Positions 1-42,136 of a stretch of 42,136 nucleotides of DNA are shown piece by piece. The DNA is from Eubacteriales bacterium. GTDB taxonomy: Bacteria > Bacillota > Clostridia > Christensenellales > CAG-138. The notes under the pieces were generated by a model. It was given only the letters and a program-made list of their open reading frames with translations. It had not been told where the DNA came from and did no database searches. Position 1 is the first letter of the stretch. Every line of letters begins with the position of its first letter. Location of the stretch: assembly GCA_021372675.1 (NCBI GenBank), contig JAJFTZ010000015.1, positions 1 through 42,136 on the forward strand, given 5' to 3'. Position numbers and translations under genes: made by a program.

Positions 1-311
<311 letters not shown>

Positions 312-440
312 AAAGTGAGATACTTCCTATGCAGTTTTCAAGGTGCCCTACGTCGGATGCGCAGCGTTCGACGCGTGCACAGGGAGAATCGCCCTTAAGG
401 CGGCGAGGCGACCATGTGCACGGGGGAAAGCATCTTACCA
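312..440 (+). other. 23S-5S internal transcribed spacer
   Basis: This 129-base spacer contains no tRNA. It can form a long stem: CGTGCACA at 374-381 pairs with TGTGCACG at 415-422, with a smaller GCC/GGC hairpin inside. Such stems in rRNA spacers are usually RNase III or RNase M5 processing substrates; that role is inferred here. Confidence 0.6.
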
Positions 441-557
441 TTCCGGTGGTTAAGCGAAGGGGTCCCACCTGTTCCCATTCCGAACACAGTCGTTAAGCCC
501 TTCTACGCCCAAGATACTGTGCTGGCAACGGCATGGAAAAATAGGTAGCCGCCGGAT
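441..557 (+). rRNA. 5S ribosomal RNA
   Basis: A complete 5S rRNA of about 117 nt. Recognisable parts are the 5' strand CCGGTGGT pairing with GCCGCCGG at the 3' end, the universally conserved stretch CCCATTCCGAACAC, and GTTAAGCCC. It lies about 130 bases after the 23S gene, in the usual 23S-5S order. End points are estimated from the terminal helix. Confidence 0.96.
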
Positions 558-564
558 CCCATTT

Positions 565-598
565 GCAAAGAAAGTGACCATATGGTCACTTTCTTTGC
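565..598 (+). terminator. Perfect 34-bp palindrome after 5S rRNA, probable rRNA operon terminator
   Basis: The left arm starts GCAAAGAAAGTGACC and the right arm is its exact complement, so a 16-bp stem can form with almost no loop. The right arm is T-rich (TTTCTTTGCGTTT), but a clean U-tract is missing. Its position 7 bases after the 5S gene favours termination or processing of the rRNA transcript. It is also the first hairpin of the structured repeat described separately. Confidence 0.65.
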
Positions 599-785
599 GT
601 TTACAGGAAATACCTGCGAGGCCCGCAGGCCGAGTGCCTACGGCGTTTCCCGCCGTGGGCCTCCGTACCTCGCGGTCGGTATTTCCTGCAAGGAAAGCCT
701 TGCTACACAAGGCCTTCCGCCGCCGCCGCGCATGTCGCCGGCGGCGGATTAGAGCCTCCGGGGCTTCCGCCCCCGAACCCCCGAG
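565..785 (+). repeat. Structured intergenic repeat, copy 1
   Basis: This is a chain of hairpins. The 34-bp palindrome comes first. Next AGGAAATACC (605-614) pairs with GGTATTTCCT (678-687), then GCAAGG (688-693) with CCTTGC (698-703). A GCCGCCGCCG/CGGCGGCGG stem follows around the motif GCATGTCG, and the tail hairpin ends in GCCCCCGAACCC. Related copies lie at 2565-2700 and 34763-34975. An open frame on the plus strand crosses it into the downstream gene, but the repeat is better explained as non-coding because its conservation is in the pairing. Confidence 0.8.
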
Positions 786-894
786 GATGTGTTCTCGCGT
801 GGCACCCCCTTCTTTCGACAAAAACGGATTGTGCCTCCGCCCCGCGGTGTGTTATATTTTGAAAGGACGAATTTGGGGGAAAAATGGGGTAAGC

Positions 895-2559
895 ATGAAA
901 CGCGTCTTTTTGACCTTGCTCGCGGCAACTCTTTTTTTTGGCTGTTTCCTATCCGCCCATGCCGAGGCGCAGCCGGCAAGCTCCGTAAAACTGAACCGTA
1001 CCAAGGCGGCGTTTACCCTGAAAAAAGGCGACGCCTTTCCGTGCTTCGCACTCGAGGCCAAAACGACCCCGGCCGGTGCCGTGCTCACATGGTCGAGCTC
1101 CGACGAGACCGTTGCGACCGTGGATGAAAACGGTCGTGTTGCGTGCGTGGGCTTCGGTGTGGCCGTTATCGCCGCTTCGGCCGGTGAAGGCGGCAAAAGC
1201 GCGAGCTGCGCCGTTACGGTAAAGAAAGCGGCGGTGAGCGGCGTGCGCCTCGACTATATGGATTATGTTTTTTCGATCGCCGCGGGGGAAAGCCCCGGGG
1301 CGTCGTTTAAGCTTTCGGCAAAAGCTGAGCCCGAAAACGCCTACGATGCGAGCCTGCGTTTTTATAGCTCCGATGAAACGGTCGCGACGGTGGACGAAAG
1401 CGGCCTTGTGACGAGCGTGGGCTTCGGCACGGCGGTCATCACAGCCTCGAGCAACGATGGCAGCGGGCAAAAAGCAAGCTGCACCGTGCGCGTGGAAAAG
1501 ATCGCCGTGCGCTCCGTGAGCCTTTCCCTGACGAAAAAGGCCGTTGTGGTGGAAAAGGGCGGCGATTTTGGCGAACCGTTTCAAATAGGGGCGTCCGTCG
1601 GCCCAGAAAACGCCTTCGATACGGCGCTCGTGTGGAAAAGCTCCAACGAGGCAGTTGCGACGGTGGATGAAAACGGACTTGTAACGTGCGTGGGCTTTGG
1701 CGAGGCTATTATCACCGCGTCCGCGGCCGACGGCGGCGGCACAGGCGCGCGCTGCGCCGTTAAGGTAAGCTGCGTGGAGGTCAAAAAAATATCGCTCAGC
1801 ACCTCGAGGCTTTCCTTGGAAGGCGGCGGCACCTACCTTCTGGCGGCCTCCGTGTCGCCTGCAGACGCGACGTACGGCGAGGTGGAATGGCGGTCGAGCG
1901 ACCCCGCGGTCGTGCGGGTGGAGGCGGGTGTCGTCACGGCCTGCGGCAAGGGCGCCGCAAAGGTCTACGCTATGGCGGCCGACGGCTCCGGGGTCATGGC
2001 CGTATGCGCGGTAAAGGTGCTTTCAAACGCCCCCCCGCAGGACGACGACGCAAAGGACACTATCTTTTCCGGCAACGTCTACGACCTTTATTCGCAGCTT
2101 GGAAGCGGCGAGGAGCAGGTTTTAAGGGCGTATTACAACACGCTCGGAAGTGACCGCCCCGCGCGCATCCTGAAAAAAGCACTCGAATACGCGGGCGTGG
2201 GCTACGTTTACGCGGATTGCAGCAAGCTCGCGATGCTCGCCTATCGGGCGGGCGGGTACACGATCCCCCGCGTCTCCGATAAGCAAGCCTACGCGCTTCG
2301 CGGCCGCATAATCGACCGCTCCAAGCTCAGGCCCGGTGATCTGATCTTTTTCCAAAAGCTGCCCGGCGAGCTTTGCTCCTGCGGCGAGGTATGCCGCCGC
2401 TACCAGCAGATACATCACGTAGGCATCTACTTTGGCTATGTGAACGGGCAGCATTACATCATCGACGCGAGCAGCGTACTCGGCAAGACCGTGATACGCC
2501 GTTGGGACGGTTCCGATAATTTTGCGGAAATGCTGTACGCATTCAGCGCGCGGCGCTAG
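895..2559 (+). CDS. Secreted Ig-like (BIG2) repeat protein with C-terminal NlpC/P60 domain
   Basis: This 554-residue protein starts with a signal peptide (MKRVFLTLLAATLFFGC, cleavage probably near AHAEA). Four Ig-like BIG2 domains follow, roughly residues 30-375, each carrying the pattern SSDETVATVDENGRV and GFG-A-I-A. The last 135 residues form an NlpC/P60 cysteine peptidase domain. Cys442 in ADCSKL and His508 in HHVGIYFG fit the catalytic Cys and His, and the motif LRPGDLIFF is typical. Such enzymes cleave peptidoglycan stem peptides outside the cell, and the Ig domains probably act as spacers or wall adhesion. The frame stays open upstream to 574, but the signal peptide and the repeat upstream decide for the ATG at 895. 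The first three Ig domains are highly alike, suggesting internal duplication. Confidence 0.92.
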   Translation: MKRVFLTLLAATLFFGCFLSAHAEAQPASSVKLNRTKAAFTLKKGDAFPCFALEAKTTPAGAVLTWSSSDETVATVDENGRVACVGFGVAVIAASAGEGGKSASCAVTVKKAAVSGVRLDYMDYVFSIAAGESPGASFKLSAKAEPENAYDASLRFYSSDETVATVDESGLVTSVGFGTAVITASSNDGSGQKASCTVRVEKIAVRSVSLSLTKKAVVVEKGGDFGEPFQIGASVGPENAFDTALVWKSSNEAVATVDENGLVTCVGFGEAIITASAADGGGTGARCAVKVSCVEVKKISLSTSRLSLEGGGTYLLAASVSPADATYGEVEWRSSDPAVVRVEAGVVTACGKGAAKVYAMAADGSGVMAVCAVKVLSNAPPQDDDAKDTIFSGNVYDLYSQLGSGEEQVLRAYYNTLGSDRPARILKKALEYAGVGYVYADCSKLAMLAYRAGGYTIPRVSDKQAYALRGRIIDRSKLRPGDLIFFQKLPGELCSCGEVCRRYQQIHHVGIYFGYVNGQHYIIDASSVLGKTVIRRWDGSDNFAEMLYAFSARR

Positions 2560-2564
2560 CGCCG

Positions 2565-2700
2565 GCGCTTTCGCAAAAATGGCTTCGCCACTTTTGCGAG
2601 GCTGCTGCGGCAGGTCTTCAGGCGGGTTCGCTCACCGCTTGCCCGCCTGCAAGGTGTTCTTTGTGACGCGCATGTCGCCACAAAGAACGGGTCTGTATGG
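2565..2700 (+). repeat. Structured intergenic repeat, copy 2 (diverged)
   Basis: Directly after the P60 gene come three consecutive hairpins. TCGCAAAA...TGG (2571-2582) pairs with CCA.TTTTGCGA (2588-2599). CAGGCGGG (2619-2626) pairs with CCCGCCTG (2642-2649), followed by CAAGG. GTTCTTTGTG (2656-2665) pairs with CACAAAGAAC (2679-2688) around a loop containing GCGCATGTCGC. The order of hairpins, the CAAGG after the second one and the CATGTCG loop match copies 1 and 3, while stem sequences differ. Confidence 0.65.
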
Positions 2701-2722
2701 CATACCCCATGGAAGCGCGGAA

Positions 2723-2745
2723 AAAGGCGCGGCGAGCGCGCCTTT
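2723..2745 (+). terminator. Hairpin, possible terminator of the P60 gene
   Basis: AAAGGCGCG pairs with CGCGCCTTT across a 5-base loop. Only three T residues follow directly, so termination would be moderate. Confidence 0.45.
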
Positions 2746-2794
2746 ACGGGGCTTTTTCGGAACAGATATAGAGCGCCGGAAAAGTCCGGCGTGT

Positions 2795-2821
2795 AAAAAA
2801 CAGCGGAAGCATCGCTTCCGC
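2795..2821 (-). terminator. Intrinsic terminator of the yabE-rsmA operon
   Basis: On the minus strand GCGGAAGC pairs with GCTTCCGC across a 3-base loop and is followed by TGTTTTTT. It lies 15 bases after the rsmA stop codon, the usual place for a rho-independent terminator. Confidence 0.85.
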
Positions 2822-2836
2822 CATATTTTTATCCAA

Positions 2837-3673
2837 TCATCTTTCTCCGCTTTCCTCCATATACCCCGCCAGCCTCGCAAACGCCTCCGCGGGGAGCGCC
2901 TCGGCGCGGGCGCCGGGGTCGATTTCGCAGGCGGAAAGCGCGTTAAGAAGCGCCTCGCGGCTTAAAAAGAGGGGTTTTAGGTTGTTGAAAAGGGTTTTGC
3001 GGCGCATGGAAAACGCGGCCTGCAAAAGCGGGGGAAGCGCGCTAAGATAAGCGGCGCTTTCTTTTTTTACGAGCCGTATCACCACGGAATCCACCTCGGG
3101 CGCCGGGTAGTAGGCGGCGGGGGAAAGCGAAAGAAGCTTTTCGACCGCGTAGCCGTGTTGCGCGAGTACCGTCAGCGGACCGTATACCCTCGAGGAAGGC
3201 GGGGCAAAAAAGCGCTCGGCGGCCTCTTTTTGGAGCATGAGCGTCATGCTTAAAATGGAGTGGCCGCCGCTTAGAAGCGCCATGCAGATGGGCGTGGTGA
3301 CGTAATAGGGCAAATTGGCGACCACGCAAAACGCCTCTCCGCCGAAGAAGCCCGCTTTGAGCTCGTCAAGATCGAGCTTCAAAAAGTCGCTGTGGAGGAG
3401 CCGCACGTTTTGCACGCCCGAAAGCCGCCGTTCGAGCACGCGTACCAAGGCTGCGTCGATCTCCACGGCGGCAAGCTTTTTCGCGCGCTTCGCGAGCTCT
3501 AGGGTGAGCGCGCCTAAGCCCGGGCCGATCTCGAGCGCGCACCGCCCGTCGGCGTCCGCCGCGTCGAGGATGCGCGCGACGGCGCTTTCGTCGCACAAGA
3601 AATTCTGCCCGAGCGCCTTGTTGGGCGTCAGGCCGAATTCACCTAAAAGCTGTTTTGTTTCCGTTATACCCAT
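2837..3673 (-). CDS. rsmA: 16S rRNA dimethyladenosine transferase RsmA (KsgA)
   Basis: RsmA dimethylates two adjacent adenosines in the 3' terminal hairpin of 16S rRNA during small-subunit maturation, using S-adenosylmethionine. The 278-residue protein has the family N-terminus (NKALGQNFL near residue 20), the SAM-binding motif ALEIGPGLGALT, the acidic end of strand 2 (VEID), and the target-adenine motif NLPYYVTTPI. It ends in the helical domain with the conserved FSMRRKTL segment. The ATG at 3673 overlaps the TGA of the upstream gene (TGATG), so translational coupling is likely. A longer frame begins at 3748 inside the neighbour but lacks support. The yabE-rsmA order matches the arrangement known from Bacillus, although the ribonuclease M5 gene usually found between them is absent. 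Confidence 0.97.
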   Translation of the reverse strand: MGITETKQLLGEFGLTPNKALGQNFLCDESAVARILDAADADGRCALEIGPGLGALTLELAKRAKKLAAVEIDAALVRVLERRLSGVQNVRLLHSDFLKLDLDELKAGFFGGEAFCVVANLPYYVTTPICMALLSGGHSILSMTLMLQKEAAERFFAPPSSRVYGPLTVLAQHGYAVEKLLSLSPAAYYPAPEVDSVVIRLVKKESAAYLSALPPLLQAAFSMRRKTLFNNLKPLFLSREALLNALSACEIDPGARAEALPAEAFARLAGYMEESGER

Positions 3674-4908
3674 CAGCCTGTTTTCACGTAGATGGTGTAG
3701 CCGTATTTGCGCCCCCAGCGCTTCGCCTCGCCCTCGGTATTGAACCACAGGTCTATGGCGTTGGCCTGCTCGCCCGAATAGTTGCGGAACGCGCCCGTGT
3801 CGAGCGCGGTGCCGTAGCCGTAGCCGGGCACGTAGATTTGCGTATAGTACGGGATCAGCTTGGGGTTTACGGCGATGGTGCCGAGCTTGGGCTTGGTGCC
3901 CATGGCCGTGCGCTTGCCTGTGCAGTAGCCCGTTACGGCGTGCACAGTGATCTTCTTCCAGCCGTTTACGCCGTCCGAGGGCCTTACGATGTTGTGGCGG
4001 TTAAAGGTGCGTGTCTCGCCCACGAAGTTCGTTTGATAGTGAACCTTTGTGCCCACGCGGACGATCTCATCCACGGCAGGCTCAATCACCCTTTGATCCA
4101 CGATGGTGCGGGAAACGACCACGCCGTTTTTGGTGATGACCCTGCGCGTGACCTCCTTCAGGCCGTCTTCACCCTGCTGCACCACAACGGGATCCTTATA
4201 GTTGTACATGGTGTCGTCCTTAACGGTGATCTCGCGGTAGTAGAGCGGCACGAGGTTATCGTCGGGGTCGTAGGGATACGTGATCTCCACGTCGATGTGC
4301 TGTATCTTCATGCCTGGCACGACGTCTTCGAAGGGGCGGCTTGACACCTCGTCCTCCACACCTGTTTTCACGCCGGCGAGGTCGAGTGCCCGGCCCACGG
4401 TGCCGCCCGTCATATTGAGGATGGTCACATGGCTCATCGACTCCACGGCGACCGGAAACGCGCGCTTCACGGTGATCTCCATACCGTCCGTCAAAAGCGC
4501 GTTCCTGTCGGCGCTCAAATCGTCGTCGGGCGAAAGCGTTATGCCGCTTCGCGACAGGAAATCGCCCACCGTGGTTTCGCGTGCCGTGAAATGCGCGGCC
4601 GTGCCGTCAAAATATATCGTAACGTCGCGCATCCCGTCGTCGGCGCGAAGCGCGAGCAGAAAAAAGACGGCCGCGGCGGCGGCCGCGAGCCCTAAAAAGA
4701 TATCAAACGCGACCAAAAACGGCCTGTTTCCGCCGCTTACCCTGGGGAGCGGAAGCTCCCTGGTACGGGCAAAAGCGCCGCGCGCAGCGCCGGTAAAGCG
4801 CGCCCTGAGGGGCGCGAGAAGGCGCTCGAGAAAGGCCGCAGCCTCGCCCTTAGGGCGCGCCGCGTCGAGCGCAGGATGTTTTCTTGCTTTTTTACGCTGT
4901 TTGTACAT
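3673..4908 (-). CDS. YabE-like cell-wall protein with DUF348, G5 and 3D domains
   Basis: This 411-residue protein has a basic, probably cytoplasmic N-terminus and one membrane segment (about 68-86, FLVAFDIFLGLAAAAAAVFF). Two DUF348-like ubiquitin-fold repeats follow (about 95-200), then a G5 domain (about 205-285, with EEVTRRVITKNGVV-like sequence) and a C-terminal 3D domain. The latter carries the pattern TAMGTKPKLGTIAVNP and ALDTGAF, including the Asp residues that name the fold. In Bacillus, YabE is regarded as a resuscitation-promoting-factor-like wall hydrolase; the 3D domain resembles lytic transglycosylase MltA. A role in peptidoglycan turnover is therefore likely. The gene has a strong promoter and GGGAGG before its ATG. 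Confidence 0.93.
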   Translation of the reverse strand: MYKQRKKARKHPALDAARPKGEAAAFLERLLAPLRARFTGAARGAFARTRELPLPRVSGGNRPFLVAFDIFLGLAAAAAAVFFLLALRADDGMRDVTIYFDGTAAHFTARETTVGDFLSRSGITLSPDDDLSADRNALLTDGMEITVKRAFPVAVESMSHVTILNMTGGTVGRALDLAGVKTGVEDEVSSRPFEDVVPGMKIQHIDVEITYPYDPDDNLVPLYYREITVKDDTMYNYKDPVVVQQGEDGLKEVTRRVITKNGVVVSRTIVDQRVIEPAVDEIVRVGTKVHYQTNFVGETRTFNRHNIVRPSDGVNGWKKITVHAVTGYCTGKRTAMGTKPKLGTIAVNPKLIPYYTQIYVPGYGYGTALDTGAFRNYSGEQANAIDLWFNTEGEAKRWGRKYGYTIYVKTG

Positions 4909-4932
4909 TTAACCTCCCGGAAACACTTCATT

Positions 4933-4961
4933 ATTTTATCAGCGCGTTTATGCCGTGTCAA
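4933..4961 (-). promoter_or_regulatory. Sigma-A-type promoter of the yabE-rsmA operon
   Basis: On the minus strand a perfect -35 TTGACA (4956-4961) is separated by 17 bases from TAAAAT (4933-4938). It lies just upstream of the GGGAGG and ATG of the YabE-like gene. Confidence 0.88.
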
Positions 4962-5054
4962 ATGAACGAAATATGGCGGCAAACGGGCGAGGCCCTGTTC
5001 ATATAGGTTATTACCATATATACGAAAATGATACGCATTCGTGCCCCGCTCGCC

Positions 5055-5084
5055 TTTACAGCCCATTCCAAGCGAGTATATAAT
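5055..5084 (+). promoter_or_regulatory. Sigma-A-type promoter of the penicillin-binding protein gene
   Basis: TTTACA (5055-5060) and a perfect TATAAT (5079-5084) with an 18-base spacer precede the gene at 5139. It diverges from the yabE-like promoter; about 95 bases separate the two. Confidence 0.85.
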
Positions 5085-5138
5085 AGGCATACACGAACGA
5101 AAGCCGCGCCGCGAGGGCCGGCGCAAAAAGGAGCGCGA

Positions 5139-7304
5139 ATGAAGCGCGTCGCCGCGATCATTTTGATCCTCAGCTTGCTCGTTCCCCTGACCGGCTGTGA
5201 AGAGGCGGAGCCCGGCGCAACCGCTTGCAGGCGTTTTTTGGAGTACGTGCAAAACGCGGATTACGCCTCCGCCTACGGCATGCTTGCCGCCTCCTCCCGC
5301 AACGATACCGCCAAGAGCAAGGAAAACCGCATAACGCAGCAGGCGTTTATCGACAAATACGAAAGCATCTTCGAGGCGCTCGATATCGTGAGCGTTTCGT
5401 ATGAGGATATTACGGTCACGCAGGAGGGCGAGGTGCTGACCGCGCTTTCCTATACCGCGGTGTACCGCTCGGTGCTCGCGGGCGATATGAGAAACAATTT
5501 CAAGTTTACCGCCGTCATGGAGGGCGGGCGGTGGCGCATCGAATGGACGCCCGCGCTCATCTTCCCGGAGATGACGTGGGGCGATACCGTACGCGTGGCG
5601 TCGATCGCGGCGAAGCGCGGCGAAATCTTAGCCGACGGGCACGCGCTCGCGGCCACCGTGGGGGCTGTCTCCGTGTATGCCGCGCCCTCGCTTATCGCGG
5701 ACGAGTCCGTTTTCTGCGCGCAGGTCTCGCCGCTTCTCGGCTTGACCGTAGACGAGGTGAAAAAGGCCCTTTCCAAGGCATACAACGACGTGGCGGTGCT
5801 CAAAACCTACTATTCCGACGAGCTTTTATCCTCGGCGCGCGAGCAGCTTTTGAGCGTGAGGGGCGTCGGCATCGACGAGGGGAATTTCAAGGTGCAGCGC
5901 GAATACCCCTATGGGGATCTGCTCGCGCATACGCTCGGCTACGTGGGGCCGGTAAGCGCCGACAGCGCGGAGGAGCTGCAGGCGCTCCTCGACGATCTCA
6001 ACGAGAGGATCGGCGACGAAAGCACCTACAATGTGGATTCCGTGGTAGGCAAGCTCGGGCTTGAAAAACAGTACGAAACGGAGCTGCACGGCAAAAACGG
6101 CGAGGAGATTTTCATCTCCTCCGCGGGGGGCGAAAAGAAGCGCGTCCTTTATAAAAAGGATGCGGAAAACGGGCTCGATATCGAGCTCACCATCAACATA
6201 GAGCTGCAGCGGCGCGCGCAGGAGCTTATGGAGCTGGTGCTTTACGGCGAAACCACCGCGGGCGCCGTGGTGGTACTAAACCCCCTCACGGGCGAGATAC
6301 AGGCGGTGGCCTCCTACCCCACCTACGATCTGAACCTTTTTGCGCGCGGCATCAGCGCGAAAAATTACGACGCGCTGCAAAACAACCCCGCGAAGCCGCT
6401 CATCAACCGCGTGACGCAGGGCCTTTACCCGCCCGGCTCGGTGCTTAAGGCGTTCACGGCGGCCGCCGCGCTCGAAACGAACACCCTCACGGATACGTAT
6501 ATCTTCCCCGGCGATATCGAGGACGATTACTGGACGCCCACGGAGTACGGCACATGGATATGGCCTCCCATCAAGCGCGCCCAAATGAACAATAGGGCGG
6601 CGCCTTTGAACATGCACAACGCCGTGATCAATTCGGATAATATCTACTTCGCAAACGCAGCGCTCCTCATGGGGGAGGATAAGTTTTTCAGCTACATCCG
6701 CAGCCTCGGCATGGAGGAAAGCATCCCCTTCGACATCAACGTGGCGAAGCCGCAGCTCGTGAACGAGAATACGGAGATCACCCCAAAGCTCCTCGCCGAC
6801 AGCGGCTACGGGCAGGGTGAGATCCTCGTAACGCCCTTGCAGCTCGCGAGCATGTTTTCGCTGTTCTGTAACGGCGGCGATATCGTGCAGCCGCGCATCG
6901 TGAAGGGCTTTTACGAGGAGGAGGGCATCCGCATCAATACCGTAAGGGAGAGCGAGACCACGGTCTGGAAGGAAAACGCGGTATCGGACGCGGTGATCTC
7001 CACGCTTCTGCCCATGCTTAAGGACGTTACGAGCCGCGCCTACAACGGCACGGGGCACGCGCTGCGCGTTTCCGATTATGAGATCGCGGCCAAAACGGGC
7101 ACGGCGGAGATCGGCAACGACAAGAGCCGAGAAATATCGTGGTTCGCGGGCTTCCGCACGGGCGTGAACGCGGAAAACGCGCGCCTTGTGCTCGTGATGC
7201 TCGAGGTGCCCTCGGGCACCGAATATTCAAGCCTTAAGTTCGACATCGCGCGGCAGCTTTTGAAAAAGGACAGCCCCGGCACGGTGCAGGATGACGGCGC
7301 GTAA
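5139..7304 (+). CDS. Class B penicillin-binding protein with NTF2-like N-terminal domain (lipoprotein)
   Basis: A D,D-transpeptidase of 721 residues that crosslinks peptidoglycan outside the membrane. The N-terminus is a lipoprotein signal (lipobox LTGC, Cys near residue 20). It is followed by an NTF2-like domain (about 28-140) of the type found in PBP2a and Bacillus PBP3, then the dimerisation/pedestal region. The transpeptidase domain holds all three motifs: Ser434 in SVLK, S499-D-N, and K652-T-G. The layout resembles low-affinity class B PBPs, some of which confer beta-lactam tolerance; whether this one does is not shown. The start at 5139 is chosen for its AAAAGGAG site and signal peptide; the frame is open further upstream over the promoter. 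Lipid anchoring replaces the usual transmembrane helix. Confidence 0.94.
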   Translation: MKRVAAIILILSLLVPLTGCEEAEPGATACRRFLEYVQNADYASAYGMLAASSRNDTAKSKENRITQQAFIDKYESIFEALDIVSVSYEDITVTQEGEVLTALSYTAVYRSVLAGDMRNNFKFTAVMEGGRWRIEWTPALIFPEMTWGDTVRVASIAAKRGEILADGHALAATVGAVSVYAAPSLIADESVFCAQVSPLLGLTVDEVKKALSKAYNDVAVLKTYYSDELLSSAREQLLSVRGVGIDEGNFKVQREYPYGDLLAHTLGYVGPVSADSAEELQALLDDLNERIGDESTYNVDSVVGKLGLEKQYETELHGKNGEEIFISSAGGEKKRVLYKKDAENGLDIELTINIELQRRAQELMELVLYGETTAGAVVVLNPLTGEIQAVASYPTYDLNLFARGISAKNYDALQNNPAKPLINRVTQGLYPPGSVLKAFTAAAALETNTLTDTYIFPGDIEDDYWTPTEYGTWIWPPIKRAQMNNRAAPLNMHNAVINSDNIYFANAALLMGEDKFFSYIRSLGMEESIPFDINVAKPQLVNENTEITPKLLADSGYGQGEILVTPLQLASMFSLFCNGGDIVQPRIVKGFYEEEGIRINTVRESETTVWKENAVSDAVISTLLPMLKDVTSRAYNGTGHALRVSDYEIAAKTGTAEIGNDKSREISWFAGFRTGVNAENARLVLVMLEVPSGTEYSSLKFDIARQLLKKDSPGTVQDDGA

Positions 7305-7316
7305 GGAGGAGCGGGC

Positions 7317-7751
7317 ATGGTTTTCACCATGATCGTCGAGCAGACGAAAAAGTACAGGAAAAGAATATGCTACGAGGCGCAAACAAATACCTTTTACGAG
7401 TCCGAATACGACAGTTTGGCCTTTGCGAGAAGCTTTTTGCAGCCGTACGGATGGATCAAGGAATCCGGCACGCCGCCGGGGCCGCATTGGGACGTGATCT
7501 TGATGACCGAAAACGACTATACTTTAGGCGACGAGGTGCCCGTTAAGGTCGTGGGCCTTTTTAAGCGCGCCGACGGCGACCACAAGTATATAGCGGTTGA
7601 GGCGGGCAGGGGCATCGACGATTACGGCGGGCTCTCCGAAACGGAAAGGGACGACCTGAAAAGGCTGTATCCTCGCGCCGGCGCCGGGGAGGGCTGGTTT
7701 GGGAGGGGCGAGGCCGAAAGGGCCATGCGGGACTGCGCTAAGGCGTTGTAG
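7317..7751 (+). CDS. Degenerate inorganic-pyrophosphatase-like protein
   Basis: A 144-residue cytoplasmic protein, 12 bases after the PBP gene and with a strong AAGGAGG site, so probably cotranscribed. Residues 40-105 (PYGWIKESGTPPGPHWDVIL ... VKVVGLFKRADGDHKYIAVE) align by eye with the soluble inorganic pyrophosphatase fold, in the region from YGFIP to the conserved VIAV strand. However, the metal-binding DGDPxD motif is replaced by PPGPHWD and the N-terminal substrate-binding segment is short. If the relationship holds, the protein is probably not an active pyrophosphatase and may bind phosphate compounds. It could equally be an unrelated small protein. Confidence 0.72.
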   Translation: MVFTMIVEQTKKYRKRICYEAQTNTFYESEYDSLAFARSFLQPYGWIKESGTPPGPHWDVILMTENDYTLGDEVPVKVVGLFKRADGDHKYIAVEAGRGIDDYGGLSETERDDLKRLYPRAGAGEGWFGRGEAERAMRDCAKAL

Positions 7752-7789
7752 CAGAAAAGCGCGGAGCGGTGCTCCCCGTTCGGCTGTCC

Positions 7790-7819
7790 TTGACATTGGA
7801 GTTTCGCGTGGCTTACAAT
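7790..7819 (+). promoter_or_regulatory. Sigma-A-type promoter of the acyl-CoA operon
   Basis: A perfect TTGACA (7790-7795) and TACAAT (7814-7819) with an 18-base spacer lie about 90 bases before the first CoA-transferase gene. Confidence 0.85.
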
Positions 7820-7908
7820 ATTTTTATGTGCGCGGAGGCGCGCGTTAAAAAGGACGACAGCATATGCGTCCCTTCTCTTATTACCGATCGGAGGTTTCTG
7901 AAAGGACT

Positions 7909-8559
7909 ATGAACAAGATCATGTCGGCCAAGGAGGCCATCGGCCGCATTCGCGACAACGATGTGGTGATGATCGGCGGCTTCTTGCAGTGCGCTTCGCC
8001 CGAATACCTGCTCGCGGCTTTGATCGACGAGAGCGAGGCGACCGGCCTCACCGTCGTCAGCAACGACACCGGGTGGGAGTATTTGAACACCTTTCGGCTC
8101 ATGGAGCTCGGCAGGGTGAAAAAGGTGTATTCCACATGGGTCGGCGGCAACCCCATGACGGGCGCCATGTACGCGAGCGATCCAAGCAGCGTGGTGCTTG
8201 TGCCGCAGGGCACGCTGGCGGAGGCCGTGCGCGCGGCGGGCAGCGGCATAGGCGCGTTTCTCACGCCTACGGGCGTGGGCACCATCGCCGCCGACGGCAA
8301 GGAGGTCGTAACGCTCGACGGCCGCGAGTACCTGCTCGAAAAGGCCTTATATGGCGACGTCGCGCTCGTGCACGCGACCAAGGTCGATAAATTCGGCAAC
8401 TGCTACATGCGCGGTTCGAGCAAGAACTTTAACGCCATCATGCCGCAGGCGTGCAAGTTCGCCGTGGTGGAAGCCGAAGAGATTGTGGAGATCGGCGAGA
8501 TCGACCCCGATCTTGTAACGGTTTCGGGCATCTACATCGACGCGATCGTGGCGCTTTGA
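7909..8559 (+). CDS. atoD: Acetate/butyrate-acetoacetate CoA-transferase, alpha subunit
   Basis: Alpha subunit (216 residues) of a class I CoA-transferase, which moves CoA between a short-chain acyl-CoA and acetate or acetoacetate. Visible family features are the N-terminal MIGGF segment, the glycine-rich TPTGVGT motif near the middle and KVDKFGN. The ATG at 7909, preceded by AAAGGA, fits the family N-terminus; an upstream ATG at 7864 would add 15 unrelated residues. The beta subunit follows after 10 bases. Neighbouring thiolase and thioesterase genes point to acetoacetyl-CoA or butyryl-CoA metabolism. The exact substrate cannot be read from the sequence, so atoD is a family-level name. Confidence 0.9.
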   Translation: MNKIMSAKEAIGRIRDNDVVMIGGFLQCASPEYLLAALIDESEATGLTVVSNDTGWEYLNTFRLMELGRVKKVYSTWVGGNPMTGAMYASDPSSVVLVPQGTLAEAVRAAGSGIGAFLTPTGVGTIAADGKEVVTLDGREYLLEKALYGDVALVHATKVDKFGNCYMRGSSKNFNAIMPQACKFAVVEAEEIVEIGEIDPDLVTVSGIYIDAIVAL

Positions 8560-8569
8560 GGAGGAACAT

Positions 8570-9232
8570 ATGGATACCAAGGTATTTATCGCAAAGCGCG
8601 TTGCGCAGGAATTGAAAGACGGCGACGTGGTGAACCTCGGCATAGGGCTGCCCACGATGGTGGCCAACTACGTGCCCGAGGGGATCACCGTCATCTTCCA
8701 GTCGGAAAACGGCATTTTGGGTCTTGGGCCCGCGCCCGATCCCGGCAGGGAGGATAAGGACGTGCGAAACGCCGGAGGCGGCTGCGTGACCGCTATTCCC
8801 GGCGCGCAGTTCGTGAACAGCGCCGATTCGTTCGCCGCCATACGCGGCGGGCATGTGGCCATGGCGGTGTTGGGCGCGTTGCAGGTGGATGAAAAGGGCA
8901 ACCTCGCCAACTGGCTCGTGCCGGGCAAAAAGCTCAACGGCATGGGCGGCGCCATGGACCTTGTGACGGGCGCGCGGCAGGTGGTGGTGGCCATGGAGCA
9001 CACCGCCAAGGGCGCGCCGAAAATACTTCGGGAATGCACCTATCCGCTTACCGGCAAAGCCGTCGTGAAGCTTATCGTTACGGAAATGGGCGTGATACGC
9101 GTTACCAAGGAGGGGCTCGTGCTCGAGGAGATCGCGCCGGGCATCACCGTGGAACAGGTGCTCGCGGCCACGGAGGCGAAGCTCCTCCTCCACGAAAACC
9201 TAAAAGTGATGGATGTAGGCGAAGAAAACTGA
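8570..9232 (+). CDS. atoA: Acetate/butyrate-acetoacetate CoA-transferase, beta subunit
   Basis: Beta subunit (220 residues), carrying the catalytic glutamate of class I CoA-transferases: Glu46 in the motif QSENGILG, which forms the glutamyl-CoA thioester intermediate. Other family signatures are NLGIGLPT near the start and the GGAMDLV segment. A GGAGGAAC site precedes the ATG. With the alpha subunit it should form a heteromeric cytoplasmic enzyme. Substrate preference (acetoacetate, butyrate, propionate) is not decidable here. Confidence 0.92.
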   Translation: MDTKVFIAKRVAQELKDGDVVNLGIGLPTMVANYVPEGITVIFQSENGILGLGPAPDPGREDKDVRNAGGGCVTAIPGAQFVNSADSFAAIRGGHVAMAVLGALQVDEKGNLANWLVPGKKLNGMGGAMDLVTGARQVVVAMEHTAKGAPKILRECTYPLTGKAVVKLIVTEMGVIRVTKEGLVLEEIAPGITVEQVLAATEAKLLLHENLKVMDVGEEN

Positions 9233-9249
9233 AGGGCATTTTAAACATG

Positions 9250-9289
9250 CGCCGGAGCACGCCGCTAACCGGCGGACTCCGGCGTTTTT
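9250..9289 (+). terminator. Intrinsic terminator or attenuator between CoA-transferase and thiolase genes
   Basis: CGCCGGAG (9250-9257) pairs with CTCCGGCG (9277-9284), with an inner GCCG/CGGC stem and a TTTTT tract. It sits inside an otherwise compact operon, so it may set a lower level for the downstream genes. Confidence 0.75.
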
Positions 9290-9314
9290 ATGAAAGCAGA
9301 AAAGGAGAATGCGC

Positions 9315-10496
9315 ATGTTAAAGGAAATCGTGCTTGCCGGCGCGTGCCGCACGGCGCTTGGGAAATTCGGAGGGACTTTGGCGGAGGTGCCCGCGGCGGA
9401 GCTGGGCGCGATCGTCATAAAGGAAGCGGTGAGGCGCGCGGGCTTAAGTCCTACGCAGGTGGACGAGGTCTACATGGGCTGCGTGCTGCAAGCGGGCCTT
9501 GGGCAGAACGTGGCGCGTCAGGCGTCCCTTAAGGCCGGCCTGCCGGCGGATGTTCCCGCGACCACCGTCAACAACGTGTGCGGCTCGGGCCTTAAATGCG
9601 TGGGCCTCGCGGCGGCACTCGTCGCCGCGGGCGACGCGGATATCGTGGTGGCGGGCGGCACGGAAAACATGAGCCTCGCGCCCTACGCGCTTCCTCAGGC
9701 GCGTTTTGGGTACCGCATGAACGACGGCAAGCTCGTGGATACCATGGTGAAGGACGGCCTATGGGACGCTTTCAACGACTACCACATGGGCGTCACCGCC
9801 GAAAACGTGGCCAGGAAATACGGCGTGAGCCGCGAGGCCCAAGATGAGTTCGCCGCGAAAAGCCAGCAAAAATGCGAGGCCGCGCAAAACGCGGGCAAGT
9901 TCGACGAGGAGATCGTGGCGGTTCCCGTAAAGGTCAAAAAGGAGATCGTCGAATTTAAAGTAGACGAGTACCCGCGCGCAGGCGTGACCGCCGACGGGCT
10001 TACGAAGCTTCGGCCCGCGTTCCAAAACGACGGCACGGTCACGGCGGCGAACGCCTCCGGCATCAACGACGGCGCGGCCGCGGTGGTGGTGATGAGCGCG
10101 GAAAAGGCGAAGGAACTCGGCGTAAAGCCGCTCGCGAGGCTTCGTATTTGCACATCCGCGGGCGTGGAGCCCGAGATCATGGGCATAGGCCCCGTAGCGA
10201 GCACCAAAAAGGCATTCGCGCGCACCGGGCTTACCATAGACGATATCGACCTTATCGAGGCGAACGAGGCGTTTGCGGCGCAGGCGCTGGCGGTCGGCGG
10301 CGAGCTAAACCTCCCCGAGGAAAAGCTCAACGTCAACGGCGGCGCGATCGCGCTCGGCCACCCCATCGGCGCGTCGGGCTGCCGCATCCTCGTAACGCTC
10401 CTTTACGAGCTGAAGCGAAGCGGCAAAAAGCGCGGCATGGCGACGCTCTGCGTGGGCGGCGGCATGGGCGTTACGGCCATCGTCGAGGCGCTTTAA
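9315..10496 (+). CDS. atoB: Acetyl-CoA C-acetyltransferase (thiolase)
   Basis: This 393-residue enzyme condenses two acetyl-CoA to acetoacetyl-CoA, or the reverse, in the cytoplasm. The catalytic set is complete: Cys89 in NNVCGSGLK, His349 in GHPIGASG and Cys379 in CVGGGMG. Length and motifs are typical of biosynthetic thiolases (ThlA/AtoB type). Two in-frame ATGs exist. The second, at 9315, lies 7 bases after AAAGGAG, while the first at 9309 lies only one base after it, so 9315 is preferred. The gene overlaps the thioesterase by one base (TAATG). Confidence 0.95.
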
Positions 10497-10888
10497 TGGA
10501 GCTTGGCATCCGGGGCGAAGCGAGCCTCGTCGTAAACGGCTCCAACACCGCGCAGGCCATGAAAAGCGGGCTCCTTCCCGTGTTCGCCACGCCTATGATG
10601 GTGGCGCTCATGGAGGACGCCGCGGCGAAAAGCGTGCAGCCCTATTTAAAGGACGGGCAAACCACCGTGGGCACGCTCGTGAACGTGAAGCATTTGAGCG
10701 CCACGCCCGAGGGCGTGGCGGTAAGCGCACAAAGCGAGCTTATAGAGATCGACGGGCGCCGCCTGGTGTTTTCCGTTTCGGCCCGCGACGCGTCGGGGCC
10801 CATCGGAGAGGGCACGCATGAGCGCTTCATCGTGGACGCCGCGCGGTTCATGGAAAAAACAAAGGCGAAAAAGCAAGCCGAACAATAA
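10496..10888 (+). CDS. Hotdog-fold acyl-CoA thioesterase, FlK (fluoroacetyl-CoA thioesterase) family
   Basis: A 130-residue single-domain hotdog protein. The segments FATPMMVALMEDAA, VKHLSATPEG and GEGTHERFIV match the FlK-like thioesterase family. Thr and Glu in the first segment and His in the second correspond to the catalytic Thr-Glu-His set described for FlK. It would hydrolyse a short acyl-CoA. Specificity for fluoroacetyl-CoA is known for the Streptomyces founder only and should not be assumed here. The ATG overlaps the thiolase stop codon, so the two are translationally coupled. Confidence 0.88.
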   Translation: MELGIRGEASLVVNGSNTAQAMKSGLLPVFATPMMVALMEDAAAKSVQPYLKDGQTTVGTLVNVKHLSATPEGVAVSAQSELIEIDGRRLVFSVSARDASGPIGEGTHERFIVDAARFMEKTKAKKQAEQ

Positions 10889-10903
10889 AGGAAAAAGTAT
10901 TCT

Positions 10904-12274
10904 ATGATCTACGATCTCATCGTTTTGGGCGGAGGGCCCGCCGGTTATTTGGCCGCAGAGCGCGCGGGGCACGCGGGCATGAATGTGCTCCTCGTTGAAA
11001 AGCGCTCGGTGGGCGGCGTATGCCTCAACGAGGGCTGCATCCCCACCAAAACGCTTCTTTACAGCGCAAAGCTGTACGACGGCGCGGTGAACGGCGCGAA
11101 ATACGGCGTGAGCGCGGATGCGGCGCGGCTTGACCACGCGAAGGTTGTCGCCCGCAAGGATAAGGTCGTTAAGCTTTTGGTCGGCGGCGTGAAAAGCGCG
11201 CTCAAGGCCGAAAGCGTAACGGTCGCCGAAGGCGAAGGCATCGTTAAGGGGAAAGCCCCGGAGGGCTTTCTCGTGAACGCCGGCGGCGAAACGCATACGG
11301 GCAAGCGCCTCCTTCTCGCCATGGGTTCCGTGCCCGCGCTTCCCCCCATCAAGGGCCTCAGGGAAGCGGTGGAAAGCGGCTTTGCCGTTACGAGCCGCGA
11401 GGCGCTCGAAAGGAAGGAGCTTCCGAAAAGCCTCTGCGTCATCGGCGGGGGCGTGATCGGCCTTGAGCTCGCGTCGTACTTCAACTCCGCTCTCGTCAAG
11501 GTGACGGTCGTGGAGATGCTTGACCATATCGCGGGCGAAAACGACCGGGAGCTCGTCGCGATCTTGCAGAAGGGTTACGAGAAAAAGGGCGTTTCCTTCG
11601 CGCTCGGCGCGCGCGTCACCGAGATCGCGCAAAACGGCGTGCGCTACGAAAAGGACGGCATCGAAACGTTTTTAGAGGCGGATACGGTGCTTTTATCTAT
11701 CGGCAGGCGGGCGAACACGCAGGGCATGGGCCTTGAAAGCCTGGGCGTAGCCTTGGAGCGCGGGGCCGTGACGACGGACGAGCATATGCGCACCAATGTG
11801 GAAAACGTGTATGCGGCGGGGGATGTTAACGGCAAATCCATGCTCGCGCACACCGCCTACCGCGAGGCGGAGGTCGCGGTGAACCACATGCTTGGGCTGC
11901 CGGACGCCATGCGCTACGACGCCATCCCCGCGGTGCTTTACACAAGCCCCGAGCTTGCCTCCGTGGGCGAGACCGAGGCGAGCGCGCGCGAAAAGGGGTA
12001 CGACGCGGAGGTCGTATCGCTGCCGATGCGGTTTAGCGGGCGCTACCTTGCGGAAAACGAGGGGGGCGACGGCGTTTTCAAGCTCGTGGCCGACCGCGCG
12101 CGCGGCGTGCTTTTGGGCGCGCAGGCGCTCGGCAGCTATTCCTCGGAGTTCATCGTGGCGGCGGGCATTTTGATCGACCTTGAAACGCCCGTGGAGCGCA
12201 TTAAAAAAATTGTTTTCCCGCATCCGACAGTTTCCGAGATCATTCGCGAGGCTATCTTCAAGCTTTCGTGGTAA
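10904..12274 (+). CDS. lpdA: Dihydrolipoamide dehydrogenase (E3)
   Basis: A 456-residue FAD/NAD-dependent disulfide oxidoreductase. Visible features: FAD-binding GGGPAGYLAA at the N-terminus, the redox-active disulfide Cys40/Cys45 in GGVCLNEGCIPTK, the NAD-binding GGGVIGLE near residue 182, and the C-terminal FPHPTVSE motif with the active-site His-Pro of the E3 group. E3 reoxidises lipoyl groups of 2-oxoacid dehydrogenases or the glycine cleavage system, but no E1, E2 or lipoyl-protein gene is near. It lies 15 bases after the thioesterase gene, at the end of the acyl-CoA operon. Either it serves a complex encoded elsewhere or it has another partner. Confidence 0.93.
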   Translation: MIYDLIVLGGGPAGYLAAERAGHAGMNVLLVEKRSVGGVCLNEGCIPTKTLLYSAKLYDGAVNGAKYGVSADAARLDHAKVVARKDKVVKLLVGGVKSALKAESVTVAEGEGIVKGKAPEGFLVNAGGETHTGKRLLLAMGSVPALPPIKGLREAVESGFAVTSREALERKELPKSLCVIGGGVIGLELASYFNSALVKVTVVEMLDHIAGENDRELVAILQKGYEKKGVSFALGARVTEIAQNGVRYEKDGIETFLEADTVLLSIGRRANTQGMGLESLGVALERGAVTTDEHMRTNVENVYAAGDVNGKSMLAHTAYREAEVAVNHMLGLPDAMRYDAIPAVLYTSPELASVGETEASAREKGYDAEVVSLPMRFSGRYLAENEGGDGVFKLVADRARGVLLGAQALGSYSSEFIVAAGILIDLETPVERIKKIVFPHPTVSEIIREAIFKLSW

Positions 12275-12308
12275 AATAAGGTAATGATTAACCCTATGGG
12301 AGGAAACG

Positions 12309-13964
12309 ATGGACAAGGGCGCCGGTAAAAACGCGCAGCGCGAGCTGAGCATGCCCGGATACGTGCAAAAAAGCGGCGCGGCCAAACGGGCCGCGTATGC
12401 TTCCTCGCGCGCCGGCGCATCCAAAAAGACCGCGGCGAAGCGCAAGGGCGGCGGCGCGCGCAAGCGGCGCAGGCAAAGGCCCACGATGCGCACCTGGATC
12501 GCGGCGTCCGTGCTGGTGCTTCTCGCGGCGGCGCTCATCGTGCTGTTCGGCGGCGACAGGGGCGAGGCCATGACCTCGGACATAGGCGACAACGAAAAAA
12601 TCTGCGAAGGCGTCTACCTTGAAAACACATACATAGGCGGCAAGTCTGTGGAGGCCGCGCGCGCTATGGCGACGGAGCTTGCGCGCACAAGGCTCGCAAG
12701 CGCGAGTCTGTCGCTCTTTTCGCAAAACGGCGCCTACGCGCTTCCCGCCTCGGAGATCGATCTTTCGGCGGGCGTTGACGAGGCCGTGGAGGAGGCGTAC
12801 GCATGCGGACGCGTGGGCAACGCAATCGAAAACGCGCGCGCCAGAAGCGAGCTGAAGGAGACGGGGAAAACCATCTCCCTCCGCTTCACCCTTAGGGAGG
12901 CGGCGCTTTTAAGCCTGATCGAGGAGGCGAAAACGCTTTTCGACGTTTCGCCCGAGGAGCCTTACGCGGTCCCCTCGCTGAGTTCGGATTTCGTGCAGAG
13001 CTTCGCGTTTTACGAGGGGAAGAGCGGCCGCGCGCTCGATGTGCAGGCGACGGCCAAGCTCGTGATGGCGGCGGTGGAGCGCGGGGAGCTTAGCGCGCAG
13101 ATCGAGCCCGTGTTCACGGAGCTTCCCCCTGCGATGACGCTCGATTTCATCAAGGAAAACACCAAGCGCATCTCCACCTTTACCACGCGCTTCCGCGCGG
13201 GCGGCAGCGAGATCGTGGAGAACCGCGTGTTTAACATTAGAAAGGCGACGGATATCCTCAACTGCCACGTCGTGGCGCCCAACGAGACCTTCAGCTACAA
13301 CGAGGTTGTGGGTCCGCGCACGAACGAGGGCGGCTGGAAGGACGCCAACGGCATTTCGGGCGGCAAGGAATACACCTTGCAGGCGGGCGGCGGCGTGTGC
13401 CAAACCAGCACCACCCTCTATAACGCCCTTCTGTGCGGCCACCTTACGGTGACGGACCGCAGCAAGCATTCCATCCCCTCCGACTATGTGGAGAAAGGGC
13501 TCGACGCCACGGTGGACACGAGCGGCATCGACCTTAAGTTTTTAAACGATACGGGCGCGCCCGTCTACATTTTCATGTACATCAAGCCCGATCCGAACGA
13601 TTCGAAATACCTCACCATCACCGTTTCGCTTTACGGCAAGCCCCTGCCGGAGGGCGTCACCTATAAGCCGAGAAGCGTGATCACGGCCAGCGCCGTGCAG
13701 GATCAGCCCATTTACACCGAGGATGCCGGCATTCCGCGCGGCTATCAGCTCGTGAGCGTGCAGCCGCACGACGGCTTTACGGCCGAGGCGTACCTCGATA
13801 AATACGTGAACGGCGTGCTCGAGGGCTCCGAGTACCTCCACACCGATAAATACAGGGGCAACCCGGCGGAGATACGCATCGGCACCGGCGACCCGGCGGC
13901 CCTCGCCGTACCCCCCGGCGCCACGCCCGTATCGCCCGGCGCCACGGATGCGGGGAACGGATAA
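12309..13964 (+). CDS. VanW-family membrane-anchored protein
   Basis: A 551-residue protein with a strongly basic cytoplasmic N-terminus (about 1-58, including GGGARKRRRQRP). One transmembrane helix follows (about 61-79), then a peptidoglycan-binding-4-like region (about 100-260). The VanW domain comes next (about 285-420), with the signature GGGVCQTSTTLYNALL and NETFSYNEVVGPRT, and then a beta-rich tail ending in a Pro/Gly/Ala linker. VanW proteins are common in Gram-positive bacteria and linked to the cell wall; their biochemical role is unknown, and the presence of VanW does not imply vancomycin resistance. The start has GGGAGGAAACG before the ATG. The next gene begins 2 bases after the stop codon. 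Confidence 0.93.
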   Translation: MDKGAGKNAQRELSMPGYVQKSGAAKRAAYASSRAGASKKTAAKRKGGGARKRRRQRPTMRTWIAASVLVLLAAALIVLFGGDRGEAMTSDIGDNEKICEGVYLENTYIGGKSVEAARAMATELARTRLASASLSLFSQNGAYALPASEIDLSAGVDEAVEEAYACGRVGNAIENARARSELKETGKTISLRFTLREAALLSLIEEAKTLFDVSPEEPYAVPSLSSDFVQSFAFYEGKSGRALDVQATAKLVMAAVERGELSAQIEPVFTELPPAMTLDFIKENTKRISTFTTRFRAGGSEIVENRVFNIRKATDILNCHVVAPNETFSYNEVVGPRTNEGGWKDANGISGGKEYTLQAGGGVCQTSTTLYNALLCGHLTVTDRSKHSIPSDYVEKGLDATVDTSGIDLKFLNDTGAPVYIFMYIKPDPNDSKYLTITVSLYGKPLPEGVTYKPRSVITASAVQDQPIYTEDAGIPRGYQLVSVQPHDGFTAEAYLDKYVNGVLEGSEYLHTDKYRGNPAEIRIGTGDPAALAVPPGATPVSPGATDAGNG

Positions 13965-13966
13965 AA

Positions 13967-15286
13967 ATGCGCCGCCCCCTTAGAAAGAAAAACTTAGCAC
14001 TCCTGATCGCGGCGCTTTTTACGTGCCTCGCGCTTGCCTCGTGCGCCGGTTATTCCGGCGACATGGAAGGCCGCGTTTCACGGGCGCCGCTTTCTTCGCT
14101 CCTCGAGCATGCGCTTCGGGTGGAGCTCGGGCAGATCGCCAAGGAGGGCGCGTCCTCCGGCTCCATCGGCGCGGGCGAGGCGGTGTTCCACGCAGGCTCA
14201 AAGGGCGGCGAGCGCCTCGAAACGCTTTCGGCGGAGGAGCTTCTCGCCTATCAAAGCATTTATGGCGACGCGTCCGCCGTCTATTACAAGAATAAGCTCG
14301 AGGGCGACATGCTCCTCCCCTATATGGCCATGCTTTACGCGCTCGAAAACGGCTTCGAGCGCGCCTATTTCAGCTCCTTTTCGCTCACCGTGGAGGATAT
14401 TTACAAGTCCTACAGCTATCTCACCTGTGACGACCCCTTCTTTGAAAGCAACTACAACATCGGCGTAGAGTACCTCACGCCGGGCGAGGGCGATACGATA
14501 AGCCCCGTCTATTTCTGTTTGTATACCTCGGCGCTTTTGCCCGCGGCGACGGAGAAAAAGGTAGCGGCGTACGAAAAGGCAAAGGCGGTCGTGGCCGCCG
14601 CGCCCGCCGGCAGCGAGGCGCAGCGGGCCGAATACCTGTACCGCAAGCTCGTGGAGACCACGCGCTACGTCGCCTACGAAAACGACGGCGCGCGGCGCGA
14701 CTACCTTTACGACGCGCTCGTACTTGGCAGCAGCAACTGCGACGGCTTCGCGAACGCGCTCGCCATGCTCTATAACCTCGCGGGGATCGAGAGCGTGCTC
14801 GCGATCGGCAGCGACGAAAACGATGGCCACGCGTGGGTCACGGCCAAGCTCGATAACGCCTATTATCATTTCGACCCCACCTACGATGCCGACGGTGCGC
14901 GCTCCGCGGCGCGCGGCGGCAAGCTCTATTACTTCCGCCTGTCCGATCCGGCGGCGTTCGCGCTTTTGCGCCGTTACGACCAGGATATCGCGGACGCCGC
15001 GCCCAAATGCGGCGACACGTCCTTCGACGAGGCCCCGGTCGATATCGAGGTAACCGATTTTTCCGCTTCGGAAAACCTCGGCGTGGTCGCGGACGCCTTT
15101 GAAAAGGATATGGAATACGACGACGGCTGCCTGGTGGTCGCCTGCCCGTCGTTTTTCGGGGCGGCGTGGGAGGAGCTCGACGCGGCGTTTGGCGCGATGG
15201 CGGACGAGGTAAACCTTATGGGCACCGTGGACGCCTACCTTTTAAACGACCGGGGCTTTTTGATCCTGTACGGGACAACCGGGTAG
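13967..15286 (+). CDS. Transglutaminase-like lipoprotein
   Basis: This 439-residue protein begins with a lipoprotein signal peptide (lipobox LASC, Cys near residue 27). The transglutaminase-like core lies at about 215-310, with the Cys in SSNCDGFANA, the His in DGHAWVTAKL and the Asp in HFDPTYDADG forming the expected Cys-His-Asp triad. Bacterial relatives act as extracellular cysteine proteases or are of unknown role. The segment before the core is helical and contains no second recognised domain. It sits 2 bases after the VanW gene, which suggests a shared wall-related task. Confidence 0.88.
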   Translation: MRRPLRKKNLALLIAALFTCLALASCAGYSGDMEGRVSRAPLSSLLEHALRVELGQIAKEGASSGSIGAGEAVFHAGSKGGERLETLSAEELLAYQSIYGDASAVYYKNKLEGDMLLPYMAMLYALENGFERAYFSSFSLTVEDIYKSYSYLTCDDPFFESNYNIGVEYLTPGEGDTISPVYFCLYTSALLPAATEKKVAAYEKAKAVVAAAPAGSEAQRAEYLYRKLVETTRYVAYENDGARRDYLYDALVLGSSNCDGFANALAMLYNLAGIESVLAIGSDENDGHAWVTAKLDNAYYHFDPTYDADGARSAARGGKLYYFRLSDPAAFALLRRYDQDIADAAPKCGDTSFDEAPVDIEVTDFSASENLGVVADAFEKDMEYDDGCLVVACPSFFGAAWEELDAAFGAMADEVNLMGTVDAYLLNDRGFLILYGTTG

Positions 15287-15311
15287 CGCGGCCTGAAGGA
15301 CGATAATAAAC

Positions 15312-15342
15312 TTGCACATAAAGCGCCAAAGTATGGTAGAAT
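15312..15342 (+). promoter_or_regulatory. Possible promoter of the flavoprotein-rubredoxin gene
   Basis: TTGCAC (15312-15317) and TAGAAT (15337-15342) are separated by 19 bases, one or two more than ideal. The gene starts 60 bases further on with a strong GGAGG. Confidence 0.5.
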
Positions 15343-15402
15343 AAGCTCTACGAAGAGAAAAGCCGGGGGCACTCTTTCGATCGTTCACGGAGGAAAAAGC
15401 AC

Positions 15403-16053
15403 ATGAACCCCAATGTATTCCGCAAAATCTCCTATGGCCTCTACGCCATAGGCACGCAGGACGCCGCAAACAAGCGCCCCACGGGCTGCATCCTCAACAG
15501 CGTCATGCAGGTCACCTCGTCCCCCGCCACCGTCGCCATCAGCGTGAACCGCGACAACTATACCAACCCCTGCATCCGCGAGAGCGGCATGTTTTCGGTT
15601 TCCATCCTTTCCGAGGCGTGCGACCCCGCGGTCATCGGCAAATTCGGCTTCCGCACCGGCCGCGATACGGACAAGTTCGCTGGCGTCGCCTATGAGCTCA
15701 GGGAAAATATGCCCGTTTTGAAGGAGAGCTGCGGCTACGTCGTATGCAAGGTGATCGCTTCGATGGAAGCGCCCACCCACACGGTGTTCCTCGGCGAGAC
15801 GGTGGATTGCGACACGCTGAATGACGAACCGCCCATGACCTACGCTTATTACCATAAGGTCGTCAAGGGTAAAACGCCGAAAAACGCCTCCACCTACATC
15901 GCGGAGGAAAAGCCCGCGAAAAAAACCGTTTGGCGCTGCACCGTATGCGGCTACGAGTACGACGGGGCGATCCCCTTCGAGGAGCTGCCCGACGATTACG
16001 TCTGCCCGCTCTGCGGCGCGGCGAAGGATATGTTCGAAAAGGTCGAGGCGTAA
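15403..16053 (+). CDS. Flavin reductase-like protein fused to rubredoxin (high-molecular-weight rubredoxin)
   Basis: A 216-residue two-domain redox protein. Residues 1-155 form an FMN-binding split-barrel flavin reductase domain (start [15 protein letters not shown], typical [13 protein letters not shown] segment). Residues 170-216 form a rubredoxin with the iron ligands in [12 protein letters not shown] and CPLCGA. In acetogenic and sulfate-reducing anaerobes such Hrb proteins pass electrons from NAD(P)H to flavodiiron oxygen/NO reductases or other acceptors, which protects the cell from oxygen. No flavodiiron gene lies in the window. The gene has its own leader and is probably monocistronic. 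Confidence 0.93.
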
Positions 16054-16086
16054 AAACCTTAACCTTGCGATAGACACCAAGGGGTA

Positions 16087-16106
16087 GGGGCGGCGAAAAC
16101 CGCCCC
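16087..16106 (+). terminator. GC-rich hairpin after the flavoprotein-rubredoxin gene
   Basis: GGGGCGG pairs with CCGCCCC across a 6-base loop, but only a short TTT follows. It may terminate weakly between the rubredoxin gene and the ABC operon. Confidence 0.45.
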
Positions 16107-16148
16107 CCTTTCGGCTTGCAAAAAATTGATCCTTATCGGGGAGGGCGC

Positions 16149-17123
16149 ATGATCGAGCTTAAGCACATCACAAAAACGTTTCGGGTGGTTCGGCGCGAGG
16201 GAGGTATGAAGGCTGCGGCGCGGGCGCTTTTTAAGCGAAGCGTCACGCTCGTGCGCGCGCTCGACGATGTTTCCTTCTCCATCGGCGACGGGGAGATGGT
16301 GGGGTACATCGGCCCAAACGGCGCGGGAAAGAGCAGCACCATTAAAATTCTGTGCGGCATCCTCACGCCGGATAGCGGTTCCTGCACGATCGACGGCCTC
16401 ACGCCGTGGAAGGATAGGAAGGAGCACGTCAAGCGCATCGGCGTGGTATTCGGCCAGCGCACGCAGCTTTGGTGGGACGTGCCGGTCGTGGATTCGTTCG
16501 AGCTCATCCGCGACATCTACCGCGTGGAGGAGCAAAAGTACCGCCGCAATTTAAACGAACTCACGGAGCTACTGGACCTTGCGGAGCTTATGAAAACGCC
16601 CGCGCGCCAGCTCTCGCTCGGGCAAAGGATGCGCTGCGAGCTTGCGGCGTCGCTTTTGCACGAGCCGCAAATCCTCTTTTTGGACGAGCCGACCATCGGC
16701 CTTGACGCCGTGTCGAAAATCGCCGTGCGCGGCTTTATCAAGCGCGTTAACCGCGAGCGGGGCGCCACCGTTGTGCTGACCACCCACGACATGCAGGATA
16801 TCGAGGCGCTCACGGAGCGCATTTTGCTCATCGGCAAAGGGAAAATACTCCTCGACGGTTCGCTTTCGGAGCTTAAAACGCGCAATTCCCCCTTCAAGAC
16901 CGTAACGCTCACCTGCTCGAACGGCGAGTTTATTGTACCCCATGGCATTTCCATGAAGGAGCGCATGGACGGGCGCGCCGTGTTCGCGGTGGATACGAGG
17001 CTTATTTCCGTTTCCGACGCCATCGCCGCGCTTACGAAAAGCACGGAGGTCGCCGACCTTTCCGTTACCGGGGCGAGCGCTGAGGAAATGGTGGTATCGC
17101 TTTACGAGGAGTTTTCCATATGA
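16149..17123 (+). CDS. ABC-2 type transporter, ATP-binding protein
   Basis: A 324-residue ATPase of the DrrA/Nod-type ABC-2 family. Walker A is GPNGAGKSS, the signature motif is LSLGQRMRCE, Walker B is ILFLDEPTIGLD, and the switch His is in TTHDM. An insertion before Walker A (RREGGMKAAARALFKR) and a C-terminal extension of about 90 residues are characteristic of the subfamily that works with two DUF990-like permeases. The ATG at 16149 lies just after GGGGAGGG; an in-frame start at 16116 is less likely. The stop codon overlaps the first permease (ATGA). Substrate unknown. Confidence 0.93.
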   Translation: MIELKHITKTFRVVRREGGMKAAARALFKRSVTLVRALDDVSFSIGDGEMVGYIGPNGAGKSSTIKILCGILTPDSGSCTIDGLTPWKDRKEHVKRIGVVFGQRTQLWWDVPVVDSFELIRDIYRVEEQKYRRNLNELTELLDLAELMKTPARQLSLGQRMRCELAASLLHEPQILFLDEPTIGLDAVSKIAVRGFIKRVNRERGATVVLTTHDMQDIEALTERILLIGKGKILLDGSLSELKTRNSPFKTVTLTCSNGEFIVPHGISMKERMDGRAVFAVDTRLISVSDAIAALTKSTEVADLSVTGASAEEMVVSLYEEFSI

Positions 17124-17920
17124 GGTATCTTTCCCTGTTTCGTGTGCGCTTCCTCCACGGGCTCCAGTACCGCGCGGCGGCCTACGCGGGCGTGGCCACG
17201 CAGTTCGCGTGGGGCTTTATGGAAATCCTCATGTTTTCGGCGTTCTATAAGGCAAACAGCGCCGCGTTTCCCATGAGCTTTCAGGCGCTTTCGAGCTATA
17301 TCTGGCTCCAGCAGGCGTTTCTGGCGCTGTTCATGATGTGGTTTTTGGACGAGGACATCTTCGCGAGCATACGCGACGGGCATGTGGCGTACGAGCTTGC
17401 GCGCCCGCTCGACCTTTACGGGATGTGGTATGTGAAAAACGCGGCGGTCAGGCTTTCCAAGGCGGCGCTAAGGTGCATGCCCGTGCTTTTCGTGGCGGCG
17501 CTTTTGCCCGCGCCCTACGGCATTACGCTTCCGCCTGACCCCGCGGCCTTTCTGTGGTTTCTTTTGACAGGTATTTTGGCCTACCTTTTGGTGGTCGCCT
17601 ACTGCATGCTCATCTATATCGCCACATTGCATACCGTCAACCCCATGGGCGTGCGCCTCGTGGCGGTCGCCATGGCGGATTTTTTCGCGGGTGGCTACGT
17701 CCCGCTGCCGTTTTTGCCCGATAAGGTGCGCGCGGTATTTGAACTGCTGCCCTTCGGCTCCATGCAGAACCTGCCGCTTCTCGCGTACAGCGGCACCGTT
17801 TCCGGGAAGGAGCTTCTCTATAAGGCGCTTTTGCAGGCGTTCTGGCTTGCCGCGCTCGTGGCTTTCGGGCGGGTGTGGATGAAGTACTCGCTTAAGAAAG
17901 TGGTCGTGCAGGGAGGATGA
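17120..17920 (+). CDS. ABC-2 type transporter permease, first subunit
   Basis: A 266-residue integral membrane protein with about six hydrophobic segments, starting after a short basic N-terminus (RYLSLFRVRFLHG). Its length and position between the ATPase and another permease match the two-permease ABC-2 exporters (DUF990-like family). The start overlaps the ATPase stop codon by 4 bases, which indicates tight coupling. The segment FASIRDGHVAYELARPLDLY resembles the family's cytoplasmic loop. Exported substrate is unknown. Confidence 0.88.
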   Translation: MRYLSLFRVRFLHGLQYRAAAYAGVATQFAWGFMEILMFSAFYKANSAAFPMSFQALSSYIWLQQAFLALFMMWFLDEDIFASIRDGHVAYELARPLDLYGMWYVKNAAVRLSKAALRCMPVLFVAALLPAPYGITLPPDPAAFLWFLLTGILAYLLVVAYCMLIYIATLHTVNPMGVRLVAVAMADFFAGGYVPLPFLPDKVRAVFELLPFGSMQNLPLLAYSGTVSGKELLYKALLQAFWLAALVAFGRVWMKYSLKKVVVQGG

Positions 17921-17925
17921 AGGGT

Positions 17926-18702
17926 ATGAAGCTGTACTTGACCTATCTCACCATCCATTTAAAAAGCCGCATGCAGTATAAGGCTTCGTTTTTTCTGACG
18001 GTGCTCGGCCAGTTCCTCGTTTCGTTTTCAACCTTTTTGGGCATGTATTTCCTGTTCGAAAGGTTTCACGCGGTGGAGGGCTTCACGTTCTCGGAGGTCT
18101 TATTGTGCTTCGCGTCGATCTTAATGTCGTTTTCGCTGGCGGAGTGCTTCGCGCGCGGGTTCGATACCTTTTCCCGCATGATAGGAAACGGCGTGTTCGA
18201 CCGCATTTTGGTGCGCCCGCGCAACGAAATATTTCAGGTGCTCGCCACCGAGGTTGATTTTTCGCGCCTCGGGCGGCTTTTGCAGGCCGTGCTCGTGCTC
18301 GCCTACGCGATCCCCGCGAGCGGCGTTTTTTGGAGCGGCGAAAAAGTGCTTACGCTTCTTATGATGATCGTATGCGGCGCGCTGGTGTTTGCGGGGCTTT
18401 TCGTGGTTTACGCGGCGCTTTGCTTTTTTACGACCGAGGGCTTGGAGTTTATGAACATCCTCACCGACGGCGGGCGGGAATTCGGCGCGTACCCGTTTTC
18501 CGTTTACGGCAAAGGCGTGCTCAGGTTTTTGACCTATGCGGTGCCGCTCGCGCTGTTCCAGTATTACCCGTTTTTGTACCTTGTAGGGCGAAGCGAAAAC
18601 GCTCTCTATCGGTTTTTGCCGCTTGTATCGCTACTCTTTCTGCTCCCTTGCTACCTTTTGTGGAAGCTGGGGCTAAGGCATTATAAATCCACGGGATCGT
18701 GA
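17926..18702 (+). CDS. ABC-2 type transporter permease, second subunit (DUF990-like)
   Basis: A 258-residue membrane protein with about six hydrophobic segments and the family motif FDRILVRPRNEIFQVL in a cytoplasmic loop. The ATG at 17926 lies 9 bases after GGGAGG. The ATG at 17917 overlaps the previous stop but follows that site immediately, so it is less likely. With its neighbours it completes a three-gene exporter. Confidence 0.88.
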   Translation: MKLYLTYLTIHLKSRMQYKASFFLTVLGQFLVSFSTFLGMYFLFERFHAVEGFTFSEVLLCFASILMSFSLAECFARGFDTFSRMIGNGVFDRILVRPRNEIFQVLATEVDFSRLGRLLQAVLVLAYAIPASGVFWSGEKVLTLLMMIVCGALVFAGLFVVYAALCFFTTEGLEFMNILTDGGREFGAYPFSVYGKGVLRFLTYAVPLALFQYYPFLYLVGRSENALYRFLPLVSLLFLLPCYLLWKLGLRHYKSTGS

Positions 18703-19003
18703 AAAGGGAACAAGGTTTGCGTATTTTTCACAAGACCGCCTCTGGCATAACGGGGAGGAATCGTATATAATCGTTATAATACCCCTTTTTAAAATCGTTT
18801 TCAATTTGGGCTTGCGCCCAAAGAAATAAGGCGCTGCGCCGCTACTCCACAAAATAGCGATCGCGGGCCAACAAAAAGGAGGCTCTCAACCCGCTTCGGC
18901 TTGCGGTGCGGCAGCGTGGAGACCTGCCGTAATGGATTGCATCCGATTTTTAGGATGGTCCGAGCGAACGGCGCGGAGGCGCGGTTCGTCAAAGCCGGCA
19001 CGC
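18703..19003 (+). other. Long leader before the sugar ABC ATPase gene
   Basis: About 300 bases hold no gene. Two TATAAT boxes occur (18766-18771, 18775-18780); a weak CTGGCA (18742-18747) lies 18 bases before the first. TTTGGGC pairs with GCCCAAA near 18807-18825, and GGCGCTGCGCC follows. No known riboswitch was recognised. Confidence 0.5.
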
Positions 19004-20125
<1,122 letters not shown>

Positions 20126-20142
20126 CGCGTTGGTTTAAAAAG

Positions 20143-20185
20143 GGCGCGCCGCGGCGGGGAAGCTCGCGGCGCGCCTCTGCTTTTT
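20143..20185 (+). terminator. Intrinsic terminator of the sugar ATPase gene
   Basis: GGCGCGCCGCG (20143-20153) pairs perfectly with CGCGGCGCGCC (20165-20175), followed by TCTGCTTTTT. It lies 17 bases after the stop codon. Confidence 0.85.
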
Positions 20186-20223
20186 AAAAGCGCCCGGCGC
20201 CGGTATCGGCTGCTGCCGGGGGC

Positions 20224-20251
20224 TTGAAGACCCCTGAAATGCAAGTATAAT
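20224..20251 (+). promoter_or_regulatory. Promoter of the leucine-rich-repeat lipoprotein gene
   Basis: TTGAAG (20224-20229) and a perfect TATAAT (20246-20251) with a 16-base spacer lie about 70 bases before the chosen start. Confidence 0.75.
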
Positions 20252-20323
20252 GTATCTATATTGTGGAACTGCAAACGCATGGGGGAAATGAGCGTGAACG
20301 CGGATAAAAGGGGCTTCTTTTTC

Positions 20324-21904
20324 ATGAAAAAGACACTTTGCGTACTGCTGGCCGTGTTGCTGGACATAGGGCTCGCGGCCTGCGCCGCGGCGCCGCTCTC
20401 GCCGTCCCCGGCCGGGGAGACGCCCGCGCCCGCCATCGTGACGTTTGCCGACCCGGTGCTGGAGGCGATGGTGCGCGCTACGATGGGTAGGCCCGAAGGC
20501 GGCATCACCGTGGCGGAGGCGGAGGCGGTGACGAGGCTGAACCTCAGCGTCGAATGGCAGCGGCACGCTTCGGAAGTGACGCCGATTACGGATATCGGAG
20601 GGCTGGAAAGCTTTACAAACCTTGAAAGCCTTGATCTGTCCTTTCACGCGATCGCCGATATCACGCCGCTGGCGGGGCTGAAAAAGCTCACCTCGCTGTT
20701 GCTGGGCGGCAACCCGGTCGCCGATATCGCGCCGCTCGCGGGGCTTTCGGAACTGAAAGTGCTGACGCTGACGGGCTGTGCGGCGCAGGACTACGGCCCG
20801 CTTGCGAAGCTAAGCAACCTGAATTTCCTAATGCTCGACCATGCGGCGATCACCGACGTATCGCCGCTGGCCTCGCTGACGAGCTTAAAGCATCTGTATC
20901 TGGAAGGCTGCCCGATAGACGGCTATTCCCCGCTGGCGGATATCTATCCGAACCTTGAGGAAAAGGACTTCATCGTGGCGTTCACGCTTGCGGAGCTTGG
21001 GTTTGTCATGAACGGCGCCGGCAATCAGGCGAGCTATGGGGACGTTCAGCGCGACGGGTTGAGCGTGAACATCAACCACGCCGGGTGGGGCGCTCCGCAG
21101 TCTGAAGATATGACGAAATGCGTAAGAATGGACTTAATGCTGGATAGCGGGTATACCTTGGTCGTCTTGTACTATCCGGAAATAAGCGCCTATGTCTTTC
21201 AAATGAACATCAATGGTGAACAGATGAACTACATCTACAACGCGGCGGACGGTACATTCATGGTGGATTCCAACAACAGGGAACGCTTTGAGCGGATGAT
21301 AACGGAGGCGCTGGGCGAAACGGGCGAAACGGACGCGCTGCTTGCGCCCATCCCCGTTTTTGACGACACAATCAGGGAAACCTTCGACATGACCGCCGAC
21401 GCTCTCTACGCGCTGCCCTTTGAGCAGACCGAGGCGTTACTTCCCTCGCAGACGCCCCCGCCCTATGCGCTACCCTACGAACAGTTAGGATTTACCGCCG
21501 ACGCGGGCAGTGCGATTTGTTTATACGAGCAAGCCGAGCCGCGCTATATGCAAATAGCCATCCACAGGCCGGAATGGGGGCTAAGCCCGAATGCATGGAA
21601 TATCGAGTTTCACGATTCCAATGTAAACGGATATAAGATGGTGATGCAATATTTCGCCGACGAGGGCAAATGGCACGTTTACTTGGAAAAGGACGGTGCA
21701 GAGTGTTCCTTTGACGTTTATCCTGCCACCGATGCAAAGGGGTGGGAAGATCCTAACATCGAAACCGTGCATCGGATGGCAGGCGATGCCTTTGGATCAC
21801 AGGGGAAAGAATTGTACTATAAGCCGCTGGAATACTTCGAGCAATGGGTACAGGAAAGCTTCGGCATGAGCATCGGCGAGCTGTACGCGCTGCCGGTCGG
21901 GTAG
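20324..21904 (+). CDS. Leucine-rich-repeat lipoprotein
   Basis: A 526-residue exported protein. The signal peptide MKKTLCVLLAVLLDIGLAAC contains the lipobox LAAC, followed by a Pro/Ala/Ser linker. Residues about 30-65 (DPVLEAMVRATMGRPEGGIT) match the segment that often precedes internalin-like repeats. Residues about 85-205 hold four to five leucine-rich repeats of the SDS22 type, such as LESLDLSFHAIADITPLAGL. The remaining 320 residues contain no domain I recognise, but two segments, about 220-320 and 385-490, look like a duplicated module: both carry LGF...G....Y, an N-N or W-x-P pattern and a matching DxxxxxxF ending. Function is unknown, probably binding at the cell surface. Alternative ATGs at 20279 and 20288 would only lengthen the N-terminus. 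Confidence 0.85.
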   Translation: MKKTLCVLLAVLLDIGLAACAAAPLSPSPAGETPAPAIVTFADPVLEAMVRATMGRPEGGITVAEAEAVTRLNLSVEWQRHASEVTPITDIGGLESFTNLESLDLSFHAIADITPLAGLKKLTSLLLGGNPVADIAPLAGLSELKVLTLTGCAAQDYGPLAKLSNLNFLMLDHAAITDVSPLASLTSLKHLYLEGCPIDGYSPLADIYPNLEEKDFIVAFTLAELGFVMNGAGNQASYGDVQRDGLSVNINHAGWGAPQSEDMTKCVRMDLMLDSGYTLVVLYYPEISAYVFQMNINGEQMNYIYNAADGTFMVDSNNRERFERMITEALGETGETDALLAPIPVFDDTIRETFDMTADALYALPFEQTEALLPSQTPPPYALPYEQLGFTADAGSAICLYEQAEPRYMQIAIHRPEWGLSPNAWNIEFHDSNVNGYKMVMQYFADEGKWHVYLEKDGAECSFDVYPATDAKGWEDPNIETVHRMAGDAFGSQGKELYYKPLEYFEQWVQESFGMSIGELYALPVG

Positions 21905-21944
21905 CCGGTTCGAGCTTAGGCTTCCCCTTCCGCAACCAAAAACT

Positions 21945-21974
21945 GCGGGCCGTATCGTTTCGGACACGGCCCGC
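21945..21974 (-). terminator. Terminator of degV, possibly bidirectional
   Basis: GCGGGCCGT (21945-21953) pairs with ACGGCCCGC (21966-21974). On the minus strand it is followed by AGTTTTTGG, 20 bases after the degV stop. On the plus strand a T-rich stretch follows less closely, so it may also stop transcription from the LRR gene. Confidence 0.8.
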
Positions 21975-21993
21975 GTTCGTTTGCGTTTTTGCC

Positions 21994-22848
21994 CTAAATC
22001 GCCTTGGGCGTCTTTCTTATAAACAGGATGCCGAGCGTATCCGGCCCGCAATGGCTCGATATCGTGCAGCCCGCGCGCGTTTCGATGATCTCCTCGAAGC
22101 TCGCGAGGCTCCTTACGAGCTCGCGCACCCTCTCCACGGTTTCCGCCGGGCAGGCGGGGTGGGTGATAAACACGCGCCTTAAGTCGATATCCTCGATATC
22201 TTTGAGCTTATCCTTCACGTAGTTTTCAAGGCTTCGCTCAAAGCTGCCCATGTACTTTTTCCCCACGGTCATCTTGCCGCCGTGCACCTCGATGCTCGGC
22301 TTGAGCTTCAACAGCTTCGCGCCGAGCGCCTCGAGGCCCGTGCAGCGCCCGCCGCGGTGGAGGTAGTCGAGCTTGTCGATCACGAAGCTCGCGTCCACCC
22401 GCGGGATAACGTCCTCGAGCGCTTTCACGATTTCGGGCGCGGGAATGCCTTTTTTGGCCATCTCCGCCGCGAGGCACACCACGTGCCCGCTACCGCTCGA
22501 GAGGTTTCGCGAATCCACCACATGCACGTTTTCAAAGCTCTTTGCCGCGAGCGCGGCGTTTTGGTGGCAGGAGGAAAATTCCGCGCTGATGTTGATGTGG
22601 ACCACGGCGTCATAGGTTTCTAATAATTCCTCAAATAAGCGATGATATTCGTATACGTTGACGGCCGCCGTGCTGCAGGGCTTTCCTTCCTTTTCCACAT
22701 AGCGGAAAATATCCGCGGGTACGATATCCACGCCGTCGTGGAAGGTTTGCTCGCCCACCAAAATAGCGAGCGGGGTAAGCGTTACGTCGAGCGCTCTTAG
22801 AAGTTCGGGCGTAAGGTCGCAGGTGGAATCCGCCGTGACCTTTACCAT
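21994..22848 (-). CDS. DegV-family fatty-acid-binding protein
   Basis: A 284-residue DegV-family protein. The N-terminal signature VKVTADSTCDLTPEL, the middle motif GKPCSTAAVN and INISAEFSSCHQNA, and the basic segment DKLDYLHRGGRC are typical. Family members bind a long-chain fatty acid between two alpha/beta domains, and some act as FakB, the substrate-binding partner of fatty acid kinase FakA in phospholipid synthesis. No FakA gene is near, so a FakB role is a family-level inference. GGAG precedes the ATG. It is read in the same direction as nrdDG but has its own promoter. Confidence 0.93.
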   Translation of the reverse strand: MVKVTADSTCDLTPELLRALDVTLTPLAILVGEQTFHDGVDIVPADIFRYVEKEGKPCSTAAVNVYEYHRLFEELLETYDAVVHINISAEFSSCHQNAALAAKSFENVHVVDSRNLSSGSGHVVCLAAEMAKKGIPAPEIVKALEDVIPRVDASFVIDKLDYLHRGGRCTGLEALGAKLLKLKPSIEVHGGKMTVGKKYMGSFERSLENYVKDKLKDIEDIDLRRVFITHPACPAETVERVRELVRSLASFEEIIETRAGCTISSHCGPDTLGILFIRKTPKAI

Positions 22849-22898
22849 GAAAGCACCACTCCTTTTCTTTTAATGGCTTGCATTGTCTTGCAAAAGAA

Positions 22899-22933
22899 AT
22901 TATACAACAAAAACGCCGCAGTGCAAAGCGGCG
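22899..22933 (-). promoter_or_regulatory. degV promoter overlapping the nrdDG terminator
   Basis: On the minus strand TTGCAC (22921-22926) and TATAAT (22899-22904) are 16 bases apart. The same DNA forms a terminator: CGCCGC (22928-22933) pairs with GCGGCG (22914-22919), followed by TTTTTGTTG. The -35 box lies in the hairpin loop, and the U-tract is in the promoter spacer. Confidence 0.75.
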
Positions 22934-23033
22934 AAAACTGTTCAAAAAGTGTCAAATCGGTAGGATTTCGATGTTTTTTTACGTTACCGCGGTTTTGTGA
23001 TTCCGCGCGGGGGCATAGCCCGCCCCCCCACCG

Positions 23034-23723
23034 TCAATAGGCGATCACGTTGGGTTGAAACGGCCTTACCTCCTCCGCGAACGCGCGTATGGCGTCCGGC
23101 GTGTGCGGGGGCTTTTTCAGGCGGAAAAGGTCCTCCTCGCGGTAGGTCTCGGGCATGCGGTAGGGGTTTAAAACATAGCGGGGCAAAACGGGCATCTCCC
23201 GCGCCATCTCCAGCATGTCGTCAAGGCCGAGCTGCGGAATTACCGTAGTGCGCATTTCAAACGGGAGCGCGGCGTCAAAAAGGAGCGTCGCTGTCTCCTT
23301 CACGGCTTCCGGGTCGGCGTTTTCTCCGGCGATCTCCCGGTAGCGGCGCCAGGGCGCCTTATAGTCGAGCGCGACGTAATCGAGCGCGCCTTTTTCGAGC
23401 ATGGCGCGCACGACTTCGGGCAGGCTGCCGTTGGTATCGAGCTTCACCATAAAGCCCATAGCCTTTATGGTAAGCGCAAGCTCCGTAAGCCCAATTTGCA
23501 GCGCCGCCTCGCCGCCCGAGAGCACCACCGCATCGAGAAGGCCCTTGCGCTTCTCAAGAAACGCAAGGGCTTCGCTTATCTCCATATCGGTGCCGGGGCC
23601 CGTGAGGATGGAGCGGTTATGACAATAGAAGCAATCGTAATTGCAGCCCGAAAAGAAGAACACCGCGCTTAAAGCGCCCGGGTAATCGAGCGTGGAGGAT
23701 CGCATCAGGCCCGCGAGCTTCAC
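23034..23723 (-). CDS. nrdG: Anaerobic ribonucleoside-triphosphate reductase activating protein (radical SAM)
   Basis: A 229-residue radical-SAM enzyme that installs the glycyl radical on NrdD. The iron-sulfur cluster motif is CNYDCFYC near residue 27 (CxxxCxxC), followed by the SAM-binding segment VLSGGEAAL. It is longer than the compact E. coli NrdG (about 150 residues) and belongs to the longer pyruvate-formate-lyase-activase-like group common in Clostridia. The start codon overlaps the nrdD stop codon (ATGA), and the two form an operon. Confidence 0.95.
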   Translation of the reverse strand: MKLAGLMRSSTLDYPGALSAVFFFSGCNYDCFYCHNRSILTGPGTDMEISEALAFLEKRKGLLDAVVLSGGEAALQIGLTELALTIKAMGFMVKLDTNGSLPEVVRAMLEKGALDYVALDYKAPWRRYREIAGENADPEAVKETATLLFDAALPFEMRTTVIPQLGLDDMLEMAREMPVLPRYVLNPYRMPETYREEDLFRLKKPPHTPDAIRAFAEEVRPFQPNVIAY

Positions 23724-25813
23724 GAAAGGCTCTCCTCGCGGATCACGTACTTTTTGCGCTCCTTATATTCCTCCTTCTTGCCGCGGTGGTAGTTCTGTAC
23801 CGGGCGGAGGTAGCCTACCACACGGCTCCATACCTCGGCTTCCTTGCCGCAGTTGGGGCAGGTGAAGTGCTCGCCCGCCACGTAGCCGTGCTCGGGGCAT
23901 ACGGAGAAGGTGGGCGTAAGCGAAAGGTACGGCAGCTTATAGTTGATGAACGCTTTTTGCAGAAGCGACTTGGCAACGGAAATATCCTTGATGCTTTCGC
24001 CCAGGTACAGGTGCAGCACCGTGCCGCCCGTATACAGGCTTTGGAGCTCGTCCTGTAGATCGAGCGTTTCAAAGATATCGTCGGTAAAGCCCACGGGAAG
24101 CTGGCTCGAGTTGGTGTAGTAGGGTACATCCGTGCCCGCGGTGATAATATTCGGGTATTTTTCCTTGTCGAGCTTGGCGAGGCGGTAGCTGGTGCCCTCC
24201 GCCGGCGTGGCCTCGAGGTTGTAGAAGTGGCCCGTTTCCTCTTGGATATCCGTAAGCAAGTCGCGCATGTAATTGAGGGTACGGGTGCCGAATTCCTGAC
24301 CGGACTTGGTGGTAAGGTCCTCGCCGAGCAGGTTCAAACAGGCCTCGTTCATCCCGAGAAGCCCCACGGTGTTGAAATGGTTGTACCAGTATTGGCCCGT
24401 GCGCGCCTTGATATCCTTGAGGTAGTAGGCGGAATAGGGATACATGCCGCGGCTGGTCTGTTCCTCCACCACCTTGCGCTTGATCTCGAGGCTCTTTTTG
24501 GAGGTGTGCACCATTTGGCAAAGGCGCGCGCGGAATTCCGATTCGCTGCGCGAGATATAGGCGATGCGCGGCAGGTTTACGGTGACCACGCCGATGGAGC
24601 CTGTGAGCGGGTTTGAGCCGAACAAGCCGCCGCCGCGCTTCCTGAGCTCCTTGGTATCGAGCCGGAGGCGGCAGCACATGGAAATCGCGTCCTCGGGAGA
24701 GAGATCGGAGTTGATGTAGTTGGAAAAATACGGTATGCCGTATTTGCAGGTGATCTCCATGAAGCGATCCACGACGGGGCTGTTCCAGTCGAACTCCTTG
24801 GTGATGTTGATGGTGGGGATGGGGAAGGTGAAAACGCGGCCTTTGCTGTCGCCCTCGAGCATCACGTCGCAAAACGCGGTGTTGAAGAGATCCATCTCGG
24901 CCTGAAAATCGCCGTAGGTATCCTCGGTCGGCTTGCCGCGGTAGATGACCGCTTCGTCCTTGAGCGTGCGGGGCACCTTGATATCGAAGGTGAGGTTGGA
25001 AAACGGGCATTGGAAGCCCACGCGCGTGGGCACGTTGATGTTGAAGATGAACTCCTGCAGCGCCTGCTTCACCGACTTATAGTCGAGCTTGTCGTAGCGG
25101 ATGAAGGGGGCGCAGTAGGTATCGAAGCTCGACCACGCCTGCGCGCCGGCGGTTTCGCCCTGCGTGGTGAACGTGGAGTTTACGATCTGCCCCAAAAACG
25201 AGCGGAGGTGCTTGGGCGGGCTCGATTCCACCTTGCCCGGCACGCCGCCGAAGCCGTTTAAAAGGAGCTGCCTCAAATCCCAGCCCGCGCAGTAGGGGCC
25301 GAAAAAGCCCAGGTCGTGCATGTGGATATCGCCCGATATATGCGCCTCGCGCACCTCCGCGGGGTACACCTCGTGCAGCCAATACTGCTTGGTGAACGTT
25401 TCGCGGATGTAGTTGTTCATGCCGTTGATGGAGCGCTGCGTGTTGGCGTTTTCCCTGATCTGCCAGTCCTGATCGTCGAGGTAGTTGGAAAACATATCGA
25501 TGGTCGCGCCGATGAGGGCGTTCGCTTCGCGCGAGGCGCGGCGCTTTTCGCGGTACAGGATGTAGGCTTTCGCCGTGCGGGCGTGGCCGTTTTCGATGAG
25601 CACCTTTTCTACAATATCCTGCACGCCTTCCACGTCGGCGACGCCGTCGGGGTACTTGAAATTTGCGATTTCGCCCACCTGCGTGGCGAGCCGCTCGCTC
25701 AGATCCCAATCGTTGCCGCCCACGGCCTGCGCCGCTTTGAATATGGCCAGCGCGATCTTTTCCTGCTTGTAAGGTACAAGCGCCCCGTTGCGCTTGCGGA
25801 TCATCTTCAACAT
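23720..25813 (-). CDS. nrdD: Anaerobic (class III) ribonucleoside-triphosphate reductase
   Basis: A 697-residue glycyl-radical enzyme that makes deoxyribonucleotides without oxygen. The N-terminus (MLKMIRKRNGALVPYKQEKI, about 1-90) is an ATP-cone, the allosteric nucleotide-binding domain. The catalytic barrel follows. Near the end come the zinc-binding cysteines (CPEHG and CPNCG) and the glycyl-radical loop RVVGYLRPVQNYHRGKKEEY, in which the Gly of VGYL carries the radical. The start at 25813 fits the ATP-cone; the frame is open upstream to 25888. Two NrdR-like boxes precede it. The strictly oxygen-sensitive mechanism implies an anaerobic host. Confidence 0.96.
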   Translation of the reverse strand: MLKMIRKRNGALVPYKQEKIALAIFKAAQAVGGNDWDLSERLATQVGEIANFKYPDGVADVEGVQDIVEKVLIENGHARTAKAYILYREKRRASREANALIGATIDMFSNYLDDQDWQIRENANTQRSINGMNNYIRETFTKQYWLHEVYPAEVREAHISGDIHMHDLGFFGPYCAGWDLRQLLLNGFGGVPGKVESSPPKHLRSFLGQIVNSTFTTQGETAGAQAWSSFDTYCAPFIRYDKLDYKSVKQALQEFIFNINVPTRVGFQCPFSNLTFDIKVPRTLKDEAVIYRGKPTEDTYGDFQAEMDLFNTAFCDVMLEGDSKGRVFTFPIPTINITKEFDWNSPVVDRFMEITCKYGIPYFSNYINSDLSPEDAISMCCRLRLDTKELRKRGGGLFGSNPLTGSIGVVTVNLPRIAYISRSESEFRARLCQMVHTSKKSLEIKRKVVEEQTSRGMYPYSAYYLKDIKARTGQYWYNHFNTVGLLGMNEACLNLLGEDLTTKSGQEFGTRTLNYMRDLLTDIQEETGHFYNLEATPAEGTSYRLAKLDKEKYPNIITAGTDVPYYTNSSQLPVGFTDDIFETLDLQDELQSLYTGGTVLHLYLGESIKDISVAKSLLQKAFINYKLPYLSLTPTFSVCPEHGYVAGEHFTCPNCGKEAEVWSRVVGYLRPVQNYHRGKKEEYKERKKYVIREESLS

Positions 25814-25899
25814 AATAGCCCCCTGACTGCTTTTACAAAAACGGACAAAAATTCCGCCCTGACCCCGCCGGGCGTCGTGCCGCGGCATCCGTGCCGCAT

Positions 25900-25936
25900 A
25901 TACAAGATATTGTGGATATAAGAATTTAGATTGTGA
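25900..25936 (-). promoter_or_regulatory. Two tandem NrdR-box-like operators
   Basis: Read on the minus strand, CCACAATATCTTGTAT (25900-25915) matches the NrdR consensus ACACWATATATWGTGT at 13 of 16 positions. TCACAATCTAAATTCT (25921-25936) matches at about 11. Their centres are 21 bases apart, two helical turns, as expected for cooperative NrdR binding. Both lie just downstream of the -10 box, a repressing position. NrdR itself is not encoded in the window. Confidence 0.75.
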
Positions 25937-25940
25937 ATAT

Positions 25941-25970
25941 ATAGTAGCAGAGGCGTAAGCCCAATGTCAA
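25941..25970 (-). promoter_or_regulatory. nrdDG promoter
   Basis: On the minus strand a perfect TTGACA (25965-25970) is followed after 18 bases by TACTAT (25941-25946). The transcript would begin near the NrdR-like boxes. Confidence 0.75.
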
Positions 25971-26025
25971 TAGGGCTATGGTAAAATTCGCCATTTTTTA
26001 CCATATTTTGTAGTGATTCCTATTC

Positions 26026-26559
26026 TTATGAGATGGAGATGTGAAAGAAGGTCAAGAGAGCCTTGTGGATGGTGGTATGCCAAAGAGAAAAGGCCAGAGC
26101 CAGCAAAGGTTGCACTAAGGAGCCTAGTATGCCGATGCGAACCCAACGCAGACCATGCTGCCATTCGTAGCCGATCATTTCCGCCTCCGACTCGCCGATG
26201 ATGAATTGCAGCACGGCGGCGTCCCTGCTGCCGACGTCGAGCCCTTCAAGGCTTTTTGCCGCAAATCTCGTATAACGGGAAGGAAAAACGAGAAGAAGAC
26301 GCCGTACCCGCGCCATTTTTTTACGATGTGTAGGGAAGCGCCGTTCCAAACGGTGAAAGAAAACGCTCACGAATACAAAATAGATGGTATAGAGAAAAAT
26401 CAAGTTGAAAAAGAGCCCCGTCACGATAGGTGGATCCGCAGCATCGGCTGGAAAAACAAAGTTCAGGAAAAAGCACAACAAAAAGGAGAATATGACGAGA
26501 AAGCCCATCGGGCGGTCGTTGAAAAGGACGTAAGGCTTGTTGTTCATCATATTCTCCAT
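26026..26559 (-). CDS. Small integral membrane protein, candidate immunity protein
   Basis: A protein of up to 177 residues with no recognised family. It has three hydrophobic segments: about 18-37 (MGFLVIFSFLLCFFLNFVF), about 46-67 (VTGLFFNLIFLYTIYFVFVS) and about 138-158 (GILGSLVQPLLALAFSLW). A basic cytoplasmic-like stretch (HRLERRFPTHRKKMARVRR) follows the second. The ATG at 26547 or 26550 may be the real start, since GGAG lies just upstream of them inside the annotated beginning. The gene follows the large upstream gene after 8 bases, shares its lower GC content, and probably its LexA-controlled promoter. By position it could be an immunity or lysis protein; that is inference. Confidence 0.7.
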   Translation of the reverse strand: MENMMNNKPYVLFNDRPMGFLVIFSFLLCFFLNFVFPADAADPPIVTGLFFNLIFLYTIYFVFVSVFFHRLERRFPTHRKKMARVRRLLLVFPSRYTRFAAKSLEGLDVGSRDAAVLQFIIGESEAEMIGYEWQHGLRWVRIGILGSLVQPLLALAFSLWHTTIHKALLTFFHISIS

Positions 26560-26567
26560 ATAGAAGT

Positions 26568-28031
26568 TTATTTTGGGAATCTTTTCATAAAAGCGTACTC
26601 CAGAATATAACCCGCCAATTCCTCCAAAAACAAATCCTTATTTGCCGAAAGCACATCCTCTTTATATTTTTCCGCATACTTCATGTAGTTTTTTCCGAGT
26701 ATGGGGGTAGCATTGGAAGCTTTTGTATACAAAAGCTCACTGCCACGGAAGGCATAGGTTGTACCTAAATCGGAGTTAATGCTAACCTCTTTTGCAGTCA
26801 GTTCCCTAGGTGTATAGTGTATCACAACATCCCCACTTTCGAGAATGGCCTCGGGATTAAATTCAAAATATCCTTTCCACTGAAACTTCTTTGCTACCGA
26901 TGCGAGAAAGGCAAAGTAGTTAACAACAGGAACAAAACCGGAAACGGTATCCCAAACCGCTTCGAACGAAGTTTGACCAAGCGGTTTATACGAACTTAGC
27001 CCAAAAAGAGGTGCCCGATTTACGATACTTACGCGAACGCTACTGGTAGGCGGAATACGCGGTGGGTCGTAAATGTTCCAACCGTATGCAGAACCACCTA
27101 TCAAATAGGATTCAGCTTTATATTCTTCTGATCCATTTTGCTTCCTTTCTGCCGCTGCATCGTTATAAAGTGCCATGTGCGCCAGAATATTTTGCGCATC
27201 CTCTGCATGCCCGTTACGCATAAACATGCGATATAGTGTCCCCATTGTTTCTATGCAGGTATTATCGAGGGGGTATCTTTTCTCCCGCTGCTCAGAGCCA
27301 AGGTATATATCGGCTCGCTTTATCTCCGCGAGATGCCCGCTATATTGCTCTGACAAGTCGTCCATAACGGCACGCTTTCGTTGCACGGTGGGTGATTCTC
27401 CGCTCCTAGTCTCTTGTAAGGTATCCCATGCTACCTGCGGTTTTGACCCTCGTATACCATTTGAATCGTCCATAACGGCACGCTCTCGTTGCACGGCAGG
27501 CGATTCGCTGCCCCTCGTCTCTTGTAAGGCGTCCCATGCTGTTTGCGGTTTTGGCCCCCGCATACTATCTGACGACACGCCAAGTATGCGCCGCGCTGTT
27601 CTAATAGCCTCGGCATCGTCAACGCTGTCGCCATCTTCAAGAGCAACGTTATAATTCTGTTGCGAGAGACGCGTTTTATTGGTCGCAACGGATGGGCTCC
27701 AAAGGCCGCCGAATTGCTCTTTCCATGCGGCTTGTGTCTGCTTACCCCATACACCGTCCTGCCTTACCCCAAGGGTAGCTTGAATTTTGCGAACCTTATA
27801 GCGATCGGTTACTCCGAGCGGCGGCAAATAGCCGTCTACATAATGATCCGGAGGATCATATGCCGGCTGATGGGCCGGGCTGGTTTGATTGCGTTTCTCC
27901 CATGCGGCCTGTGAAACCGGTCCCCATATCCCGTCTTGTTTTACCCCCAAAGAGGCCTGCAGCTCTTTTACTTTTTCATCGCTATTAACTCCGGTCGGCG
28001 GCGCATAGCCTTCAAGAAAATACTTTCCCAT
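26568..28031 (-). CDS. Peptidoglycan-binding-repeat protein with unknown C-terminal domain, candidate bacteriocin/toxin
   Basis: A 487-residue protein without signal peptide or membrane anchor. Two PG_binding_1-like modules open it (about 5-45 and 65-105). They share the pattern PPxGV...K(V/I)..(L/I)QA.LGV.QDG.WG....AAW. Two to three degenerate modules follow, keeping RGPKPQTAWDALQETR; two of these form an exact-period 36-residue tandem repeat. Residues about 225-290 are helical and charged. The C-terminal 190 residues (including SGFVPVVNYFAFLASVAKKF) match no family I know. The gene is AT-richer than its surroundings, suggesting transfer. The start at 28031 has AAAGG before it. A LexA-box-like site lies 39 bases upstream. 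Layout and regulation resemble bacteriocin or polymorphic-toxin genes, but no toxic activity can be read from the sequence. Confidence 0.82.
   Translation of the reverse strand: MGKYFLEGYAPPTGVNSDEKVKELQASLGVKQDGIWGPVSQAAWEKRNQTSPAHQPAYDPPDHYVDGYLPPLGVTDRYKVRKIQATLGVRQDGVWGKQTQAAWKEQFGGLWSPSVATNKTRLSQQNYNVALEDGDSVDDAEAIRTARRILGVSSDSMRGPKPQTAWDALQETRGSESPAVQRERAVMDDSNGIRGSKPQVAWDTLQETRSGESPTVQRKRAVMDDLSEQYSGHLAEIKRADIYLGSEQREKRYPLDNTCIETMGTLYRMFMRNGHAEDAQNILAHMALYNDAAAERKQNGSEEYKAESYLIGGSAYGWNIYDPPRIPPTSSVRVSIVNRAPLFGLSSYKPLGQTSFEAVWDTVSGFVPVVNYFAFLASVAKKFQWKGYFEFNPEAILESGDVVIHYTPRELTAKEVSINSDLGTTYAFRGSELLYTKASNATPILGKNYMKYAEKYKEDVLSANKDLFLEELAGYILEYAFMKRFPK
27361..27576 (-). repeat. 108-bp tandem repeat inside the PG-binding-repeat gene
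   Basis: The sequence beginning TCCATAACGGCACGCT at 27361 recurs at 27469 with about 80 percent identity, a period of 108 bases (36 codons). It encodes the unit AWDxLQETRxxESPxVQR. The number of units may vary between strains. Confidence 0.85.
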
Positions 28032-28069
28032 ACCTTTACGCCTTCTATGAAAAATATAATTGGATTTCA

Positions 28070-28083
28070 CGAACATACGTTCA
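28070..28083 (-). promoter_or_regulatory. LexA/DinR (SOS) box-like operator
   Basis: The plus strand reads CGAACATACGTTCA, matching the Gram-positive SOS consensus CGAACRNRYGTTYC at 13 of 14 positions and keeping the GAAC-N4-GTTC core. It lies 39 bases before the ATG of the PG-binding-repeat gene. A weak TATATT on the minus strand (near 28055) would place the box over the -35 region, where LexA would block transcription until DNA damage. Confidence 0.75.
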
Positions 28084-28188
28084 TATTAAGGATAAGGGGT
28101 ATGACGTGTGCCGGCAATGGCACGATGTGTGCAAGTTTTAGGCACGATCAAAAACTGGTGATCCCTTATGCCGAGGGCTTGCCTCTCA

Positions 28189-28217
28189 TTGACCGCCCCC
28201 TGCCCCAGTGGTAGAAT
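28189..28217 (+). promoter_or_regulatory. Promoter of the GNAT-Nudix-S66 cluster
   Basis: TTGACC (28189-28194) and TAGAAT (28212-28217) are separated by the ideal 17 bases, 27 bases before the acetyltransferase start. Confidence 0.8.
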
Positions 28218-28244
28218 GGGAAAAACGCGGAAACGGAGGGGCTT

Positions 28245-28751
28245 ATGGAGCTTAAGCGTATTCGCGCGTGGCGCGAAAGCGACGCAGAGGACGTTCGATG
28301 CGCGATCAACAACCGGCGGGTAACGGACAACCTGCGCGACGGTATACCCTGCCCCTATACCCTTGCGGATGCGGAGGCATTCATCCGCTCGCGGCTTGAG
28401 GCGAAGGAAAACGAGCTTTTCGCGTGGGCGATTGCCGAGGGGGACCGCGCCGTCGGCAGCATCGGCATTTCCCGAAAGGGGAACATCCACCGCCTGACCG
28501 CGGAGCTCGGCTACTATATCGCGGAGGAGCATTGGGGCAAGGGCATCGCCACGGAGGCGGTGCGCGAGGCGGTGGCGTATGTGTTTGAAAACACCGATAT
28601 CCTGCGCATCTTCGCGGAGCCGTTCGCAAAAAACGCGGCGTCCTGCCGGGTGCTCGAAAAGGCGGGCTTTTCGTTTGAGGGCGCGCTCAGGAAAAACGCC
28701 GTGAAAAACGGCGAGGTACTCGACATGCGGCTGTACAGCATCGTGCGGTAA
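28245..28751 (+). CDS. GNAT-family N-acetyltransferase (RimJ/RimL type)
   Basis: A 168-residue acetyl-CoA-dependent acetyltransferase. The acetyl-CoA-binding loop is visible as EEHWGKGIATEAV (about 92-104), and the C-terminal NAASCRVLEKAGFSFEG segment is typical of the RimJ/RimL subgroup. This subgroup acetylates ribosomal protein N-termini, antibiotics or small molecules; the substrate here is unknown. The gene has its own promoter and heads a run of four same-strand genes with short gaps. A GGAGGGGC site precedes the ATG. Confidence 0.93.
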   Translation: MELKRIRAWRESDAEDVRCAINNRRVTDNLRDGIPCPYTLADAEAFIRSRLEAKENELFAWAIAEGDRAVGSIGISRKGNIHRLTAELGYYIAEEHWGKGIATEAVREAVAYVFENTDILRIFAEPFAKNAASCRVLEKAGFSFEGALRKNAVKNGEVLDMRLYSIVR

Positions 28752-28777
28752 CTCCGCTCGATTTAAGGAGATCATCT

Positions 28778-29344
28778 ATGTCCTACATCGGCGACATCGC
28801 GGCCTACGCGCCCCAAAACGAGCAGGAAAACACCGACAAGGCGCAGATTTTATCGTTTGCCGCGCTGCATGCGGGCGACGTGCTCACGCGCGAAAACCGC
28901 ACGGCGCATATCACAAGCTCGGGCTTTATTGTAAACGACGCCTGCGACAAGGTGCTGCTCGCTCATCACAATATACGGGGCGTATGGGCGTGGACGGGCG
29001 GGCATGCCGACGGCGACGAAGACCTCCTTGCGGTGGCGCTGCGCGAGGCGGCCGAGGAAACGGGCGCAACGCACATCCGCCCGCTTAAAAAAGAGATCGC
29101 CTCGCTCGACATTTTGCCCGTATTTGGCCATGTGCGGCGCGGCGCGTACGTGAGCGCGCATCTGCACCTTTCGGTTTCGTACCTCCTCGTTTGCGGCGAG
29201 GCGGACGCGCTTTCCCCGCGCGAGGGAGAAAATACCGCCGTGCAGTGGTTCCCGTTTTCGTATTTTACGCCTGAGCATTTCGACGACGGGGACGTGTATC
29301 TCTACAATAAGCTCATCGGCAGGGCGCGGGCGGCGCGGGGATAG
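28778..29344 (+). CDS. Nudix hydrolase
   Basis: A 188-residue Nudix hydrolase. The Nudix box G-x5-E-x7-REUxEExGU is complete: GGHADGDEDLLAVALREAAE followed by ETGA (about 73-96). These enzymes cleave nucleoside diphosphates linked to another group; substrate is not predictable from the box alone. It lies 26 bases after the acetyltransferase and 12 before the peptidase gene. AAGGAG precedes the ATG. Confidence 0.93.
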   Translation: MSYIGDIAAYAPQNEQENTDKAQILSFAALHAGDVLTRENRTAHITSSGFIVNDACDKVLLAHHNIRGVWAWTGGHADGDEDLLAVALREAAEETGATHIRPLKKEIASLDILPVFGHVRRGAYVSAHLHLSVSYLLVCGEADALSPREGENTAVQWFPFSYFTPEHFDDGDVYLYNKLIGRARAARG

Positions 29345-29356
29345 GAGGGCTTTCGA

Positions 29357-30391
29357 ATGATAAAGCCTAAAAGGTTGAAGCGGGGCGATAAGGTCGCCGT
29401 GGTCAGCCTGTCGTGGGGCGGCTTGGGCGACGAGGCGCTTCTCCACAAGTATCATATCGCAAAGCGGCGGCTGGAAACGGAGTTTGGGCTTACGGCCGTG
29501 CCCATGCCGCACGCGCTCAAGGGGAGCAGCTTCGTCGCGGAGCACCCGGAGCTTCGCGCAAAGGATTTGACGGACGCTTTCTCAGATCCGTCCGTTGCGG
29601 CGGTCTTTTGCGCCATCGGCGGGGACGATACCATACGCACGCTTCCCTACGTCGATCTCGATACGATCCGCCGCAACCCCAAGATATTCATGGGCTATTC
29701 CGATTCCACGGTCAACCACCTTATGATGTATAAGGCGGGGCTTGTTTCCTTTTACGGCCCCAGCGTTATGTGCGAATTCGGCGAATACGTGAAGATGTAC
29801 GACTATACAAAGGAGGCCGTGCAAAAGTTTCTGTTCGAGGATACCGCCGGCCACTCCGTTTTGAGCAGCCCTTTTTGGTCGGACGATTTCGTTCTGTGGA
29901 AGGAAGAGAACACGCACATCCAAAAAAAGCTCCGCCCCGACGCGCATGGCTACGAGCTTTTGCAAGGATCGGGGAAAGCGAGAGGGCATCTGCTCGGCGG
30001 CTGCCTCGACGTATTTATGATGGCCATCGGCACAAAAATCTGGCCCTCGATAGACGATTGGACGGGCGCCCTCCTTTTCATCGAAACGAGCGAGGAAAAG
30101 CCCTCGCCCGATTTTGTGAAATGGACGCTTCGCAACCTCGCCGCGCAGGGCGTTTTGAAGGCCGTAAGGGGCATCCTCGTGGGGAAGCCGCAGGGGGAGG
30201 TCTATTACGATGAATACAAGGAGGCGATTTTACAGGTGGTCGCCGCCGAGGAGGGCCTCGGGGAGCTGCCCATCCTGTACAACATGAATTTCGGCCACGC
30301 CGCGCCCATCGGCATACTGCCTTACGGCGTTACGGCCGAGCTCGACTGCGAACGTAAAACGCTCACGCTGCTGGAAAGCGCCACGGTGTAG
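29357..30391 (+). CDS. S66 family serine peptidase, MccF-like / LD-carboxypeptidase
   Basis: A 344-residue serine peptidase of family S66. The catalytic triad can be placed at Ser115 (GYSDST), Glu243 (IETSEE) and His314 (NFGHAAP), a spacing close to MccF. The segment between, with WKEENTHIQ and GGCLDVFMMAIGT, is typical of the MccF-like branch. LdcA members trim the terminal D-Ala from muropeptide tetrapeptides in the cytoplasm; MccF cleaves the amide bond of processed microcin C and related aminoacyl-nucleotides. Which applies here is open. No signal peptide. AGGAGG precedes the ATG. Confidence 0.92.
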   Translation: MIKPKRLKRGDKVAVVSLSWGGLGDEALLHKYHIAKRRLETEFGLTAVPMPHALKGSSFVAEHPELRAKDLTDAFSDPSVAAVFCAIGGDDTIRTLPYVDLDTIRRNPKIFMGYSDSTVNHLMMYKAGLVSFYGPSVMCEFGEYVKMYDYTKEAVQKFLFEDTAGHSVLSSPFWSDDFVLWKEENTHIQKKLRPDAHGYELLQGSGKARGHLLGGCLDVFMMAIGTKIWPSIDDWTGALLFIETSEEKPSPDFVKWTLRNLAAQGVLKAVRGILVGKPQGEVYYDEYKEAILQVVAAEEGLGELPILYNMNFGHAAPIGILPYGVTAELDCERKTLTLLESATV

Positions 30392-30423
30392 GCGAAGCAT
30401 GATGAAATACGGAGGAAAAAAGA

Positions 30424-30768
30424 ATGGGTAGCTTTTCCGAGATCAAATTGTTTCAGGTCAAGCCCGATAAGCTACAGGAGTTCGAAAGTCTTGTCACAAG
30501 CGTTGCGCAAATGCAGAAGCAGCAGCCCGGCTGCCTCGGCATAAGGTATCTCAAGCGGTTTTTCACCATAGACGGCGTCGAGCCCGGAGAGCCTCCGAGG
30601 GAGCTGACGAAAATCGTAAAATGCGTCAAGTATTTTTCCTGCTGGGAGTTCGACAGCAAGGAAAGCTATGGGAAGGCGATCCAATGGTTTTTTGACGCGC
30701 ATGGGAAGGAGATCATGAAGCTGCTGATCATGCCGTTCGACATCCACTGCGGAAATACCGTTTGCTAA
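30424..30768 (+). CDS. Small ABM-like (antibiotic biosynthesis monooxygenase fold) protein
   Basis: A 114-residue protein with the pattern of the dimeric alpha/beta-barrel ABM family: IKLFQVKPDKLQEFESLV, then PGCLGIRYLKRF, then FSCWEFDSKESYGKAIQWFF. ABM-fold proteins include quinol monooxygenases, haem-degrading enzymes and proteins of unknown role. It lies 32 bases after the S66 gene with a GGAGGAAAAA site, so it may belong to the same transcript. Function is not assigned. Confidence 0.8.
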   Translation: MGSFSEIKLFQVKPDKLQEFESLVTSVAQMQKQQPGCLGIRYLKRFFTIDGVEPGEPPRELTKIVKCVKYFSCWEFDSKESYGKAIQWFFDAHGKEIMKLLIMPFDIHCGNTVC

Positions 30769-30823
30769 ACGCAAAAATGATACGGCTCGTGTTTTTTGAT
30801 GAATGGCAGCGGAAAGACATGAT

Positions 30824-30986
30824 AGGCTCCCTCTGACGAGGGAGCTGTCGGCCCGCGAGACCATAGGCCTCGTGAGGGCCGACTGAGGGAGAGAAAACAA
30901 GGCGTATTGACTCTCCCTCCGTCACGACTGCGCATCGGCCTCCGGCCTTCGCGTGCCGTGACACCTCCCTCATCAGAGGGAGGCTT
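30824..30986 (+). repeat. Inverted pair of CTCCCTCTGAYGAGGGAG-type elements (MITE-like)
   Basis: AGGCTCCCTCTGACGAGGGAG (30824-30844) returns as its near-perfect complement at 30965-30985 (19 of 21). Each half continues into a second hairpin and ends with GAGGGAG (30886-30892 and, inverted, 30913-30919). The 163-bp unit therefore has long terminal inverted repeats. Elements of this sequence type are widespread between genes in gut Clostridia. No transposase is present here. Confidence 0.85.
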
Positions 30987-31033
30987 CCATACACATATCG
31001 CCAGCTTGTGTCCCCTTACAGAGAATAACAAAA

Positions 31034-31074
31034 GGCGCGCCGTGGTAGCTCACTTGCCGCGGCACGCCTTTTTT
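31034..31074 (-). terminator. Terminator of purAB, probably bidirectional
   Basis: GGCGCGCCGTGG (31034-31045) pairs with CCGCGGCACGCC (31057-31068) with one mismatch. A TTTTGTT follows on the minus strand and TTTTTT on the plus strand. It lies 11 bases after the purB stop codon. Confidence 0.85.
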
Positions 31075-31084
31075 ACGCGCTTTT

Positions 31085-32497
31085 TTATACCCTTAATTCC
31101 TCCGCGTCCACCGCCCCTTTAAGATCGGGCAAGGAGGCGAGAAAGCGCGCGGTCTGTTCCTCCGCGCGTCCGGTGAGCGCGCGCGCGTCCGATATTTCGG
31201 CGATCTCCGCCGCGTCGAGCGGGAAGGCGGGATCGAGCGCGAGGCGGCTCAGTAGGTCGCAAGGCTCGCCGTCCTTCATGCGCGCGGTGGCGGCCATGGA
31301 ATGCACGCGGATCACCTCATGCAGGTTTTGCCTGTCGCCGCCTTTTTTCACGGCGGCCATCAAAAGGTTTTCCGTAACGAGGAAGGGCAGGTATTCGTTG
31401 AGATTTCGCGCGATGATCTTTTCGTTTACCGTAAGCCCGCGCGCGATGTTCTGCACGAGCCTCAGCACCGCGTCGGTCGCGAGGAACGCCTCCGGGAGGG
31501 AGATGCGGCGGTTGGCGGAATCGTCGAGCGTGCGCTCGAACCACTGCGTGCTCGCGGTCATCGCGGCGTTTTGCGCGTCCGCCATCACATAGCGGGCGAG
31601 CGAGCACACCCGCTCCGCGCGCATGGGATTGCGCTTGTAGGCCATGGCCGAGGAGCCTACCTGCTCGTTTTCAAAGGGCTCCTCCACCTCGCGCATGTGC
31701 TGCAAAAGCCTTAAGTCGTTCGCGAAGCGGTACGCGCTTTGCGCCACGCCCGAAAGCGCGTTTAAAATACGGCTGTCGAGCTTGCGCGGGTAGGTCTGCC
31801 CCGTCACGGGGAACACGCCGTCGAAGCCGAACGCCTTAGCTAAAAAGCCGTTGAGCGCGTCGGCCTTCTCACCGTCGCCGTCGAACAGGCTCAAAAAGCT
31901 CGCTTCCGTGCCCGTGGTGCCGCGGCTCCCTAAAAAGCGCAGGCTCGAGAGCGTAAAATCGAGCTCGTTCAGGTCGAAAAGGAAATCCTGTATCCAAAGG
32001 CACGCGCGCTTTCCCACCGTGACCGGCTGCGCGGGCTGCAAGTGCGTGTAGCCGAGCGTTGGAAGGGCCTCATAGCGAAGCGCGAAGTCCTTAAGCGCCG
32101 AAATTGCCCCGCAAAGCTCCCCGCGCAGGTAGTTGAGCGCGTCGCGGTAAAGGATGAGGTCGGCGTTGTCGGTCACATAGCAGCTCGTCGCGCCCATGTG
32201 GAGGATGGCCTTCGCCTTGGGCGCGGCGAGGCCGTAGGCGTGGATGTGCGCCATCACGTCGTGGCGCACCTCCTTTTCCTTTTGGGCGACCGTCTCAAAG
32301 TCGATGTCGTCGATATGCGCGTTAAGCTCCGCCACCTGTTCCTCCGTGACGGGAAGACCGAGGCGTCGTTCGCCCTCCGCGAGCGCGGCCCAAAGCCTGC
32401 GCCATGTTTTGGCACGCGTTTCGGGCGAGAAAAGCGCGAGCATATAGCGCGACGCGTAGCGCGACGATAGGGGGGATTCGTAAACGTTTGCAGCCAT
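31085..32497 (-). CDS. purB: Adenylosuccinate lyase
   Basis: A 470-residue enzyme of the fumarase/aspartase superfamily. It converts adenylosuccinate to AMP and fumarate, and also SAICAR to AICAR in purine synthesis. The superfamily signature is complete as GSSAMAYKRNPMR (near residue 284), with the catalytic serine in the GSS loop. The substrate-binding HMGATSCYVTDNAD and the catalytic His in LGYTHLQPAQP are also visible. It follows purA by 3 bases, so the two AMP-branch enzymes are made together. Confidence 0.97.
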   Translation of the reverse strand: MAANVYESPLSSRYASRYMLALFSPETRAKTWRRLWAALAEGERRLGLPVTEEQVAELNAHIDDIDFETVAQKEKEVRHDVMAHIHAYGLAAPKAKAILHMGATSCYVTDNADLILYRDALNYLRGELCGAISALKDFALRYEALPTLGYTHLQPAQPVTVGKRACLWIQDFLFDLNELDFTLSSLRFLGSRGTTGTEASFLSLFDGDGEKADALNGFLAKAFGFDGVFPVTGQTYPRKLDSRILNALSGVAQSAYRFANDLRLLQHMREVEEPFENEQVGSSAMAYKRNPMRAERVCSLARYVMADAQNAAMTASTQWFERTLDDSANRRISLPEAFLATDAVLRLVQNIARGLTVNEKIIARNLNEYLPFLVTENLLMAAVKKGGDRQNLHEVIRVHSMAATARMKDGEPCDLLSRLALDPAFPLDAAEIAEISDARALTGRAEEQTARFLASLPDLKGAVDAEELRV

Positions 32498-32500
32498 ACC

Positions 32501-33775
32501 TCACCTCAAAATGATATCGTCGCGGCGCGCGCCCACGCTCACATAGGAAATGGGGCAGCAAAACGCCTTTTCAAGATAGAGCACGTATTCCCGCGCGGCC
32601 TTGGGCAGGTCCATAAACGCGCGCACGGCGGAGATATCCTCCTGCCAGCCGGGAAGGTACTCGACGACGGGTTTTGCTTTCGCGAGGAGCGGCGCGAACG
32701 GGAACTCCTCCGTGCGTTGCCCGTCGAGCTCGTAAGCCACGCAAACGGGTATCCGTTCCATATAGGATAATACGTCGAGCTTGGTAAGCGCAAGCGCGGT
32801 CGTGCCCTGTATGCGCGCGCCGTAGCGCGTTGCGACGAGGTCGATGGGCCCCACGCGCCGCGGGCGGCCGGTAGCAGCGCCGTATTCGCCGCCCGCCTCG
32901 CGCAAACGCTCCGCCTCTTCCCCGTGCCATTCCGCCGTAAAGGGGCCTTCGCCGACGCAGGTGGAGTACGCCTTGACCACCCCCACTACCTCATCCACCT
33001 TAATATCCGGTGCGCCCGCGCCCACGGGCGCGTAGGCCGCGAGCGGCGAGGAGGAGGAGGTATAGGGGTAAATACCGTAGTCGATATCGCGAAGCGCGCC
33101 GAGCTGCGCCTCGAAAAGTATCTTTTTGTTTTCCTTCTGCACGCCGCGAAGCACCGCGCCGGCATCGCAGATGTGCTCCTTGAGCGGCGCGCCGTAGGCT
33201 TCGAGCCACGCGAGCATATCATCGAGTCGGTAGGGCTTTTCGCCGTAGACCTTTTCGATGGTAAGGTTTTTCCACGCGAGCACGGAGCTTAGGTGCTCCT
33301 TCAGGTATTCGGGAAGGAGGAGCTCGCCCGCCATGATGCCCTTTTTCATGTATTTATCGCCGTAAACGGGGGAGATGCCGCGCTTGGTGGAGCCATATTT
33401 CGCGTCCTTAAGCCGCGCCTCCTCCAGCGCGTCCTGCGCCTTGTGGAACGGGAATACCAAAATGGCGCGGTCGCTTATTTTGAGGTTTTCGCCCGTGACG
33501 CGCACGCCCGCCGCGCGAAGCCTTTCGATCTCGCCGACAAGGTGCTCGGGGTCGATCACCGTGCCGTTGCCGAGTACGTTCACGACGCCCGGCGTGAAGA
33601 TGCCCGACGGTATGAGGTTGAGCGCGAATTTGCCGTATTCGTTGATGACGGTGTGTCCCGCGTTGCTGCCGCCCTGGTAGCGCACCACCGCGCCGCAGTC
33701 CTTTGCGATCAGATCGACCATCCGTCCCTTTCCCTCGTCGCCCCAGTTGACGCCTACCACCGCGCAAGTTGCCAT
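32501..33775 (-). CDS. purA: Adenylosuccinate synthetase
   Basis: A 424-residue GTP-dependent ligase joining IMP and aspartate to adenylosuccinate, the first step from IMP to AMP. Visible motifs are the P-loop-like NWGDEGKGRMVD with the catalytic Asp near residue 13, GGSNAGHTV with the catalytic His, and STKRGISPVYGDK. Also present are the switch segment TGRPRRVGPIDLVA and the guanine-binding TKLDVLS. The GISPVYGDK segment differs from the common GIGPAYEDK, which marks a divergent branch of the family. GGAGGGC precedes the ATG. It leads the purA-purB operon. Confidence 0.96.
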   Translation of the reverse strand: MATCAVVGVNWGDEGKGRMVDLIAKDCGAVVRYQGGSNAGHTVINEYGKFALNLIPSGIFTPGVVNVLGNGTVIDPEHLVGEIERLRAAGVRVTGENLKISDRAILVFPFHKAQDALEEARLKDAKYGSTKRGISPVYGDKYMKKGIMAGELLLPEYLKEHLSSVLAWKNLTIEKVYGEKPYRLDDMLAWLEAYGAPLKEHICDAGAVLRGVQKENKKILFEAQLGALRDIDYGIYPYTSSSSPLAAYAPVGAGAPDIKVDEVVGVVKAYSTCVGEGPFTAEWHGEEAERLREAGGEYGAATGRPRRVGPIDLVATRYGARIQGTTALALTKLDVLSYMERIPVCVAYELDGQRTEEFPFAPLLAKAKPVVEYLPGWQEDISAVRAFMDLPKAAREYVLYLEKAFCCPISYVSVGARRDDIILR

Positions 33776-33843
33776 AACCTTTGCCCTCCTAATTCTACCG
33801 CCCCGCAGAAAGGCGCGGGAACCTGTTTTTTTCCGACGAACCG

Positions 33844-33872
33844 ATTATATCCCTCCTGCGGGGAGGCGTAAA
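33844..33872 (-). promoter_or_regulatory. purAB promoter
   Basis: On the minus strand TTTACG (33867-33872) and a perfect TATAAT (33844-33849) are 17 bases apart, with the purA start 69 bases below the -10 box. Confidence 0.75.
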
Positions 33873-34116
33873 CAGGCGCGGCGAGAAGAAAAAACGGTAA
33901 ACGCATAAGCGTGGATTATAAAACGCGAAAAAGGGCACGAAAATAAGCAAAACAACGAGCGATATAATGTTTTATAAGTTGATATTATGGGCGTATTCAA
34001 ACTCGGTATGGGGAAAACGCCCGTTTGCGGGCGGTTGCCGCCTTGTGCGAACGGGAGAATGCCGATACAATAGACCTTGTTCAAACGCCGAACGAAAAAC
34101 CGAAAGGATAAAAGCC

Positions 34117-34668
34117 ATGAGGATCACGACCGAGCAAAACGACATCGACTATGTGCTTTATAGCGAGGAGCGGATTCGCGAACGCATCAAGGAGATCGCG
34201 GCGACGCTCACCGAGGAATACCGGGATAAAAACCCCGTCGTGGTGTGCATTTTGAAGGGCGCTTCCTTTTTTTATGTGGACCTGTGCCGCCTGCTCCGTT
34301 TCCCGATCTTTATGGATTTCATCTCCGTTTCGAGCTACGGCGCGAGCGCGCAATCCTCGGGCGTTGTGCGCATCGTGAAGGATATGGATAAAAACATTAC
34401 CGATCGGCATGTGCTCATCGTGGAGGATATCATCGATTCGGGCCTTACGCTCAAGTATTTGAAGGAGCTTTTCACGTCGCGCAGGCCCGCCTCCATCAAG
34501 ACCGTGTGTTTTTTGGATAAGCACGAGTGCCACCAATGCGAGGTGGCTGCGGATTATTGCGGCTTTTCCATCCCCAACCGCTTCGTGGTGGGCTACGGCC
34601 TCGATTATTCCGACTTTTACAGGAACCTGCCGTACATCGGGGTGCTCAAGCCCGAGGTCTATGCATAA
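34117..34668 (+). CDS. hpt: Hypoxanthine-guanine phosphoribosyltransferase
   Basis: A 183-residue purine-salvage enzyme that transfers phosphoribose from PRPP to hypoxanthine or guanine. The PRPP motif VLIVEDIIDSGLTL (about 103-116), the diphosphate loop VCILKGASFF (about 43-52), the flexible loop SSYGAS and the C-terminal VGYGLDYSDFYRNLPYIG are all typical. The ATG at 34117 with GAAAGGA fits the family; the frame is open back to 33967. The divergent purAB operon upstream groups purine salvage with AMP synthesis. No promoter was assigned with confidence. Confidence 0.96.
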   Translation: MRITTEQNDIDYVLYSEERIRERIKEIAATLTEEYRDKNPVVVCILKGASFFYVDLCRLLRFPIFMDFISVSSYGASAQSSGVVRIVKDMDKNITDRHVLIVEDIIDSGLTLKYLKELFTSRRPASIKTVCFLDKHECHQCEVAADYCGFSIPNRFVVGYGLDYSDFYRNLPYIGVLKPEVYA

Positions 34669-34683
34669 AGACAAAAGTGACCC

Positions 34684-34709
34684 GGGGCCGCGAACGGCCC
34701 CCGAATCCC
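34684..34709 (+). repeat. Extra copy of the repeat-tail hairpin
   Basis: CGGGGCC pairs with GGCCCCCG and is followed by AATCCCCC. This mirrors the tail of repeat copy 3 (34951-34973). Both are followed by the same terminator hairpin. Confidence 0.6.
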
Positions 34710-34726
34710 CCGGAAATCCTTCCAAC

Positions 34727-34755
34727 AAAAAAGGAGCGGTCACACCGCTCCTTTT
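34727..34755 (+). terminator. Terminator of hpt (first of two identical hairpins)
   Basis: AAGGAGCGGT and ACCGCTCCTT form a 10-bp stem around CAC, with A residues before and TTTTT after. The same hairpin returns at 34996-35022. Confidence 0.85.
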
Positions 34756-34762
34756 TGCTTGT

Positions 34763-34975
34763 CGGAAAAGTGCCGCGGCACTTTTCCGAGGGTCACAGGA
34801 ACAACCTGCGCCTTCGGCGCGGCCGGTTGTTCCTGCAAGGAAAGCCTTGCGCTGCAAGGCTTCCCGCCGCCACCGCACATGTCGGCCCTCGGCGGGACAC
34901 GCCTTAGGCACTAGGCCTGCGGGCCGTCGCCGGCGGCGGTTGGAAGCCTCCGGGGGCCGTGGCCCCCGAACCCTC
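34763..34975 (+). repeat. Structured intergenic repeat, copy 3
   Basis: A perfect 26-bp palindrome beginning CGGAAAAGTGCCG (34763-34788) is followed by four further hairpins. AGGAACAACC (34797-34806) pairs with GGTTGTTCCT (34825-34834), enclosing GCGCC/GGCGC. GCAAGG (34835-34840) pairs with CCTTGC (34845-34850). A large GCCGCC/GGCGGC stem encloses a loop starting ACATGTCGG. CGGGGGCC pairs with GGCCCCCG (34951-34968), then AACCC. The architecture equals copy 1 at 565-785. Confidence 0.85.
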
Positions 34976-34995
34976 AAGGCTTTTTTGACAGCCTG

Positions 34996-35022
34996 AAAGG
35001 AGCGGTCACACCGCTCCTTTTT
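34996..35022 (+). terminator. Second identical terminator hairpin
   Basis: AAAGGAGCGGT and ACCGCTCCTTT with CAC in the loop, then TT, duplicate the hpt terminator. It also lies 10 bases after the stop of the minus-strand zinc-ribbon gene, though the T-tract in that direction is short. Confidence 0.75.
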
Positions 35023-35032
35023 AGAACGTTCT

Positions 35033-35521
35033 TTACTTTATGATATGGAAGCCGCCGATCACGGGCAGGGGCTTCATTTCGCCCTTGGAGGCGTTTATGA
35101 TGCCCATGACGCAGAAAATGGCGGGTATGATCCAGAGGAGGCTGAAAAGGGTGGTGAGCAGGCTCCACACGCCCCACGAGTTCCACGAGTTCAAAAAGAG
35201 CGCGGTCAAGATGGCTTGGAGGATCGCCTGCACGATAGCCAGCGCCACGGCGAACAGTGCGAGCACGGTGCCCTGATTGGTGTGATACTTCACGAAAGCC
35301 GAGGTCTTGTGCGCGCCGGCCAGCAGCGGGACGAAAAAGAGGATGTAGGCGAGGATACCCATCGTTTTGTTCTGCTGCGCGTCGTTGAGCACGGGCGCGG
35401 CCTGCGCGCCTGCGCTATAGGCGTTTTGCTGGGGCCCCGCGCCGCCTTGCACCGTTCCGCAGGACGGGCAGAACTTCGCGCCTTCATCGAGTTGCGCGCC
35501 GCAGTTGTTGCAGTATGCCAT
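35033..35521 (-). CDS. Zinc-ribbon membrane protein (DUF4870-like)
   Basis: A 162-residue protein. It starts with a zinc ribbon (YCNNCGAQLDEGAKFCPSCG, residues 3-22), then a Gln/Ala/Gly-rich linker to about 48. A membrane domain with about three helices follows (MGILAYILFFVPLL, GTVLALFAVALAIVQAIL, LLWIIPAIFCVMGIINA). The FVKYHTNQG motif between helices one and two is typical of DUF4870-like proteins, whose role is unknown. A GGAGGAAAC site precedes the ATG. Last gene of the zinc-ribbon cluster. Confidence 0.88.
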   Translation of the reverse strand: MAYCNNCGAQLDEGAKFCPSCGTVQGGAGPQQNAYSAGAQAAPVLNDAQQNKTMGILAYILFFVPLLAGAHKTSAFVKYHTNQGTVLALFAVALAIVQAILQAILTALFLNSWNSWGVWSLLTTLFSLLWIIPAIFCVMGIINASKGEMKPLPVIGGFHIIK

Positions 35522-35590
35522 TTTTGTTTCCTCCTAAACTATAAAAATAGAGTTATATTGCGGGCGGCCCGTGCCGCCTAAGGTATCTTG

Positions 35591-36340
35591 TTATACCTTT
35601 GCGCCGCATTCCCCGCAGAACTTCGTGCCGGGCGCGAGGGAGGCGCCGCAGCTTGGACAGGCCGCGGGCTTCGGCGCGAGCGAGGCGCCGCAGTTGTTGC
35701 AAAAGCGCACGGTGAGCGCGTTTTGCGCGCCGCATTGCTCGCATACCTTGAGCGCCATCGAGGCGCCGCAGTTGTTGCAGAACTTGCCCGTTCCCGCGGG
35801 CTTTTGGCACACGGGGCAGATGGTCGTTTTGCTTTCGATCTTGCCCTGCCAAACGGTGGCGGTTTCCGCGGCGGCGTCGATGTTGCGGCGCATGGCGTCC
35901 GAGCGCGCCTTGGCGACGAAAACCTCTTGGCGGGGCGCGCATTCTACGCAAAGCCCTTCGTCCTCGTTGAAGTCGGCGTCGCAAACCCATTTGCGGCAGG
36001 CGTGGCAGCGGTGAAAATGCTGCTGCGCCTCGTTTTGCGCGCGCTCGAACGCGGCTTCGTGCTCCTTGTGCCATTCGGGGCTTTGCCCCTCGAACCGCTC
36101 GGAAAGCACGTCGCCTCCGCGCTGCATGGAATAGCCTAAGCTGCCGAGCGCGCCGCCGAAAAGGCTTCCCACAACGCCCGCGCCGCGCGAAACGAGCCGA
36201 AGGCCCTTGCCCTTTTTATAGGTTTCCGATTCCACAAACGAGCTTTTGTAGCCGTCGCTGCAGCAATCGCAGTAGAAGGTGAACTCAAACCCCGCCTCGG
36301 TGGAGTTATCCTCGTAATTTCTCGTGAAAGCCTTAAGCAT
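35591..36340 (-). CDS. Multi-zinc-ribbon protein
   Basis: A 249-residue protein with five cysteine clusters. An N-terminal domain of about 150 residues carries YCDCCSDGY and then CHACRKWVCDADF...CVECAP, which looks like a treble-clef-type metal site. Three consecutive zinc ribbons close the protein: CPVC/CNNCG, CEQCG/CNNCG and CPSCG/CGECG. A glycine-rich, mildly hydrophobic stretch (VVGSLFGGALGSLG) near 56-70 may associate with membrane. GGAGGAAAG precedes the ATG. No known function; the ribbons suggest protein or nucleic-acid binding. Confidence 0.88.
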   Translation of the reverse strand: MLKAFTRNYEDNSTEAGFEFTFYCDCCSDGYKSSFVESETYKKGKGLRLVSRGAGVVGSLFGGALGSLGYSMQRGGDVLSERFEGQSPEWHKEHEAAFERAQNEAQQHFHRCHACRKWVCDADFNEDEGLCVECAPRQEVFVAKARSDAMRRNIDAAAETATVWQGKIESKTTICPVCQKPAGTGKFCNNCGASMALKVCEQCGAQNALTVRFCNNCGASLAPKPAACPSCGASLAPGTKFCGECGAKV

Positions 36341-36352
36341 ACCTTTCCTCCG

Positions 36353-36682
36353 TCATCTTTTCAGCTTCTTGCCGCATGCGGTGCATTTCGTGTTTTCAAA
36401 AAACTGCTGTACGCCGCAGCGCGGATTCGGACAGGGCTGCGTGAGGCTTTGGCCGCAGCGCTCGCAGCGCGCTTGCGCGAAGGTCGTTTGGGCGCAATGC
36501 GGGCAACTTACCCTAAGCGGCCTTCCGCAGCCCGCGCACACGCGGTCCTCCTTTTTTACGACGCGCAGGCACGAGGGGCAAAGGTCGTTGAAGGGGCTCG
36601 CGCTGCCGCAGCCGGGGCAAAAGCGCGCATCTCGCTCCACGAGCATGCCGCAATGGATACAGGGCATTTTATAGGTAGCCAT
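36353..36682 (-). CDS. Small multi-zinc-ribbon protein
   Basis: A 109-residue protein consisting almost only of zinc ribbons: CIHCG/CPGCG, CPSC/CAGCG, CPHC/CERCG and CPNPRCG/CTACG. No other domain is visible. The start at 36682 is chosen because the ribbons begin right after it, but no Shine-Dalgarno is present. Immediately upstream is a tRNA T-arm-like hairpin. An ATG at 36667 or a longer frame from 36823 are alternatives. It lies 12 bases before the next zinc-ribbon gene, so the two are surely cotranscribed. Confidence 0.8.
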   Translation of the reverse strand: MATYKMPCIHCGMLVERDARFCPGCGSASPFNDLCPSCLRVVKKEDRVCAGCGRPLRVSCPHCAQTTFAQARCERCGQSLTQPCPNPRCGVQQFFENTKCTACGKKLKR

Positions 36683-36689
36683 AAAGATA

Positions 36690-36706
36690 AGGGGAGTCGA
36701 ACCCCT
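36690..36706 (-). other. tRNA T-arm-like hairpin in the 5' region of a zinc-ribbon gene
   Basis: On the minus strand AGGGGTTCGACTCCCCT forms a 5-bp stem with the exact T-loop TTCGACT. No matching acceptor strand, D-arm or anticodon arm was found upstream, so a complete tRNA or tmRNA is not supported. It may be a remnant of a tRNA or tmRNA 3' end, such as an old attachment site. Confidence 0.55.
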
Positions 36707-36877
36707 GCGCCGCAAAGCTGCTATTTTGGCGCACGTCATCGTCATCGTTAGTCGCCGTGGGCCCGCACGCGAGGCCCAAATGGCTCCGGCTCTGCCGGAC
36801 GCTGCGGCGAGTACCGGCAACACGGCGATGGCGTGCTTTCCGGCCCTATAAACCGCAGGGTACCGGCTCCCCCTACC

Positions 36878-37345
36878 TCAGCCTCCCAGCCGCGCGCCGC
36901 AGCCGCCGCAAAAGCGGGCGCCCGCCGCGTTTTCCGCGCCGCAGGAGGTACAGAAATTCTTCGCGGGAGCGCCGAGCTTGGTGCCGCACTCCTGGCAGAA
37001 ATTGATCCCCTCGGGGTTGATGCTGCCGCAGTTAGGGCAGGTGCACTTTTCTTCCGCCTCTTTTTTGGCGCGCTCCGCGGCGTCCTTTTCGGACTTCAGG
37101 GCCTGAAGCTTCTGCTCCGCCGCGGCGACGTTGCTCTTTACGAGCTCGAGTTGGCTATAAAGGTCGGGAAAGCGCGAGCTCCCCTCCTGCTCCATGATGC
37201 GCTTGCCCGCCTGCGCGTAAAGCTCCGTCTCGCGCGACCTTAGGTCCGTAAGCTCGGTTTGCGCCTGAAACAGCTTGACCTCCGGGTCTTCCTGCGGCAT
37301 AAGGCCGGAAAGCCCCTTGAACAGGCCGCTCAAAATATCGCTCAT
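36878..37345 (-). CDS. Coiled-coil zinc-ribbon protein
   Basis: A 155-residue protein. Residues about 20-100 form a long charged coiled coil (AEQKLQALKSEKDAAERAKK region). Two zinc ribbons follow: CPNCGSINPEGINFCQECG and CTSCGAENAAGARFCGGCG. The N-terminus (SDILSGLFKGLSGLMPQ) is a short amphipathic helix. Function unknown. It is the first gene of the four-gene zinc-ribbon group and is separated from the next by 195 bases. GGAGGG precedes the ATG. Confidence 0.87.
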   Translation of the reverse strand: MSDILSGLFKGLSGLMPQEDPEVKLFQAQTELTDLRSRETELYAQAGKRIMEQEGSSRFPDLYSQLELVKSNVAAAEQKLQALKSEKDAAERAKKEAEEKCTCPNCGSINPEGINFCQECGTKLGAPAKNFCTSCGAENAAGARFCGGCGARLGG

Positions 37346-37427
37346 ACCATCCCTCCAAAAAAACTTTTCGCTGCCATGGACCGCACGGGCCGCCGAAGCG
37401 GCGCCGCGAAAACGAAAAAAGGCTTTG

Positions 37428-37456
37428 TTGAACTTAAAGCGCGTATGCTATACAAT
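37428..37456 (+). promoter_or_regulatory. Promoter of the solute-binding protein operon
   Basis: TTGAAC (37428-37433) and TACAAT (37451-37456) with a 17-base spacer. The leader of about 180 bases contains an ATCACCC/GGGTGAT hairpin (37549-37565) and a GGAACA/TGTTCC hairpin (37572-37599). Nothing else was recognised between 37346 and 37640. Confidence 0.75.
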
Positions 37457-37640
37457 GTTTTTAAATATGCCTGAAAAAAATGCGCGATATCCTTACAAGC
37501 ACATTATACACGCTATAAGTATTATAGAAAACTAATTTTTCGCCGTCCATCACCCGACGGGTGATTTATGGAACAAAAAAGGGATTGGGCTGTTCCTTGA
37601 CCGGTCCCGCCGCAAAAACGTGAAACGGAGGACGAACCCC

Positions 37641-39029
37641 ATGCGCTTTAAATCGACCGCCGCCCTTCTTATTTTTATGCTCCTTTTGAACGCGGTTTTC
37701 CTGCCCGGCTGCGGAAGCGCCGTCCTCGACCCAGGGGATCCCGTCACCGTTTCGCTTTGGCACAACTACGGCGGGCAGATGAAGGAGACCATGGATGCGC
37801 TCGTAAGCGAGTTCAACGATACCGTGGGCCGCGAGCAGGGCGTGATCGTGAACGTGACGAGCATTTCGAGCTCCTCGTCCATCGTGAAGATGCTCGATAT
37901 GGCAGCAAACGGCGAGCCCGGCGCGCCGGCGCTGCCCGACGTCACCACCTGCTACCCCATCACGGCGCTTTCTTTGAAGGAAAAGGGGCTGCTCGTCGAT
38001 CTGAAAAGCTATTTTTCGGGCGCGGAGCTCGGCGCCTACCTGCCCGCCTTTTTGGCGGAGGGCTACATCGGATCGGAGCTCTATGTGTTCCCCGTGGCAA
38101 AGTCCACCGAGGTGCTGTTTCTCAACAGAACTTTGTTCGACAGATTTTCCGCCGCCACGGGCGTGACGCTCGAAAGCCTTTCTACCTTCGAGGGCCTCGC
38201 CTCCGCCGCGAAAAGCTATTACGAATGGACGGATTCACTCACGCCCGACACGGCGAACGACGGCAAGTCGTTCTATATGCCCGATTCGTGGTTTAACCTC
38301 GCGCAGGTGGGCGCGGAGCAGCTTGGCGAAAGCCTCGTGAAGGAGCAAGCTTTCAACCTCTCGACCAATGCGTTCTCGCGCGTGTTCGAAACGCTTTACC
38401 GCCCCGCGGTCGCGGGCGGCGTCGCCCTGTCCGACAGCTATTCCTCCGAGCTTATGAAAACGGGCGACCTCGTATGCTCCACCGGCTCCACGGCGGGGGT
38501 GCTGTTTTACGGCGATTCCATCACCTACCCGGACAACACCACCGAGAAGGTAACGTTTGACGTGCTTCCGTACCCCGTGTTCGAGGGCGGTGAAAAGGTC
38601 GCGCTGCAGCGCGGCGGCGGCATGTGCGTGTTCAAGTCCGACGCGCGGCGCGAGTACGCGGCATGCCTTTTTATCAAGTGGTTCACCCGTTCCAAGCAAA
38701 ACGAGCGTTTCGTCTCGTCCACGGGATACCTGCCTGTGACGCGGGAGGCGTTTGTTAACGTGGGCTCCCCCGGCGCGCCGCCGGAATCCGAAAACGTAAA
38801 AAAGCTTCTCGCGACGGCCTCGCAAATGCTCGACGAATACCGCTTCTATCTGCCGCCCGTGTTCGACGGCTTCGATGCGATGGGGGCGGACTATACCGCG
38901 AACCTGAAAAGCTCCGTTATGACCGCGCGTGAAACCTACGCGGCGCTCCTTTCGGAAATGGGCGCGGAGGGGGCGTATGCGGCGGCGTCGAAGGAGGCGC
39001 TTTCCGACTTTATACAAAGCGGGAGATAG
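37641..39029 (+). CDS. ABC transporter solute-binding lipoprotein (family 1)
   Basis: A 462-residue extracellular solute-binding protein. The lipoprotein signal peptide ends in LPGC (Cys near residue 24). Family-1 features follow: VTVSLWHNYGG at the start of the mature part, YPITALSLKEKGLLVDLKSY, and FIKWFTRSKQNERFVSSTGYLPV near the end. Family 1 binds sugars or polyols for CUT1 importers. No permease genes are adjacent, and the next gene encodes a membrane-bound regulator, so it may act as a sensor instead. The ATG at 37641 lies 9 bases after GGAGG; a GTG at 37620 is possible. Confidence 0.92.
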   Translation: MRFKSTAALLIFMLLLNAVFLPGCGSAVLDPGDPVTVSLWHNYGGQMKETMDALVSEFNDTVGREQGVIVNVTSISSSSSIVKMLDMAANGEPGAPALPDVTTCYPITALSLKEKGLLVDLKSYFSGAELGAYLPAFLAEGYIGSELYVFPVAKSTEVLFLNRTLFDRFSAATGVTLESLSTFEGLASAAKSYYEWTDSLTPDTANDGKSFYMPDSWFNLAQVGAEQLGESLVKEQAFNLSTNAFSRVFETLYRPAVAGGVALSDSYSSELMKTGDLVCSTGSTAGVLFYGDSITYPDNTTEKVTFDVLPYPVFEGGEKVALQRGGGMCVFKSDARREYAACLFIKWFTRSKQNERFVSSTGYLPVTREAFVNVGSPGAPPESENVKKLLATASQMLDEYRFYLPPVFDGFDAMGADYTANLKSSVMTARETYAALLSEMGAEGAYAAASKEALSDFIQSGR

Positions 39030-39033
39030 CTCC

Positions 39034-40677
39034 GTGGCGAGAGAGGGTGGATGGTTCAACCGCATTTCGGCCTCCGTGGCCTCCCTGCGCGAAGCGATGC
39101 GCGCCGGGAGGTCCATGCGCGTTGCGGTGCTCGTGTACCTGCTTTCGCTCGCGGGCATTTTGATGCTCGGTATCGTGCTTCTTTTAAGCGCCGCGGGCGC
39201 GTTCGGCTCGGGCCGCGAGGCGCAAAAAAACCTCATGGCCAACGACCTCGCCCATTCGGTCGGCGATATCTCCGCCGATTTTGGCGCCGTTTCCGCAGTG
39301 TGCGCCTCCTACGCCAAGCTCTGCGCGCGGGACCTCGAGGCGCGCATGCTGGCGGAGGGCTTTCGCGCGAAGGAGCTCAGGGATAACCCGGAGGCGCTCG
39401 GCTCGCTTTTGAACGGCGCCTACGCCGCACTTTCCACGGCGCTCATCCGCTCGCGCGCGAGCGGCGCGTTTTTGCTGCTCGACGCCACGGTCAACCCGGC
39501 GCTCGAGGGATCCGCGGATTCGCGCGCGTGCGTTTATCTAAGAAACATGGAGCCCAACATCGTCAACGCCACCGACCCGAACCTTCAGCTTTTGCGCGGC
39601 CCCGCCTCCGTAGCGCGCGACAACGGCATCGGCATGCACGCGCAGTGGCGCATGGAGCTCGACGTGCCGCACGACGGCGCTCTAAAGCAAAACCTCGACG
39701 TTTCGGCGCAAAGCGGCCTCCCCGTTTCGCACGCGTATTTCTGGCAGGGCGCGAGCATTTTGGAGGGCACGAGCGAGCGCGCTATGCTCTGCGTGGCTCC
39801 GCTCATCGCCTCCGACGGCACGCTGTTCGGCGCGTGCGGCTTCGAGGTGAGCGCCATGCTTTTTTCGCTCTCCTACGCGCCCGACAACCGCCTTTATCCG
39901 CAGAGCTTCGTGCTGATCGCCCCGTCGAAAGGCGCCTCCGTCGAGCTGTCAAGCGCCCTCACGGCCGGCGGCGGCATGGAGCTTAACGGGGCCGCGGGCG
40001 GCGAGGCGGAGCTTTACGCGCTCGAAAGGCGCGAAAACGGCTTCGTCGCCATGGAGCACGGCGGCCGCGTGTATGCGGGCCTCGCGAGGCAGGTTGCGCT
40101 GTATCCCGGCGATTCCCCCTTTCGGGAGAAAGCCTTCACCATCGCGCTTATGATGCCGCGGCAAACGCTTATGAAGTCGATCCGGCAGGACCTCGCGCGG
40201 CTTATGGCATTTCTGCTTTTGCTCATGGCGGCGGCGCTGTTCGCGTCGCTCTACATGAGCCGCAGGTTTACGCGACCCTTAAACGAATCGCTCGAGACCC
40301 TGCGCGCCGCGGATGAAACGGCCGCCAAAAAGACCGGCATACGGGAGATCGACGAGCTTATAAGCTCCGTTAAGGCCGCGCACGGCGCATCGGACGCGGC
40401 GGTTGCCGAGCGGGAACGCTACGCGCTTTTGAGCGGGTTCGCGCAAAACGTCGCCACGCTTACCGCGGCGGAGCGCGCCGTGTTCGACCTCTATTACGAG
40501 GGATACGCCGCGGAGGAGATAGCCCAAAAGCTTTTTTTGAGCATCAACACCATCAAGACCCACAGCAAGCGCATCTACATGAAGCTCAACGTATCCTCGC
40601 GCAAGGAGCTTTTGGTCTACGCCGCCATGCTCAAGGAGGAGGCGGCGCGTGAAAGAAGGGAAACGCCCATTTTCTAA
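39034..40677 (+). CDS. Membrane-anchored LuxR-type regulator with extracellular sensor domain
   Basis: A 547-residue one-component sensor. Residues about 25-50 form the first membrane helix (VAVLVYLLSLAGILMLGIVLL). An extracellular, Cache-like sensor region of about 330 residues follows, then a second helix (about 390-407, LMAFLLLLMAAALFASLYM) and a short HAMP-like linker (SRRFTRPLNESLETLRAADE). The C-terminus is a LuxR/GerE helix-turn-helix (about 480-535) with LTAAERAVFDLYYEGYAAEE and INTIKTHSKRIYMKL. No kinase or receiver domain is present. The likely start is GTG at 39034, 4 bases after the preceding stop and behind GGGAGA. It should sense an external ligand, possibly through the solute-binding protein. 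Confidence 0.88.
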   Translation: MAREGGWFNRISASVASLREAMRAGRSMRVAVLVYLLSLAGILMLGIVLLLSAAGAFGSGREAQKNLMANDLAHSVGDISADFGAVSAVCASYAKLCARDLEARMLAEGFRAKELRDNPEALGSLLNGAYAALSTALIRSRASGAFLLLDATVNPALEGSADSRACVYLRNMEPNIVNATDPNLQLLRGPASVARDNGIGMHAQWRMELDVPHDGALKQNLDVSAQSGLPVSHAYFWQGASILEGTSERAMLCVAPLIASDGTLFGACGFEVSAMLFSLSYAPDNRLYPQSFVLIAPSKGASVELSSALTAGGGMELNGAAGGEAELYALERRENGFVAMEHGGRVYAGLARQVALYPGDSPFREKAFTIALMMPRQTLMKSIRQDLARLMAFLLLLMAAALFASLYMSRRFTRPLNESLETLRAADETAAKKTGIREIDELISSVKAAHGASDAAVAERERYALLSGFAQNVATLTAAERAVFDLYYEGYAAEEIAQKLFLSINTIKTHSKRIYMKLNVSSRKELLVYAAMLKEEAARERRETPIF

Positions 40678-40692
40678 GCTGTCAAACATACG

Positions 40693-40730
40693 CCCCCAAG
40701 CATATTGTGCAGTATGCTTGGGGGTTTTTT
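40693..40730 (+). terminator. Strong intrinsic terminator whose U-tract touches the next start codon
   Basis: CCCCCAAGCATA (40693-40704) pairs perfectly with TATGCTTGGGGG (40713-40724), followed by six T. The ATG of the glycosyltransferase gene comes next, at 40731. The 3' arm's GGGGG is the only Shine-Dalgarno-like sequence for that ATG. Confidence 0.9.
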
Positions 40731-41840
40731 ATGATAAGCATCAGCCTTTGTATGATCGTGAAAAATGAGGAGGAGGTGCTTTCGCGCTGCCTTTCGAGCG
40801 CGGAGGGGATCGCGGACGAGATCGTGGTCGTCGACACGGGTTCCGCCGACGCCACGAAGGAGATCGCCTTAAAACACGGCGCGCGGGTATACGACTTCCC
40901 GTGGGCCGACGATTTTTCCGCCGCGCGGAACTTCTCCTTTTCCAAGGCGGCCATGGAGTACATATTGTGGCTCGACGCGGACGACGTGATCCTGGACGGG
41001 GATCGGGGAAAGCTCCTCGCGCTCAAGGAAACGCTCGATACGGGCGTGGACGCGGTGATGATGCGCTACGACACGGCGTTTGACGCGCAGGGCCGCCCGG
41101 TGTTTTCGTTTTACCGGGAGCGCCTAATAAAGCGCGCGCGCGGCTTTCAATGGGAGGAGCCTGTGCATGAGTTTTTGCGCACCTACGGCAACGTGATCAA
41201 CGCCGATATCCACGTGACCCACAAAAAGCCGAATCGTGTGGGCGAGCCGGGACGGAACGTGCGCATCTACGAGGCGCTCCTCGCGCGCGGGGAAACGCTT
41301 TCGCCGCGCGGCATGTACTATTTCGCCCGCGAGCTCAAGGACGCGGGGCGCTTTGAGGAGGCAGCCGGGTATTTCAACGCGTTTTTAGCGTCCCGCAAGG
41401 GATGGCGCGAGGATAACATTACCGCCTGTTTGGAGCTTTCGCGCTGCATGGCGGCGTTGGGCAAAGAGGAGGCGGCCCTGAAAGCGCTTTTTGAAAGCTT
41501 CCTCTACGATGCGCCGCGCGCGGAGGTCTGCTGCCAGATCGGTTACCGCCTTAAGGGGCGGGGGGATTACTGCCTCGCCGTATTTTGGTTCTCGCTGGTG
41601 GAGCGCCTCGAGAGGCCCGTGGATTCGTGGGGCTTTATGGAGCTCGATTGCTGGGGCTATATTCCCTTTTTGGAGTGCGCGGTCTGCTACGACCGGCTCG
41701 GAGAGCTTGAAAAGGCGGAATACTACAACGAGCTCGCCGCCGCCGCAAAGCCGGATTCTCAGGCGGTGGCGCACAACCGCGCGTATTTCGCGGCGCGGCG
41801 CGCGGGAGGAAAAACCCTGTCGTTATTCCCCGGGGAATAA
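40731..41840 (+). CDS. Family 2 glycosyltransferase with TPR-like C-terminus
   Basis: A 369-residue protein. Residues 1-230 are a GT2 domain (SLCMIVKNEEEVLSRCLSS at the start, VVDTGSADATKEIA, the metal-binding LWLDADDVI, and EPVHEFL near 150). The C-terminal 150 residues are helical TPR-like repeats (ARELKDAGRFEEAAGYFNAF, CYDRLGELEKAEYYNELAA). This GT2-TPR combination is widespread in Firmicutes and thought to glycosylate proteins or surface polymers; the sugar is unknown. A GTG at 40707, in the loop of the upstream terminator, would add 8 residues. Its strange leader is discussed under findings. Confidence 0.92.
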   Translation: MISISLCMIVKNEEEVLSRCLSSAEGIADEIVVVDTGSADATKEIALKHGARVYDFPWADDFSAARNFSFSKAAMEYILWLDADDVILDGDRGKLLALKETLDTGVDAVMMRYDTAFDAQGRPVFSFYRERLIKRARGFQWEEPVHEFLRTYGNVINADIHVTHKKPNRVGEPGRNVRIYEALLARGETLSPRGMYYFARELKDAGRFEEAAGYFNAFLASRKGWREDNITACLELSRCMAALGKEEAALKALFESFLYDAPRAEVCCQIGYRLKGRGDYCLAVFWFSLVERLERPVDSWGFMELDCWGYIPFLECAVCYDRLGELEKAEYYNELAAAAKPDSQAVAHNRAYFAARRAGGKTLSLFPGE

Positions 41841-41855
41841 CGGGAAACCGAACAG

Positions 41856-41908
41856 ATGCCGAAGGGGCGGAGCCGGGTGGTTTCGCCCCTCCGGCATTTA
41901 TGTTTTAT
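41856..41908 (+). terminator. Terminator of the glycosyltransferase gene
   Basis: ATGCCG-A-AGGGGCG (41856-41869) pairs with CGCCCCT-C-CGGCAT (41884-41897), followed by TTATGTTTTA. It lies 15 bases after the stop codon. Confidence 0.75.
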
Positions 41909-42062
41909 GCTTTGAGCTTGTCCGAAAAGAACGTCGAATGCTGGGAGCTTTCCCTGCCGCGTGTCGAGGGCACGAATAACCTATGTCAAGCCTCACATAT
42001 TTATAGGGAGAGGGGAAAGCTTGTCCATAGTTTCCCCTAAAACACTTGAGTGGGAGGCAATT

Positions 42063-42136
42063 ATGAAAGGTAACTTAAAGAGAACTTTTATCCTTTTCCT
42101 CGCGTGCGCGCTTATCTTGACGAGCGGCGCGTTCAA
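42063..42136 (+). CDS. Start of a secreted protein gene (partial)
   Basis: The first 24 codons read MKGNLKRTFILFLACALILT and then SGAF, a typical signal peptide or lipoprotein signal. GGGAGG lies 6 bases before the ATG. The rest is beyond the window, so the product is unknown. Between 41909 and 42062 no gene or convincing promoter was seen. Confidence 0.8.
   Translation, partial: MKGNLKRTFILFLACALILTSGAF

What the first reader, a model, noticed from the sequence alone, without database searches (positions are those of the whole stretch)
565..785. Family of multi-hairpin intergenic repeats conserved by pairing rather than sequence
Copies at 565-785, 2565-2700 and 34763-34975 share the order palindrome, hairpin ending before GCAAGG, CATGTCG-loop hairpin. 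Copies 1 and 3 also share a GC-rich tail ending GAACCC. Between copies 1 and 3 the second stem changes AGGAAATACC to AGGAACAACC while its partner changes GGTATTTCCT to GGTTGTTCCT, giving two compensatory double changes. In copy 2 nearly all stem bases differ yet pairing holds. Covariation implies selection on structure, as RNA or as cruciform DNA. All copies sit after gene ends.
Basis: partly seen in the sequence, partly recalled or inferred. Interest (0 to 1): 0.75.

Follow-up and report, generated by a model that had tools for sequence, protein, structure and literature searches.

The report
Hairpin-built jumping DNA copying terminator hairpins
The repeats are small gene-less mobile DNA elements made of five hairpins, apparently moved by an IS1182-family transposase, that land at transcription-terminator hairpins and leave a copy of the whole hairpin on each side, so the DNA shape rather than a sequence seems to set where they insert.

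Summary
The window copies belong to a family of about 50 copies in this genome. It is also found in 56 of 103 genomes (19 of 26 genera) of the same bacterial family and in some other families of the order. Covariation is overwhelming: 35 of 41 pairs show double changes and no shuffle reaches the observed score. G·T and A·C mismatches are equally frequent (72 vs 84), whereas 5S rRNA of the clade gives 9 vs 0. This points to DNA-level or strand-symmetric structure, not an RNA. The copies are mobile: about 27 MITE copies are flanked by direct duplications of a locus-specific stem-loop, 13-37 bp long and as long as the hairpin, usually a terminator. Window copy 3 has a perfect 27-bp duplication at 34730-34756 and 34996-35022. 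One copy sits inside a hairpin of another copy; removing it restores an intact element. The genome carries an IS1182-family insertion sequence with the same terminal repeats and end hairpin, and the IS itself duplicates stem-loops. The studied relative IS1272 instead deletes its target stem-loop; whole-stem-loop duplication was drawn only as a hypothetical pathway. Verdict: an IS1182-type MITE family, a new variant of a known kind.

The parts
565..785 (+). Copy 1: H1 565-598, H2 604-688 with a nested palindromic module in its loop, H3 about 694-716, H4 about 718-747 with the CATGTCG loop, H5 about 758-775; begins 8 bp after the 5S rRNA (442-557)
   Evidence: E 8.5e-45 over 565-780
2566..2707 (+). 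Copy 2: divergent, shortened member; H1, H2 and a CATGTCG-loop hairpin kept, H3 and H5 largely lost
   Evidence: E 5.9e-8 over 2570-2707
34730..34756 (.). Left copy of the target-site duplication: terminator stem-loop AAAGGAGCGGTCACACCGCTCCTTTTT
   Evidence: 27/27 identical to the right copy
34757..34995 (+). Copy 3, complete element from terminal repeat to terminal repeat (GCTTGTCGGAAAAG ... CTTTTTTGACAGCCTG); H1 34762-34789, H2 34796-34835, H3 about 34843-34862, H4 about 34864-34939 with a nested module, H5 about 34950-34969
   Evidence: (E 1.8e-47)
34996..35022 (.). Right copy of the target-site duplication (same 27 bp)

Best explanation
The repeats are a family of non-autonomous transposable elements (MITEs, about 190-240 bp) moved by an IS1182-family DDE transposase. 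Shown from sequence: (1) terminal inverted repeats, about CAGNCYRTCGACAAAG, shared with a complete IS1182-family IS in the same genome; (2) an H1 hairpin just inside the left end, also present in the IS; (3) insertion at the foot of stem-loops, mostly intrinsic terminators, with the entire stem-loop duplicated at both ends; (4) an internal multi-hairpin core kept by covariation across many genera. Inferred: the transposase recognises an extruded stem-loop or cruciform. The two 3' transposon ends attack the 5' feet of the hairpins on the two strands. These feet lie next to each other at the four-way junction, so gap repair copies the whole stem-loop. The duplication length therefore equals the hairpin length, and each insertion leaves a terminator on both sides, which makes it nearly harmless.
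For: Duplications: 17 of 57 copies in three genomes, against cross-locus nulls; 9 of 30 copies in further genomes, all above 870 null pairs; one copy in another family of the order. Duplications lie at both element ends; 27 of 30 hold a stem of 6 or more pairs against 22.5% of random windows. Nested insertion L078: the duplication is the H3 hairpin of another copy, and the rejoined site aligns end to end with an intact copy. Partner: L177:1-1567 with tnp 71-1546, IS1182 family model NF033551 at 6.7e-118, ends CAGCTTGTCGAGAAA in inverted repeat. IS copies duplicate stem-loops: contig-end pairs C54/C67 and C72/C79, G073:C17, G107:C1. Near-identical copies in G013 show recent activity. DNA-level structure. 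Literature: IS1272 targets stem-loops (PMC5678879; PMC4923244).
Against: No IS1182 transposase was found in G013, where the youngest MITE copies lie; that assembly is only 84% complete. The MITE and the IS share ends and H1, not H2-H5, so the MITE is not a simple deletion of this IS. Most old copies lack a recognisable duplication. Some IS copies have different hairpins on the two sides. Cross-mobilisation and cruciform attack are inferred, not assayed.
Confidence: 0.85

Rival explanations
1. A conserved structured RNA (sRNA, leader or terminator/attenuator) that is maintained because the host uses the transcript.
For: Strong covariation and several near-invariant segments such as CGCRCATGTCG; position downstream of genes.
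Against: G·T no more frequent than A·C (72 vs 84), against 9 vs 0 in 5S rRNA; no Rfam match; stem-loop duplications, nesting and near-identical young copies show a mobile element.
Confidence: 0.07
2. The covariation is produced mainly by mutation (template switching inside DNA hairpins) and not by selection. This is compatible with the mobile-element reading and concerns only why the stems stay perfect.
For: Two duplicated target hairpins differ by loop inversion (L019, L020), one of them with a compensatory change, although both copies were identical at insertion; template switching is known to create and repair hairpins (PMC8794818); few G·T intermediates.
Against: The same five-hairpin order and near-invariant loop segments are kept across many genera, which mutation alone would not keep.
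Confidence: 0.35
3. REP/BIME-like elements moved as single-stranded DNA by a Y1 (RAYT or IS200/IS605) transposase.
For: Palindromic, intergenic, high-copy; hairpin-based recognition would fit covariation.
Against: The only Y1 hit in the genome is a 69-aa IS200-like fragment; IS200/IS605 elements make no target duplication (general knowledge), whereas 13-37 bp duplications are found here; the ends match an IS1182-family IS.
Confidence: 0.03
4. Long fixed-length duplication by an IS1202-group transposase (known duplications 16-28 bp).
For: Duplication length range overlaps (PMC10132070).
Against: Here the length follows the hairpin (13-37 bp); the outer ends are CAG, not TGT/ACA; the IS with matching ends encodes an IS1182-family protein.
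Confidence: 0.02

Closest known systems
IS1272 / TnSha1 (IS1182 family, Staphylococcus)
   Same: IS1182-family transposase; targets stem-loops, often terminators, without sequence consensus (PMC5678879, PMC4923244)
   Different: IS1272 removes the target stem-loop and leaves no duplication; here the stem-loop is duplicated whole, an outcome drawn in PMC5678879 only as pathway b of a model; here most copies are non-autonomous
MITEs in general
   Same: Short, gene-less, terminal inverted repeats shared with a resident IS, high copy number
   Different: Conserved, covarying five-hairpin interior kept across genera; hairpin-length duplication instead of a fixed short one
BOX, RUP, ERIC, bcr1, REP/BIME repeats
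   Same: Intergenic, hairpin-rich, mosaic interspersed repeats (general knowledge; for RUP/BOX only the title and abstract of PMC3049150 were seen)
   Different: Different sequences and ends; no Y1 transposase partner; stem-loop duplications
IS1202 group (ISNCY)
   Same: Unusually long target duplications (16-28 bp; PMC10132070)
   Different: Ends TGT/ACA and other transposase; no hairpin targeting reported

Membership tests
MITE of the IS1182 family | Terminal inverted repeats shared with an IS1182-family IS | tested here: met
   IS ends CAGCTTGTCGAGAAAG / CAGCTTGTCGAGAAAC; copy 3 right end CAGGCTGTCAAAAAAG; G013 CAGCTTATCGACAAAG / CAGACCATCGACAAAC
MITE of the IS1182 family | Transposase of the family in the genome | tested here: met
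   NF033551 394.6 bits against cutoff 270, E 6.7e-118, in the window's genome; not found in G013
MITE of the IS1182 family | No coding capacity, short, multi-copy, near-identical young copies | tested here: met
   About 200 bp; G013 copies 97-100% identical
MITE of the IS1182 family | Target duplications at insertion | tested here: met
MITE of the IS1182 family | Movement by the IS1182 transposase in trans | not testable with these tools
   Needs a transposition assay
IS1272-type stem-loop replacing transposition | Target is a stem-loop of any sequence | tested here: met
   27 of 30 duplications hold a stem of 6 or more pairs, control 22.5%
IS1272-type stem-loop replacing transposition | Target stem-loop deleted, no duplication | tested here: not met
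   Whole stem-loop present on both sides
REP/BIME (RAYT-mobilised) | Full-length Y1 REP-associated transposase in the genome | tested here: not met
   Only a 69-aa open frame with a 32-position Y1 match, IS200-like
Known structured RNA family | Match to an Rfam model at gathering score | tested here: not met
   Only 23S, 5S and malK-I in the window
Structured RNA in general | Excess of G·U over A·C at paired positions on the transcribed strand | tested here: not met
   72 vs 84; 5S control 9 vs 0

The most novel reading that the evidence does not exclude
A DDE transposase that reads DNA shape alone: it joins transposon ends to the two adjacent 5' feet of an extruded cruciform, so that the target duplication is the hairpin whatever its length. 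A long-lived MITE family, itself built of hairpins, may survive in the Christensenellales by inserting without breaking terminators and by offering its own hairpins as further targets.
Probability: 0.55. Interest if true: 0.72.

Novelty: new variant of a known kind. Interest (0 to 1): 0.55.

Why it matters
It gives many natural examples of an outcome so far only drawn as a hypothesis for IS1182-family elements: duplication of the complete target stem-loop. That makes structure-guided transposition directly testable with defined substrates. It also explains a high-copy hairpin repeat found widely in a bacterial order known here mostly from metagenome assemblies. Finally it gives a caution for RNA discovery: strong covariation in intergenic repeats can be DNA-level, and the G·U versus A·C count separates the two cases.

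Tried and rejected
Rfam for the repeats: no match. Y1/RAYT transposase: only an IS200 fragment. First genome contigs pattern scan: nothing; the second gave names for the related MAGs. Search for longer relatives by left-end pattern: most extra hits were chance, but one (L150) was the broken left end of the IS. IS1202 as mover rejected on ends and transposase family. Gene orientation from stop-to-stop frames was not usable in GC-rich DNA. Window 35978-36097 hit of the model lies in a zinc-ribbon coding region and is taken as false. IS copies with different hairpins on both sides (G117:C443, G073:C18, G012:C9) are left unexplained.

Full report
The observation. Copy 1 finds 51 blastn matches in its own genome. 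A covariance model from 37 copies finds 63 matches there, including weak antisense shadows, so about 50 places, and finds the three window copies with E 8.5e-45, 5.9e-8 and 1.8e-47. The element architecture occurs in 56 of 103 genomes and 19 of 26 genera of the same family at E <= 0.001 (the weakest of these may be false). In a sample of 200 genomes of the order it occurs in 18 at E <= 1e-6, 13 of which lie outside the family.

Anatomy. From left to right: terminal repeat (A)GCTTGTC or AGCTTATC; H1, whose left arm starts inside the terminal repeat; ACAGGAA-type H2; GCAAAGAAA and H3; H4 with the loop CGCRCATGTCG; H5 (CCGGGGGC..GGCCCCCG); and a right end CTTTTTTGACAGCCTG. H2 and H4 loops often carry further palindromic modules of about 45-50 bp. 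Copy 2 is a shortened, divergent member.

Covariation. On 37 copies 28 of 41 pairs show double changes. On 103 copies 35 of 41 do; 95.0% of cells pair against 75.3% in shuffles and 35-49% with slid partners; none of 500 shuffles reaches the score. The second alignment was fitted to the structure and so leans towards it; the first was not. To ask which molecule is constrained I counted wobble types. An RNA keeps G·U but not A·C, while DNA hairpins on both strands suffer equally from either. The repeats have 72 G·T and 84 A·C (19 vs 24 on the unfitted alignment). 5S rRNAs of the same clade have 9 and 0 outside wobble-dominant pairs. This speaks against a plus-strand RNA and for DNA-level or strand-symmetric maintenance. 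Template switching could supply part of it (PMC8794818): in two loci (L019, L020) the two copies of a target hairpin, identical at insertion, now differ by an inverted loop, and in L019 also by a compensatory pair.

Mobility and the hairpin duplication. In 57 copies with both flanks, left and right flanks were compared and calibrated against 3192 cross-locus pairs. Fifteen copies exceed every null pair and two more reach p 0.002. The matching stretches lie at both element ends, are 13-37 bp long and differ in sequence at every locus. In window copy 3 the 27 bp AAAGGAGCGGTCACACCGCTCCTTTTT are identical at 34730-34756 and 34996-35022. The result repeats in 9 of 30 copies from further genomes and once in another family of the order (L279). 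Of 30 duplications, 27 contain a stem of at least 6 pairs and 24 of at least 8, usually within two bases of both edges; random windows of the same lengths give 22.5% and 4.4%. In L078 the duplicated 20 bp are the H3 hairpin of another member of the family. Taking out the insert and one copy of the 20 bp restores an element that aligns end to end with the intact copy L034. This nested case gives the empty site without needing another genome.

The partner. A left-end search led to a contig end with the same end sequence followed by a transposase start. The complete IS lies at G000:C79 (L177:1-1567). Its ends are CAGCTTGTCGAGAAAG and, inverted, CAGCTTGTCGAGAAAC; its 491-aa protein matches the IS1182 family model NF033551 at 6.7e-118. 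H1-like hairpins lie just inside its left end and at its right end. The IS copies break the assembly, but their outer flanks can be paired: C54 and C67 carry the same hairpin, and so do C72 and C79. Relatives in G073 (C17) and G107 (C1) are flanked by duplicated 24-bp and 20-bp palindromes. So the IS and the MITE share ends, target and duplication type.

Mechanism. Shown: ends, target, duplication, recent activity. Inferred: the IS1182-family transposase moves the MITE in trans and recognises an extruded stem-loop. If transposon 3' ends attack the 5' feet of both hairpins of a cruciform, the duplication is the whole hairpin. This is pathway b of the model in PMC5678879. The IS1272 element studied there, and TnSha1 (PMC4923244), instead lose the target stem-loop, wholly or in part, and make no duplication. 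A duplication that keeps a terminator on each side would make insertion nearly neutral and may explain the high copy number; this is inference.

What stays open. The origin and use of H2-H5, which the IS lacks; why the transposase is rare where the MITE is common (16 of 103 genomes, many of these weak hits); and IS copies with unlike hairpins on the two sides. The conserved core may serve transposition, protect against transcription, or offer landing sites; the data do not decide.

Comparison and verdict. By what was tested it is an IS1182-family MITE, but it fails the defining outcome of the only well-studied relative, IS1272. I did not find a paper reporting stem-loop-length duplications for this family in the held library. 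A general review mentioned in these papers says that some IS1182 members target palindromes, and from memory ISfinder lists variable repeat lengths for the family; the review was not available here. Hence 'new variant of a known kind'.

Noticed in passing
window 18827-19009: malK-I RNA motif, 111.9 bits, on the plus strand.
   Followed up: no
G000:C54 end, C67 start, C72 end, C79 start (L213, L211, L210, L214): Contig ends lie inside the IS1182-family IS and can be paired by their flanking hairpins, predicting the joins C54-IS-C67 and C72-IS-C79.
   Followed up: partly
window 620-665 and 34885-34926; also L035, L037, L038, L041, L042: A separate palindromic module of about 47 bp (GCGACGGCCCGCAGGCCTAGTGCC..CCGTCGC) nests in H2 or H4 loops and also occurs alone next to other hairpins, so it may be a second small repeat family.
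   Followed up: no
L123, L124, L125, L128, L135 (G013): In G013 a different module, GAAGGTGAATTGCCGC..GGGGTG, is inserted at one fixed point of the H4 loop (CACA|TGTC).
   Followed up: no
A2 columns 78/198, top of H2: A T·G pair is kept in about 96% of copies, the only pair where a wobble dominates; it may be a protein contact rather than a pair.
   Followed up: no
L019 (G000:C43) and L020 (G000:C10): The two copies of the duplicated terminator hairpin differ by loop inversion, a likely footprint of template switching.
   Followed up: partly
L140 (G013:C48:14414-14445): A solo H1 hairpin with terminal-repeat sequence on both sides next to a terminator, perhaps the smallest mobile form or a remnant.
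   Followed up: no
window 442-565: Copy 1 starts 8 bp after the 5S rRNA, so its H1 stands where the rRNA operon terminator would be expected.
   Followed up: no
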